Source: Yinghuangia seranimata
GTDB lineage: Bacteria; Actinomycetota; Actinomycetes; Streptomycetales; Streptomycetaceae
Direction: 5' to 3'
DNA length: 64,000 nucleotides
Assembly (NCBI RefSeq): GCF_029953285.1
Contig: NZ_JASAOI010000014.1
Span: 248,001-312,000 of the forward strand
This document shows positions 1 through 64,000 of this stretch, one piece after another. Every line of letters begins with the position of its first letter. Within the stretch, counting starts at the first letter, position 1. The notes beneath the pieces are model-generated. The model ran no database searches. It was not told the origin of the DNA and worked only from the letters and a program-made list of their open reading frames with translations. The position numbers and the translations under genes were made by a program.

Positions 1-100
1 GAGTGTGGCGCCGCGTCACGTCACTTCGCGCTGCTCTTCGCGAGGTGCATATCGGTTCACATTCGGGCATAAGGGCGCCCTGGCCCCTATTGACTTCGCG

Positions 101-145
101 TCAAAAGAACCAAATGGCCACCAGGTGGCCATTTGGTTCTTTTGA
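101..145. repeat. Perfect 22-bp inverted repeat with a 1-nt centre
   Basis: Bases 101-122 are the exact reverse complement of 124-145, with A123 between them. It lies in the AT-richer centre of the composite element. The second composite has only an imperfect palindrome at the matching place (about 28684-28710). It could be a protein-binding site, a cruciform or a transcript hairpin; no long T-run follows the stem. Confidence 0.9.
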
Positions 146-170
146 ACATTGTTTTCAGTATGGGGTCGGT

Positions 171-205
171 GGCCTGGTGGCCTGGTGGCCTGGTGGCCTG
201 GTGGC
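171..205. repeat. Tandem 8-bp repeat (GGCCTGGT, four copies plus GGC)
   Basis: Four head-to-tail copies of GGCCTGGT occupy 171-202, followed by a partial GGC. The other composite element has a single TCGGTGGCC at this place, so the array looks like a local expansion by replication slippage. No function can be assigned. Confidence 0.9.
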
Positions 206-323
206 GCGGGGCGGGCCCGGGCACCGGGCAGGCCGCGCACCCCACGCTCCAGGCCCCGCGCCCGCCACCCCACGTGAACCGCAGGCGGGCAGCGCGAAGC
301 GAAATGACGCGGCGCCACACCCC

Positions 324-478
324 CCGCCCCTCCCGCTAGTTGCCAAGGTCGTTAGCGCGGACGGCCTGCGGGTCAAGCCGCCCCCATCACCCCGGGACAG
401 GCCACCAGGACCGCGTCAGATCCACCGCGGCTTGACGCGCGGGACGGCCGCGCGAAAATCAAAAGGCGGGAGGGGCGG
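324..478 (+). repeat. Palindromic arm A of composite element copy 1
   Basis: An imperfect long inverted repeat running from a CCCCTCCC end to a GGGAGGGG end. It is homologous to arm B (28380-28531, minus strand) and arm C (28876-29028, plus strand). The core CACCCCGGGACAGGCCACC is retained, but the inner hairpin is more decayed than in B and C: GGTCAAGCCG replaces the TGTCAA-loop hairpin. The longest frame conserved between B and C meets a stop here, which argues against a protein. Confidence 0.7.
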
Positions 479-678
479 GAGGCCTCCAACCGCGGATCAG
501 GTCAGGGACGGTGCAGGCAGGCGCAGTCCACGCCGCCACGGTGCAGGCCACGAACGGTACAGCCCCCGGCCGTCCTCGCCGCAGGAGCAGGCCGACGTAC
601 TAGCGGCCGGCTGGCTCGCAAGCCGAAGGCGTGCCGCCGCAACGGAACGGAACCGACACCCTCAGGCGAAATCAGCAT

Positions 679-1590
679 CTACAGCGCGTCGGTGACGTCC
701 GTGTCCATCTGGGGGCCGATCACCGGGAGCGGGTAGACCGGTGGGGTGCCGCCGAACTCGGGGCAGAGGGACTGGTGGTCGCACCAGCCGCACAGGCGCG
801 TGCGGTTGGGGCGCCATTCGCCGGTGCGGGTGGCGGTCTGGATGGCCGTCCACAGGGCGCGCAACTTGCGTTCCACCGCGAGGAGATCGGACTCGTCGGG
901 GTCATAACGCAGGATGTTGCCGCTGCCCAGGTACACCAGTTGGAGGCGGCGGGGGAGCCGGCCGTGCTGGCGCCACAGGACCAGCGCGTAGAACTTCATC
1001 TGGAACAGCGCCTTGTCCTCGAACCGTTCGGACGGCGCTCGGCCGGTCTTGTAGTCGACGACCCGCAGGTCGCCGGTCGGCGCCACGTCGAGCCGGTCGA
1101 CGTAGCCGCGCAGGGTGAGGCCGCCGTCGAGCGTGGTCTCGACGTACAGTTCGCGGCGGGCCGGCTCCAGGAGGTTCGGGTCCTCGAGTGTGAAGTACCG
1201 CTCCACCAGCTGCTCGGCGCCGGTCAGCCACTCGGCGAGCTCGTCGGCCCGCACCCCGCCCTCGCCGTCGTCGAACAGCTCGGCCAACTCGGGCCGCTTG
1301 GCCAGGAGTTCGTCCCACGCCGGACGCACGAGGCCCTGCGCGGCCTGCGGGGTGCGCTCGCCGCGCGGGATGTCGAACAGCCGCTCCAGCACCGAGTGCA
1401 CGACGGTCCCTCGGGTCGCCGCCGCGCTCGGCTTCTCCGGCAGCTTGTCGATGACACGGAACCGGTACAGCAGCGGGCACTGCATGAAGTCCGCGGCCCG
1501 CGACGGCGACAGCGACACACCGCGCGAGTCGGGCGCGGGGCCGCCGCCGTCGGCGGTGTCGGCGGGGGAGTCGGTTCCGGTCGTACTCAT
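679..1590 (-). CDS. RecB-family / Cas4-like Fe-S exonuclease (PD-(D/E)XK)
   Basis: 303 aa, ATG at 1590. A PD-(D/E)XK nuclease core is visible: H65 in a GTVVHSVLE helix, D165 in GYVDRLD, and D179/K181 in VVDYKTG. Four cysteines (C38, C267, C270, C276) sit in the N-terminal CP and C-terminal CGWC...C arrangement that holds a [4Fe-4S] cluster in AddB, Cas4 and the RecB-nuclease family. Such proteins cleave or resect DNA ends. No cas genes, repeats or AddA/RecD-like helicase lie nearby, so this is a stand-alone housekeeping copy; in actinobacteria this family is common next to the proteasome region. It is divergent from the GH5 gene. The physiological substrate cannot be told from sequence. Confidence 0.85.
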   Translation of the reverse strand: MSTTGTDSPADTADGGGPAPDSRGVSLSPSRAADFMQCPLLYRFRVIDKLPEKPSAAATRGTVVHSVLERLFDIPRGERTPQAAQGLVRPAWDELLAKRPELAELFDDGEGGVRADELAEWLTGAEQLVERYFTLEDPNLLEPARRELYVETTLDGGLTLRGYVDRLDVAPTGDLRVVDYKTGRAPSERFEDKALFQMKFYALVLWRQHGRLPRRLQLVYLGSGNILRYDPDESDLLAVERKLRALWTAIQTATRTGEWRPNRTRLCGWCDHQSLCPEFGGTPPVYPLPVIGPQMDTDVTDAL

Positions 1591-1857
1591 GCGAGCCAGA
1601 GTACGGGCCGCCGCAGACATCACCGCATCCCGATCCCCGCACCGGTGAAGGCCAGAGGGCTGTTCGACCGAACATCTGACCCGTACGCCCCGTCCGAGAG
1701 CGGCTCCGGCGCATCTGGGAAGTTGCCGCACCCGCCAGTAACATCCGTCGCGCTCGTGCACCACCGTCGCACCCGTCCCGCGGGCCGCTTCCGCACGCCC
1801 GCGACCGGCGCCCGTCCCGCTCGTGCCCCCGACGCCCCACGCCGAAAGGCCCCGTGC

Positions 1858-3285
1858 ATGCGCCACCGCCTCCACCCCGCCGTGTCCCTCACCGCCGCGG
1901 CCCTCCTCGTCGCCGCCGTCCCCGGCACCGCCGAGGCCCACCCCGGACACGGCCACGGCCGCCCCGACCGCGTCACCGTCGGCGACCGCACCTACATCGC
2001 CGACGAGCAGGGACGCGCCACCCAGTGGCGCGGGTTCAACCTCTCCGACAAGGGCCACCGCGGCACCGAGGCCTTCGCCGACATCCACGAGAGCGACCTG
2101 CGCGACATGGCCGCGCGCGGCTTCAACCTCGCCCGCCTGGCGTTCTTCTGGGACGACCTCGAGCCCACCCGCGGCCACTACGACCGCAGCTACCTCGCCA
2201 AGATGCGCCGCATCCTCGACTGGGCCGACAAGTACCACGTCAAGGTCGTCCTCGACGCCCACCAGGACATCTACGGCCCGCACTTCGGCGCCCGCGGCAT
2301 CCCCGACTGGGCCACCCGCGACGACGGCCTGCCGTTCGAGCCGATCCCGAACGACTGGTTCTCCGAGTACTTCGAGCCGTCCGTCCAGACCGCGTTCGAC
2401 CACCTGTACAACGACCGCGACCTGCGCGCCGCGCACGCCCGCATGTGGATGACCGTCGCCGCGTCCCTCGGCCACCACCCCGCGCTGCTCGGCTACGACC
2501 TGATGAACGAGCCGTTCGCCAAGTTCCTCGAAGGCGAGGACCTGCCCACCGCCGCCGCCCGGTTCGAGGCCACCGAGCTCACCGAGATGTGGAACCGGCT
2601 CGCCGACGCCGTTCGCCTCGTCGACCGCGACTCCTGGGTCTTCGTCGAACCCACCGTCATCGTCGGCCTCGGCGTCCCCACCTCGCTCGGCACCATCGAC
2701 GACCCGCACGCCGGCTACGCCCCGCACTTCTACGAGACCGCCATGGAGAGCGGCGCCGACTACGACCCCTCGGGCCCGTTCATCCCGAACTACGTCGCCG
2801 CCATCGGCGCCTACCCCGCCCAGCACCGCATGCCGGTCATCGTGGGGGAGTGGGGCGGCAACCCGACCACCCCCAACGCGGGCCGGTTCATCAACGACAT
2901 GACCGCCGCCATGAACGGCTTCGCCGACGGCTGGACGTGGTGGCAGTGGTGCCGCGGCAACGGCGGCTACTGCAACCTCAACCCCGCCGGCGAGTGGCGC
3001 CCCAACACCGACCTGCTCGCCCAGCCCTACGCGCGCGCCGTCGCCGGCAACCCGCTCAGCACCGGCTACGACCCGGCCACGCACACCTTCAAGCTCACCT
3101 ACACCACGACCGAGTCCGCCGACGGCCCCACCGAGATCACCGTCCCGCGCGTCGCCTACCCCGGCGGCTTCCGCGTCAGCGTCGACGGCGCCAAGGCCTC
3201 CTGGGACGACCGCGGCCAGACCGTACGCGTCAGCACCCACGGCCGCCCCGGCGGCACCTACACGGTGACCATCACCCCGCGCTGA
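1858..3285 (+). CDS. Secreted glycoside hydrolase family 5 (endoglycoceramidase-like)
   Basis: 475 aa from the ATG at 1858. A signal peptide (about residues 1-27, AEA cleavage) precedes a GH5 TIM barrel. The catalytic acid/base is E218 in the NEP motif and the nucleophile is E331 in EWGG; the strand motif DAHQDIYG near residue 135 and PHFYE near 290 also fit. The layout (GFN...ARLAFFWDDLEP, a long loop after DAHQD, and a small beta C-terminal domain from about residue 385) resembles endoglycoceramidases and related glycolipid hydrolases more than classical endoglucanases. It should act outside the cell on a beta-glycoside; cellulose-type substrates remain possible. It is monocistronic and ends 39 bp before the convergent protease gene. 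Codon use is biased to C at third positions, as in its neighbours. Confidence 0.85.
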   Translation: MRHRLHPAVSLTAAALLVAAVPGTAEAHPGHGHGRPDRVTVGDRTYIADEQGRATQWRGFNLSDKGHRGTEAFADIHESDLRDMAARGFNLARLAFFWDDLEPTRGHYDRSYLAKMRRILDWADKYHVKVVLDAHQDIYGPHFGARGIPDWATRDDGLPFEPIPNDWFSEYFEPSVQTAFDHLYNDRDLRAAHARMWMTVAASLGHHPALLGYDLMNEPFAKFLEGEDLPTAAARFEATELTEMWNRLADAVRLVDRDSWVFVEPTVIVGLGVPTSLGTIDDPHAGYAPHFYETAMESGADYDPSGPFIPNYVAAIGAYPAQHRMPVIVGEWGGNPTTPNAGRFINDMTAAMNGFADGWTWWQWCRGNGGYCNLNPAGEWRPNTDLLAQPYARAVAGNPLSTGYDPATHTFKLTYTTTESADGPTEITVPRVAYPGGFRVSVDGAKASWDDRGQTVRVSTHGRPGGTYTVTITPR

Positions 3286-3324
3286 CCCCGACCCGCACCG
3301 CGACGCGGCGGCGGGAGCCCGGCC

Positions 3325-4572
3325 TCACCCGGCCGACGGCTCCCGCCGCATCAGCCCCAGGAACGCCTTCTCCACATCGCTCCGCGCCAGCACCCCGTAC
3401 ACGCTGCCGTCCTCCTCGACGACCAGGTACTCCGTCGCCGGCGTCGCCCGCAGCGCCACCAGCAGATCCTCCCCGGCCAGCTCCGCCGACACCCGCAGGC
3501 CCGGCTGCAGATCGCGCGCCAGCGGACCCACCGCCACCCACGGCCGGCGCTGCTGCGGCGTCGCCGCCACCCGCGACTCCCGCACCAGCGCCATTGGCTC
3601 GCCGTTCCGGTCCACGACCACCAGCGCCTGCGCACCCGCCTCACCGGCGCGCCGCAGCGCCTCCGCCAGCGGCAGATCGGCCTGCACGGGAATGGCCCGG
3701 CGCGTCAACGGCCGCACCCGCAACGACGGCAGCCGCTCCCGCAACTGCTCGCCGCGCAGCGACTGGACGGCGCCCGTCCACATGAAACCGGCGATCAGAC
3801 CGCCGCACACCACCGTGTAGAGGCGCATCCACCCGTCGTCGTTGCGCGACCACACGACCGCCACGACCAGCACCGCGACCGCCAGCACGCGGCCCGCCCA
3901 CGACGCGGCCACCGTGCCCGCCATCGGCCGCTTCGTCGCGCCCCACACACCCGCCCGCAACATGCGGCCGCCGTCCAACGGCAGCCCCGGCAGCAGGTTG
4001 AACACCGCGACCATCAGGTTCGACACCGCCAGCAGCGCCACCATGCGCCCGGTCAGCGACTCGACGTCCAACGCCAGCCCCAGGCCCCAGAAACCGCCCG
4101 CCAGCGCCAGCGACAACGCCGGCCCGGCCGCCGCCACCGCGAACTCCCGGCCCGCCGTCTCCGGCTTGTCGATCTCCGAGACCCCGCCCAGGAACTGGAT
4201 CGTGATGCGGTGCACCGGCAACCCGAACCGCAGCGCCGTGAGCGCGTGCGCCAACTCGTGCACCAGCACCGAGATGTACAGCAGCACCGCGAACAGGAAC
4301 GCGACCAGGTACTTCCACGACTCCAGCTGCGGGAACAACCGCCCGAACGTCGGCGCGAACAACAGCGTGATGATCAGCGCGATCGCGAACCACGACGTCG
4401 ACACATAGACGGGGACGCCGAACGGCCGCCCCATCAACAGCCCGCCGCCCGAAGCGCCCTGGCCCTGCGGACCGCCCGGACCGGACCCCGACCCGGAACC
4501 CGCACCCGGCGCCGCGCCGCCCCCCGCCCCCTGCTGCCCGCCCCACCCTTGCGACCCGCCAGATGAACTCAC
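3325..4572 (-). CDS. Site-2 protease family (M50) metalloprotease with CBS domains
   Basis: 415 aa, GTG start at 4572. A Gly/Pro/Ser-rich disordered N-terminus (about 1-45) is followed by four to six hydrophobic segments carrying the zinc site HELAH (residues 105-109) and the distal PGLPLDGG motif (D200). A cytosolic pair of CBS domains occupies about residues 260-405. This is the FtsH-independent intramembrane protease type related to SpoIVFB and mycobacterial Rip-like proteins; CBS domains in this family bind nucleotides and may gate activity. The substrate is probably a membrane-anchored regulator but is unknown. It is divergent from trmI (81 bp between starts), so the two may share a promoter region. 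Confidence 0.88.
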   Translation of the reverse strand: MSSSGGSQGWGGQQGAGGGAAPGAGSGSGSGPGGPQGQGASGGGLLMGRPFGVPVYVSTSWFAIALIITLLFAPTFGRLFPQLESWKYLVAFLFAVLLYISVLVHELAHALTALRFGLPVHRITIQFLGGVSEIDKPETAGREFAVAAAGPALSLALAGGFWGLGLALDVESLTGRMVALLAVSNLMVAVFNLLPGLPLDGGRMLRAGVWGATKRPMAGTVAASWAGRVLAVAVLVVAVVWSRNDDGWMRLYTVVCGGLIAGFMWTGAVQSLRGEQLRERLPSLRVRPLTRRAIPVQADLPLAEALRRAGEAGAQALVVVDRNGEPMALVRESRVAATPQQRRPWVAVGPLARDLQPGLRVSAELAGEDLLVALRATPATEYLVVEEDGSVYGVLARSDVEKAFLGLMRREPSAG

Positions 4573-4639
4573 GACTCGATGTTATTCGGTGCCCCCTCCG
4601 CAGGCCGATCCCCTGGTCAGCGCGTCGCCCGCGGACCGG

Positions 4640-4645
4640 TACCCT
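4640..4645 (+). promoter_or_regulatory. Candidate -10 box for leaderless trmI
   Basis: TACCCT ends 7 nt before the ATG at 4653, which would place the transcript start at the start codon. No Shine-Dalgarno sequence precedes that ATG. This is inference from spacing only. Confidence 0.4.
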
Positions 4646-4652
4646 TGTCCGC

Positions 4653-5537
4653 ATGTCTGAACCGACCGGTGCCGCCCGTCGTCGCGGGCCTTTCCAGGTC
4701 GGGGACCAAGTGCAGCTCACCGACCCCAAGGGCCGTCACCACACCTTCACCCTCGAAGCGGGCAAGGCCTTCCACACCCACAAGGGTTCGTTCCCCCACG
4801 ACGAACTCATCGGCGCCCCTGAGGGCACCGTTGTGCGGTCCTCCGGGAACTTCGACTACCTGGCGCTGCGGCCTCTGCTCCCCGACTTCGTCCTGTCCAT
4901 GCCCCGCGGTGCGGCGGTGATCTACCCCAAGGACGCGGGGCAGATCATCGCGATGGCCGACATCTTCGCCGGCGCCCGCGTCGTCGAGGCCGGCGTCGGC
5001 TCCGGCGCGCTCAGCACCTTCCTGCTGCGCGCCGTCGGCGACCAGGGGCAGCTGTCGTCGTACGAACGACGCCAGGACTTCGCGGACATCGCGAAGAAGA
5101 ACGTCGAGCGCTACTTCGGCGGCCCGCACCCCGCGTGGAAGCTCACCGTGGGCGACCTCCAGGACAACCTCGTCGAGACCGACGTCGACCGCGTCATCCT
5201 CGACATGCTCGCTCCCTGGGAGTGCCTCGAGGCGGTCCACAAGGCACTCGTCCCCGGCGGCCTGGTGTGCTGCTACGTGGCCACCACCACCCAGCTGGCC
5301 CGCACCGTCGAGACCATGCGCGCCATGCGCTGCTTCACCGAGCCCCAGTCCTGGGAGTCGATGGTGCGCACGTGGCACGTCGAGGGTCTCGCGGTACGCC
5401 CCGACCACCGCATGATCGGGCACACCGGCTTCCTGGTGACCGCCCGCCGCATGGCCGACGGCGTCGACGCCCCCATGCGCCGCCGCCGCCCCTCCAAGGG
5501 CTACGACAGCGAGGACTACGAGGCCCCCGAGGTCTGA
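4653..5537 (+). CDS. trmI: tRNA (adenine-58-N1)-methyltransferase
   Basis: 294 aa from the ATG at 4653. It makes m1A58 in the T-loop of tRNA using S-adenosylmethionine and works as a homotetramer. The N-terminal beta domain (about 10-75) is followed by a Rossmann methyltransferase domain with motif I VVEAGVGSGAL (about 110-120) and the DRVILDMLAPWE motif that carries the catalytic Asp. The length is normal for actinobacterial TrmI. An upstream in-frame ATG-like extension has no homologous content, and the 4653 start fits a leaderless promoter. In actinobacteria this gene commonly lies just upstream of arc/mpa, as here. A strong hairpin follows. Confidence 0.93.
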   Translation: MSEPTGAARRRGPFQVGDQVQLTDPKGRHHTFTLEAGKAFHTHKGSFPHDELIGAPEGTVVRSSGNFDYLALRPLLPDFVLSMPRGAAVIYPKDAGQIIAMADIFAGARVVEAGVGSGALSTFLLRAVGDQGQLSSYERRQDFADIAKKNVERYFGGPHPAWKLTVGDLQDNLVETDVDRVILDMLAPWECLEAVHKALVPGGLVCCYVATTTQLARTVETMRAMRCFTEPQSWESMVRTWHVEGLAVRPDHRMIGHTGFLVTARRMADGVDAPMRRRRPSKGYDSEDYEAPEV

Positions 5538-5575
5538 CCCCGTCCGACCCTGTCCGGTCACCACCCGATTCGTCC

Positions 5576-5613
5576 CCGGGGCGGCCCCGCTCGTGCGAGC
5601 GGAGCCGCCCCGG
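5576..5613 (+). terminator. Hairpin terminator after trmI
   Basis: A perfect outer 10-bp stem, CCGGGGCGGC at 5576-5585 pairing with 5604-5613, encloses a second CGCTCG/CGAGCG stem. There is no long U-run, as is usual for terminators in high-GC actinobacteria. Confidence 0.7.
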
Positions 5614-5640
5614 ACCCTTTTCCGGGCGCCGCCGGCCCAC

Positions 5641-5646
5641 TAACGT
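5641..5646 (+). promoter_or_regulatory. Candidate -10 box TAACGT
   Basis: TAACGT lies 8 nt upstream of the GTG at 5655 and directly after the trmI terminator. No Shine-Dalgarno is visible, so a leaderless transcript is plausible. Confidence 0.35.
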
Positions 5647-5654
5647 GGCCGTCC

Positions 5655-6446
5655 GTGGCGGATGAACACAACGCGTCGGAAGTCGCAGGTCCCGACCCGG
5701 ACCCCACGGCGGTCGAGCCCGCGCCGGAACCGGCCTCAGAATCGGCATCGGAACCGGCGTCGGAGTCGACCGAACTGGTCCGGATCGTCGCCGAGCAGCC
5801 CCGCGTCCCCAAGCCCGACGTGAAGAACTCCGTCGTCCTGGCGACCGCAGCCTGCCTGCTCGCCTTCACCGGCGTCTGCGGCGTCGCCATATGGACGGCG
5901 TCCCGCTTCGACGGCGGCGTCCCCGGCATAACCTCGCCCGCCAACGGCCACCGCGAGGCCCCGATCATCCCCGTGTCCGAGCGCACCGGACACCCCGCGG
6001 AGCCCGGCACACAGCCGCCCGGCGGCCCCGCCGAACCGGCCCCCGGCCCGCGCGCCACCACCCCGCAGACCGGCCGCGGCAGCGACCGTCCGCCGGCCGC
6101 CCCCGACTGGGGCGCGCTGCAGTACCCGATCGACTGCGGCGGCGGCCCCGTGGAGGTCGTCAAAGCCCTTCCCGTGCCCCCGGAGGCCGGGGGACGGTAT
6201 GTCGTCCAGGTCCACTGCGTTGCGGGCTCAGGAACCGCCCCTGACGCCCTCTACGGGTACACCCTGGGCGCGGACGGAACCCCCACGCCCACCCGTACGC
6301 TCCTCGACACCACGGCCGACCGCGTCGTGCGCTCGCTCACGGCCACCGCGGACGGCAAGATCACCGCGGAGCTGCTGGGCTGGTCGTCCGACCTGGTGCC
6401 GCGCAGCAGCCCCGACGTCACCGAGACCCGCGTCCTGACCCCGTAG
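5655..6446 (+). CDS. Membrane-anchored hypothetical protein
   Basis: 263 aa, GTG start at 5655. Residues 1-58 are acidic and proline/glutamate rich (cytoplasmic). One transmembrane helix spans about 59-81, followed by a Pro/Gly-rich extracytoplasmic linker and then a compact C-terminal domain (about 155-260) with two cysteines that could form a disulfide (one in IDCGGG, one in VHCVAG). I do not recognise the family. Its place between trmI and the ferredoxin/arc pair recurs in related actinobacteria as an uncharacterised membrane protein (recollection, not a search). It is transcribed alone, with a promoter directly after the trmI terminator. Confidence 0.8.
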   Translation: MADEHNASEVAGPDPDPTAVEPAPEPASESASEPASESTELVRIVAEQPRVPKPDVKNSVVLATAACLLAFTGVCGVAIWTASRFDGGVPGITSPANGHREAPIIPVSERTGHPAEPGTQPPGGPAEPAPGPRATTPQTGRGSDRPPAAPDWGALQYPIDCGGGPVEVVKALPVPPEAGGRYVVQVHCVAGSGTAPDALYGYTLGADGTPTPTRTLLDTTADRVVRSLTATADGKITAELLGWSSDLVPRSSPDVTETRVLTP

Positions 6447-6549
6447 ACCCCCGCAGACCTCCCGGACCCGCCGTCCGCCGCAACCGGCCCGAACAGCCAA
6501 CCCAGGTCACCCATACGGAGTCTGGCGCCCCGTCAGGCGCCGTCCCGGG

Positions 6550-6837
6550 TCAGACCGCGTCCGGCCCGTAGACCTCGACGCCATCCGAAACACGCCGCAT
6601 GTGAATGCACTCGCCAGGACACTTGCGTGTGGCGTCGATCACTTCCACCAGGAGCGGAACCGGAACCGGAACCGCCGCCCCCGGATCGGTGCGCAGCTCG
6701 TCGTCGTCGCCCTTCACGTAGGCGAGACCGTCGATGTCCAGCTCGAACACTTCGCGGGCGAACTGCACGCAGATTCCGTCACCGGTGCAAAGATCCTGGT
6801 CGATCCACACCTCAAGAGGTTCATTCTCGGCGGACAT
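6550..6837 (-). CDS. 3Fe-4S ferredoxin
   Basis: 95 aa from the ATG at 6837. Cysteines C17, C23 and C73 (CTGDGIC ... KCPGEC, with C77 after the proline) form the pattern of actinobacterial [3Fe-4S] ferredoxins, in which the second canonical Cys is replaced (here by D20). Such ferredoxins pass electrons to cytochromes P450 or other oxygenases. No P450 lies nearby, so the partner is unknown. It is short and acidic, as usual. A longer in-frame reading upstream has no family similarity, so the 6837 start is preferred. It is divergent from arc across a 223-bp gap. Confidence 0.88.
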   Translation of the reverse strand: MSAENEPLEVWIDQDLCTGDGICVQFAREVFELDIDGLAYVKGDDDELRTDPGAAVPVPVPLLVEVIDATRKCPGECIHMRRVSDGVEVYGPDAV

Positions 6838-7060
6838 CGAGCCTCGCACTTCACCGTTTCGTACCGGGATCCGACCAAGAGACCCTACCCCCGACGGCTT
6901 CTTGATGTTGTCGGGTGGGTATCTGGACCACACAACAGTGGGGGCAATCGCAAGGGTGAAGATCGGACACGCCCGCATCGTCTTTTGATCAAGGGGTTTC
7001 AACCCCTCCTGCCACAGGTAGGGTCGGAGACGTCGCAGCTCCCAGGAGGAGGTGAGGACC
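6838..7060. promoter_or_regulatory. Divergent regulatory region between ferredoxin and arc
   Basis: This holds a 14-nt palindrome (GGGGTT-TC-AACCCC, 6993-7006) and a -10-like TAGGGT (7019-7024) ahead of arc, with an AGGAGG ribosome site at 7047-7052. The palindrome lies where an operator for arc would be expected. This is suggestive only; no known regulator motif is recognised. Confidence 0.35.
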
Positions 7061-8833
7061 GTGGCAGCCCACGACGACGACATGAACCGTGGCGGGAGGC
7101 CGGCTCGGGGTACGGACGACCTCATGAGCCAGGTGTCCTTTCTTGAGCAGGAAGTCGCCGTCCTGCGTCGCAAGCTCGCCGACTCGCCGCGTCAGACGAG
7201 GATGCTGGAGGAGCGCATTGTCGAGCTCCAGACCAGCCTCGCAGGTCTGACCACACAGAACGAGCGGCTGGTGGCGACGCTCCGAGAGGCCCGCGATCAG
7301 ATCGTGGCCCTCAAGGAGGAGGTGGACAGGCTCGCGCAGCCACCTTCCGGATTCGGCGTATTCCTGAACGCAAACGATGACGGCACGGCGGACATCTTCA
7401 CCGGAGGCCGCAAGCTCCGCGTGAACGTCAGCCCCAACCTCGACCTCGACGACCTCCAGCGTGGCCAGGAGGTCATGCTCAACGAGGCGCTCAACGTGGT
7501 CGACGCCATGGAGTTCGAGCGGATCGGCGATGTCGTGATGCTCAAGGAACTCCTCGAAGACGGCGAACGCGCCCTGGTCATCGGGCACACCGACGAGGAG
7601 CGCGTGGTGCGCCTCGCCGAACCGCTGCTCGACGGACCGCTCCGGGCGGGGGACTCCCTGCTCCTCGAACCGCGCTCCGGGTACGTGTACGAACGCGTCC
7701 CCAAGAGCGAGGTCGAGGAACTGGTCCTCGAAGAGGTGCCGGACATCGACTACACCAAGATCGGCGGTCTGCGAAACCAGATCGAGCTGATCCGCGACGC
7801 TGTCGAACTGCCGTACCTCCACCCGGATCTGTTCAAGGAGCACGAACTCCGACCCCCCAAGGGCATCCTGCTCTACGGGCCCCCCGGATGCGGAAAGACG
7901 CTCATCGCCAAGGCGGTCGCCAACTCGCTCGCCAAGAAGGTCGCCGAGGCCAAGGGCGGCAACGGCGAACAGGGCAAGAGCTACTTCCTCAACATCAAGG
8001 GCCCCGAGCTGCTCAACAAGTACGTCGGTGAGACCGAGCGGCACATCCGCCTGGTCTTCCAGCGGGCGCGCGAAAAGGCCAGCGAGGGAACCCCCGTCAT
8101 CGTCTTCTTCGACGAGATGGACTCGCTGTTCCGCACCCGGGGCTCGGGCGTCAGCTCGGACGTGGAGAACACCATCGTCCCGCAGCTGCTCTCCGAGATC
8201 GACGGCGTGGAGGGCCTGGAGAACGTCATCGTCATCGGCGCCTCGAACCGCGAGGACATGATCGACCCGGCGATCCTGCGCCCGGGCCGACTGGACGTGA
8301 AGATCAAGATCGAGCGTCCGGACGCCGAGGCGGCCAAGGACATCTTCGCCAAGTACCTGACGGCCAACCTCCCGCTCCACGAGGACGACCTGAAGGAACA
8401 CAGCGAGGACAAGGCCACCACCGTCGCCAACATGATCCAGCGGGCCGTCGAGCGGATGTACGCCGAGTCCGAGGAGAACCGCTTCCTCGAGGTCACGTAC
8501 GCCAACGGCGACAAGGAGACCTTGTACTTCAAGGACTTCAACTCCGGCGCCATGATCGAGAACATCGTCGGCCGCGCCAAGAAGATGGCCATCAAGGACT
8601 TCCTCGAGCTGGGCCACAAGGGCATCCGCGTCTCGCACCTCCTCGCCGCCTGTGTGGACGAGTTCAAGGAGAACGAGGACCTGCCCAACACCACCAACCC
8701 CGACGACTGGGCCCGGATCTCCGGCAAGAAGGGCGAGCGGATCGTCTACATCCGCACGCTCGTCACGGGCAAGCAGGGATCCGACGCCGGACGCTCCATC
8801 GACACGGTCGCCAACACCGGACAGTACCTGTGA
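7061..8833 (+). CDS. arc: Proteasome-associated AAA ATPase (ARC/Mpa)
   Basis: 590 aa. GTG at 7061 is chosen because AGGAGG lies 8 nt upstream; GTG 7052 would put the ribosome site inside the start. An N-terminal coiled coil (about 25-92) captures Pup, two OB folds follow (about 95-230), then an AAA domain with Walker A GPPGCGKT (273-280), Walker [10 protein letters not shown] and the sensor/arginine-finger region. The C-terminus ends GQYL, the penultimate-Tyr motif that docks on the 20S proteasome. The hexamer unfolds pupylated proteins and feeds them to PrcBA. It is followed by a strong terminator, so it is probably transcribed apart from dop-pup-prcBA. Confidence 0.97.
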
Positions 8834-8838
8834 CACCT

Positions 8839-8876
8839 GCCGCCGCGGCCCACACGTTGCTGTGGGCCGCGGCGGC
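8839..8876 (+). terminator. Terminator after arc
   Basis: A perfect 16-bp GC-rich stem (8839-8854 with 8861-8876) around a CGTTGC loop, starting 6 nt after the arc stop codon. Confidence 0.8.
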
Positions 8877-8930
8877 GTGTCTGTCGGGACCAATCGTCCC
8901 GGCCGTATCCACACCACCCACCAACGGCAA

Positions 8931-8936
8931 TAGGCT
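8931..8936 (+). promoter_or_regulatory. Candidate -10 box TAGGCT upstream of the dop leader ORF
   Basis: TAGGCT ends 6 nt before the ATG at 8943, the spacing expected when transcription starts at the A of the start codon (leaderless). No clear -35 is seen. Confidence 0.45.
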
Positions 8937-8942
8937 CGATAT

Positions 8943-9044
8943 ATGACCAGGGTGCACCCGACCGGCTACACGTCGGTGAACGACGCCCCCGCGGCCCGCC
9001 GCGGGAGCTCAGCCGGCCGGGCAAGGGATAAGGGGGTCGCATGA
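8943..9044 (+). CDS. Possible 33-aa leaderless leader peptide coupled to dop
   Basis: An ATG at 8943 opens a 33-codon frame whose TGA (9042-9044) overlaps the dop ATG as ATGA. The start has no Shine-Dalgarno but sits 6 nt from a TAGGCT box. Its sequence ([12 protein letters not shown]..., Arg/Ala rich toward the end) has no recognisable domain. The architecture suggests a leaderless upstream ORF that couples ribosomes onto dop. It may instead be chance. Confidence 0.35.
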
Positions 9045-10546
9045 CCGTCCAGCGCGTGATGGGCATCGAGACCGAATACGGGATCTCCGTGCCGGGACAT
9101 CCCGGCGCCAACGCGATGCTGACGTCGTCTCAGGTCGTCAACGCGTACGCCGCCGCGATGCAGCGCGCCCGGCGCGCGCGTTGGGACTTCGAGGAGGAGA
9201 ACCCGCTGCGCGACGCCCGCGGCTTCGACCTCGCGCGCGAACTCGCCGACGCCAGCCAGCTGACCGACGAGGACGTCGGCCTCGCCAACGTCATCCTCAC
9301 CAACGGCGCACGCCTGTACGTCGACCACGCGCACCCCGAGTACTCCGCCCCCGAGACCACCAACCCCCGCGACGCCGTCATCTGGGACAAGGCCGGCGAG
9401 CGCATCATGGCCGAGGCCGCCCGACGCGCCGGCGAAGTCCCCGGCGGCCAGCAGATCCTGCTGTACAAGAACAACACCGACAACAAGGGCGCCAGCTACG
9501 GCTGCCACGAGAACTACCTGATGCAGCGCGCCACCCCGTTCGCGGACATCGTGCGGCACCTGACGCCGTTCTTCGTCTCGCGCCAGGTGGTCTGCGGCGC
9601 CGGCCGCGTCGGCATCGGCCAGGACGGCTCCGCGCACGGCTTCCAGATCAGCCAGCGCGCCGACTACTTCGAGGTCGAGGTCGGCCTCGAGACGACGCTC
9701 AAGCGGCCGATCATCAACACCCGCGACGAACCCCACGCCGACGCCGAGAAGTACCGGCGCCTGCACGTCATCATCGGCGACGCCAACCTGTCCGAGGTGT
9801 CCACCTACCTCAAGCTCGGCACCACCGCCCTGGTGCTGTCGATGATCGAGGACCGGTTCATCACCCACGACCTCACCGTCGACCAGCCGGTGCGCACCCT
9901 GCACCAGGTCTCGCACGACGCGTCCCTGAAGCACCTGGTCACCCTGCGCGGCGGCCGCAAGCTCACCGCGGTCCAGCTGCAGATGGAGTACCTCGAGCTG
10001 GCCCGCAAATACGTCGAGGACCGCTTCGGCACCGACGTGGACGCCACCACGACGGACGTGCTGGACCGCTGGGAGTCCGTCCTCACCCGCCTGGAGACCG
10101 ACCCCATGTCGCTCTCGCGCGAACTGGACTGGGTCGCCAAGCTCCAGATCCTCGAGGGCTACCGGCAGCGCGACGGGCTCGACTGGGACGCCCCCCGGCT
10201 GCACCTCGTCGACCTTCAGTACGCCGACGTACGCCCCGACAAGGGCCTCTACAACCGCCTGGAGAACCGCTTCGAGCGGATCTCCACCGAGACCGAGGTC
10301 CAGCGGGCCGCGCACCTCCCTCCGGAGGACACCCGCGCCTACTTCCGGGGCCGCTGCCTGGAACAGTACGCCGATGAGGTAGCCGCGGCCTCCTGGGACT
10401 CGGTGATCTTCGACGTGCCCGGCCACGACTCGCTCCAGCGGGTCCCCACCCTGGAGCCCCTGCGCGGCACCAAGGCGCACGTCAAGGAGCTGCTGGACCG
10501 CTGCCGCACGGCCGAGGAGCTGGTCGCCGCGCTGACCGGGGGCTGA
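9041..10546 (+). CDS. dop: Depupylase / Pup deamidase Dop
   Basis: 501 aa. It belongs to the carboxylate-amine ligase (glutamine-synthetase-like) fold shared with PafA. The nucleotide/metal start motif MGIETEYG lies at residues 7-14, and [16 protein letters not shown] and [13 protein letters not shown] motifs mark the active site. It is longer than PafA, and the Dop-specific insertion appears around residues 40-65 ([20 protein letters not shown]). It removes Pup from substrates by isopeptide hydrolysis. Because the local Pup already ends in Glu, deamidation should not be needed. It is the first gene of the dop-pup-prcB-prcA group. Confidence 0.96.
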
Positions 10547-10674
10547 CCTGCGCCGTCCATGATCATCCAACAAGGTGAAACCGGTGTTCGCGGGCAGGTG
10601 AACGGGCTCGCGGATGGGTGAACCACACCCGTGTGGGGGAAGAAGCCGGTGGAGGCACCGCACCCGCGGTGTGA

Positions 10675-10708
10675 CGCAGGGAATTCCCGTGAAGGGGAAC
10701 ACCCTGCG
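10675..10708 (+). terminator. Stem-loop between dop and pup
   Basis: CGCAGGG (10675-10681) pairs with CCCTGCG (10702-10708), with an inner TTCCC/GGGGA stem. It could be a weak terminator or mRNA-processing hairpin. A TAGTGT -10-like box follows at 10720-10725, suggesting a separate promoter for pup. The 10547-10816 gap also carries several GTGAA(C/A) repeats of unknown meaning. Confidence 0.45.
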
Positions 10709-10816
10709 CCCTACGCTTGTAGTGTCTGATCACCTGGCCCGCACGGCCCGTTGACCGGACCGCGGTGGGCTTGGTCGTCCTGCAAAGGACCGAGACGAAA
10801 AGGCGGGGTGAGTCGA

Positions 10817-11032
10817 ATGGCCACGAAGGACAACGGCGGACAGGCTCGGGCCAATAAGCGCTCGGAAGAAATCGAAGAAGAATCGACCGAGGCGCAGGGT
10901 TCCTCCGACCTGCAGGAACGCCAGGAAAAGCTGACCGATGACGTCGATGCGGTGCTCGACGAAATTGACGAGGTCCTTGAGGAGAACGCGGAGGACTTCG
11001 TGCGCGGATTTGTCCAGAAGGGTGGCGAATAG
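10817..11032 (+). CDS. pup: Prokaryotic ubiquitin-like protein Pup
   Basis: 71 aa, starting MATKDNGGQ and ending VQKGGE. The protein is acidic and Cys-free, with the predicted helical ARC-binding segment DDVDAVLDEIDEVLEENAEDFVRGF. The C-terminus is Gly-Gly-Glu rather than Gly-Gly-Gln, so PafA can use it directly without Dop deamidation. Pup is linked through its C-terminal Glu side chain to lysines of target proteins and marks them for the proteasome. The upstream gap has its own -10-like box, and the broken endonuclease gene starts 8 nt after the stop. Confidence 0.98.
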   Translation: MATKDNGGQARANKRSEEIEEESTEAQGSSDLQERQEKLTDDVDAVLDEIDEVLEENAEDFVRGFVQKGGE

Positions 11033-11039
11033 TCACCAA

Positions 11040-11514
11040 ATGTCCGATTTGCCCTCGGAAAAGAAATACTCCAAGCGCCACCGGCTTCTTTCTCGCGAAG
11101 AATTCGCGACGCATAACTACATGAAAGACGGCCTGCGGATTTATTGCCGTGACTGTCAGGCCGTTTACGCCCGGGCTTATGTCAAGGCTCGTCGTGAAGC
11201 GAAGAAGCTGTCGAAGCCGGTGGTGCCCCCGGGGTACGAGCGTTGCCCCGGGGGCGGCGCCGTCAAGCCGCATTCAGCAGATGCTGTACGACCAGGTCGG
11301 GCGCTGTGCGATCTGCCTCGTGGCACGCGCCGAACACGTGGATCACGATCACGAAACCGGTAGGGTCCGAGCCGTACTCTGCTTCAACTGCAATGCCGCC
11401 CTTGGGCATTTCAAGGATCGACCCGACGCGCTCCGCCGGGCCGCCGCCTACTTGGAAGGGATCGTGTGGAAGCCAACACGCGTGGCACCGGGCGTCTACC
11501 GGCTGCCTTCCTGA
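11040..11514 (+). pseudogene. Recombination endonuclease VII-like protein, apparent +1 frameshift
   Basis: Two abutting frames together make one EndoVII/HNH protein of about 157 aa. Frame 1 starts at ATG 11040 and encodes an N-terminal part with YCRDCQ. The C-terminal part, in the +1 frame from about 11250, has the paired zinc motifs CAIC and CFNC, the HVDHDH active site and an RRAAAYLEG end. One extra base in the CCCCGGGGG tract at 11246-11254 would explain the break; a sequencing error, a true mutation or programmed +1 shifting are all possible. The N-terminal zinc ribbon looks decayed too: Tyr and Arg stand where a first Cys pair is expected (YSKRHRLL). The 3' end overlaps prcB by 49 nt. 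Streptomyces relatives carry an EndoVII-like gene in this position. Confidence 0.75.
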
Positions 11515-12314
11515 CCCCCGGGTCGTCCTCGTTCACCGAGTTCCTCGCGGACTACCAGCCGGAGCTGCTGCCGTCGCGGCGGGGGCTGCCCGCAACGCCG
11601 GTGACGGTCGAGGCGCCGCACGGCACGACGATCGTGGCCGTGACGTTCCCCGGCGGTGTCGTGATGGCCGGCGACCGCCGCGCGACGATGGGGAACCTCA
11701 TCGCGCAGCGGGACATCGAGAAGGTGTTCCCCGCCGACGAGTACAGCTGTGTCGGTATCGCCGGCACCGCGGGCCTCGCGGTGGAGATGGTGAAGCTCTT
11801 CCAGGTCGAACTGGAGCACTACGAGAAGATCGAGGGCACCACGATGTCCCTCGAGGGCAAGGCGAACCGGCTCACGCAGATGATCCGGGGCAACCTGCCG
11901 ATGGCGATGCAGGGTCTGGCCGTGGTGCCGCTGTTCGCCGGGTACGACCTCGACGCGGGTGTCGGCCGGATCTACAGCTACGACATCACCGGCGGCCGTT
12001 CCGACGAGCAGCAGGGGTACACGTCGGTCGGCTCCGGCTCGCTGTTCGCGCGCGGCGCGCTCAAGAAGCTCTACCGCGACGACCTCAACGCCGACCAGGC
12101 GGTCACGGTCTGCGTCCAGGCGCTGTACGACGCCGCCGACGACGACTCGGCGACCGGCGGCCCTGACCTGTCCCGCAAGATCTTCCCGATCGTGACCGTC
12201 GTGACCGACGAGGGCCTGAGCCGGTGGACCGACGAGCAGGTCGGCGCGGTCGTCCGGACGATCGTGGACGCCCGCCTGGTGCGTCCCGACGGCCCGAACG
12301 CGCCCCTGAACTGA
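11466..12314 (+). CDS. prcB: Proteasome beta subunit
   Basis: 282 aa, GTG at 11466 within the 3' end of the EndoVII-like gene. The first 53 residues are a propeptide; autocleavage after G53 frees the catalytic Thr54 (PHG/TTIVAV). The Ntn-hydrolase fold follows, with the conserved MAGDRRAT and [15 protein letters not shown] stretches. Mature beta subunits form the two inner heptameric rings of the 20S core and carry the peptidase sites. It is coupled to the upstream frame by overlap and followed by prcA after 64 nt with its own AAAGGA ribosome site. Confidence 0.97.
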
Positions 12315-12378
12315 CCTTTTTCGACGGCTCATTGGACGGTCGGCGAGTTTTGATCCTCTCTCAGCAAAGGACTCCACG

Positions 12379-13140
12379 GTGACGACGCCTTTCTATGTGT
12401 CGCCGCAGCAGGCCATGGCGGACCGGGCCGACTACGCCCGCAAGGGCATCGCCCGAGGCCGCAGCGTGGTCGTTCTGACGTACGCGGACGGCATCCTGTT
12501 CGTGGCGGAGAACCCGTCGCGGGCCCTGCACAAGATGAGCGAGATCTACGACCGCATCGCGTTCGCGGCGGTCGGCAAGTACAACGAGTTCGAGAACCTG
12601 CGGATCGGCGGCGTGCGGTACGCCGACATCCGCGGCTACTCCTACGCGCGGCACGACGTCACGGCCCGCGGCCTGGCGAACGTGTACGCGCAGACGCTGG
12701 GCACGATCTTCTCCAGCGGCGGCGAGAAGCCGTACGAGGTCGAGCTGATCGTGGCGGAGGTCGGCGCGGCGCCGGGCGACGACCAGATCTACCGGCTGAC
12801 GTACGACGGTTCGATCGCCGACGAGCAGCACTACGTCGCGATGGGCGGCAACGCCGACCAGATCACCGAGCAGCTCAAGCGCACGCACCGTGAGGGGCTG
12901 CCGCTGGGCGAGGCGCTGCGGGTGGCGGTCGACGTGCTGGGCCGGGACGGCAGCGGGGAGAAGCGGACGATCACCGCGGCGCAGCTCGAGGTCGCCGTGT
13001 TGGACCGGACGCGGACCCAGGACCGCAAGTTCAAGCGGATCGTCGGCACGCAGTTGGCCCGTCTGTTGGGCGAGGGCGCGACGGCGGCCGGCGTGGAGGC
13101 GGAGTCCGACGCGGAGGACGGCGATTCGTCGGCCGAGTGA
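12379..13140 (+). CDS. prcA: Proteasome alpha subunit
   Basis: 253 aa, GTG at 12379 preceded by AAAGGA. The N-terminal [20 protein letters not shown] segment is the gate and H0 helix that closes the pore of the outer alpha rings; GIARGRS and [19 protein letters not shown] are family landmarks. It has no catalytic Thr, as expected. The acidic C-terminal tail (about 235-253) is the variable end. ARC docks on the alpha ring through its GQYL tail. This is the last gene of the unit; a perfect hairpin follows. Confidence 0.97.
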
Positions 13141-13166
13141 GCCGGCGGTCAGGTTCAGCGGACGCC

Positions 13167-13200
13167 ACGGGCCCGCCCCCTTCGAAGGGGGCGGGCCCGT
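13167..13200. terminator. Bidirectional terminator between prcA and the LacI gene
   Basis: A perfect 16-bp stem (13167-13182 with 13185-13200) between the convergent genes. Confidence 0.8.
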
Positions 13201-13216
13201 CCCGTGTGTGGGGGCG

Positions 13217-14284
13217 TCAGGCGCGTGGCGGGGCCGTGGAGTCGCGCAGGAGGAGTTCGGCGGGCAGGGAGACGTCGTCCGGGCTGCGGCCGTCCAGGAG
13301 GTCGAGGAGGGCGCTCATGCCGGCCTCGCCGAGCTCGTGGGCGGGGAGGCTCACGGTGGTGAGCTCCGGTTCGAGGACGGTCGCGAAGGCGACGTCGCCG
13401 ATGCCGGTGACGGACAGGTCCTCGGGAATGCGCAGGCCGCGGGCGCGGGCGGCCTTGTAGGCGCCGACCGCGAGGACGTCGTCGTCGCAGACCAGGGCGG
13501 TGGGCGGTGTGGGGCCGTCCAGCAGGGTGAGTGCGGCGGCGGTGGCGTCGGGGATCGTCAGCGGGGTGCGGGCGTGGTCGGTCTCGGTGCCGGCGACGGC
13601 GCGGACGGCGTCGCGGAAGGCGGCCTCGCGGCTGGCGAACGTCCAGCTGTCGATCTCGGCGCACAGGCGCGCGACGCGGCGGTGGCCGAGGCCGAGCAGG
13701 TGCGTGGTGAGTGCGGACATGCCGTCGGCGATCGCGATGTTGGCGGTGGGGGCGCCCGCGCCCGGCTGGCTGTCGAGCATGACGAGGGGGAGCCCCGCGC
13801 CGGGTCCGGCCGTGCCCAGGAGGTCGGAGAGGGTTTCCACGGCGGTCGAGGACGCCAGGACGCCGTCCAGTGCCGTGTGGGCGGCGGCGAACGGGCTGGC
13901 GACGGGCGTGCGTTCGGCGCCGGCCGCGACCGGTGACGGGTAGACGACGACGGAGAAGTCGCGTGCGGCGGCGGCGTGGGACGCGCCCGTGTGGACGGCG
14001 CCGAAGAACGGGTTGGTGAGGGCCGGCACCACGAGGAGGACGGTGCGGGTCGTGCCGAGTCGGAGGTGGCGGGCGGCCTGGTTGGGCCGGTAGCCGAGGG
14101 CGGCGCTGGCCTCGTTGACGGCGCGCACGGTGCGTTCGGAGACGCGTCCGGGCCATTTGCCGGCGTGCACGAGGGAGACGGTGGACTGCGAGACCCCGGC
14201 GAGTTTGGCGACGTCCTTGCTGGTGGGGCGGCCGGATCGGGGGTCGGCGGCCTGGTCGTCCGCGGGGGTGCCGGTCGGGGACAC
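13217..14284 (-). CDS. LacI-family transcriptional regulator
   Basis: 355 aa if started at GTG 14284, which has AAGGGA 9 nt upstream; ATG 14314 (365 aa) is an alternative with a weaker ribosome site. The LacI helix-turn-helix is TSKDVAKLAGVSQSTVSLVH (about 21-40), followed by a hinge and a periplasmic-binding-like effector domain (about 77-345). Such proteins repress sugar or nucleoside genes. It is divergent from an MFS transporter, but the effector and target operon cannot be read from the sequence. The 3' end is convergent with prcA. Confidence 0.88.
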   Translation of the reverse strand: MSPTGTPADDQAADPRSGRPTSKDVAKLAGVSQSTVSLVHAGKWPGRVSERTVRAVNEASAALGYRPNQAARHLRLGTTRTVLLVVPALTNPFFGAVHTGASHAAAARDFSVVVYPSPVAAGAERTPVASPFAAAHTALDGVLASSTAVETLSDLLGTAGPGAGLPLVMLDSQPGAGAPTANIAIADGMSALTTHLLGLGHRRVARLCAEIDSWTFASREAAFRDAVRAVAGTETDHARTPLTIPDATAAALTLLDGPTPPTALVCDDDVLAVGAYKAARARGLRIPEDLSVTGIGDVAFATVLEPELTTVSLPAHELGEAGMSALLDLLDGRSPDDVSLPAELLLRDSTAPPRA

Positions 14285-14649
14285 GTGCGGCGTTCCCTTC
14301 GTGCGTGCGGGCATCGGGGTGGTGGAGAAGACGGTCGGGCCCGGTCGGTCGATGCCTTTCGCCACTGTAAGCGGTGGGGTCGGCGTCGTGGTGGAGGGGC
14401 GGCCGGTGTCCGTGGTGTGCCGTGTCACGCCGGCCCGGCGGAGCGCCCGATCGGCTGCCTGCGGACCTTGCCGCGTGCCACCGCCCGCCCCGCGGTGTTG
14501 CCCGCGGCCCCGCGCGCCGGGCCAGGCGCGAGTGGCGGGTCGTCCTCAGGCACCGCTCCCATCGCATGCCGGCTGGGTTGCTCTTTGGTCGCATGGCGGG
14601 GACACTGGGACGGTCAGTCATACGTATGACGTCGCGGAGAGTCGAGCCC
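14285..14649. promoter_or_regulatory. Intergenic region between lacI-type gene and MFS gene
   Basis: 365 bp with no gene. Two candidate operators are visible: the perfect 14-nt palindrome GTCATACGTATGAC at 14617-14630, 20 nt before the MFS start, and an imperfect CCAC-N8-GTGG site at 14362-14377 near the regulator. Either could bind the divergent LacI protein or another dimeric regulator. Confidence 0.45.
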
Positions 14650-15867
14650 ATGCGCATATACGCGGACCTCTTCCGCGCCCGCTACGCGGCGCGGCTGCTC
14701 GGCGGCACGCTGCTCGGGCGGCTGCCGAACGGCATGGGCGCGCTCGCGATCCTGCTGCTCGCCCGCGCCGACGGGGCGAGCTACGGCGTCGCGGGCGCGC
14801 TGTCCGCGCTGTCCGGGCTGGCGACCGCGCTCGGGCAGCCCGCGCTGGGGCGGTGGACGGACCGGCGGGCGGGCGGCCAGACCGCCGTGCTGATCGGCGG
14901 GGCGGTCGTCTCGGCGCTCGGGTACGCGCTGTTCGCCGTCGTCGGCGTCGACCCGCTCCCCGTTGCGCTGGCGGCCGTGCTGGTGGCCGGGTTCGCGACG
15001 CCGCCGCTGGAGTCGGGGCTGCGGGCGCTGTGGCCGACCGTGCTGCGCCCCGACCAGATCCACGCCGCGTACGCGTTGGACGCCGCCTCGCAGGAGATCC
15101 TCTTCACCGTCGGCCCGATGATCGTCGTGCTCGTCACCGCGGCCTTCTCGGAGGCCGCCGCCGTGGTCGTGACCGGCGTGCTCGGCATCGTCGGAACCCT
15201 GGTGGTCGCCACCTCGAGGCCGTCCCGCGCGTGGCGCGGTGCCGCGCACACGCCGCACTGGGCGGGCCCCCTGCGCGCGCCGGGGCTGCGGGTGCTGCTG
15301 ATCGCGCTCACGCTGACCGGCACCGCGCTCGGCGTCATCAACGTCGCGGCCGTCGCGTACGCGGACGAGCACGGCCGGGCGGTGTGGGCGGGCGCGGTCA
15401 TGGCGGCGATGTCCACCGGCGCGTTCATCGGCGGTGTGGTGCACGGCGCGCGCCGGTGGGCGCGTCCCGCGCGGGAGCGACTCCCGTGGCTGCTGGGCGC
15501 CCTGACGGTGGGTTACCTGCCGCTGGTGTGGGCGCCTGCGCCGGGGGTCATGCTGGTGCTCGCCGTGGTGTCCGGGCTGTTCCTCGCACCCACTATCGCC
15601 TGCGCGTTCACCCTGGTCGACGAGCTCGCGCCGACCGGCACGGTCACAGAGGCGTTCGCGTGGATCGTGGCGGCCATGGGGACGGGTGCCGCGGTGGGTA
15701 CCGCGGTCGCCGGCTTCGCGGGCGAAGTCGGGGGAGTGCGCGGCGCGTTCGCGGTGGCCGGAGTGGGTGCGGCCCTTGGTCTTGCCTACCTGTTCGCGGG
15801 CCGCCGCAAACTTGTTCCGGCTGTGATCCACTCCGACGAGACCAACGCCCGCGAGTTGGTGCCGTAA
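14650..15867 (+). CDS. MFS transporter
   Basis: 405 aa from ATG 14650, which has GGAGAG 8 nt upstream; a second ATG at 14626 would add eight residues. About 12 hydrophobic helices are visible, with the intracellular loop motif GRWTDRRAGGQ after helix 2 that is typical of the major facilitator superfamily. It looks like a drug or metabolite exporter; the substrate is unknown. A palindrome just upstream may be its operator. The gene ends 28 nt before pafA, but pafA appears to have its own leaderless promoter. Confidence 0.85.
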   Translation: MRIYADLFRARYAARLLGGTLLGRLPNGMGALAILLLARADGASYGVAGALSALSGLATALGQPALGRWTDRRAGGQTAVLIGGAVVSALGYALFAVVGVDPLPVALAAVLVAGFATPPLESGLRALWPTVLRPDQIHAAYALDAASQEILFTVGPMIVVLVTAAFSEAAAVVVTGVLGIVGTLVVATSRPSRAWRGAAHTPHWAGPLRAPGLRVLLIALTLTGTALGVINVAAVAYADEHGRAVWAGAVMAAMSTGAFIGGVVHGARRWARPARERLPWLLGALTVGYLPLVWAPAPGVMLVLAVVSGLFLAPTIACAFTLVDELAPTGTVTEAFAWIVAAMGTGAAVGTAVAGFAGEVGGVRGAFAVAGVGAALGLAYLFAGRRKLVPAVIHSDETNARELVP

Positions 15868-15883
15868 CACCACATCAGCGGCG

Positions 15884-15889
15884 TAATGT
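15884..15889 (+). promoter_or_regulatory. Candidate -10 box for leaderless pafA
   Basis: TAATGT is followed by exactly 6 nt and then the pafA ATG (15896). There is no Shine-Dalgarno. This is the cleanest leaderless arrangement in the window. Confidence 0.5.
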
Positions 15890-15895
15890 TGGTTC

Positions 15896-17257
15896 ATGGA
15901 CCGCCGAATCTTCGGGCTCGAGAACGAGTACGGCGTCACGTGCACGTTCCGTGGACAGCGCAGGCTGTCCCCGGACGAGGTGGCGCGGTACCTGTTCCGC
16001 AGAGTCGTCTCGTGGGGCCGAAGCAGCAACGTCTTCCTACGCAACGGGGCCAGGCTGTACCTGGATGTGGGCAGCCACCCCGAATACGCCACGCCGGAAT
16101 GCGATTCCGTTCCCGAGCTCGTCGTGCACGACAAGGCCGGCGAACGGATCCTTGAGGGCCTGCTGGTGGACGCCGAGCGGCGTCTCCACGAGGAGGGCAT
16201 CGCCGGCGACGTCTACCTGTTCAAGAACAACACCGACTCAGCGGGCAACTCGTACGGCTGCCACGAGAACTACCTCGTGGCCCGGCACGGCGAGTTCTCC
16301 CGGCTGGCCGACATCCTCATCCCGTTCCTGGTGACCCGTCAGATGCTGTGCGGCGCGGGCAAGGTGCTCCAGACGCCGCGCGGCGCGGTGTACTGCGTGA
16401 GCCAGCGCGCCGAGCACATCTGGGAGGGCGTGAGCTCAGCGACCACGCGCTCCCGCCCGATAATCAACACCCGCGACGAACCGCACGCGGACGCCGAGCG
16501 GTACCGGCGCCTGCACGTGATCGTCGGCGACTCGAACATGGCCGAGCCGACGACGATGCTGAAGGTCGGCGCGACCGACCTGGTGCTGCGCATGATCGAG
16601 GCCGGCATGGTCATGCGCGACCTCACGCTGGAGAACCCGATCCGGGCGATCCGCGAGGTGAGCCACGACATGACCGGGCAGCGGAAGGTGCGGCTGGCCA
16701 ACGGCCGGGAGGCGTCCGCGCTGGAGATCCAGCTGGAGTACCTCACCAAGGCGATGGACTTCGCCGACCGGCGGGGCATCCGCACCGGCACCGTGCAGCA
16801 GGTCCTCGACCTGTGGGAGCGCACGCTCACCGCGGTGCAGACCGGGAACCTCGACCTGGTGGGCCGGGAGATCGACTGGGTCATCAAGTACCAGCTGATC
16901 GAGCGGTACCGGGCGAAGCACAACCTGCCGATGGCGTCGCCGCGCGTCGCGCAGATCGACCTGGCGTACCACGACATCCACCGGCGCCGCGGGCTGTACT
17001 ACCTGATGGAGCGGCGCGGGCAGGTCGAGCGGATCGGGCAGGACGTCAAGATCTTCGAGGCGAAGTCGGTGCCGCCGCAGACCACGCGGGCCCGGCTGCG
17101 CGGCGAGTTCATCAAGAAGGCGCAGGAGCAGCGGCGGGACTTCACCGTCGACTGGGTGCACCTCAAGCTCAACGACCAGGCGCAGCGCACCGTGCTGTGC
17201 AAGGACCCGTTCCGCGCGGTCGACGACCGGGTGGAGAAGCTGATCGCCAGCATGTAG
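15896..17257 (+). CDS. pafA: Pup-protein ligase PafA
   Basis: 453 aa. This is the glutamine-synthetase-like ligase that phosphorylates the Pup C-terminal Glu with ATP and joins it to substrate lysines. The start FGLENEYG holds the ATP/Mg residues; [39 protein letters not shown] and the C-terminal Pup-contact region ([19 protein letters not shown]) match the family. It lacks the Dop-specific insertion, which fits ligase activity. The start is leaderless. It is separated from the core proteasome unit by the LacI/MFS pair. Confidence 0.97.
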
Positions 17258-17450
17258 CGCGGAGGTGGCGCGGACGCGGCGCGCGTACAGCGCGGCGGAG
17301 CCGGCGGCACGCGGCGTGATCGCACAAGCGGTCACGCCGCGTGACGTTACGGTCGGGTACGGAGCGAAGTGAGGTTTCGTCTTCACACGATTCCGACTCG
17401 GGTTGCCCGTAGAGTGTCCGGGTCCTTGTCGGCTCTTGCAGAGGAATACC

Positions 17451-18461
17451 GTGCGACGTCGTTTCGCCGCGCTGCTTCTTGTTCCCGCCCTGATGGTCGG
17501 TGCCGCCGCGTGCGGTGACGGCAAGGGTGACAAGAAGAGCTCAGCTTCGCCCAGCCCCACCAAGCCCGCGCGCGTCGTGCCCGCGAGCACCACCGGCGCG
17601 GTCACCGCGAACGCGGCGTTCAACCAGCCGCCGACCATCGCGGTGCCGGACGGCGCCGCGCCCGCCGGGCTGCAGACCACGGTGCTCACCGAGGGAACCG
17701 GCCCGGTGGTCACCAAGTACGACATCGTCAAGGCGAACTACGAGGGCGTCTCGTGGAGCACCAAGAAGGTGTTCGACAGCTCCTTCGACCGCGGTCAGCC
17801 CGCGGAGTTCCCGCTGCTGGGCGTCGTCAAGGGCTGGACGCAGGGCCTGGAGGGCAAGAAGGTCGGCAGCCGCGTGCAGCTGGTCATCCCGCCGGACCTG
17901 GGCTACGGCGCGGCCGGCAAGGGCGACGACATCAAGGCGAACGAGACCCTGGTCTTCATCGTCGACATCGTCAGCGACACCCCGGGCTACGCGAGCGGCA
18001 CCCCGGCGCCGGCGAACCCGGACCTGCCGACGCTGACGACCGACGGCCCGAAGGTCAGCGGCATCACGTTCCCGGCGGGCAAGAACCCGCCGGCGCAGAT
18101 GGTCTCGCAGGTGCTGATCGAGGGCGGCGGCGCGGCGATCACCCCGACCGACACGCTGGTGCACCAGGTCGTGCAGTGGGTGTGGGGCGACCCGAAGGGC
18201 CTCGGTTCGAGCTGGACGACCAGCGGCGTGACCGAGTTCTCGGCGGCGCAGGCGAACTCGACGCTCGGGAAGAGCATCGCCGAGGGTCTCGCGGGTAAGA
18301 AGGTCGGCAGCCGCGTGATGCTCGTGATCCCGCCGGACAAGGCGTTCGGCGCGGCGGGCGCGCCGCAGTACAACATCCCGGCGAACGCCACGCTGGTGAT
18401 AGTGATCGACGTGGTCCAGGCGATTCCGGCGGGCCAGGCGGGCAGCGGCAGCGGTAGCTGA
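17451..18461 (+). CDS. Lipoprotein with tandem FKBP-type peptidyl-prolyl isomerase domains
   Basis: 336 aa, GTG at 17451 with GAGG 6 nt before it. A signal peptide ends in a lipobox with C21, so it is anchored outside the membrane. Two FKBP domains follow a Ser/Pro linker: the first (about 75-180) has VKANYEGV, WTQGLEGKKVGSRVQLVIPP and YGAAGKGDDIKANETLVF; the second (about 200-330) has the same order, but its YGV-type strand is less conserved (VHQVVQWVWG). It should assist folding of secreted proteins. It is followed by a hairpin and a single-domain FKBP. Confidence 0.9.
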   Translation: MRRRFAALLLVPALMVGAAACGDGKGDKKSSASPSPTKPARVVPASTTGAVTANAAFNQPPTIAVPDGAAPAGLQTTVLTEGTGPVVTKYDIVKANYEGVSWSTKKVFDSSFDRGQPAEFPLLGVVKGWTQGLEGKKVGSRVQLVIPPDLGYGAAGKGDDIKANETLVFIVDIVSDTPGYASGTPAPANPDLPTLTTDGPKVSGITFPAGKNPPAQMVSQVLIEGGGAAITPTDTLVHQVVQWVWGDPKGLGSSWTTSGVTEFSAAQANSTLGKSIAEGLAGKKVGSRVMLVIPPDKAFGAAGAPQYNIPANATLVIVIDVVQAIPAGQAGSGSGS

Positions 18462-18470
18462 TCCGGCGTC

Positions 18471-18496
18471 GCGGGGCCGGGTTTTCCCGGTCCCGC
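18471..18496 (+). terminator. Hairpin between the two FKBP genes
   Basis: An 11-bp stem (18471-18481 with 18486-18496, one G-U pair) around a TTTT loop. Confidence 0.6.
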
Positions 18497-18577
18497 GCGG
18501 CGGGGCGCGGCACATGGGCCGCGCTGGGCTGACAGAGTGTCCGTCGGCAGTGTTCAGACAGCAAGGAGCGGTACCCG

Positions 18578-18958
18578 ATGAGCAACACGAACGAGCGGCC
18601 CGAGATCGACTTCCCCGAGGGCGCGCCGCCCAAGGAGCTGGAGATCACCGACATCGTGGTGGGCGACGGCGAGGAGGCCAAGGCCGGCCACACCGTCAAG
18701 GCCGACTACGTCGGCGTGTCGTTCTCCACGGGCGACGAGTTCGACGCGAGCTGGAACCGCGGCCAGCCGCTGGAGTTCGGCCTCGGCAGGGGCCAGGTCA
18801 TCCAGGGCTGGGACCAGGGCATCCAGGGCATGCGCGTCGGTGGCCGCCGCAAGCTGGTCATCCCGCCGCACATGGCGTACGGCGACCGCAGCCCGAGCCC
18901 GCTGATCAAGGCCGGCGAGACGCTGATCTTCGTCGTCGACCTGCGCGGCGTGCGCTAG
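18578..18958 (+). CDS. Cytosolic FKBP-type peptidyl-prolyl isomerase
   Basis: 126 aa, AAGGAG upstream. A single FKBP domain without a signal peptide: VKADYVGVSFSTGDEFDASW, GQVIQGWDQGIQGMRVGG, RKLVIPPHMAYG and the closing ETLIFVVDL strand. The key aromatic pocket residues are present, so it should catalyse cis-trans prolyl isomerisation in the cytoplasm. Its pairing with the preceding two-domain lipoprotein suggests gene duplication. Confidence 0.93.
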   Translation: MSNTNERPEIDFPEGAPPKELEITDIVVGDGEEAKAGHTVKADYVGVSFSTGDEFDASWNRGQPLEFGLGRGQVIQGWDQGIQGMRVGGRRKLVIPPHMAYGDRSPSPLIKAGETLIFVVDLRGVR

Positions 18959-18982
18959 ACGTTCCGCGGCTCGGCCGCATCA

Positions 18983-19025
18983 CGGCGGGCGGTACTCCGG
19001 CGACGAGCCGGGGTGCCGCCCGCCG
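18983..19025. terminator. Bidirectional terminator between FKBP and the DUF3866 gene
   Basis: A 19-bp stem with two G-U pairs (18983-19001 with 19007-19025) between convergent genes. Confidence 0.7.
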
Positions 19026-19077
19026 GCGTTTCCGGGGCCGGTCGGGCCGGGCGCGGGGTGTGGGTGGGCTGCCGAGG

Positions 19078-20160
19078 TCAGGTGTCGGGGAGCAGGCGTG
19101 CCGCGTGGCGGCCCGCCGCGGCCGAGGCCAGGAAGTGGGCGTGGTCCTCGTCGAGGCCGCGCCCCATGGTGGAGAGCCGGACCGGTGTCGCGCGCAGGGC
19201 CGCGTCGAGTCCGTCGACGGGGACGGTGACGACGCGGTGCCGGTCGCGCAACGGGGCGACGTCGGCGGCGAGTTCGTCGGCCAGCGGGCCGTCGAGTGCG
19301 GGGACGACGACGTCGGCGGGGGCGAGGGCGACGCGGCCGTAGGCGGTGAGGCTGTGGTGGGAGACGCCGCGGTGGCGTGCGCGCGGGTCGGCGTCGGAGA
19401 TCCGGAGGGCGGCGACCGCGCGGCCGCCGAGCGCGGCGACGGCGTTGACCGCCTCGCCGGCCGCGACGCCGGAGAAGCCCCAGCGGGTGTCGGTGCCGAG
19501 GTTGCCGGGGCCCTGGGTGACGACGGCGACGTCGGCGCGCAGGACGTGCCGGGCGGCGAGCAGGCCGGTGTGCACGGTGACGGCTTCGAGGTCGCCGCCG
19601 AAGGCCTGCCCGGTGGTGACGGTGCCGGTGAGCCAGTCGGTGTCGCGCAGCGTCGCGACGGTCATGGAGAACCAGGACGGGAGCGCGCCGCCGTCGGTCA
19701 TGACGTAGGCGACGCGGGCGTCGGGGCGCTCGGCGCGTACGCCCGCGCAGACGGCCGGCAGTGCGGAGTGCAGGTCGGCGACGACGACGGGCATGCCGTC
19801 GAGGTCGTCGGCGTCGCGCAGGAGTTCGTGGTGGGGCGAGTCCTGCTCGTCGGCGCCGAGGACGATGGCCTGCAGCGGCGTGTAGCGGCCCTTCACCAGG
19901 TGGCCGGGGCCCGGCGGCGGGTCGGGCGGCAGTCGGTCGGGCAGCGCGACGACCATCGCGTAGCCGCCGGTGCCGAGTCCGAGGGTCAGCGCGCCGGTGT
20001 TGAGCAGCACGGTGTCGCCGGGCTCGGGGCGGCCGACCAGCGCGGGGTAGGCGAGCGCGCGGACGACGTCCCCCGACCCGTCCTGACGCACCGTCAACTC
20101 AACGGCTCCGCGCCACTCGCGCCGGACTTCGAGCACCTCACCGCGCCGCCACGTGATCAC
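19078..20160 (-). CDS. DUF3866 family protein
   Basis: 360 aa, GTG at 20160 (VITWRRGEVLEV). A TAATCT box 8 nt upstream and no Shine-Dalgarno suggest a leaderless start. The N-terminal beta domain (about 1-80) with GDTVLLNTGALTLGLGTGGYAMVV is characteristic of DUF3866. The C-terminal Rossmann-like part has GLLAARHVLRADVAVVTQGPGNLGTDTRWGF. The family is widespread in actinobacteria next to pafA-pafBC but has no established function. It is opposite in direction to its neighbours. Confidence 0.8.
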   Translation of the reverse strand: MITWRRGEVLEVRREWRGAVELTVRQDGSGDVVRALAYPALVGRPEPGDTVLLNTGALTLGLGTGGYAMVVALPDRLPPDPPPGPGHLVKGRYTPLQAIVLGADEQDSPHHELLRDADDLDGMPVVVADLHSALPAVCAGVRAERPDARVAYVMTDGGALPSWFSMTVATLRDTDWLTGTVTTGQAFGGDLEAVTVHTGLLAARHVLRADVAVVTQGPGNLGTDTRWGFSGVAAGEAVNAVAALGGRAVAALRISDADPRARHRGVSHHSLTAYGRVALAPADVVVPALDGPLADELAADVAPLRDRHRVVTVPVDGLDAALRATPVRLSTMGRGLDEDHAHFLASAAAGRHAARLLPDT

Positions 20161-20400
20161 GGTCGGTGAGATTAGTGGAACTGGTCGCCTCCCTCCACCC
20201 GGCGTCCCCGGCGTGTGCTTGCGCCCCAGCCGCCCCCGGGGCCACGCCCCGGTGACCGGGCGGACACCGAACACGCGAACGCGGTACGGTCGGGGCGGAA
20301 CGTGCCGCCTGTTCCGCGCTGTGCGCGTGCGGGCACGGCCATGCGCGCGGCAGGCGCGCCGCGTGGTGTGACGAGATGTGGACCCAAGGGGCGGGAACGG

Positions 20401-21393
20401 ATGGCGATCCCCAAGCAGGAGCGGTTGGTGAGCCTGGTCATGTGCCTGCTCGCCGCGCGCCGGTACGTCACGAAGGAGGAGCTGCGGTCCTCGATCGAGT
20501 CGTACCGCATGTGTACCTCCGACGAGGCGTTCGACCGGATGTTCGAGCGGGACAAGGACGACGTCCGCGAGCTCGGCTTCGCGATCGAGACCGGCGCGAA
20601 CGACCCGCTCGTCGAGTCCGCCGACGGCTACCGCATCCGCCCCGAGCACAACGCGCTCCCGCCCGTCGACCTCGACCCCGAGGAGGCGGCCGCGCTCGCG
20701 CTGGCCGCCGGGGCGTGGCAGCAGTCCTCGCTGTCCGGCGCGGCGACCGGGGCGCTCTACAAGCTCAAGGCGGCCGGCGTCGAGATCGACACCGCTCCGC
20801 TGACGGCGGTCGAACCCCGCGTGACCGCACGGGAGTCCGCGTTCGGGCCGCTCCTCGAGGCGCTGCGCACGCGGCGTCCCGTGCAGTTCACCTACCGTGG
20901 CTCGGGTGCCGCCGAGGCCCGCCAGCGCGTCGTCGAGCCGTGGGGCATGAGCTGCTGGCGCGGCCGCTGGTACCTGGTCGGCTGGGCGCGCGACCGCGAG
21001 GAGCAGCGCGTCTTCCGCCTTGAGCGGGTGCTCGACAAGCCGAAGCCGAAGATCCTGCGCGAGCCGCTGCGCGCCCCGGTGCCCGACAACGTCGACATCC
21101 GCGCGCAGGTCGCCCGGTTCGCGGGCGAGGGCGGCGAGGGCACGGCGCGCATCCGCGTGCGGGTCGGCGCCGGCTTCCCGCTGCGGGCGCGCGCGACCGC
21201 CGTCAAGCAGCTCGACGAGGCCTGGGACGAGCTCGAACTCCCGTACGGGCACGGCCTGCACAACTGGATCGCCGAGTTCGGCCCCGACGTGGTCGTGGTC
21301 GACCCGCCCGAGCTGCGCACCGCCGTGGTGCGCCAGCTGCGCGCCGCCGCGGGCCTGCCGGTCGACGCCGCGAACGAGGGGACGGACGTCTGA
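20401..21393 (+). CDS. pafB: WYL-domain regulator PafB
   Basis: 330 aa from ATG 20401 (GGGGCGGGAACGG just upstream). An N-terminal winged helix-turn-helix (about 1-75) is followed by a WYL domain (about 160-235, with RWYLVGWARDREEQRVFRLERV) and a C-terminal extension. With PafC it forms the heterodimeric activator that controls the RecA-independent mycobacterial DNA-damage response; the WYL domain senses a nucleic-acid ligand. It overlaps pafC by ATGA, so the two are made together. Confidence 0.93.
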   Translation: MAIPKQERLVSLVMCLLAARRYVTKEELRSSIESYRMCTSDEAFDRMFERDKDDVRELGFAIETGANDPLVESADGYRIRPEHNALPPVDLDPEEAAALALAAGAWQQSSLSGAATGALYKLKAAGVEIDTAPLTAVEPRVTARESAFGPLLEALRTRRPVQFTYRGSGAAEARQRVVEPWGMSCWRGRWYLVGWARDREEQRVFRLERVLDKPKPKILREPLRAPVPDNVDIRAQVARFAGEGGEGTARIRVRVGAGFPLRARATAVKQLDEAWDELELPYGHGLHNWIAEFGPDVVVVDPPELRTAVVRQLRAAAGLPVDAANEGTDV

Positions 21394-22349
21394 TGAGCAA
21401 CGCACTCGACGACACCCGGCGCCTGCTGTCGCTCGTCGCCTACCTGCGCGAGCGCCCCGGCGCGCGCCTTGAGGACGTGGCCCGCGCGTTCGGCCACGAC
21501 ATCGACGCGATCGAGGCGGACCTCGGCACGCTGCACATGTGCGGCACCAGCTTCATGGCCGACGACCTCCTCGAACCGCACGTCGACTCCGAGGGCCGGG
21601 TCTGGCTCGACAACGCCGACGCGCCGGTGCGCCCGGTGCGGCTCGCCCCGCACGAGGCGCTGAGCCTGCTGGTCGCGCTGCGCGCCCTCGCCGGGCTGTC
21701 CGGTCTGCGCGACCGCGACCGCGAGGCGCTCGGCCGGGTCACCGCCAAGCTGGAGGACGCGGCGGGCGAGGCGGCCGAGGTCGCCGCGCACGTCAGCGTC
21801 GAGTTCGAGACGGAGGAGTCGTCGTTCGCGACGATGGACCGCGCCATCGCCGAGCGGCGCGTGCTGCGCCTCAACTACTACGTGCCGCGCCGCGACCAGG
21901 TCACCGAGCGCGTCGTCGACCCGGTGCGGCTGCTCCTCGTCGAGGGCCGGCCCTATCTGCTGGCGTGGTGCCGCACCGCCGAGGACCGGCGGCTGTTCCG
22001 GCTCGACCGGGTGGTCGCCGCCGAGCTGCTGGACGAGGCGTCCGAGCCGCCGACGGTGGCCCCGTTCGACCCGGCCGAGGGCCTGGTGCAGGCGTCGCCC
22101 GACGACATCGAGGTGGTGCTCGAACTCGGGCCCGGCGGCCGCTGGGTGCGCGAGTACTACCCGTACGACGCGCTCCAGGAGCTGCCCGACGGCGGCCTGC
22201 GGCTGACGCTGCGCACCCCCGACCCGTCGGTGGTGCGCCGGCTCGCGCTGCGGCTCGGCGAGCACGGCCGCGTGGTGTCCCCGCCGGAGCTGGCCGACGA
22301 GGTCCGCGGGACGGCGGAGGCCGCGCTCGCGGCGTACGCGACCGCCTGA
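21393..22349 (+). CDS. pafC: WYL-domain regulator PafC
   Basis: 318 aa. The ATG overlaps the pafB stop (GATGA). Same layout as PafB: an N-terminal HTH (about 5-70), then a WYL domain (about 140-220; LRLNYYVPRRDQVTERVVDPVRLLLVEGRPYLLAWC) and a WCX-type C-terminal domain. It functions as the partner of PafB. Some actinobacteria fuse the two genes; here they are separate but translationally coupled. Confidence 0.93.
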   Translation: MSNALDDTRRLLSLVAYLRERPGARLEDVARAFGHDIDAIEADLGTLHMCGTSFMADDLLEPHVDSEGRVWLDNADAPVRPVRLAPHEALSLLVALRALAGLSGLRDRDREALGRVTAKLEDAAGEAAEVAAHVSVEFETEESSFATMDRAIAERRVLRLNYYVPRRDQVTERVVDPVRLLLVEGRPYLLAWCRTAEDRRLFRLDRVVAAELLDEASEPPTVAPFDPAEGLVQASPDDIEVVLELGPGGRWVREYYPYDALQELPDGGLRLTLRTPDPSVVRRLALRLGEHGRVVSPPELADEVRGTAEAALAAYATA

Positions 22350-22597
22350 CCCGACGCGTCCGGCGCCTGCGGCACCTTCGTTCCAACAGACTCGGCCCGG
22401 TCGGCCGCGCCGACTCCCGCGATCCCGCCCGTGCGCCGGGCGGTCCCGGAGCCCCCGGTGACCGCCCGCTCACGTGCGGCGCTTGACCCGGACCCGGTGA
22501 TCCCACACTCTGGTGCGGCGTCAGGGTGGCACGCGGGGCACCGGTTCCCTGACCCGGCACTCGGCGCGCCCGGCGGCGCGGGCAAGGAGGCTCCCCG

Positions 22598-22801
22598 GTG
22601 GCGACGTTCACGGCACGCTGCACGGTGTGCGGGCGCGTTGAGCTGACGGCTGATCAGCTGCGGCTCGTGCTGCGCCCCAACAAGTCGTTCTACCTGTTCC
22701 GCTGCCCGACGTGCGGCGAGTCGGTGCGCCGCCCGGCCGGCGAGAAGATCGTCGAGCTGCTGTCCGACGGCGGCGTCGCGTCCATGCAGGTCGCGGGCTG
22801 A
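22598..22801 (+). CDS. Small zinc-ribbon protein
   Basis: 67 aa, GTG at 22598 with AGGAGG 8 nt upstream. Two CxxC pairs (CTVC at residues 8-11 and CPTC near 37-40) should bind one zinc ion. The function is unknown; similar small zinc-ribbon proteins are seen between pafC and tatA in related actinobacteria (recollection). Codon bias and the strong ribosome site support a real gene. Confidence 0.8.
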   Translation: MATFTARCTVCGRVELTADQLRLVLRPNKSFYLFRCPTCGESVRRPAGEKIVELLSDGGVASMQVAG

Positions 22802-22807
22802 CGTCGG

Positions 22808-22813
22808 TAGGGT
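22808..22813 (+). promoter_or_regulatory. Candidate -10 box TAGGGT
   Basis: TAGGGT is followed by 6 nt and then the ATG at 22820. No Shine-Dalgarno is present, so a leaderless transcript is likely. Confidence 0.4.
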
Positions 22814-22819
22814 TCCGGC

Positions 22820-23017
22820 ATGCTCTTGTGGGTCCTGCTCGCCGCCGTCCTCGTCCTCGTCGTCGCCGGTCTCGCGGTGCTCGGCAGACTGGCCTTCCGG
22901 TTGGCGGGTGACGTGCGTCACTTCGCCCGGACCGCCGCCGACGCCGCCGACCGCATCGGCGAGGCCGCCGCGGAGCTCGATGCGGCGCGAATGCCGCTCA
23001 ACCGGCGCGGTTTGTAG
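22820..23017 (+). CDS. Small membrane protein
   Basis: 65 aa. One strongly hydrophobic N-terminal helix (about 2-25) is followed by an amphipathic, Ala-rich helix (DVRHFARTAADAADRIGEAAAELDAA). This resembles small single-pass proteins with a coiled-coil or membrane-lying tail. No function is assigned. Its place ahead of tatA recurs in actinobacteria; a role in the membrane or with Tat is only a guess. Confidence 0.7.
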   Translation: MLLWVLLAAVLVLVVAGLAVLGRLAFRLAGDVRHFARTAADAADRIGEAAAELDAARMPLNRRGL

Positions 23018-23161
23018 ATGTCCTGAAAGATCTTTGGCGTAACACCGGTGAACAGATGGGTTCCGAAAGCGCCCGACGTTCGCCACGATTGCGTTGCACA
23101 GCCTTAACACTGGTCAGCGTACGATCGGACCCATCAACCCCCCGGTTATGAGGTAGCAACT

Positions 23162-23434
23162 ATGTTCGGCAGGCTTGGACCCACCGAGATCATTCTGATC
23201 CTGGTCATCGTCGTGCTCCTGTTCGGTGCCAAGAAGCTGCCGGACACCGCGCGGGCGCTCGGCCGTTCGATGCGCATCCTCAAGAGCGAGGCCAAGGCGA
23301 TGAAGACCGACGACGCGGACGCGGACGCCGCCGCCCGGTCGAACGCCCCGGAGGCGCCGCGGACCATCCAGGCCGCGCCCGGCGACACCACGCAGGCGCG
23401 CCCCGTCGGCGAGGCCGACGCCAACCGCCGCTGA
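23162..23434 (+). CDS. tatA: Sec-independent protein translocase TatA
   Basis: 90 aa, GAGG upstream. A short N-terminal membrane helix (about 8-23, IILILVIVVLLFGAKKLPD) is followed by the conserved FGAKKLPDTARALGRSMRILKSE amphipathic helix and an acidic/Ala-rich tail. TatA polymers form the conduit for folded proteins with twin-arginine signals. It starts a unit with tatC, 28 nt downstream. A TACGAT box at 23120-23125 with TTGCAC at 23094 is a possible promoter, with a long 20-nt spacer. Confidence 0.95.
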   Translation: MFGRLGPTEIILILVIVVLLFGAKKLPDTARALGRSMRILKSEAKAMKTDDADADAAARSNAPEAPRTIQAAPGDTTQARPVGEADANRR

Positions 23435-23462
23435 CCCCAAGCCCCCCGGAGTCGGCCCTCAA

Positions 23463-24389
23463 GTGAGCGAACGCAGAGGGCTCAGGCGCAAGCCTGCCCC
23501 GCCCAAGAACGACGAGGGGCGCATGCCCCTCATGGACCACCTGCGCGAACTGCGCAACAGGCTGGTCAAGGCACTGCTGGCGATACTCGTCGTCACGATC
23601 GTCGCGCTGTTCTACTACAAGGACATCGCGCACTTCCTCGTGAAGCCGGTGTGTGACCTCGACGTGCAGGGCGTCGGCCAGAGCGAGTGCTCCGCGCTGG
23701 TCCAGAAGGGCGTGCTGTCGCCCTTCTCGACCATGCTCAAGGTCTCGTTCGTGGTCGGCGTGGTCGCGGCCGCGCCGATCTGGCTGTACCAGCTGTGGGC
23801 GTTCCTCGCCCCCGGCCTGCACAAGAACGAGAAGCGCTACTCGCTGTCGTTCGTGGCGCTCGGTGTGCCGCTGTTCGTCGCGGGTGCGTGGTTCTCGTAC
23901 GCGATCCTGCCGCACGCCCTCGAGGCGCTGCTCGGCTTCACGGTCGCCGGCGCCAACAACCAGATCGACCTCGACGAGTACCTGGACTTCCTGGTCCGCA
24001 TGGTGCTGGTCTTCGGCCTGGCGTGCGAACTGCCGCTCATCCTGATCCTGATGAACTTTGCGGGCATCATCAGCGCGAAGAACATGATCAGCTGGTGGCG
24101 CTGGGTCGTCATGGGCATCTTCATCTTCGGCGCGGTGGCCACCCCCACCACCGACCCGCTGACGATGTGCCTGCTGTCGGTGCCGATCACCTTCCTGTAC
24201 GGGTTGGCGATACTCGTCGCGCTGATCAACGACAAGCGGCGCGGACGCCACCGCACCGAGCAGCTCGGCGGCGACCTGGACGACGACGAGGCCTCCGACC
24301 TCGACCTGACGCCGTCCCGGCTGGACACCACCACGCCGACGCCGCGCAACGGGCACGACGCGTCGGTGCACGCGGACGACATCACCTGA
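23463..24389 (+). CDS. tatC: Sec-independent protein translocase TatC
   Basis: 308 aa, GTG start. Six transmembrane helices are visible. The N-terminal signature MPLMDHLRELRNRLVKALLA contains the conserved Glu in HLRELR that reads the twin-arginine signal, and FLAPGLHKNEK in the first cytoplasmic loop also matches. The C-terminal 60 residues are acidic and hydrophilic, longer than in E. coli, as is usual in actinobacteria. TatB is not adjacent. Confidence 0.95.
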   Translation: MSERRGLRRKPAPPKNDEGRMPLMDHLRELRNRLVKALLAILVVTIVALFYYKDIAHFLVKPVCDLDVQGVGQSECSALVQKGVLSPFSTMLKVSFVVGVVAAAPIWLYQLWAFLAPGLHKNEKRYSLSFVALGVPLFVAGAWFSYAILPHALEALLGFTVAGANNQIDLDEYLDFLVRMVLVFGLACELPLILILMNFAGIISAKNMISWWRWVVMGIFIFGAVATPTTDPLTMCLLSVPITFLYGLAILVALINDKRRGRHRTEQLGGDLDDDEASDLDLTPSRLDTTTPTPRNGHDASVHADDIT

Positions 24390-24470
24390 CGTCCCGCACG
24401 ACCCCGCGACCCGCTCGCGCCTACCGGCCTGACGGGCGGGTCTGACCTGCACGGATGACACGCCCTGCAC

Positions 24471-24476
24471 TACTGT
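24471..24476 (+). promoter_or_regulatory. Candidate -10 box TACTGT
   Basis: TACTGT is followed by 7 nt and then GTG 24484, and it overlaps the alternative GTG at 24475, which it therefore disfavours. Confidence 0.35.
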
Positions 24477-24483
24477 GCCGGGC

Positions 24484-25431
24484 GTGTCCCGTGAGATCAC
24501 CATCCTCGTCAACCCCGCCGCAGGCCGGGGCCGTGCCGCCCGCGCCGCCGGACCCGTCGCGGCCGGCCTGCGCGCGGCGGGCCTGCCCGTCCGCGAGATC
24601 CTCGTCCCCGACCCGGCCGAAGCACTCGCCCGGCTGCGGTCCGAGGTGCGCTCCGGCACCGGCGCCGTGGTCGCCGTCGGCGGCGACGGCACCGTCTCGC
24701 TCGCGCTCCAGGCGGTCGCCGGCACCGGCACCCCGCTGGGCATCGTCCCCATAGGCTCCGGCAACGACTTCGCGCGCACCGTCGGCCTCCCGGTCGGCGA
24801 CCTCGACGCCGCGCTGCCCGTCATCACCGCGGGCCACACCCGCGACCTCGACCTCGGCCGGGTCGGCGAACGCTGGTTCGGCACCGTGATCGCGGCCGGC
24901 TTCGACTCGCGGGTCAACGAGCGCGCCAACGCCATGCGCTGGCCGCGCGGGCGCATGCGCTACAACCGGGCGGTCCTCGCCGAGCTCGGCAACCTCAAGC
25001 CCGTCCCGTACGAACTCGAGCTCGACGGCCGCACCCTCGAGGTCGAGGCCATGCTCGTCGCGGTCGGCAACGGCAGCTCGTACGGCGGCGGCATGAAGAT
25101 CTGCCCCGACGCGCGCATGGACGACGGCCGCTTCCAGATCACCGTCGTCGAGGCGTGCGGCCGTATCGAGCTGCTCCGCGTCCTCCCGCGCGCCTACAGC
25201 GGCCGGCACGTCGAGCACCCCAAGGTGACCACCTACGAGGCCTCCGTCGTGTCCCTCGCGGCCCCCAAGGTCACCGCGTGGGCCGACGGCGAGCGCATCT
25301 CCGCCCTCCCCGTCACCGCGACCACCGAGCGTGGGGCCCTGCGGCTGCTCGCCCCGCCCGTCGCCGAGATTCCCGCGCCCGCCCCCGAGCCGGAGATAAA
25401 CGTGATCACATCGCCGGACTCCGCCCGGTAA
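24484..25431 (+). CDS. Diacylglycerol kinase-like lipid kinase
   Basis: 315 aa from GTG 24484 (MSREITILVNP). The DAGK catalytic domain holds NPAAGRG, the nucleotide motif VAVGGDGT and GSGNDFAR; the second beta domain contains CPDARMDDGRFQITVVEA. The family includes DgkB and other actinobacterial lipid kinases that phosphorylate diacylglycerol or sphingosine-like lipids. Which lipid is used cannot be told here. It lies in line with tatC and the HelY helicase, as in many actinobacterial genomes. Confidence 0.85.
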   Translation: MSREITILVNPAAGRGRAARAAGPVAAGLRAAGLPVREILVPDPAEALARLRSEVRSGTGAVVAVGGDGTVSLALQAVAGTGTPLGIVPIGSGNDFARTVGLPVGDLDAALPVITAGHTRDLDLGRVGERWFGTVIAAGFDSRVNERANAMRWPRGRMRYNRAVLAELGNLKPVPYELELDGRTLEVEAMLVAVGNGSSYGGGMKICPDARMDDGRFQITVVEACGRIELLRVLPRAYSGRHVEHPKVTTYEASVVSLAAPKVTAWADGERISALPVTATTERGALRLLAPPVAEIPAPAPEPEINVITSPDSAR

Positions 25432-25524
25432 TCTGCTCGGTGAGATGCCTCTGGATCCTTGCCGCGGCGCACGCCGCGATTTCCGAGTCCTGAACAGCGC
25501 GCGACCGAAGATCGGGTGGTCCGA

Positions 25525-28290
25525 ATGACAGCACCGGACCAGGACCGCGAACCGTCGCCCGCCGAGCGGTTCGCCGCGGCACGCACCCGGCAGATCGAGG
25601 AGCGCACCAGCCTGCACGCCTTCCGGGGCGAGTACGAGTTCGGCCTCGACCCGTTCCAGGTCGAGGCCTGCCAGGCCCTCGAGGCCGGGCGCGGCGTCCT
25701 CGTCGCCGCACCCACCGGCTCCGGCAAGACCGTCGTCGGCGAGTTCGCCGTGCACCTCGCCCTCGAACAGGGCCGCAAGTGCTTCTACACGACGCCCATC
25801 AAGGCGCTGTCGAACCAGAAGTACACCGACCTGGTGAAGCGCTACGGGCCCGAGAAGGTCGGCCTGCTCACCGGCGACAACTCGGTCAACGGCGACGCGC
25901 CGATCGTCGTCATGACGACCGAGGTGCTGCGCAACATGCTCTACGCGGGGTCGCACACCCTCGCCGGGCTCGGATACGTGGTCATGGACGAGGTCCACTA
26001 CCTCTCCGACCGCTTCCGCGGCGCGGTGTGGGAGGAAGTGATCATCCACCTCCCGCAGTCCGTCACCCTGGTGTCACTGTCCGCGACCGTGTCCAACGCC
26101 GAGGAGTTCGGCGACTGGCTCGGCACCGTGCGCGGCGACACCGAGGTCGTCGTCTCCGAGCACCGCCCGGTGCCGCTGTGGCAGCACGTCATGGCCGCCA
26201 ACCGCGTCTACGACCTGTTCACCGACGAACGGCACCAGGAGGTCAACCCCGACCTGGTGCGGCTCGCCCGCGAGACCAACGAGCGCACCGGCCGCCCGTA
26301 CGACAAGTACCGCAAGGGCCGCGCCGCGGCGATCCGCGACGGGGCGCCCCCGCGGCGCCGGGTGTGGACGCCCTCCCGCGTCGACGTCATCGAGAAGCTC
26401 GACGCGCAGGGGCTGCTGCCCGCCATCACGTTCATCTTCAGCCGCGCCGGCTGCGCCGCCGCCGTGCAGCAGTGCCTGCACGCGGGGTTGCGGCTCAACA
26501 CGAACGCCGAACGCGCACAGGTCAAGTCGATCGTGGAGTCCCGCACCGGGCACATCCCCGACGAAGACCTCCAGGTGCTCGGCTACTTCGAATGGCTCGA
26601 AGGCCTCCAGCGCGGCATCGCGGCGCACCACGCGGGCATGCTCCCGACCTTCAAGGAGGTCGTGGAGGAACTGTTCGTGCGCGGGCTCGTGAAGGCCGTG
26701 TTCGCCACCGAGACGCTGGCGCTGGGCATCAACATGCCGGCCCGCTCGGTGGTGCTGGAGAAGCTCGTCAAGTGGAACGGCGAGACACACGCCGACCTCA
26801 CCGCCGGCGAGTACACCCAGCTGACCGGGCGCGCCGGGCGGCGCGGCATCGACGTCGAGGGCCACGCCGTGGTGCTGTGGCACCAGGGCTTCGACCCGAA
26901 GTACCTGGCGGGCCTGGCCGGTACGCGCACCTATCCGCTGCGGTCGTCGTTCAAGCCGTCGTACAACATGGCGGTCAACATCGTCGGGCAGGTCGGGCGG
27001 CACCGGTCGCGCGAACTGCTGGAGACGTCCTTCGCGCAGTTCCAGGCCGACCGCTCGGTCGTCGGCATCGCCCGGCAGGTGCAGCGCAATGAGGAAGGCC
27101 TCGAGGGCTACCGCGAGGCGATGACCTGCCACCTCGGCGACTTCGAGGAGTACGGGGCGCTGCGCCGCGCGCTCAAGGACCGCGAGACGGCGCTCGCGCG
27201 GGAGGGCGCCACCCAGCGCCGGGCGGCGGCCTCGGCGTCGCTGGAGAAGCTGCGGCCCGGTGACGTCATCGTGGTGCCCACGGGGAAGTACGCGGGGCTC
27301 GCCGTCGTGCTCGACCCCGGACTGGACGAAGGGCACGACGGGCCGCGGCCGTTCGTGCTGACCGCCGACCGGCAGGCGCGCCGGCTGGCGTCCATCGACT
27401 TTCCTGTGCCGGTCGAGGCGGTCGAACGCATGCGCATCCCGCGGTCGTTCAACGCCCGCAACCCCCAGTCCCGACGGGACCTGGCCTCGGCGCTCCGGAC
27501 CAAGGCGGGGCACATCGAGCCCTCCCGGCCCCGACGGGGCCGCTCGGCGGCGGCGGACGACCCCGAGATCACCCGGCTGCGGCAGGAGATCCGGCAGCAC
27601 CCGTGCCATGGGTGCGACGAGCGCGAGGACCACGCGCGGTGGGCGGAGCGGTACTACCGGCTCCAGCGGGACACCGAGCAGCTCGAGCGGCGGATGAAGG
27701 GGCGGACGCACACGATCGCGCGGACCTTCGACCGCGTGTGCGGCATGCTGACGGACCTCGGCTACCTGCGGGGGGACACCGTCACCGACGACGGGCGGCG
27801 GCTGGCACGGATCTACGCCGAGTTGGATCTGTTGACGGCGGAGTGTCTGCGGGAACGGCTGTGGGACGAACTGACCCCGGCGGAACTCGCGGCCTGTGCG
27901 TCGGCTCTGGTGTTCGAGGCCCGGATGCCCGACGACGCGTTGGCGCCTCGTCTGCCCGGTGGGGCGGCGAAGGCGGCGTTGGCGGACATGGTTCGGCTGT
28001 GGGGGCACCTGGACGCTCTGGAGGAGCGGCACGGGCTGGACTTCCTGCGGGAGCCGGACCTGGGGTTCGCTTGGACGGCGTACAACTGGGCTTCGGGGCA
28101 GCGGCTCGACGTCGTGCTGGGGGAGTCGGAGCTGCCGGCGGGGGACTTCGTGCGATGGATGAAGCAACTGGTCGACGTGTTGGGCCAGATCGCGGACGCG
28201 GCGCCGGAGGACGGGAAGGTGCGGGCCACGGCTCGGCGGGCGGTTGAGGCTGTTCGGCGTGGGGTTGTGGCGTACTCGTCGGTGAACTAG
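25525..28290 (+). CDS. helY: Ski2-like DEAD/DEAH-box RNA helicase (HelY type)
   Basis: 921 aa from ATG 25525. RecA domain 1 holds Walker A APTGSGKT (about 62-69), DEVH near 155 and motif III SAT; domain 2 holds ALGINMPARSV and motif VI QLTGRAGRRG. A beta-barrel insert and a C-terminal DSHCT helical domain (from about residue 735) place it with Mtr4/Ski2-like helicases, which remodel RNA for decay or processing. This gene follows tatC/dagK in many actinobacteria. A hairpin with a T-tail ends the unit, just before the composite repeat. Confidence 0.92.
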   Translation: MTAPDQDREPSPAERFAAARTRQIEERTSLHAFRGEYEFGLDPFQVEACQALEAGRGVLVAAPTGSGKTVVGEFAVHLALEQGRKCFYTTPIKALSNQKYTDLVKRYGPEKVGLLTGDNSVNGDAPIVVMTTEVLRNMLYAGSHTLAGLGYVVMDEVHYLSDRFRGAVWEEVIIHLPQSVTLVSLSATVSNAEEFGDWLGTVRGDTEVVVSEHRPVPLWQHVMAANRVYDLFTDERHQEVNPDLVRLARETNERTGRPYDKYRKGRAAAIRDGAPPRRRVWTPSRVDVIEKLDAQGLLPAITFIFSRAGCAAAVQQCLHAGLRLNTNAERAQVKSIVESRTGHIPDEDLQVLGYFEWLEGLQRGIAAHHAGMLPTFKEVVEELFVRGLVKAVFATETLALGINMPARSVVLEKLVKWNGETHADLTAGEYTQLTGRAGRRGIDVEGHAVVLWHQGFDPKYLAGLAGTRTYPLRSSFKPSYNMAVNIVGQVGRHRSRELLETSFAQFQADRSVVGIARQVQRNEEGLEGYREAMTCHLGDFEEYGALRRALKDRETALAREGATQRRAAASASLEKLRPGDVIVVPTGKYAGLAVVLDPGLDEGHDGPRPFVLTADRQARRLASIDFPVPVEAVERMRIPRSFNARNPQSRRDLASALRTKAGHIEPSRPRRGRSAAADDPEITRLRQEIRQHPCHGCDEREDHARWAERYYRLQRDTEQLERRMKGRTHTIARTFDRVCGMLTDLGYLRGDTVTDDGRRLARIYAELDLLTAECLRERLWDELTPAELAACASALVFEARMPDDALAPRLPGGAAKAALADMVRLWGHLDALEERHGLDFLREPDLGFAWTAYNWASGQRLDVVLGESELPAGDFVRWMKQLVDVLGQIADAAPEDGKVRATARRAVEAVRRGVVAYSSVN

Positions 28291-28295
28291 GGGCG

Positions 28296-28341
28296 ACGAG
28301 GGCTGCGCCGACGGCTTGGCCTGCCTCGTTGTGGCTTTTTT
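28296..28341 (+). terminator. Terminator with T-tail after helY
   Basis: ACGAGG (28296-28301) pairs with CCTCGT (28324-28329) around a second small hairpin, followed shortly by a run of six T (28336-28341). It lies immediately outside the composite repeat. Confidence 0.6.
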
Positions 28342-28379
28342 GCTGCACCGTTCCTGACCTGGCTGGTGGCGGTGTCCTG

Positions 28380-28531
28380 GCGCCCCTCCCGATTTTGGAT
28401 TGTCCGCGCGGCCGAACGGCTGTCAAGCCGCGGTGAACCGGTCCTCAACAGGCGGCCTGTCGCGGGGTGGTGGGGGCGGCTTGACAGCCGCCCGTCCGCG
28501 CAGACAACCCGGCAGCTGTCGGGAGGGGCGC
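28380..28531 (-). repeat. Palindromic arm B of composite element copy 2
   Basis: An imperfect inverted repeat with about 50-bp arms (28380-28434 and 28475-28531) and a loop of about 40 nt. The arms close with CCCCTCCCG/CGGGAGGGG. Inside are two small hairpins around the same hexamer: CGGC-TGTCAA-GCCG and GGCGGC-TTGACA-GCCGCC. Compared with arm C the stems differ but stay paired. Confidence 0.8.
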
Positions 28532-28875
28532 GGGGTGTGAAGGCGCGCGTGTCCGGGTTCGCGCTGCCGGGCTGCGGTCCCAGCGTGGTGGGGCGGGCGG
28601 TACCGGTCGGGGGCGGGCCGTGCCGGCGGGTCGGTCGAGGGGCTGCGGCCACCGAGGCTTACTGAAAACCTTTTTCGTGTGACGGATCGGGCAATGTGTT
28701 GCCACATCCGCCTCTTGACGGAAAGCCAAATAGGGATTCGGCGCCTTAATATACCGATTTGGTGCGATATAAGACTCGAGAAGGCCGGTCGCCGGCCGTC
28801 AAAGGTGGTCGCCCGCCCCACCACGCTGGGACCGCAACCCCGCGACGCAACGCACTCGATGCGCCTCCACACCGC

Positions 28876-29028
28876 CTCCCCCTCCCGATAGTTGCCGCGG
28901 TTTTAAGCGCGGCCGGGCGCCTGTCAAGGCGCCCCCACCACCCCGGGACAGGCCACCTGTCGAAGACCGGTCCACCGCGCCTTGACAGGCGACCGGCCGC
29001 GCGGACAATCACCAATCGGGAGGGGGAG
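28876..29028 (+). repeat. Palindromic arm C of composite element copy 2
   Basis: The homologous inverted repeat in opposite orientation. The small hairpins are GGCGCC-TGTCAA-GGCGCC (about 28916-28933) and CGCC-TTGACA-GGCG. The loop region CCACCACCCCGGGACAGGCC is shared with arms A and B. Confidence 0.8.
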
Positions 29029-29212
29029 GTGGCCTCCGCCGGCAGACAGGTCCGGGACGGTGCATGGCAGGAGGTCTCCACGCTGCAACGGAACAGCCCC
29101 ACCCCGGACCCCCGGTCACTGTGCCGTCACGTATGCGAATCACCGAATCGGCCCTGGTAGGCCCCTTTGGCGTCACACTTGCGTCACCGGGTGAACTGGC
29201 CGTTTCGGCGGG

Positions 29213-31114
29213 CTACTTGCGGCAGATGGTGAGCTTCGTTCCGCCCGGGCGGGTGTATTCCTTGCAGGTCGGGGCCGGGGTCGGGCGGTTCGGTGGGGCT
29301 GGGCGGGTGGGGAGGGTGATGGTCACCTGTTCGCACCGGGGGAGGCTGGTGTGGGGGATCTGGGTGCCCTTGCATTCGAAGCGTGAACGGCCCGTGTCGA
29401 TCAGGATCCTCGTCGGTTCGACGATGACCGTCGGGTGCGTCTTGGGGGTGGGCTTCGGCGGGTCGGGCTTCGGGGTGGGGGGCGGGGATTCCGGGCGCGG
29501 GGGTGTCGGGGTGGGCTGGGGTGGCGGGGGAGTGGGCTTGGCGGGTTCGGCCTTCGGGGGCGTCGGCTTGGGGGGTGGCGGCGTCGGGGTGGGGGGCGGC
29601 GGTGGGATGACCGGCGGGGGTGCCGGCGGGGCCGGGGGCGACGGGGCCGGGCTGGGCGGTGCGGCGGGCGCCGGGGCGGCGGCCGGCTTGGTGTGGTCGT
29701 CCTGGCCTGCCACGAACGCCCAGGCGGCCGCGGCGATGGCGATGGTGGCGCCTGCGATCAGCGAGGCCTTGAGGACTGTCGAGCCGCCTTCTCCGGCGGC
29801 GCCCGCGGCGGAGCCGCCGCTGGTGCCGGCGGCGCTGCCCGCGCCTGCCGCTCCGGCTCCGGCCGCGTTGGCGCCTGCCGCTCCCGCGCCTGCCGCGCCT
29901 GTCCCGGCGGCGACCGCCACGCCTACGGCTGCCGCTGCGGCGGTCGCCGCGGCGAGGTAGGCCAGCGCCGCGGCGCCCAGGACGCCCTCGGCGACGACGC
30001 GCATGGTCGTGCTGACACTGGCCAGTTCGACGCACGCGGCCCGGCACCGGTCGCAGACGTCGAGGTGCGCCTTCACGTTGTCCTCGGCGCGGTCGCCGAG
30101 CCTGTGCCGCACGTAGGCGCCGTAGTTCTTGGCGAACGGCCGGCACTCGCTGGGCAGTCCGCTCTCCACGTACACCTTGAGGTAGGCGTCGCGGAGTCCG
30201 TCTCGGGCCCGTTCCTTGAGTTTGGACAGGGCGTTCGGGCTCACGCCGAGGAGCGGTGCCACGCGGTCGCGGGGCTCGCGTTCCACCTCGGTGTACCAGA
30301 GCACGGCCTGCCAGCGCTCCGGGAGTTCGTGGAACGCCTTGGCGGCGAGCTGCCGGTCGGTGGCTGCGACGGCCGGGTCCTCCGGGACCTCGTTCGCGGA
30401 CTCGTAGGCCGCCACGTCGTCGGTGAGCAGGACCCGGCGCTCGTTGCGGGCCCAGTCGCCGGCTACCCGTCTCACCGTGGTGAGCAGGTAGGGGCGGCAC
30501 GCCTCGCGCGGCCCGTGGCCGGCGCGGAGGGCGTGCAGCGTGCGGGTGAACGTCTCTCCGACCAGGTCCTCGGCGTTCTCCTTGGTGCGCGTGCACAGGC
30601 GCGCCAGGCGCCGGACGGCGGCCACGTGGCGCTGGTAGAGGAGTTCGTAGGCGGCGTCGTCGCCGTCGCGGACGCGTTCGGCGAGGTAGCCGTCGGAGGG
30701 GCCGTCGTCGTGGCGCTCGGGCGGGGCCTGGTGTTCGTCGCCGGTTCCGCCCGAACCGCCGTGTCCCTGGGGGGTGTCGGCCATGCCGGGGTGGTCGGCG
30801 CCGACGGCGTCGTGCTGCGCCCGGACGGGGGCCGGGACGGCACCGGTCGCTGCGGCGTCGGCCGCCCCGGTACCGGCCTCGCCGGCTCCGGTCGGCTCGT
30901 CCCGCCGCGGGGTCGGGAACGGTCCTCGGCGGTGCAGGGCGGTGCGCTGGCCCGGAACGACCGCGTGGCGCGGTCCGTCCTCGTGGCGCCCTTGGCCCGG
31001 GATCCAGCTGCTGTCGTCGTCGGGTGACTGGGGCGGTGCGCCGTCGGGCTCGGTCGGTGGATCCGGCGGCTGCCGGTCGGGACCGGAGGCCGACGGGTCG
31101 TCCTCGCGTGACAC
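29213..31114 (-). CDS. ECF sigma factor fused to zinc-finger, transmembrane and proline-rich extracytoplasmic tail
   Basis: 633 aa from GTG 31114 (AAGGGGG just upstream); ATG 30784 (523 aa) is an alternative. The N-terminal 135 residues are disordered. Sigma region 2 spans about 142-215 (ERVRDGDDAAYELLYQRHV, ENAEDLVGETFTRTLHALR) and region 4 about 265-330 (ELPERWQAVLWYTEVE, LLGVSPNALSKLKERARDGLR). Next comes a ZAS-like zinc motif (HLDVCDRC), Ala/Gly-rich hydrophobic stretches, a transmembrane helix (LKASLIAGATIAIAAAAWAF) and a long Pro-rich segment. A small C-terminal domain has two Cys pairs (FECKG...RCE and TCKEY...TICRK). Sigma factor and anti-sigma are thus one polypeptide, as in the fused ECF groups of Streptomyces. 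Release presumably needs proteolysis. No separate anti-sigma gene is adjacent. Confidence 0.88.
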   Translation of the reverse strand: MSREDDPSASGPDRQPPDPPTEPDGAPPQSPDDDSSWIPGQGRHEDGPRHAVVPGQRTALHRRGPFPTPRRDEPTGAGEAGTGAADAAATGAVPAPVRAQHDAVGADHPGMADTPQGHGGSGGTGDEHQAPPERHDDGPSDGYLAERVRDGDDAAYELLYQRHVAAVRRLARLCTRTKENAEDLVGETFTRTLHALRAGHGPREACRPYLLTTVRRVAGDWARNERRVLLTDDVAAYESANEVPEDPAVAATDRQLAAKAFHELPERWQAVLWYTEVEREPRDRVAPLLGVSPNALSKLKERARDGLRDAYLKVYVESGLPSECRPFAKNYGAYVRHRLGDRAEDNVKAHLDVCDRCRAACVELASVSTTMRVVAEGVLGAAALAYLAAATAAAAAVGVAVAAGTGAAGAGAAGANAAGAGAAGAGSAAGTSGGSAAGAAGEGGSTVLKASLIAGATIAIAAAAWAFVAGQDDHTKPAAAPAPAAPPSPAPSPPAPPAPPPVIPPPPPTPTPPPPKPTPPKAEPAKPTPPPPQPTPTPPRPESPPPTPKPDPPKPTPKTHPTVIVEPTRILIDTGRSRFECKGTQIPHTSLPRCEQVTITLPTRPAPPNRPTPAPTCKEYTRPGGTKLTICRK

Positions 31115-31448
31115 CCATGACCCCCTTGCGCGGCACTGCCCGGCTCTTTCGGCTCTTTCGTCAGCATCGTGGCGATGTCCGCGCCGTCTGTCCAGAACGC
31201 CCGGGGGCGTACGCCATAGGGGTTGTGCGCTCCGGCGTGAGTTGTGCAAAGGGGGCGTGAGGGGATCTCCTGCGCGCCCCCGGGGTGCGGGTCGTGGTGT
31301 GCGTGACCGTGCGTCATGCGGTGGACGGTGCGGTGTCCTGTGGGCCCGCCGCGGTGGGCGGGGCGGGCCGCGAGGAGGGCGTGCGTCGTGCGGGTCGGTG
31401 CGGTCGTGCGGGTGGTGCCGGTCGTGCCGGTGGTGCGGTGGTACACGG
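31115..31448. other. Intergenic region between the sigma factor and GGDEF-like genes
   Basis: 334 bp without a supported gene. It contains a low-complexity GGTGCCGGTCGTG-type stretch at about 31405-31442 and would hold the promoter of the sigma gene. I see no convincing promoter, terminator or operator. Confidence 0.5.
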
Positions 31449-32174
31449 TCAACTCCCCTGGGGCGTACCGGGCTCGACGGCGAGCCGGACGTGCGGGCGC
31501 GGGACGGTGGGGACGTGGCCGGGCGCGCCCTGCAGCCCCGCCAACGGGTCGACGGGGGCGCGGCAGAGCCGGTCGAGGCGGTCGGGGAGGGTCGGCTCGT
31601 CGCCGTCGACCAGGGCCATCAGGCGTCCGGCCGGCACCGCGTGCACGTCCTCGCCGAGGGCGCGCTCCATGTGCCGTGCGGTCAGCAGGAGGTGCCGCAG
31701 GTGCGCCCAGAAGCGGGTCTCGGGCACCTCCAGCTGGACGACGATCAGCCGGGTGTGCTCCCCGGTGTAGGCACGCTCCTGGAGGCGGCGCTGGAGCAGT
31801 GCGGCGGACGGGAGTTCGGTGAGGGGGTCGGTGCCCGGCGGCAGCGTTCCCGGCGCGGTGGCTCGCGCGCGGGCGCTCACGTAGGCCTGCACGACGGCGG
31901 CGGGCGCGGCGTACGCCAGCGCGCACAGGAAGAGCGCGTCCAGTTCGGCGAGCGCCACGTCGAGGGGGATCTCGGCGGCCGCGCGGTCGCGGCCGAGCGC
32001 CATGCAGGCCGACCGGACGTGTCCGGTGGTCAGGAACGACTCGATGCACAGCTCCACGGCGGCGCTGTGCCATTCGACGCGGGCGGGCCAGCCGGCCCGG
32101 CGCGTCACACGGTGCCACTCGCCCCGAAGCCAGTCGGGGTCGGCGGTCGATGCGATGTCACACTCGGTACCCAT
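31449..32174 (-). CDS. Degenerate GGDEF-like regulatory protein
   Basis: 241 aa, ATG at 32174. The N-terminal half (about 1-110) is helical and unrecognised. The second half begins DPLTELPSAALLQRRLQE, which closely resembles the entry helix of GGDEF domains (DPLTGLPNR..LL..L), and continues with TRLIVVQLEVPETRFWAHLRHLLL. The GG(D/E)EF active-site signature is absent: the corresponding loop reads VHAVPAGRLMALVDG. It is therefore unlikely to make c-di-GMP and may act as a binding or regulatory domain. Similar degenerate proteins occur in Streptomyces. Confidence 0.6.
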   Translation of the reverse strand: MGTECDIASTADPDWLRGEWHRVTRRAGWPARVEWHSAAVELCIESFLTTGHVRSACMALGRDRAAAEIPLDVALAELDALFLCALAYAAPAAVVQAYVSARARATAPGTLPPGTDPLTELPSAALLQRRLQERAYTGEHTRLIVVQLEVPETRFWAHLRHLLLTARHMERALGEDVHAVPAGRLMALVDGDEPTLPDRLDRLCRAPVDPLAGLQGAPGHVPTVPRPHVRLAVEPGTPQGS

Positions 32175-32319
32175 GCCAGGGGAGACCGGGGTGTCCCCGA
32201 GAAGTGACGCGACTTGTGAGTAATATTTGGTGTGACCTGGATCACATGGGGATTGCGCGCCCGGCGCGCTTCCGGGTGACCCTTTCGAGTGATCGCTTTG
32301 CCTTGCCTTGACGTGATTG

Positions 32320-32352
32320 AGGGGCCCGGCGCGGAGTGTGCGCCGGACCCCT
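32320..32352 (-). terminator. Terminator after the 5'-3' exonuclease gene
   Basis: A 13-bp stem with one mismatch (32320-32332 with 32340-32352), immediately downstream of the exonuclease stop codon on the minus strand. Confidence 0.65.
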
Positions 32353-32367
32353 CAGGAGTGTGTGTCC

Positions 32368-33297
32368 TCAGGCCTCGGCGAGTACTCCGAGCAGCCGCTC
32401 GACCGAGCCGCCGAGCCCCCAGCGGGCCGTCAGCGCGTCGAGCGCGGCCGGGTCGCGGGGCGCGCGGGGGAGCGCGGTGACCAGATCCGCCGGAACCGGA
32501 ACGTCCCGGACCACCGCGACGACCCCCGGTGCCACGTCGAGGTAGTCGGCGGCGGCCTGGAGGTTGCGCCGCCGCGCGGGAGTCAGGGAGGAGGCCGGGT
32601 CGTCCGCCGCGCGCCGCACCCCGGCCAGGTCCCCGAACTCGGCGATCAGCTGCGCCGCGGTCTTCTCGCCGATGCCCTTGACCCCGGGCAGGCCGTCGCT
32701 GGCGTCGCCGCGCAGGGTCGCGAAGTCCGCGTACGCCGACGCGGGCACGCCGTAGCGGGCGAGCACCGCCGCCTCGTCGATGACGTCCGCGTTGCCGACG
32801 CCCTTGACCGGGTACAGCACCTGCACGCCGCGCGCGTCGTCGACCAGCTGGAACAGGTCGCGGTCGCCGGTCACGATCCGCACCGGCGTGTCCGCGGCGG
32901 TCGCGAGCGTGCCGATCACGTCGTCCGCCTCGAAGCCCGGCGAGCCCACCCGCGCGATGCCGAACGCCGCCAGTACGTCTTCGATGATCGGGACCTGCGG
33001 CGACAGCGTGTCCGGCACCTCCTCTTCGTCCGGCACCTCGTCCTCGGTGAACTCGGCGACGCGGTGCGCCTTGTACGAGGGGATCGCGTCGACCCGGAAC
33101 TGCGGCCGCCAGTCGTCGTCCCAGCACGCCACCAGCGCGGTGGGACGGTGGTCGGACACCAGCCGCGAGATGAAGTCCAGCAGCCCGCGCACCGCGTTCA
33201 CCGGCGTGCCGTCGGGCGCCTTCACCGACTCGGGCACGCCGAAGTAGGCGCGGAAGTACAGGGAAGCGGTATCGAGGAGCATCAGTTGTCCAGGCAC
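32368..33297 (-). CDS. 5'-3' exonuclease (PolI-type FEN domain)
   Basis: 309 aa if started at GTG 33297 (MPGQLMLLDTAS); TTG 33327 would add ten residues. The protein is the stand-alone 5'-nuclease domain like that of DNA polymerase I: an N-terminal metal-binding LLDTASLYFRAYFG, FEADDVIGTLA, VTGDRDLFQLV, then the helix-hairpin-helix GDASDGLPGVKGIGEKTAAQLI that binds DNA. It should remove RNA primers or flaps. The polymerase domain is absent, as is normal for this actinobacterial paralogue. It is alone on the minus strand. Confidence 0.9.
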   Translation of the reverse strand: MPGQLMLLDTASLYFRAYFGVPESVKAPDGTPVNAVRGLLDFISRLVSDHRPTALVACWDDDWRPQFRVDAIPSYKAHRVAEFTEDEVPDEEEVPDTLSPQVPIIEDVLAAFGIARVGSPGFEADDVIGTLATAADTPVRIVTGDRDLFQLVDDARGVQVLYPVKGVGNADVIDEAAVLARYGVPASAYADFATLRGDASDGLPGVKGIGEKTAAQLIAEFGDLAGVRRAADDPASSLTPARRRNLQAAADYLDVAPGVVAVVRDVPVPADLVTALPRAPRDPAALDALTARWGLGGSVERLLGVLAEA

Positions 33298-33346
33298 GCG
33301 ACCTATCGTGCCGTACGGGTCCGCCAACGCCCCGGGACCGCCCCGC

Positions 33347-33988
33347 TCACACCCCGAACATGTCCCGGCACGCGTCGAGCCCGTGCACCTCGACCGGGAC
33401 CGTGCGGTGCGCCTCCCACGCCGCGCGGTCGATCCGCACGCGCTGCTGCAGGCGCGCCCGGTCGCCGGACGCGACGACGTCCACGCCGTCCTCGGCGTAG
33501 CCCAGCTTGCGGGACACTCCCAGCGACTTCGGGTTGTCGGTGAACGCCGCCGACACCGCCCACTCGGCGCCCAGGCCCTCGAACGCCAGGTGCAGCACCG
33601 CCGCGCGCATCTCCGCGCCCAGGCCGCGGCCCTGGAGCCGGGTCTCCAGCCACGAGCCGGACGACACCTGGCGGGTCACCGCGAAGTCCCTGCCGACCAG
33701 GTCCTGCTGGCCGACCGGCACGCCGTCGTGGAACACCACCAGCGCGAGCGTCCACTTGGCCGCGCTCCACTCCGCCCACGTGCGCCAGTGGAACTGGAGC
33801 GAGCCGCGCGACCTGGCCGGTTCCGGCTGCGTCGACCACGGCACGTTGAAGGGAAGGTAGTCCGGTTCGTGCATGCCGCGCGCGACCGCCTCGAACAGGC
33901 CGTCGAAGTCCTCCAGGCGGGGCAGCCGCAGCTCGAGGCGCGGCGTCGTCACGCGCAGACCGAACAGCGGCCAGGCATCGGAGATCAT
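33347..33988 (-). CDS. GNAT-family N-acetyltransferase
   Basis: 213 aa from ATG 33988 (MISDAWPLFGLRV). It is a RimJ/RimL-like GNAT: TPRLELRLPRLEDFDGLF at the N-terminus, the acetyl-CoA loop around TRLQGRGLGAEMRAAVLHLAFE (Q/RGxGxE pattern) and the NPKSLGVSRKLGY motif. It probably acetylates an N-terminal amine or a small molecule; the substrate is unknown. The W-rich region WRTWAEWSAAKW is typical of the subgroup that acts on ribosomal or peptide amines. Confidence 0.85.
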   Translation of the reverse strand: MISDAWPLFGLRVTTPRLELRLPRLEDFDGLFEAVARGMHEPDYLPFNVPWSTQPEPARSRGSLQFHWRTWAEWSAAKWTLALVVFHDGVPVGQQDLVGRDFAVTRQVSSGSWLETRLQGRGLGAEMRAAVLHLAFEGLGAEWAVSAAFTDNPKSLGVSRKLGYAEDGVDVVASGDRARLQQRVRIDRAAWEAHRTVPVEVHGLDACRDMFGV

Positions 33989-34031
33989 GCCCGATTGTCG
34001 CCCGGCCCCCTGGGGGCCGGCCAACGCGTTT

Positions 34032-34406
34032 TCAGACCGCGAACTCGTCCAGCACTTCCTGGAGCGTGTCACGCACCCCGAGGATGTCGATCAGTCCGGT
34101 CATCCGCAGCGTCGCCCGCACGTGCCGGTCCGGCGCGGCGAGCCGCAGGCCTCCGCCGCACGCGTGCATCGCCTTGAACGCGTCGATCAGCACGCCGAGC
34201 CCCACCGAGTCGCAGAACGTCAGACCGGTCGCGTCGACCACCACGCGGCGGCAGCCTCCGTCGATCAGGTCGATCAGGGTCCGGTGCAGCAACGGCGCGT
34301 TGTGCAGGTCCAGTTCGCCATGCAGATGGACGACGGCGCACCCGCGCCAGATGGTCACCCCGGTGACGGGATGTTCCTGACCGAGCATGCCGAGCCGCGC
34401 GACCAT
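34032..34406 (-). CDS. STAS-domain anti-anti-sigma factor
   Basis: 124 aa from ATG 34406, which has GAAAGG 8 nt upstream; longer in-frame starts reach 34595 but lack family content. The STAS fold is visible: VTIWRGCAVVHLHGELDLHNAPLL, VVVDATGLTFCDSVGLGVLIDAFK (phosphoacceptor Ser67) and a C-terminal helix. It should bind an RsbW-type kinase anti-sigma factor when unphosphorylated. No kinase or sigma-B-type factor is adjacent, so the partner is elsewhere. Confidence 0.88.
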   Translation of the reverse strand: MVARLGMLGQEHPVTGVTIWRGCAVVHLHGELDLHNAPLLHRTLIDLIDGGCRRVVVDATGLTFCDSVGLGVLIDAFKAMHACGGGLRLAAPDRHVRATLRMTGLIDILGVRDTLQEVLDEFAV

Positions 34407-34647
34407 GGCCTCGACCTTTCCGTGGTCGGGACGGGAGTGGAACCTCACGGCGCCGTGTGCATTCTGCTGCATCCGGAGCGTCGGTGACAGCCCCACGACC
34501 ACGCGTCTTGCACCCGCCCGTGCGGATCGCGGGCGGCTTGCCGCATAGCAGCCGGTTTCGGGTGTTCGCCGTGCCTCGGACCGCCCGGATTCCACCCGGA
34601 ATCCACCCTCGCGCCCCGGGCCGTTCGGCGTCCCGTCGACCGGCCTT

Positions 34648-35874
34648 CTACAGGAACGTCTTGCCCTCGCCGCGGTACGTCGGCACCGTGCCGACGACCC
34701 GGTCGCCCTCGACCAGGTGCAGCGCGTCGAACCGCTCGCACAGCTCGCCCGCCTTCGCGTGCCGGAACCACACCCGGTCGCCGATCAGCAGGTCGTCCGC
34801 CGCCGCGCCGCGCAGCGGCGTCTGTACTTCGCCCGGGCCCTCCTGCGGGTCGTACGCCAGCCCGGCCGGCAGGTAGGGAGTCGGCAGCCGGTCCCGCCCC
34901 GCGGCGCCCGACGCCGGGTAGCCGCCGCCCAGCACCGACACCCAGCCCATCCCCGGCCGCCGCACCACCGGCAGCGCGAACAGCGCCGCGGGCCGCCCCG
35001 AGAACGACGTGTAGTCGTCGAACAGCCTCGGCTGGTACAGCCCGGAGCCCGCCGCGACCTCGGTCACGGACGGCTCGGCGACCGTGCGTTCGACGCTGCC
35101 GGTGCCGCCGCCGTTCACGAACTCCAGCTCGGCGACCTGCCGCACCGCGCGCACGATCTCGGCCCGCCGCGCGGCGAGTTCGGCGCCCGCGCGGGCCTGC
35201 ATGAAGCGGATGGCGCGGCCGTACAGCGCCCGCCCGGCCGGGGCGTCGCCCACGCCGGCGATCTGCGCCTCGTACGCCATGAGCCCGACGAGGTGGAACT
35301 GCGGGCGCTTGACGACCTGTTCGGCCACGTCGGCGACCTGGTCGGGAGTGTGCAGCGGCGACCGGTGCGCGCCGACCCGCACGCGCCCGCCGAACGGCTG
35401 CCACGAGCAGTCGATGTCCACGCACACGCGGATCCGCTCGGTGCCGTCGCCGCGGTGGCGGTCGATGAAGTCCAGCTGCGCGACGTCGTCGACCATGACG
35501 GTCACGCGCGCCGCCGCCACCGGGTCGGCGGCCAGCGCCGCGTACGCCGCGCGGTCGGTCGACGGGTAGGCCACCAGCACGTCCTCGCAGCCCTCGGCGG
35601 CCAGCCACAAGGCCTCGGGCAGCGTGAACGCCATCACGCCCGCGAAGCCGTCCGTCGCCAGCGCCTCGCGCAGCAGCGGCAGGCAGCGCACCGACTTGCT
35701 GGCGATCCGCACCGGTTTGCCGGCGGCCCGCCGCACCAGGTCGGCGGCGTTCGCGCGGAACGCCTCGACGTCGACGATCGCGAACGGCGCGTCCAAGTGC
35801 GCGGTCGCGCGGTCGTAGCGCGCACGGTCGTCGGACGGTCGGTGCGTGCTGCGGGGGGCGGTGATGCTGGCCAT
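34648..35874 (-). CDS. PLP-dependent fold-III enzyme (amino-acid deaminase / alanine-racemase-like)
   Basis: 408 aa from ATG 35874 (MASITAPRSTH). A PLP-binding TIM barrel: the lysine that holds the cofactor is K60 in VRIASKSVR, with VDIDCSWQPFGGRVRVG and EFVNGGGTGSVERT on later strands, and a C-terminal beta domain (DDLLIGDRVWFRHAKAGEL). It resembles the D-threonine aldolase / cryptic D-serine deaminase-like group rather than housekeeping alanine racemase. The substrate is likely a D-amino acid. It is divergent from the fused carboxyltransferase. Confidence 0.82.
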   Translation of the reverse strand: MASITAPRSTHRPSDDRARYDRATAHLDAPFAIVDVEAFRANAADLVRRAAGKPVRIASKSVRCLPLLREALATDGFAGVMAFTLPEALWLAAEGCEDVLVAYPSTDRAAYAALAADPVAAARVTVMVDDVAQLDFIDRHRGDGTERIRVCVDIDCSWQPFGGRVRVGAHRSPLHTPDQVADVAEQVVKRPQFHLVGLMAYEAQIAGVGDAPAGRALYGRAIRFMQARAGAELAARRAEIVRAVRQVAELEFVNGGGTGSVERTVAEPSVTEVAAGSGLYQPRLFDDYTSFSGRPAALFALPVVRRPGMGWVSVLGGGYPASGAAGRDRLPTPYLPAGLAYDPQEGPGEVQTPLRGAAADDLLIGDRVWFRHAKAGELCERFDALHLVEGDRVVGTVPTYRGEGKTFL

Positions 35875-36049
35875 GCGCGCAGCCTGCCAGATCCGGTTAC
35901 CAAGCGGTAGGTCGGACGGGCGGTGATCCACGACGGCGGATGTCCGCACACAGGGGCGGCCCGGCGGCGTTTCCGTGGACAGCGGGGTCCGCGCGGGCCC
36001 GGCGCATGGCATCGTTCACATGATCGACACCGGCCCGGGAGGCAAGCCG

Positions 36050-37744
36050 ATGCACGTCCCCGCCCTCGACCTCATCGACCGTGTCCTCGACCCGGGCAGT
36101 TTCACGCGCTGGGACGACGACCCGCTGCCCGAGCCGCGCGCCGTCGACCCCGGCTACGCCGCCGAACTGCGGGCCGCGCGCGAGCGCACCGGCCTGGACG
36201 AGGCGCTGGTCACCGGCGAGGGCCGGATCCACGGCCGGAGGGTCGCGGTCGTCGCGTGCGAGTTCGGGTTCCTTGCCGGCTCGATCGGCGTCGCGGCGGC
36301 CGAGCGGCTCGTGCGGGCGATCGAGCGTGCGAGTGCCGAGCGCCTGCCGCTGGTCGCCTCCCCGACCTCCGGCGGCACGCGCATGCAGGAGGGCACCGTG
36401 GCCTTCCTGCAGATGGTCAAGATCTCCGCGGCGGTGGCCGCGCACAAGGCCGCTGGGCTCCCGTACCTCGTCTACCTGCGGCACCCCACGACCGGCGGCG
36501 TGTTCGCCTCGTGGGGCTCACTCGGCCACGTCACGGCGGCCCAGCCCGGCGCGCTGATCGGCTTCCTCGGCCCGCGCGTCTTCGAGGCCCTGAACGGCGA
36601 ACCGTTCCCGGCGGGCGTGCAGGTCGCGGAGAACCTGTACGAGCACGGGCTGATCGACGCCGTGGTCCCGCCGGAACGGCTGCGGGACGTGGCGGTGAAG
36701 GTGCTGGACGTGCTGGGGGACGGCCTGAACGGGGAGCCGCAGCCTGACGGGCCTGCCGCGCCGACTGCCGAGTCGGGGTGGGCGAGCGCGAGTGCCGCGG
36801 CGGGAGGTTCGCCCGCGACTGCGGCATCGGGGGGCAGGGCCTCAGGCTCGCCGGCGGTCTTGGATCGCGGGGTGCCTGGTGGTGCGGGTGGTGCGGGCGG
36901 CGAGGACGGAGGGTCAGCGGTCGGTGGGACTGCCGCACACGTCGACGCGGCCGCCTCGTCCGCGTGGGACAGCGTTCGACGGTCCCGCGATCCGCGCAGG
37001 CCCGGGCTGCGTGCGCTGTTGCGCTACGGGGCGCGGGACGTCACACCGCTGCGCGGCACCGGGGAGGGGGAGAGCGAGCCGTCCCTGCGCCTGGCGCTCG
37101 CGCGTGTCGGTTCTCCCGGCGGCGCGGGCGCGCCCTGTGTCGTGCTCGGACACGACCGTACGCGGCAGAGCGAGTACGGCCCCTTCGGCCCCGCCGGGCT
37201 CCGGCAGGCCCGACGCGGGATGCGGCTGGCCGCCGAACTCGGGCTGCCGCTGGTGACGGTGGTCGACACCGCCGGTGCGGCGCTCTCGGCCGACGCCGAA
37301 CAGGGCGGCCTGGCCGGGGAGATCGCCCGGTGCCTGGCCGAACTCGTCATGCTGCCCGCGCCCACGGTGTGCCTGCTGCTCGGCGAGGGGGCCGGCGGCG
37401 GGGCGCTCGCCCTCCTGCCCGCCGACCGGGTGTTGTGCGCCGAACACGGCTGGCTGTCACCGCTGCCGCCCGAGGGCGCGTCCGCGATCCTGTTCCGCAC
37501 GACCACGCGCGCCGCCGAGATCGCCGAACGCCAGGGCATCCGCTCGGCGGACCTCACGGCCAACGGCGTCGTCGACCGGATCATCCCCGAACTCCCCGAC
37601 GCCGCAGCGGAACCCGAGCCGTTCATCCACCGCGTCGCGGACGCCCTCGCCGACGAACTGACCGCCCTGCGAGGCCTCGACGCCACCACGCGGATCGCGG
37701 GGCGCCTGGCCCGCTACCGCACGCTCGGCCTGCCCCAGGCCTGA
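36050..37744 (+). CDS. Fused acetyl-CoA carboxylase carboxyltransferase (beta-alpha)
   Basis: 564 aa from ATG 36050, which has GGGAGG 7-8 nt upstream; ATG 36020 is a weaker option. The N-terminal half (about 1-235) matches the AccD beta fold (FEFGFLAGSIG-like ACEFGFLAGSIGVAAAERL, SGGTRMQEGTVAFLQM, HPTTGGVFAS). The C-terminal half (about 330-560) matches AccA (GHDRT, PLVTVVDTAGA, EGAGGGALAL, ILFRTTTRAAE). Between them lies a Gly/Ala/Ser-rich low-complexity linker of about 90 residues. The N-terminal zinc ribbon of bacterial AccD is missing. It should transfer CO2 from carboxybiotin to an acyl-CoA. No biotin carboxylase or carrier gene is nearby. Confidence 0.85.
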   Translation: MHVPALDLIDRVLDPGSFTRWDDDPLPEPRAVDPGYAAELRAARERTGLDEALVTGEGRIHGRRVAVVACEFGFLAGSIGVAAAERLVRAIERASAERLPLVASPTSGGTRMQEGTVAFLQMVKISAAVAAHKAAGLPYLVYLRHPTTGGVFASWGSLGHVTAAQPGALIGFLGPRVFEALNGEPFPAGVQVAENLYEHGLIDAVVPPERLRDVAVKVLDVLGDGLNGEPQPDGPAAPTAESGWASASAAAGGSPATAASGGRASGSPAVLDRGVPGGAGGAGGEDGGSAVGGTAAHVDAAASSAWDSVRRSRDPRRPGLRALLRYGARDVTPLRGTGEGESEPSLRLALARVGSPGGAGAPCVVLGHDRTRQSEYGPFGPAGLRQARRGMRLAAELGLPLVTVVDTAGAALSADAEQGGLAGEIARCLAELVMLPAPTVCLLLGEGAGGGALALLPADRVLCAEHGWLSPLPPEGASAILFRTTTRAAEIAERQGIRSADLTANGVVDRIIPELPDAAAEPEPFIHRVADALADELTALRGLDATTRIAGRLARYRTLGLPQA

Positions 37745-37995
37745 CCCGTCTCACTCTTAAGGGTGACTTGCTGCCGATCTTGGGACGGCAACTGTCGTGG
37801 TGCCTAGCCTGATTCACGTTCGGGAACACGGGCCCCACAGGCCCCGCCCGCGCCGAGGTGGCGGCCGACGACACTTGATCGCGACTGTCGTTCGCCCCTG
37901 CCGGACGCGTCCCCGAACGGGATGCCGCACGCGGCCCAGTGGTCAAGCCCGTGCGGCATCCCGAGCGGAATCCCCACGCGGCCCGAGGCGGAATG

Positions 37996-38418
37996 TCAGG
38001 CGCCCTGCAGTTTCCGCGTCCTCTTCGGCTTGCGGTCCGCGGCGCTGGCGAGCTGGCTGATGCGCTGGTGGGACAGGTCGAGGATGTCGCCGGCGTCGCG
38101 TTGGCTCATGCCGGTGTGCAGCAGGGCGGCGACCGCGTCGGTGAGCGCCTCCCCCTCGTCGCGTGCCGCCTGGCGGGCCGCTTCGCGGGCGGTGCGCAGC
38201 TGCTTGAGCTCGGCGCTGGTGCCCTCGATGACGAGGTCGACGTTCACTGTGTCGACGGGGACGTCCAGGACGGCCGCGATGGCGTCGGCGGCCATCCTAC
38301 GGGCTTCGCGCACGGTGCGGCCCTGGGTGTGGATGCCGCCGGCGACGTCGTCGATGCTGACGGCCCACCAGTCGCCTGAGCGTTCCGCGCGAGCGGTGTA
38401 GGTCGTCGGTACGGTCAT
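37996..38418 (-). CDS. hicB: HicB-like antitoxin with C-terminal helix-turn-helix
   Basis: 140 aa, ATG at 38418. The N-terminal HicB fold (TARAERSGDWWAVSIDDVAGGIHTQGRTVREARRMAADAI) is followed by a linker helix and an HTH (MSQRDAGDILDLSHQRISQL), expected to bind its own operator. It neutralises the HicA mRNA interferase encoded immediately upstream; the two genes overlap (ATGA). The 37745-37995 stretch downstream holds nothing recognisable. Confidence 0.85.
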   Translation of the reverse strand: MTVPTTYTARAERSGDWWAVSIDDVAGGIHTQGRTVREARRMAADAIAAVLDVPVDTVNVDLVIEGTSAELKQLRTAREAARQAARDEGEALTDAVAALLHTGMSQRDAGDILDLSHQRISQLASAADRKPKRTRKLQGA

Positions 38419-38588
38419 GCGTTCCTCGCCTTCTTCAGGATCGACGCTGCCGTGAGCTCGTTGATCTCGCGGTGCCGCGGCACCGCGAGGAGTGAGCCCC
38501 GCAGTTCGTAGATGTCGTGGCCGCCTCCTGGGCGGACGAACACCGCGCCCATCGCCCTGAGCTGCCGCACCAGGTCGGTTCTCTTCAC
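38415..38588 (-). CDS. hicA: HicA-type mRNA interferase toxin
   Basis: 57 aa, GTG at 38588. The HicA signature is present: RTDLVRQLRAMG, the RNA-binding/catalytic GGGHDIYEL (His24) and VPRHREINELTAASILKKA. It should cleave mRNA during stress until bound by HicB. It is short, as is the family. The TGA overlaps the hicB ATG, giving toxin-first order, and a palindromic operator lies directly upstream. Confidence 0.85.
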   Translation of the reverse strand: MKRTDLVRQLRAMGAVFVRPGGGHDIYELRGSLLAVPRHREINELTAASILKKARNA

Positions 38589-38605
38589 GTGCCGAAGGCT
38601 AGGTC

Positions 38606-38635
38606 GCTAGACATATGCCCTCTAGCGATACTAGA
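38606..38635 (-). promoter_or_regulatory. Probable HicAB operator/promoter
   Basis: Two overlapping inverted repeats: TCTAG-CGATA-CTAGA (38621-38635) and GCTAGA...TCTAGC (38606-38626). On the minus strand TTGTCT and TATGTC are 17 nt apart across this block, a plausible -35/-10 pair. CTAG is rare in such GC-rich DNA, so four in 30 bp is notable. Confidence 0.6.
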
Positions 38636-38699
38636 CAACCTCGCCCGAACGGGTGAGGTGCCTCAGGTGTGCGGGCTCAGTCCGTGTGTTGCGAGCCGT

Positions 38700-38705
38700 T
38701 AGGGT
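38700..38705 (+). promoter_or_regulatory. Candidate -10 box TAGGGT
   Basis: TAGGGT plus 6 nt leads directly to GTG 38712, again without a Shine-Dalgarno. Confidence 0.4.
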
Positions 38706-38711
38706 CGAGGC

Positions 38712-39452
38712 GTGGACTTCACCGGCAAGAGCATCCCCGACCCCGGCTTCTCAGGCGACGACGGCACCGCCGACCCCGCGCTCGCCGCGGCGCTGGCGGC
38801 CGACGCGTCGCCGGCCGACGTGCTGAAGCCCCTCGCGGGCGCGCGTCTGCTGGTGCCGGTCGTGGCGATCCTCGGCGAGCTGGAGGAGACCGCCCCCGGT
38901 GAGCTCAAGCGCGAGAAGTCCAGTGACATGGCGGTGCCGACGATCGTCGGGGCGTCCGGGCGCCGCGCGCTGCCGGCGTTCACGTCGACCGAGGCGCTCG
39001 CGCGCTGGCGGCCGGACGCGCGCCCGGTTCCGGTGGACGCGCGGCGGGCTGCGCTCGCGACGTACTCGGAGAACGCCGACACGCTGCTGCTGGACGTGGC
39101 CGGCCCGCACCCGTACGAGGTCACGGGCCCCGCGCTGCGCGCCCTCGCCGAAGGGCGCGACCTGGTCGTGCCGCACCTCGACCCGCAGGTCGCGGACGCG
39201 GTGCGCGGCGCCGTCGCCGCCGAGCCGGTGATCGACGCGGCCTACCTGGCCGAGGCCGAGGCCGCCGACGTGCGCCTGACGCTCGTCTCCGGTGCCCCGC
39301 CGCAGGACGTCACGGCCGCCGCGCAGCGGATCGCCGGGCGCCTCGCCGAGGCCGACGTCCTGCGCGGACGCCTGACGCGCGGCCTGGACCTGGCCCTGCT
39401 GCCGCCGGGCGCCCCCGCGCCGGGCGAGCCGCTGTACACGCGAGGCGGCTGA
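38712..39452 (+). CDS. SseB-family protein
   Basis: 246 aa, GTG at 38712, leaderless. The N-terminal SseB fold is seen as LVPVVAILGELEE...KSSDMAVPTIVGASGRRALPAFTSTEALARWRPDARPVPVDARR. The C-terminal half (about 150-240) is a separate Ala/Leu-rich alpha/beta segment. SseB-like proteins are common in actinobacteria near infC, but their role is not established. The N-terminal MDFTGKSIPDPGFSGDDG motif is well kept in streptomycete homologues (recollection). Confidence 0.8.
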   Translation: MDFTGKSIPDPGFSGDDGTADPALAAALAADASPADVLKPLAGARLLVPVVAILGELEETAPGELKREKSSDMAVPTIVGASGRRALPAFTSTEALARWRPDARPVPVDARRAALATYSENADTLLLDVAGPHPYEVTGPALRALAEGRDLVVPHLDPQVADAVRGAVAAEPVIDAAYLAEAEAADVRLTLVSGAPPQDVTAAAQRIAGRLAEADVLRGRLTRGLDLALLPPGAPAPGEPLYTRGG

Positions 39453-39494
39453 GGGGTCGGTAGGCGGCCCGCGTCCGCCAGGCGGGCGAGCCGG

Positions 39495-40136
39495 TCAGCC
39501 GTCGCTCGCGTCGACCGTGCCGACGGACGGCTCGCTCATCTTCCGCCCCAGCGCGTCGAACGCGAACCACAGCTCCTCGTGCCAGACCCCGTGCTCGGCC
39601 AGCTCCGGCGGCACGTGCAGGGTCCCGTACTGCGTCTGGCGGTCGGGGACCACGGTCACGGTGAAGGTCTCCACCGCGTCCGGGCCGCCCGGCGCCGGGG
39701 TGAGGACGCGGAACTCCCACGTCTCCACCCGCGCCGCCTGCATGGCGGGCTTGACGAGCCGCAGCGTGTAGCGGGGGTGCGGGTGGCGGCTCCGGGTACG
39801 GGCGCGCACTGCCACCGGATGGCGCACGAGTTCGATCCGGATGCGGTCGATCGTCCGCCACGGCGCCTCGGGCCGGTGCCGGCCGAGGCTGTCGGCGGCC
39901 AGGTCCCGGCGCAGGTCGGCGTACTGGGGCGCGATCGCCGCGAGTCCGTCGAAGGCATGCGCGATGTCGCTGTAGTCGCACCACCGCACGGTGTCCTCCC
40001 AGGCGGCGATGCGCTCGCGCACCCACGGCTTGAGCACCGCGTCGAGCGCGGCATCGAGCCGCACCGAGCGCTCCAGCCAGTCGACGGTGAGCAGCGCCCC
40101 GTCATACGCCTTGCGGAAGTCCTCCAGCAGCCCCAT
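39495..40136 (-). CDS. Hypothetical protein
   Basis: 213 aa, AAGGGGG before the ATG at 40136. I do not recognise it. The N-terminus (about 1-60) is helical (LLEDFRKAYDGALLTVDWLERSV). The C-terminal half has alternating hydrophobic strands with WEFRVLTP and VVPDRQTQYGTLHVPPELAEHGVWHEELWFAFDALG. No signal peptide, membrane helix or metal motif is visible. Codon bias supports it as a real gene. Confidence 0.7.
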   Translation of the reverse strand: MGLLEDFRKAYDGALLTVDWLERSVRLDAALDAVLKPWVRERIAAWEDTVRWCDYSDIAHAFDGLAAIAPQYADLRRDLAADSLGRHRPEAPWRTIDRIRIELVRHPVAVRARTRSRHPHPRYTLRLVKPAMQAARVETWEFRVLTPAPGGPDAVETFTVTVVPDRQTQYGTLHVPPELAEHGVWHEELWFAFDALGRKMSEPSVGTVDASDG

Positions 40137-40220
40137 CGCGTCCCCCTTACGCCCGTGTGCCGCCGACGGTACGCGAGCGGCCCGCCCCCGGTTCGGAGAC
40201 GGGCCGCGGCGATGTCGGTG

Positions 40221-40619
40221 TCAGGCGTAGACCGGCCCCGTGAACTTCTCGCCCGGGCCCTTGCCCGGCTCGTCCGGGTAGAGGGACGCCTCGCGGAAGG
40301 CGAGCTGCAGCGTCTTGAGCCCGTCGCGCAGCGGCGCGGCGTGCTGCGAGCCCAGCTCGGGGGCGCCCGCCGTGACCAGGCCGGCCAGCGCGGTGATGAG
40401 CTTGCGCGCCTCGTCGAGGTCCTTGTGGGCCTCGCCGTCCTCGGCGAGGCCGAGCTTGATCGCGGAGGCGCTCATGAGGTGCACGGCGAGCGTGGTGATG
40501 ACCTCCATCGCCGACACGTCGGCGAGGTCGCGGGTCATCGTGTCCACGGTGTCCACGGTGTCCACGGCGTCGAGGTCGGCGTCGACGCCGGCGGGCTGAG
40601 GGGTTGCGCTGTCGGTCAT
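40221..40619 (-). CDS. DUF1844 family protein
   Basis: 132 aa from ATG 40619 ([11 protein letters not shown]). The DUF1844 core is [19 protein letters not shown]...[18 protein letters not shown]. It contains a threefold in-frame VDT repeat (9-bp tandem, about 40537-40566). It is found divergent from infC across actinobacteria; the function is unknown. Confidence 0.85.
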
Positions 40620-41047
40620 GGGACCAGTCTCCGCCATGCCGGGCCCCGGCCGACGCGCGGCCCCGGACCCGCTACACTCGCCGCAGCGCCACCACCGCCC
40701 GGTGTCCGGTTCATCCTGCCGGGTGGTATTGTGGTGCGTCGACCGGTCGGGCACCCCGTGTGTCCGACGCGCAAGCGGAGGCTCCGTTCTCCCACCCGAT
40801 CGACCTCACGGCCGACGGGTTCCGGTCCGGTAGCAGCGGTTCACCTCGCGGTGGGCCGGAGTGGCTTCTTCCTCCGGGAAGAGGCGCGTGTTCACCGGTG
40901 TTATGGAGCCTCGCATGCGTCCCATGCGGGGCTTTTTCGCGTGTCGGGCCTGGTGCCCGGCGGCGAGGAGATCCGCTCCGGTCGACGGCGAGGAGTACGT
41001 GGCCGCGGGACGGAACCGCCGACCACTTCAGGAATCGAGGAGGCCCC
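40620..41047 (+). promoter_or_regulatory. infC leader region with putative attenuation control
   Basis: A 428-bp gap with a -10-like TACACT (40673-40678) and then a long leader. Three alternative pairings are visible. TCTTCC/GGAAGA forms an early hairpin (about 40867-40883). GAGGC (40881-40885) can pair with GCCTC (40908-40912) as an antiterminator. AGCCTCGCATG (40907-40917) with its partner at 40923-40933 forms the terminator. The overlaps make them mutually exclusive. A GTG at 40861 opens a possible leader frame across the hairpins. This suggests control of infC-rpmI-rplT by IF3, L20 or translation of the leader; which is unknown. Confidence 0.6.
40907..40937 (+). terminator. Intrinsic terminator (attenuator) upstream of infC
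   Basis: An 11-bp stem with one G-U pair, loop CGTCC, followed by TTTTT (40933-40937). U-tailed terminators are uncommon in this genome, and this one lies inside the leader rather than after a gene. Confidence 0.75.
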
Positions 41048-41764
41048 ATCAGCGCCGAGCCCCGCATCAACGACCGGATTCGCGTCCCCGAGGTGCGACT
41101 CGTCGGTCCCAGCGGCGAGCAGGTCGGCATCGTGCCGCTTGCCAAGGCCCTGGAGCTCGCTCAGGAGTACGACCTCGACCTGGTCGAGGTCGCGGCCAAC
41201 GCCCGGCCGCCCGTGTGCAAGCTCATGGACTACGGCAAGTTCAAGTACGAGTCCGCCATGAAGGCCCGTGAAGCGCGCAAGAACCAGGCGCACACGGTCA
41301 TCAAGGAGATGAAGCTCCGGCCGAAGATCGACCCGCACGACTACGAGACCAAGAAGGGTCACGTCGAGCGGTTCCTGAAGCAGGGCGACAAGGTCAAGAT
41401 CACGATCATGTTCCGTGGTCGCGAGCAGTCCCGCCCCGAGCTGGGGTACCGACTGCTGACGCGTCTGTCGGAGGACGTCAAGGAGCTCGGCTTCGTCGAG
41501 TCGAGCCCCAAGCAGGACGGCCGCAACATGATCATGGTCCTCGGTCCGCACAAGAAGAAGACCGAGGCCATGGCCGAGGCCCGCGAGGCCGCCGCCGCCC
41601 GCAAGGAGGCCCGTCGGGGCGAGGAGCACTCCGCGCCCGAGGGTGAGGCCGAGGTCGAGACCGCCGAGGTCGCGCCCGAGGCCGAAGCCCAGGTCGAGGC
41701 CGCTGCGACGGAGGCTCCCGCGGAGGACGTCGCCGCCCCCGCGACCGCGGCGGACGAGGCCTGA
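41048..41764 (+). CDS. infC: Translation initiation factor IF-3 (AUC start)
   Basis: 238 aa starting at the ATC at 41048. GAGGAGG (41037-41043) lies just upstream, and homologues begin [19 protein letters not shown], matching this codon. No ATG or GTG fits. IF-3 needs a rare start codon so that it can repress its own translation by rejecting non-AUG starts. The N-domain is about 1-75 and the C-domain about 80-170 ([39 protein letters not shown] is standard). A Glu/Ala-rich tail of about 55 residues is extra, as in related actinobacteria. It is the first gene of infC-rpmI-rplT. Confidence 0.95.
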
Positions 41765-41862
41765 GCCTCGCACCGTCCCGCGACCAGTAGTTCCACACAC
41801 ATCTGTGCCTGCCTGACGCGCGCCGTCGGGCAGGCACGGCACGACGAGGAGACAGCGGCGAC

Positions 41863-42057
41863 ATGCCGAAGAACAAGACGCACTCTGGTGCCAGCAAGCG
41901 CTTCAAGATCACCGGCTCCGGCAAGGTGCTCCGTCAGCGCGCCGGTCGCCGCCACCTGCTCGAGCACAAGCCCTCGACGCTGACCCGTCGCCTCGCGGGC
42001 ACGGTCGAGGCCGCCCCGGCCGACGCCAAGAAGATCAAGAAGCTGCTCGGCAAGTGA
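41863..42057 (+). CDS. rpmI: Ribosomal protein bL35
   Basis: 64 aa, GAGGAG upstream. The full-length L35 pattern [21 protein letters not shown]...RRHLLEHK is present. It is a large-subunit protein assembled early, and lies between infC and rplT as usual. Confidence 0.97.
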
Positions 42058-42176
42058 GCCACGTGCGCCTGACCTCGCCCGCCTGAAACGGCGTGGCGGA
42101 GGCGGCGGGCGCCGGTCCCAGTCGTACCCCGGGTCGGGGTCACCACGCCCCGGTCTGAAGTCAAGGAGTTCATCAA

Positions 42177-42563
42177 GTGGCACGCGTCAAGCGGTCGGTC
42201 AACGCCCAGAAGAAGCGCCGCGCAATCCTCGAGCAGGCGAGCGGCTACCGCGGTCAGCGCTCGCGCCTGTACCGCAAGGCCAAGGAGCAGGTCACCCACT
42301 CCCTGGTCTACAACTACAACGACCGCAAGAAGCGCAAGGGCGACTTCCGTCAGCTGTGGATCCAGCGCATCAACGCCGCTGCCCGCCTGAACGGCATCAC
42401 CTACAACCGCTTCATCCAGGGTCTGAAGGCCGCCAGCATCGAGATCGACCGCAAGATGCTCGCCGAGCTCGCGGTCAACGACCCGACCGCGTTCGCCGCG
42501 CTGGTCGAGGCGGCCCAGAAGGCTCTTCCCGCGGACGTGAACGCGCCGAAGGAAGCCGCCTGA
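42177..42563 (+). CDS. rplT: Ribosomal protein bL20
   Basis: 128 aa, GTG start with AAGGAG upstream. [18 protein letters not shown] and the RNA-binding [17 protein letters not shown] are standard. L20 is essential for early 50S assembly and in other bacteria represses this operon, which bears on the infC leader. The length is normal. Confidence 0.97.
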
Positions 42564-42590
42564 TCTCCGGCTGAACCCGCAAGGCAGCCC

Positions 42591-42660
42591 GATGGGTCCC
42601 CGCGTAGGACGCCCCGCCCCGGTACCTCGGTACCGGCGGCGGCGCCCGCGGGGGCCCATC
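42591..42660 (+). terminator. Large hairpin after rplT
   Basis: A 14-bp outer stem (GATGGGTCCCCGCG at 42591-42604 with 42647-42660) encloses the perfect inner palindrome CCGGTACC/GGTACCGG (about 42619-42636). It probably ends the infC operon. Confidence 0.7.
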
Positions 42661-42749
42661 GGTCACATCCGGGCCCTGACACCGGCCGACGGACGACAGG
42701 CCCGCACGCACTCCGCGCACTTCCGCGACGAGGAACGGTTGCACACCCC

Positions 42750-43604
42750 ATGGCGAGTCCCGAGCTGACCGAGCTGACTTCGACTCGCTCACCGCGCGTG
42801 GCGGCGGCCCGGCGGCTCGCCAAGCGCGCGTTCCGCGCCGACGAGCGCCGGTTCCTCGCGGAGGGCCCGCAGGCGGTCCGTGAGGCCGCGGCGCTGCCGG
42901 GCACGCTGGTCGAGCTGTACGCCACGGTGGAGACCGCCGAGCGCTACCCCGACATCGTCGACGCGGCCCGCGCCGCGCGGGTGCCGGTGCTGTACGCGAC
43001 GAACGAGGTCGTCGCGGCGATCAGCCAGACCGTCACGCCGCAGGGCATCGTCGCGCTGTGCCGGTTCGTGGACGTGCCGCTCGCGTCGCTGACCGAGGCC
43101 GGCGCCCCGGACCTGGTCGCGGTGCTCGCGCACGTGCGCGACCCCGGCAACGCCGGCACGGTGCTGCGCGCCGCGGACGCGGCCGGGGCCGAGGCCGTGG
43201 TGCTGACGGACGCGTCCGTCGACCTGTACAACCCCAAGACCGTCCGCGCCTCCGTCGGCAGCCTGTTCCACCTGCCGGTCGTCGTGGGCGCGCACATCGA
43301 GGACACCGTCGCCGGGCTGCGCGCCGCGGGCCTTCGGATCCTGGCCGCCGACGGCGCGGGCGCGGCCGACCTGGACGACGAGTTGGACGCAGGCGGCCTG
43401 GACGGCCCCACCGCGTGGATCTTCGGTAACGAGGCGTGGGGGCTCCCGGAGGAGATCCGCGCGCTCGCCGACGCCGTGGTGCGCGTCCCGATCCACGGGC
43501 GCGCCGAGAGTCTGAACCTGGCGACCGCGGCCGCCGTGTGCCTGTATGCGTCCGCGCGTGCCCAGCGCGGCGCTTCGGGCTGCCGGACGGCCGCGGGCCG
43601 GTAG
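42750..43604 (+). CDS. SpoU/TrmH-family RNA 2'-O-methyltransferase
   Basis: 284 aa, ATG at 42750. An N-terminal substrate-binding domain (about 1-105) is followed by the SPOUT trefoil-knot domain with motif 1 HVRDPGNAGTVLRAADAAGA, motif 2 AWIFGNEAWGLP and motif 3 GRAESLNLATAAAVCLY. It methylates a ribose in rRNA or tRNA using S-adenosylmethionine. Homologues lie after rplT in many actinobacteria. The target nucleotide is not predictable. Confidence 0.92.
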   Translation: MASPELTELTSTRSPRVAAARRLAKRAFRADERRFLAEGPQAVREAAALPGTLVELYATVETAERYPDIVDAARAARVPVLYATNEVVAAISQTVTPQGIVALCRFVDVPLASLTEAGAPDLVAVLAHVRDPGNAGTVLRAADAAGAEAVVLTDASVDLYNPKTVRASVGSLFHLPVVVGAHIEDTVAGLRAAGLRILAADGAGAADLDDELDAGGLDGPTAWIFGNEAWGLPEEIRALADAVVRVPIHGRAESLNLATAAAVCLYASARAQRGASGCRTAAGR

Positions 43605-43643
43605 CGGCGCACACGTTCGAGGGCTGACGGGGGAGAGGGCCAC

Positions 43644-43865
43644 ATGAGGACGGACAGCGGCGCCGGGGCCTTACCCGCGCACGCCGCGCACGCCGCGCAC
43701 ATCGAGTACGAGAACTACCGCGACCGGCGCACACGTTGGCGCGCGGGGGCACGAACGCGCCCCTGCGCGCCGCCCCGTGCCCGCGTGCGCCCGCTTACGC
43801 CATGGGCGCGCAAGGAATCGGCCGCGCGTGACTGTGTAGCGGCGCGACGCGTTGGAGTAGTGTGA
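43644..43865 (+). CDS. Small hypothetical protein containing a TTA codon
   Basis: 73 aa, ATG at 43644 with GGGAGAGG about 6 nt upstream. The N-terminal half (AHAAHAAHIEYENYRDRRTRW) is plausible protein; the C-terminal half is Arg/Ala/Pro-rich and could be read-through of non-coding DNA. A TTA leucine codon lies near residue 10. TTA is very rare in streptomycete-like genomes and is the target of the bldA tRNA. It could be a small protein or a leader of the downstream kinase. Moderate to low certainty. Confidence 0.4.
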   Translation: MRTDSGAGALPAHAAHAAHIEYENYRDRRTRWRAGARTRPCAPPRARVRPLTPWARKESAARDCVAARRVGVV

Positions 43866-43960
43866 CCGGCCCGGAGCATCTGCTTCATAGGGGTATGCCG
43901 TTCCGTGGGGGGCCTCGGAATGCTGCAATCCCTCGGCCGTGTGGGGTCGGAAGGGGGCCG

Positions 43961-45109
43961 ATGGACATGGACGCGGATCTGACGGTCGATCCGTCCGCGG
44001 CGGGCATGCCGGCCACGCCGGTTTTCCCGGCCGGCGGGCTGGACGCGCTCTGCGGGCCGGCCGCCGACGCGCTGCCCGACGGGCTGGTCGTCGCGGACGC
44101 GAACGGCACGGTGTGCTGCTTCAACGCGGCCGCGACACGCATAACCGGGGTGAAGGCCGAGGACGCCCTCGGCAAACACCTCTCCGACGCGCTGCCGCTC
44201 GAGGACATAGACGGCCGCCGCTGGTGGGTGTGCACCGACCCGTACGGCGGGCTCGGCATCCGCACCCGGCAGCCCGAGCGCAACCTGCTGCTCGGCGGGC
44301 GCGAAGTGCTGGTCACCGCGTCGTACGTGCGCCAGGCCGGCCCGAACTCGCCGCTCACCCACGTCGTCGTCGCGCTGCGCTGCACGACCGCGCGCCGCCG
44401 CGGCGAACGCAACCACGCCGAACTGGTCGCCACCGTCGCGCACGAGCTGCGCTCGCCGCTCACCAGCGTCAAGGGCTTCACCGCCACGCTGCTGGCCAAG
44501 TGGGAGCGGTTCACCGACGAGCAGAAGCGGCTCATGCTCGAGACCGTCGACGCCGACGCCGACCGGGTCACCCGGCTCATCACCGAGCTGCTCGACATCT
44601 CCCGCATCGACTCCGGGCGGCTCCAGCTGCACCGCGAGATCGTCGACCTGCGCGAGGCCGTCGACCGGCACGTGCGCGCCCAGATCGCCGCCGGGCACAC
44701 CGAGGACCGGTTCCGGGTGCACGCCGACGCCGGGCTGCCGGAGACGTACATGGACCGCGACAAGCTCGACCAGATCCTCGGGAACCTCCTGGAAAACGCG
44801 GTGCGCCACGGCGCGGGAGCCGTCACCATCGAGATGACGCGCATCCGGGTCGGCGGTGCCGCGGGCGAGGACGACGGGACGGAGATCACCGTGAGCGACG
44901 AGGGGCCGGGCATCCCGGACGAGTTGCTCGGGCGCGTCTTCACCCGCTTCTGGCGCGGCAACCGGCGCGGCGGCACCGGCCTCGGCCTGTACATCGTCAA
45001 GGGCCTGGTCGAGGCGCACGGCGGGACCATCGACGTCGGCCGCGCCGCCTCCGGCGGCGCCCGGTTCCGATTTCGGCTGCCCGCGGGGATGCCGGACGCG
45101 CTGGCCTGA
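43961..45109 (+). CDS. PAS-domain sensor histidine kinase (orphan)
   Basis: 382 aa from ATG 43961 (GAAGGGGG just upstream); a GTG at 43862 would add 33 residues. A PAS domain spans about 33-145 (DGLVVADANGTVCCFNAAATRITG), the HisKA dimerisation helix has H161 in VATVAHELRSPLTSVKGF, and the HATPase domain shows N-box NLLENAVRHG, G1 DEGPGIP and G2 GGTGLGLYIVK. There is no transmembrane helix, so it senses a cytoplasmic signal. No response regulator is adjacent. The same kinase lies between rplT and pheS in Streptomyces-like genomes. Confidence 0.92.
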   Translation: MDMDADLTVDPSAAGMPATPVFPAGGLDALCGPAADALPDGLVVADANGTVCCFNAAATRITGVKAEDALGKHLSDALPLEDIDGRRWWVCTDPYGGLGIRTRQPERNLLLGGREVLVTASYVRQAGPNSPLTHVVVALRCTTARRRGERNHAELVATVAHELRSPLTSVKGFTATLLAKWERFTDEQKRLMLETVDADADRVTRLITELLDISRIDSGRLQLHREIVDLREAVDRHVRAQIAAGHTEDRFRVHADAGLPETYMDRDKLDQILGNLLENAVRHGAGAVTIEMTRIRVGGAAGEDDGTEITVSDEGPGIPDELLGRVFTRFWRGNRRGGTGLGLYIVKGLVEAHGGTIDVGRAASGGARFRFRLPAGMPDALA

Positions 45110-45170
45110 CACGGCCGCGCACCACCGCCCCGCGGGCCCGCATTCCAGGTCCACGGCCCGAACCACCTAG

Positions 45171-46447
<1,277 letters not shown>

Positions 46448-46448
<1 letters not shown>

Positions 46449-48949
46449 TGCGGGTCCCGCTTTCATGGCTGCGGGAGTACGTCGACCTCCCCGCCGTCGA
46501 GTCCGGCCGTGACGTCGCCGCCGAGCTCATCGGCCTCGGCCTCGAGGTCGAGACCGTCGAGCGCCTCGGCGCCGACCTCAAGGGGCCGCTGGTCGTCGGC
46601 CAGGTCCTGGAGATCGAGGAGCTGACCGGCTTCAAGAAGCCGATCCGCTTCTGCCTCGTCGACGTCGGCGACGCGAACGGCACCGGCGAGCCGCAGAAGA
46701 TCGTGTGCGGCGCCACCAACTTCGACGTGGACGACAAGGTCGTCGTGATCCTGCCCGGCGGCGTGCTGCCCGGCGGCTTCCACATCGGCGCCCGCAAGAC
46801 CTACGGCCGCGACTCCCAGGGCATGATCTGCTCGGCCCGCGAACTCGGCATGGGCGACGACCACGACGGCATCATCGTGCTGCCCATCGAGTGCGAGGTC
46901 GGCTCCGACGCCATCGAACTCCTCGGCCTGGTCGACGAGGTGCTCGACATCGCGGTCACCCCCGACCGCGGCTACTGCCTCTCGCTGCGCGGCGTCGCCC
47001 GCGAGGCCGCGATCGGCTACGGCATCCCGCTGCGCGACCCCGCGCTGCTGGACGTGCCGACCGCCAACTCGTACGGCTACCCGGTCGCGGTCGAGGACCC
47101 CGAGGGCTGCCGCCGGTTCGTCGCGCGCACCGTCGTCGGCGTCGACCCCGAGGCGAAGTCGCCGCTGTGGCTGCAGCGCCGCGTGCAGAAGGCCGGCATG
47201 CGGCCCATCTCGCTCGCCGTCGACGTCACCAACTACGTGATGCTCGAGCTCGGGCAGCCGCTGCACGCCTACGACCGCAACGCGCTCCAGGGCACCATCA
47301 CGGTGCGGCGCGCGCACGAGGGCGAGAAGCTCACCACGCTCGACGGCGCCAACCGCGTCCTCGACCCCGAGGACCTGCTCATCACCGACGACAGCGGCCC
47401 CATCGGGCTGGCCGGCGTCATGGGCGGGGCGACCACCGAGATCGGCCCGGAGACCCGCGACATCGTCATCGAGGCCGCGAACTTCGACCCGGTCGCCATC
47501 GCCCGCACCGCGCGCCGGCACAAGCTCGGCTCCGAGGCGTCCCGGCGCTTCGAGCGCGGCGTCGACCCCGAGGCGGCGCGCGCCGCGGCCCAGCGGGCCG
47601 TCGACCTGCTCGTGCTGCTCGGCGGCGAGGGCGCGGTCGCCGAGGCCGGTGTCACCGAGGTCGACGCGCCGCGCGAGCCCGTGCGGATCGCGATCACGGC
47701 GGACCACCCGGCGCGCGTCGCCGGCGTGCCGTACTCGCCGGAGACCGTCGCGCAGCGCCTCCAGGAGGTCGGCTGCACCGTCGAGGGCATCGACGCGCTC
47801 ACGGTCACGCCCCCGACCTGGCGGCCCGACCTGACCGACCCCAACGACCTCGCCGAAGAGGTCATCCGGCTCGAGGGCTACGACAACGTGCCCTCCGTGC
47901 TGCCGCAGGTGCCGGCCGGGCGCGGGCTCACCCCCGCGCAGCGGCTCCGCCGCCGCATCGGCCGCGCGCTGGCCGGGGCCGGCTATGTCGAGGTGCAGAA
48001 CTACCCGTTCGTCGGCGACGCCGTCTTCGACGCCTTCGGGCTCGACGCCTCCGACCCGCGGCGGGCCACCGTCAAGCTGGTCAACCCCATCTCCGACGAG
48101 GAGCCGGGGCTGCGCACCACGCTGCTGCCGGGGCTGCTCGCGACGCTGCGCCGCAACATCGGGCGCGGCAACACGGACGTGGCGCTGTTCGAGGCCGGCC
48201 TGGTGTTCCTGCCGAAGACCGAGCGGCCGGTCGCCCCGCGCCTCCCGGTCGACCGGCGGCCCACCGAGGCCGAGCTCGACTCGCTCGCCGCGGCGCTGCC
48301 GGACCAGCCGTACCGCGTCGCCGCGGTCCTCGCGGGCGACCGCGAGCCGGCCGGCTGGTGGGGCGGCGGACGCGCCGAGACCTGGGCCGACGCGGTCGAG
48401 GCCGCGCGCACGGTCGGACGTGCGGTCGGTGTCGAACTCGAGGTGCGGGCGGCGCAGTTCGCGCCGTGGCACCCGGGTCGCTGCGCCGAGCTCCTGGTCG
48501 GCGACACGGTCGTCGGCCACGCGGGCGAGCTGCACCCGCGCGTCGTGAAGGCGCTCCAACTGCCTGAGCGCACCAGCGCGATGCAGGTCGACGTGACGCG
48601 CCTGACCGCCGCTCTCGACGAGCAGGGCGGCGAGAAGCTCGCGACGGCCGGACGGATCGCCTCGTTCCCGGTGGCCACGCAGGACGTCGCCCTCGTCGTC
48701 GACGAGTCCGTCCCGGCCGCGAAGGTCGAGGCGGCCCTGCGCGAGGGCGCGGGCGAACTGCTCGAGTCCCTGGGCCTGTTCGACGTCTTCACCGGCGAAC
48801 AGGTCGGCGAGGGCAAGAAGTCGCTGGCCTACGCCCTGCGCTTCCGCGCCGACGACCGCACCCTGACCGTCGAGGAGGCCACCGCCGCCCGCGACGCAGC
48901 CGTGGCCCTGGCCGCCGACCGCACCGGCGCCACCCTCCGCGGCGCCTGA
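46448..48949 (+). CDS. pheT: Phenylalanyl-tRNA synthetase beta subunit
   Basis: 833 aa, with its ATG overlapping the pheS TGA. Domain order: N-terminal residues, an EMAP-type tRNA-binding domain (about 40-150), the B3/B4 editing domain (about 210-390), B5 (about 405-475), a catalytic-like core (about 490-700) and the C-terminal FDX-ACB anticodon-binding domain (about 740-833, beginning [16 protein letters not shown]). The full length is present. It edits Tyr-tRNA-Phe and positions the tRNA. Confidence 0.97.
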
Positions 48950-48957
48950 CGCACCAC

Positions 48958-48993
48958 CGAAGGCCCCGGTCTCCCACGAGACCGGGGCCTTCG
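48958..48993 (+). terminator. Terminator after pheT
   Basis: A perfect 16-bp stem (48958-48973 with 48978-48993), loop CCAC, 9 nt after the stop. The remaining gap to 49225 holds nothing recognisable. Confidence 0.8.
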
Positions 48994-49224
48994 GCGTGTC
49001 CTGGGGAGCTTGCCGACGAGTGGGCGCTTTCGACGGGCGGATGGCCTCGACCGGAGTGCACCGCCAGCGGCAAGCGCGTGAATGGGACGGGTGCTCTGAC
49101 CGCACGGGACGCGCTTGACGAGCGGCCGTGGTGGGGGACCGCGACGCCTGCGGTGCGCGGCGGGCGCGATGTTGGACGGTTGCCGTCGGCGAGCCAACTC
49201 TCGGCGGCAATCGGTCTGGTCGGG

Positions 49225-50031
49225 TTACTGCTGGGGGTCTTCGGGGCCGTACGGGCGGAGGTGGAGGCGGCGGGCGTCTTTGGCCTTCAGCTCGGCCGCG
49301 CGGGTGGCGAGGGTGATCAGGTCGTCTTTGCCTGCGTGGAGGAAGCGGCCTGAAAGGGGGTCCAGGTGGCCTTCGGCTACTGCGACGACGGCGTTGAGGA
49401 AGAGGTTGAGGTCGTACCAGTCGGTCTTGCCGCGGAAGATGTCCATGCCGGCGGTCATGTCCGTGGCGACGGCGCCGGGGGAGATGTCGAAGACGGTGAT
49501 GCCGTGGTCGGCCAGGGGGCCCGCGATGGTGTCGGTGAGGCGGAGGGCGGCGGTCTTCGAGGTCGTGTAGGCCGAGTAGTGGGGGTCGGGGCCGACGGCG
49601 AAGCCGCTGCTCAGGTTCACGATGCGGCCGTGGCGGCGGGCGACCATGCGGGGGAGGACGGCGTGGTCGACGTTGACGACGCCCCGCAGGTTGGCTTCGA
49701 CGACGGTCCACCACTGGTCGAGGTCGGCTTCCCAGAACGGGACCTCGGCCTGGTCGATCCGGCCCGCGTTGTTGACGACGAGGTCGAGCGGCCCGAGTGT
49801 GTCCTCGGCTTCGGCGACGGCGGCGGCGACCGCTTTCGGGTCGGTGACGTCCGCGATGACGGCGGTGGCGCGGGCGTCGCCGAGGGCGTCCAGGACGTCC
49901 GTCAGGGACTCGCGGGAGCGGCCGAGGACGGCCACCGCGAGGCCTTCCGCGGCCAGCCGTTCGGCGACGGCGCGGCCGATGCCTCGTCCGGCCCCGGTCA
50001 CCAGGGCGGTGGTGCTCTTGTCGCCGCTCAT
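49225..50031 (-). CDS. Short-chain dehydrogenase/reductase
   Basis: 268 aa from ATG 50031. Classical SDR: nucleotide motif TGAGRGIG (12-19), NNAG (87-90), catalytic Ser in NLSSG, and Tyr155/Lys159 in YSAYTTSK. The Arg at position 18 region and GRSR after strand 2 suggest NADP preference. The substrate is unknown. It lies 23 nt after the first AftB-like gene and may be co-transcribed with it. Confidence 0.9.
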   Translation of the reverse strand: MSGDKSTTALVTGAGRGIGRAVAERLAAEGLAVAVLGRSRESLTDVLDALGDARATAVIADVTDPKAVAAAVAEAEDTLGPLDLVVNNAGRIDQAEVPFWEADLDQWWTVVEANLRGVVNVDHAVLPRMVARRHGRIVNLSSGFAVGPDPHYSAYTTSKTAALRLTDTIAGPLADHGITVFDISPGAVATDMTAGMDIFRGKTDWYDLNLFLNAVVAVAEGHLDPLSGRFLHAGKDDLITLATRAAELKAKDARRLHLRPYGPEDPQQ

Positions 50032-50054
50032 CACGGTCCCCTCGCCGCGGCGGG

Positions 50055-56265
<6,211 letters not shown>

Positions 56266-56337
56266 TCCGGCGGCGGCCCCGGTCGCGGCGCGCCGGGCCG
56301 GGGCCGGCTCCGCGGAGACCGGCCGATCTGGCACCCT

Positions 56338-56376
56338 GGGCGGGCCCGGAGGATTCCTCCGGGCCCGCCCGCTTTT
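56338..56376 (+). terminator. Intrinsic terminator after icd
   Basis: A perfect 15-bp or longer stem (56338-56353 with 56355-56370), followed by G, C and a run of four T (56373-56376). One of the few U-tailed terminators here. Confidence 0.8.
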
Positions 56377-56426
56377 GTCCGTGGTGTGCCCGCCGGGGCC
56401 CGACGACCGGGGCCGGCCGAACGTGT

Positions 56427-57580
<1,154 letters not shown>

Positions 57581-57584
<4 letters not shown>

Positions 57585-58732
57585 GTGTTACGGCTGCCAA
57601 GGGTTTCCGTGCCGGGGGCGTCGCGGCCGGCCTCAAGACCACCGGTGCGGCGGATGTCGCGCTGGTCGTCAACGACGGGCCGTCGCTGGCCGCCGCCGGC
57701 GTGTTCACCTCCAACCGCGTGCAGGCGGCTCCGGTGCAGTGGTCGCGCCAGGTGCTCACCGGCGGTCAGCTCCAGGCCGTGATCCTCAACTCCGGCGGCG
57801 CCAACGCGTGCACCGGGCCCGAGGGCTTCCAGAACACGCACGCCACCGCCGAGCGCGTCGCCGAGGTGCTCGGGCTCAACGCGGGCGAGGTCGCGGTCTG
57901 CTCGACCGGCCTGATCGGCCTCCAGCTGCCGATGGACAAGCTGCTGCCGGGCGTCGACGCCGCGGCCGCCGCGCTGTCCGAGGACGGCGGCGAGGCCGCC
58001 GCGATCGCCATCAAGACCACCGACACCGTGCACAAGCAGGCCACGGCCGGCGGCGCGGGCTGGACCGTCGGCGGCATGGCCAAGGGCGCCGGCATGCTGG
58101 CCCCCGGCCTGGCCACCATGCTCGTGGTGCTGACCACCGACGCCGACGTGCCGGCCGAGGCGCTCGACCAGGCGCTGCGCGCCGCCACGCACACCACGTT
58201 CGACCGCGTCGACTCCGACGGCTGCATGTCGACCAACGACACCGTGCTGCTGCTGGCGTCCGGCGCCTCCGGCGTCGCCCCCGACCAGGCGGAGTTCGCC
58301 GCGGCCGTGCAGGCCGTGTGCGCGAGCCTGGCCCGCCAGCTGATCGCCGACGCCGAGGGCGCGAGCAAGGACATCGCGATCACCGTCGAGGGCGCGGCCC
58401 GCGAGGCCGACGCGCTCGAGGTCGCCCGGTCGATCGCCCGCAACAACCTGCTCAAGTGCGCCATCCACGGCGAGGACCCGAACTGGGGCCGCGTGCTCTC
58501 CGCGATCGGCACCACCTCGGCGGAGTTCGACGCCGACCGGCTCGACGTCGCGATCAACGGCGTGTGGGTCTGCAAGGGCGGGGCCGTCGGGGACGACCGC
58601 GACCTGGTCGACATGAAGGGCCGCGAAGTGGCGATCACCGCGCGGCTCAACGCGGGAGATGAGACCGTCACCGTGTGGACCAACGACCTGACCGCGGACT
58701 ACGTCCACGAGAACTCGGCGTACTCGTCATGA
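57581..58732 (+). CDS. argJ: Bifunctional glutamate N-acetyltransferase / amino-acid acetyltransferase
   Basis: 383 aa, ATG at 57581. The Ntn-type precursor cleaves itself before Thr179 (LAT179ML in [21 protein letters not shown]), giving alpha and beta chains. It recycles the acetyl group from N-acetylornithine to glutamate and may also use acetyl-CoA. Conserved [10 protein letters not shown] and NGVWVCKGG are present. It overlaps argB by ATGA. Confidence 0.96.
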
Positions 58733-59696
58733 CCGCGAATGACACCGCCACCAGCGACTCCGGGGGGAGAACGGTGAAAACGGTGGGCAAGGCCATTCGG
58801 GCCGCACGGCACAACGTCGCACTCGGCAAGGCGCACACCCTGATCGAGGCACTGCCGTGGCTCGAGCACTATTACGGCAAGACCGTCGTCATCAAGTTCG
58901 GCGGCAACGCCATGGTCGACGACGCGCTCAAGCGCGCCTTCGCCCAGGACGTGGTGTTCCTGCGCTTCGCCGGCCTCAAGCCGGTCATCGTGCACGGCGG
59001 CGGCCCGCAGATCAGCGCGCACCTCGACCGGCTCGGCCTGGAGTCGACCTTCGCGGGCGGCCTGCGCGTCACCACCCCCGAGGCGATGGACGTCGTGCGG
59101 ATGGTGCTGGCCGGCCAGGTGCAGCGCGACATCGTCGGGCTCATCAACGAGCACGGCCCGTTCGCCGTCGGCCTGACCGGCGAGGACGCGCACACCATGA
59201 CCGCCGAGAAGCGGCACGCCCTCGTCGACGGCGAGCTGGTCGACATCGGCCTGGTGGGCGACGTCGTCGACGTCGACCCCGGGGCGATCCGCGCGCTGCT
59301 CGACAACGGCCGCATCCCGATCGTGTCCTCGGTCGCCCGCGGCGCCGACGGCCACGTCTACAACGTCAACGCCGACACCGCCGCGGCCGCGCTGGCCGCC
59401 GCGCTGCACGCCGAGCGCCTCGTCGTGCTGACCGACGTCGAGGGCCTGTACGCCGACTGGCCGAACAGCGACGAGGTCATCAGCCGGCTCGACGGCGACG
59501 AACTGGCCGCCCTGCTGCCGACCCTGTCCAGCGGCATGGTGCCGAAGATGGAGGCCTGCCTGCGGGCCGTCCAGGCCGGCGTCAGGGCCGCGCACGTCCT
59601 CGACGGCCGGGTCGCGCACTCGCTGCTGCTCGAGGTCTTCACCGACGAGGGCGTCGGGACCATGGTCGTCCCCGCCCGGCCCAAGGGGGACGACGC

Positions 59697-59700
<4 letters not shown>
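58729..59700 (+). CDS. argB: Acetylglutamate kinase
   Basis: 323 aa from ATG 58729, overlapping the argJ stop. An amino-acid kinase fold: [43 protein letters not shown] and [15 protein letters not shown]. An N-terminal extension of about 45 residues contains the helix seen in arginine-sensitive, hexameric enzymes, so feedback inhibition by arginine is likely. It overlaps argD by ATGA. Confidence 0.96.
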
Positions 59701-63068
<3,368 letters not shown>

Positions 63069-63082
63069 CGTCCGACGGTCGG

Positions 63083-63115
63083 CCGGCACCCGCGTGCGGT
63101 GCGCGCGGGTGCCGG
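63083..63115. terminator. Bidirectional terminator after argH
   Basis: A 12-bp stem (63083-63094 with 63104-63115) between convergent argH and the ABC binding-protein gene. Confidence 0.65.
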
Positions 63116-63127
63116 TGACCGACGCCG

Positions 63128-64000
63128 TCAGCCGGAGATGACCTTGGCGGTGCTGCCGAGGTAAGCGATGGCGCCGTTGCGCACCTCGTAGAGGAACGTG
63201 CCCTTGCCCTGGTACTCGCCGGTGGCGGGATCGAAGGCGTAGTCGCGGACGGCGCCGTGGTACTTCGCGGCGCGCAGGCCGGTGAACAGGTTTTCGCGGC
63301 TGACCGGGTTCCGGGCGTTGCCGAGGCGCTTCATCGTGTCGACGATGAGGCCGACCGCGTCGTACGCCTCGGCCGCGTACGGCGGCGGCGGGGAGCCGAA
63401 CGCGGCCTTGTAGTCGGCGGCGAACCCGGCCAGGGCGGGCTCCGCCGCGGCGTCGACCGACGAGTCGATGATCTGCCAGCCTTCCGCGGCCCCACCCGCG
63501 AGCGTGACGAACTGCGGGTCGGCGAGGCCGTTGGGGCTGAAGCACCGGCCGGTATACCCGGCGGCCTTGAGCTGCTTCGCGAACGGGCCGCCCTGGTCGG
63601 CGAGGCCCAGGTACACCATCGCCGGCGCGCCGGACGCGAGGACCTTCGCCACCTCGGCGGAATAGTCGGCCTTGCCGTGGACGACACCGATCTCGTCCAC
63701 GATGCGCACGCCGCCGCGGCTGAGCACCTTGTTCAGCCCGGTGAGCACGGAATCCGCGTACTCGAAGCCCTCGGTGCAGACCACGACGGACGCGGGCTTC
63801 ACCTTCGCGAGCAGGTAGGCCCCGAGGTCCTCGCCCTGCGCGGTGTTGCTGGGCAGCCCGCGCTGGAACCACGGGCGGTTGTCCGCCGCCAGGGCCGTGT
63901 TCGTCGCGCCGGGCGTGACCATCGGCAGTCTGCCCGCGCTCAGTGCGTTCGCGGCGGTTTTGACCGTGGCACTGAACAGCGGGCCGACCAGCGCGACGAT
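63128..64000 (-). CDS. ABC transporter substrate-binding protein, branched-chain amino-acid type (5' end outside window)
   Basis: The C-terminal 290 residues are visible; the frame stays open to base 64000 and beyond. A type-I periplasmic-binding fold of the LivJ/Peripla_BP_6 kind: VTPGATNTALA, VVVCTEGFEYADSVLTGLNKVLS, AMVYLGLADQGGPFAKQLKAAGYTG and AAEAYDAVGLIVDTMKRLG. It should bind an amino acid or small organic ligand outside the membrane. The signal peptide would be upstream of the window. It could instead be a regulatory binding domain. Confidence 0.82.
   Translation of the reverse strand: MVALVGPLFSATVKTAANALSAGRLPMVTPGATNTALAADNRPWFQRGLPSNTAQGEDLGAYLLAKVKPASVVVCTEGFEYADSVLTGLNKVLSRGGVRIVDEIGVVHGKADYSAEVAKVLASGAPAMVYLGLADQGGPFAKQLKAAGYTGRCFSPNGLADPQFVTLAGGAAEGWQIIDSSVDAAAEPALAGFAADYKAAFGSPPPPYAAEAYDAVGLIVDTMKRLGNARNPVSRENLFTGLRAAKYHGAVRDYAFDPATGEYQGKGTFLYEVRNGAIAYLGSTAKVISG

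Follow-up and report, generated by a model that had tools for sequence, protein, structure and literature searches.

A 721-bp inverted-repeat element of Yinghuangia seranimata, probably a member of a lineage-specific, dispersed family of non-coding mosaic repeats

Results

Anatomy of the element

We analyzed a window of 64,000 nucleotides from Yinghuangia seranimata (contig NZ_JASAOI010000014.1, positions 248,001 to 312,000). Positions without a contig or locus prefix are counted from the first base of this window. We found a 721-bp inverted-repeat element at 28344-29064. Its arms (28344-28509 and 28899-29064) are 166 nt long and 82% complementary, and each in turn forms a long hairpin (28383-28530 and 28879-29025). 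An initial annotation had described an inverted-repeat element of 720 bp at 28345-29064. The element is real and the last base was right; the true first base is 28344.

The left end motif, TGCACCGTTCCTGACCTG (28344-28361, plus strand), has 93 matches in the genome at up to 3 mismatches, versus 6 for a reversed control. The right end motif (29047-29064, minus strand) is identical to it at 16 of 18 positions, so the 18-bp terminal repeats noted earlier are present but not fully identical. Inside the ends lie two hairpin cores, which we call U. The left core belongs to subfamily A (28383-28530, plus strand; nhmmer, 4.1e-23; covariance model R1, 153 bits), and the right core belongs to subfamily B (28879-29025, minus strand; nhmmer, 1.5e-22; R1, 151.5 bits). 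Both units are part of the alignment behind R1, and these two R1 scores are not independent. A 27-bp inner boundary motif at 28573-28599 (plus strand) recurs as its exact inverse at 28810-28836 (minus strand), as had been reported. The centre is an imperfect palindrome (28683-28710) with a score of 6, versus at least 13 (13 to 25) in 20 of the 25 pair centres examined.

A tail module, GTCACGTATGCGAATCACC...GCGTCACACTTGCGTCAC, follows at 29126-29187 (plus strand), and its first 19 bases have 39 aligned copies in the genome at up to 2 mismatches. The element is U-centre-U'-tail and is longer than first described; the core had been outlined earlier and the tail left out. The initial annotation also passed over solo units, gene-bearing pairs, and a second inverted-pair element. 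The last of these (C98:247809-248561) runs across the left boundary of the window, with a U core at 325-475 (minus strand; nhmmer, 2.1e-43).

Folded as DNA, the full 721 nt reached -301 kcal/mol (z, -18), and none of 20 shuffled sequences folded as well. The left unit alone (28340-28600), folded as RNA, gave a z of -4.1, with 1 of 200 shuffles as good. The tail region folded no better than its shuffles (z, +1.6).

At least 100 U units form a mosaic family in the genome

Uniqueness of the interval in the genome had been named in advance as grounds against its being such an element. We searched the genome (9.8 Mb in 113 contigs) with the window element and found 107 matching places. A hidden Markov model (HMM) of the core was then run on 366 kb of merged loci fetched around the matches. 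It gave 151 hits, which became 100 U units once overlapping, mostly antisense palindrome matches were removed; the genome therefore holds at least 100. The core measures about 150 nt (aligned cores, about 141 to 152 nt) inside a unit of about 250 bp.

We found 26 inverted pairs, and the plus/minus arrangement was identical in all 26. This agrees with the earlier description of two units pointing outward from the centre; in two pairs, C53 and C77, the right unit is divergent and no end motif was detected in it. The remaining 48 units were counted as solo. Pairs, solo units, and tails together make 84 element groups: the 26 pairs, of which 6 have a tail; 22 solo units followed, in matching orientation, by the 62-bp tail; 1 unit that has its tail on the opposite side and lies near a contig end; 25 units that lack both a partner and a tail (22 near contig ends); and 10 lone tails (6 near contig ends). 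Where an unpaired unit has a tail, the tail is downstream and in the same orientation in 22 of 23 cases, the 23rd being the one near a contig end. The gene-bearing composite on C36, described below, is outside these counts.

The pair gaps are 148 to 473 bp in 25 of the 26 pairs, and the 26th encloses a gene, for the protein P0001. No transposase gene was seen inside any of the 26. A pattern for the commonest centre palindromes matched 12 sites among 41 genomes searched, all of them in Y. seranimata, and by coordinates all 12 adjoin a U unit. The first 19 bases of the tail gave one 2-mismatch match in each of two genomes out of 40 relatives and none in the others. In several copies the left ends are tandemly repeated at a spacing of about 25 to 63 bp, and another kind of outer flank is found repeatedly beyond the end motif. 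We concluded that the family is a mosaic of a few modules: the U unit, a usually palindromic centre, the tail, and an alternative outer flank.

Tandem end motifs at about 60 bp were also seen at solo left ends (C26:131-271, C98:233869-233948, C24:547-623, and C25:2451-2531), and some solo elements contain variable numbers of roughly 57-bp repeats, resembling a VNTR. For 30 of the 84 groups, the nearest contig end is no more than 700 bp away, which accounts for 30 of the 226 ends of the 113 contigs. The family, through its repeats and palindromes, thus breaks assemblies.

Dispersal of the elements and the orthologous site in congeners

We compared 138 flanking stretches of 400 bp, taken 300 to 700 bp outside the groups. 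Nine of the 138 matched another stretch, in 5 pairs, the longest match being 255 bp. With the 720-bp interval as the query against 40 relatives, 13 had matches of 27 to 85 bp and nothing longer, many of them in the GC-rich inner part, and two congeners gave no match at all. Plasmid records matched the window element over 29 to 38 bp (10 records). The exact 19-base tail was found in one metagenome-assembled genome (MAG) record among genome contigs, a search from which our own or near records were possibly excluded; by eye, similarity to that record ends after about 21 nt.

The genes flanking the window element are syntenic in both congeners and align at 72 to 85%. U is absent from the orthologous slot in both, with a best model score of 10.8 bits with filters off. 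This supports a gain of U in the lineage of Y. seranimata, on the basis of a single site compared with two outgroups; the orthologous intergenic DNA has diverged to the point that the exact junction is unreadable. One of the congeners has a wider slot, in which open frames of 204 and 125 amino acids, among others, lie on the minus strand. We also noted a different tandem repeat, of about 112 bp, together with open reading frames in a congener's orthologous slot (L223:1480-1696).

We found no target-site duplication in 23 two-ended elements; the best of 768 combinations of offset and length had a z of 2.3. The transposase domain Y1_Tnp (PF01797, RAYT) had no match in the genome, and controls were matched in 5 of 14 genomes. 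The initial annotation had suggested a non-autonomous mobile element as the first of three readings, the others being a divergent pair of structured RNAs and a chromosome-organizing site. Dispersal of at least 100 units, unrelated flanks, and the absence of U in two congeners support the first of these. Taken together, these comparisons suggest that the family is lineage specific and was once mobile.

Two inverted pairs enclose an AbiEi/nuclease-like gene

The pair on C75 encloses the gene for P0001 (326 amino acids). On C36, its closest paralog (73% identity) likewise sits between two U units, of which the right one is truncated where the contig ends. The two genes (L095:4257-5237 and L243:1501-2469, both minus strand) are at different loci: to the left of the C36 composite, the flanking DNA has just two matches of 23 to 27 nt to the C75 locus, and to the right the contig stops before the flank. 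Each gene is intact, and their dN/dS is 0.23 over 323 codons. A third, distant paralog has no U within 1.5 kb.

P0001 matched the Pfam family AbiEi_4 at the cutoff (25.1 versus 25 bits). Nothing in NCBIfam scored above the cutoff, and a PDB sequence search found nothing. We built an AlphaFold model, which is weak (three sequences; pLDDT, 66; pTM, 0.40). It matched the AbiEi antitoxin 6y8q (E, 9e-4; TM, 0.39 by target). Its C-terminal part matched the catalytic domain of I-Bth0305I (3r3p_B; probability, 1.00; TM, 0.71 by target; root mean square deviation, 4.3; E, 0.012), and mitoribosomal chains ranked between these two structures. P0001 is thus weakly predicted to be an AbiEi-type protein whose C-terminal half resembles the homing-endonuclease domain of I-Bth0305I. 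I-Bth0305I, the product of a free-standing homing endonuclease gene, shares with P0001 the predicted fold of the C-terminal domain; P0001 differs in its N-terminal AbiEi-type domain and in the U pairs flanking its gene, and any nuclease activity is putative.

We infer that the two gene-bearing pairs are the best candidates for the parental form, of which the gene-less pairs would be derivatives. The AbiEi-type gene could equally be a mere passenger of its U pair, because the third paralog has no U within 1.5 kb.

U-like hairpins in other genera

We searched 121 genomes with R1 and scored 25 candidates per listed genome. Among these candidates, matches at an E value of 0.001 or lower came from Y. 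seranimata, one congener, and one other genus. With a gapped pattern, 249 genomes were searched, and the hairpin turned up in five relatives, four belonging to one genus and the fifth to another. Eleven of 248 relatives had one match to the pattern; 5 of these share a hairpin beside a plasmid-backbone block, and 6 look unrelated by eye. A lone pattern match is no evidence, because a reversed control scatters similarly.

The hairpins of the relatives scored 27 to 51 bits with R1 at 6 loci. In five of them the hairpin begins 210 to 216 bp past the start of the backbone block, which also occurs in Streptomyces plasmids, adjoins GntR and replication genes in 2 of 4 stretches read, and has a weaker match in pIJ101. 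A phage collection searched with the block gave 3 weak matches. We label these loci AICE-like from their Pfam neighbors: GntR at L203 (hairpin and block at 4793-5144), RepSA and FtsK/SpoIIIE at L204, FtsK/SpoIIIE at L205, and a serine recombinase at L206. At L207, no mobile-element gene of these kinds was recognized among the 2 of 6 neighbors scanned. The congener hairpin (L208:5093-5224) has no block and lies about 1.3 kb from smpB-ssrA (tmRNA, 3381-3747).

Most of the 28 predicted pairs are nearly invariant among 62 aligned cores, and 3 show two-sided compensatory change. Between our units and the relatives, outer-stem positions 1, 2, 4, and 5 (in a comparison in which the outer stem of L208 was misparsed) and inner-stem positions 6, 8, and 9 change on both sides and mostly still pair. 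The compensatory changes in the block-side relatives represent few events, because those five hairpins are closely related. The middle stem (H2) is mostly kept in our units (83 counted, 12 missed). As parsed, 2 of the 6 remote sequences do not maintain its pairs 2, 4, and 6, and 3 show a two-sided change at pair 2. The stretch CGGCAGCTATCGGG occupies an equal position in some of our units and some block-side hairpins.

Stem order, CAAG/CTTG arms, and internal-loop letters are common to the AICE-like hairpins and U. The AICE-like hairpins differ from U in that they occur, by the pattern, as a single copy per genome and adjoin the backbone block, with no tail or inverted pair seen. A sequence-only HMM recovered the congener hairpin alone (14.7 bits, versus 4.5 for the best of 1,200 shuffles) and missed the five block-side hairpins. 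From the R1 scores (27 to 50 bits for these five), the pairing changes, and the common stretch of letters, we consider the block-side hairpins probably akin to U.

AICEs of the pSAM2 type are described as replicating by rolling circle with RepSA (PMC3218068). U might be a relic of rolling-circle replication, either an sso-like minus-strand site or another non-coding site of an AICE backbone, that spread via single-stranded DNA. The R1 matches, the nearly constant spacing from a plasmid-type block, the neighbors at L203 to L206, and CGGCAGCTATCGGG speak for this origin, as do two RepSA genes in the Y. seranimata genome (C10:10914-12164 and C35:95502-96968). Several findings count against it, namely, the block-side hairpins missed by the sequence-only HMM and the neighbors scanned at L207. 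In addition, there is no U within several kilobases of either RepSA gene, the single U there being 10.7 kb from one of them, and the block was not found in the 79 scanned segments of the genome or in the DNA surrounding the two RepSA genes. Nor was U found in four Streptomyces plasmid stretches or in pIJ101 (best score, 11.5 bits). We consider this origin unlikely, and to call the hairpin an sso (minus origin) would be a guess. The GTTTCTTTACTGGATCAAGG block may resemble the nick region of pC194; a plus-origin (dso) reading of it is not claimed.

Coding and RNA readings of the hairpins

Stops are present in all six frames of the window element, in which the longest open stretch is 159 codons, and 1-nt indels separate the units. 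A coding reading is therefore unlikely, and the element appears non-coding, as first proposed. Known RNA families were rejected as well: no Rfam family reached its gathering score in the window, in line with the initial annotation, and two matches lay below threshold at an E value of 5 or lower.

The units might still be genes for structured RNAs, or regulators acting as RNA, whose transcripts would be paired hairpins. The long stem is kept, with compensatory changes, and the internal-loop letters are conserved while the terminal loop is variable, as would be expected on this reading. We nevertheless regard it as improbable. The units are nearly symmetric on both strands, the inverted pairs carry DNA palindromes at the centre, and no Rfam family is present. 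Amplification was seen in one genome, and elsewhere just distant single relatives were seen.

Gene context of the copies

We classified the gaps that hold elements by the direction of the neighboring genes. The gene calls were heuristic (made with our own codon scorer), and elements at contig ends or overlapping calls were left out. Convergent genes flanked 17 of 44 elements, versus 43 of 210 control gaps (Fisher P = 0.018), and divergent genes flanked 5 of 44, versus 48 of 210 (P = 0.10, not significant). A cruder gene caller, used without a control, placed 21 of 56 elements between convergent genes. By eye, tail ends are often near the stop of a gene.

A terminator-like side effect would fit the convergent bias. 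Placement between convergent genes and tails near stops would also be expected if the elements were functional bidirectional terminators or chromosome-organizing sites, selected at their positions. The effect is modest, however, and rests on heuristic gene calls, and the depletion between divergent genes is not significant. Purging of insertions near promoters predicts an equal bias, and at the single orthologous site compared, U is missing from the congeners and so is not needed there. Selection of this kind thus seems to us a poor prospect.

Discussion

Our data suggest, with a probability of about 0.72, that the interval at 28344-29064 is a member of a lineage-specific, dispersed, mostly non-autonomous family of non-coding mosaic elements that spread as mobile DNA, moved by an enzyme acting in trans and serving as transcription barriers in place. 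The elements would have spread within their own lineage, as suggested by their many unrelated sites and by one orthologous site without U in the congeners, and most copies would be non-autonomous. The likeliest mover would be an enzyme acting in trans on folded hairpins. The two gene-bearing pairs, which encode the AbiEi/homing-endonuclease-like protein, may be the parents. In place, the hairpins are probably passive transcription barriers between convergent genes.

Bacterial palindromic repeats of high copy number are often associated with Y1 transposases (REP/RAYT), and REPs measure some 20 to 40 nt. Like BIMEs and REPs, our family has many copies and is intergenic, palindromic, alternating in orientation, and mosaic (100 units, 26 inverted pairs, and 84 groups). 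Unlike REPs, its hairpins are about 150 nt long in modules of about 250 bp, with pairs of about 720 bp. A REP/RAYT system was rejected, since the genome has no match to Y1_Tnp. MITEs are short, non-coding, dispersed elements with terminal inverted repeats. Our elements share these traits, and two longer, gene-bearing forms share their ends. They differ from MITEs in having neither a target-site duplication nor a recognized transposase, and the solo units are one-ended, with a different right end. A MITE of a DDE transposon was rejected because no target-site duplication was seen. The two longer forms with matching ends carry a gene that is AbiEi/nuclease-like and not a known transposase.

BIMEs are described as high-copy intergenic palindromic units that alternate in orientation and are joined into composites (PMC2817692), and REPINs likewise as high-copy palindromic composites (PMC3116915). 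We found no paper describing our family by title or start of abstract in open-licence PMC text. The family is known in kind, as interspersed mosaic repeats that are BIME- or MITE-like, and is new in size and anatomy. Its machinery is perhaps new too.

One doubtful but specific form of the proposal is a new kind of mobile element. Its gene would combine an AbiEi DNA-binding domain with a homing-endonuclease-like nuclease and would lie between hairpin repeats of about 250 bp that are recognized as folded DNA. Some 25 gene-less derivatives and 22 one-ended relatives would then have arisen without target duplication. If the mobile reading of the family is true, a large family without Y1 and with nuclease-like, gene-bearing forms would offer a route to a new mechanism of dispersal, and the possible relatives of its hairpins on conjugative elements are part of that interest.
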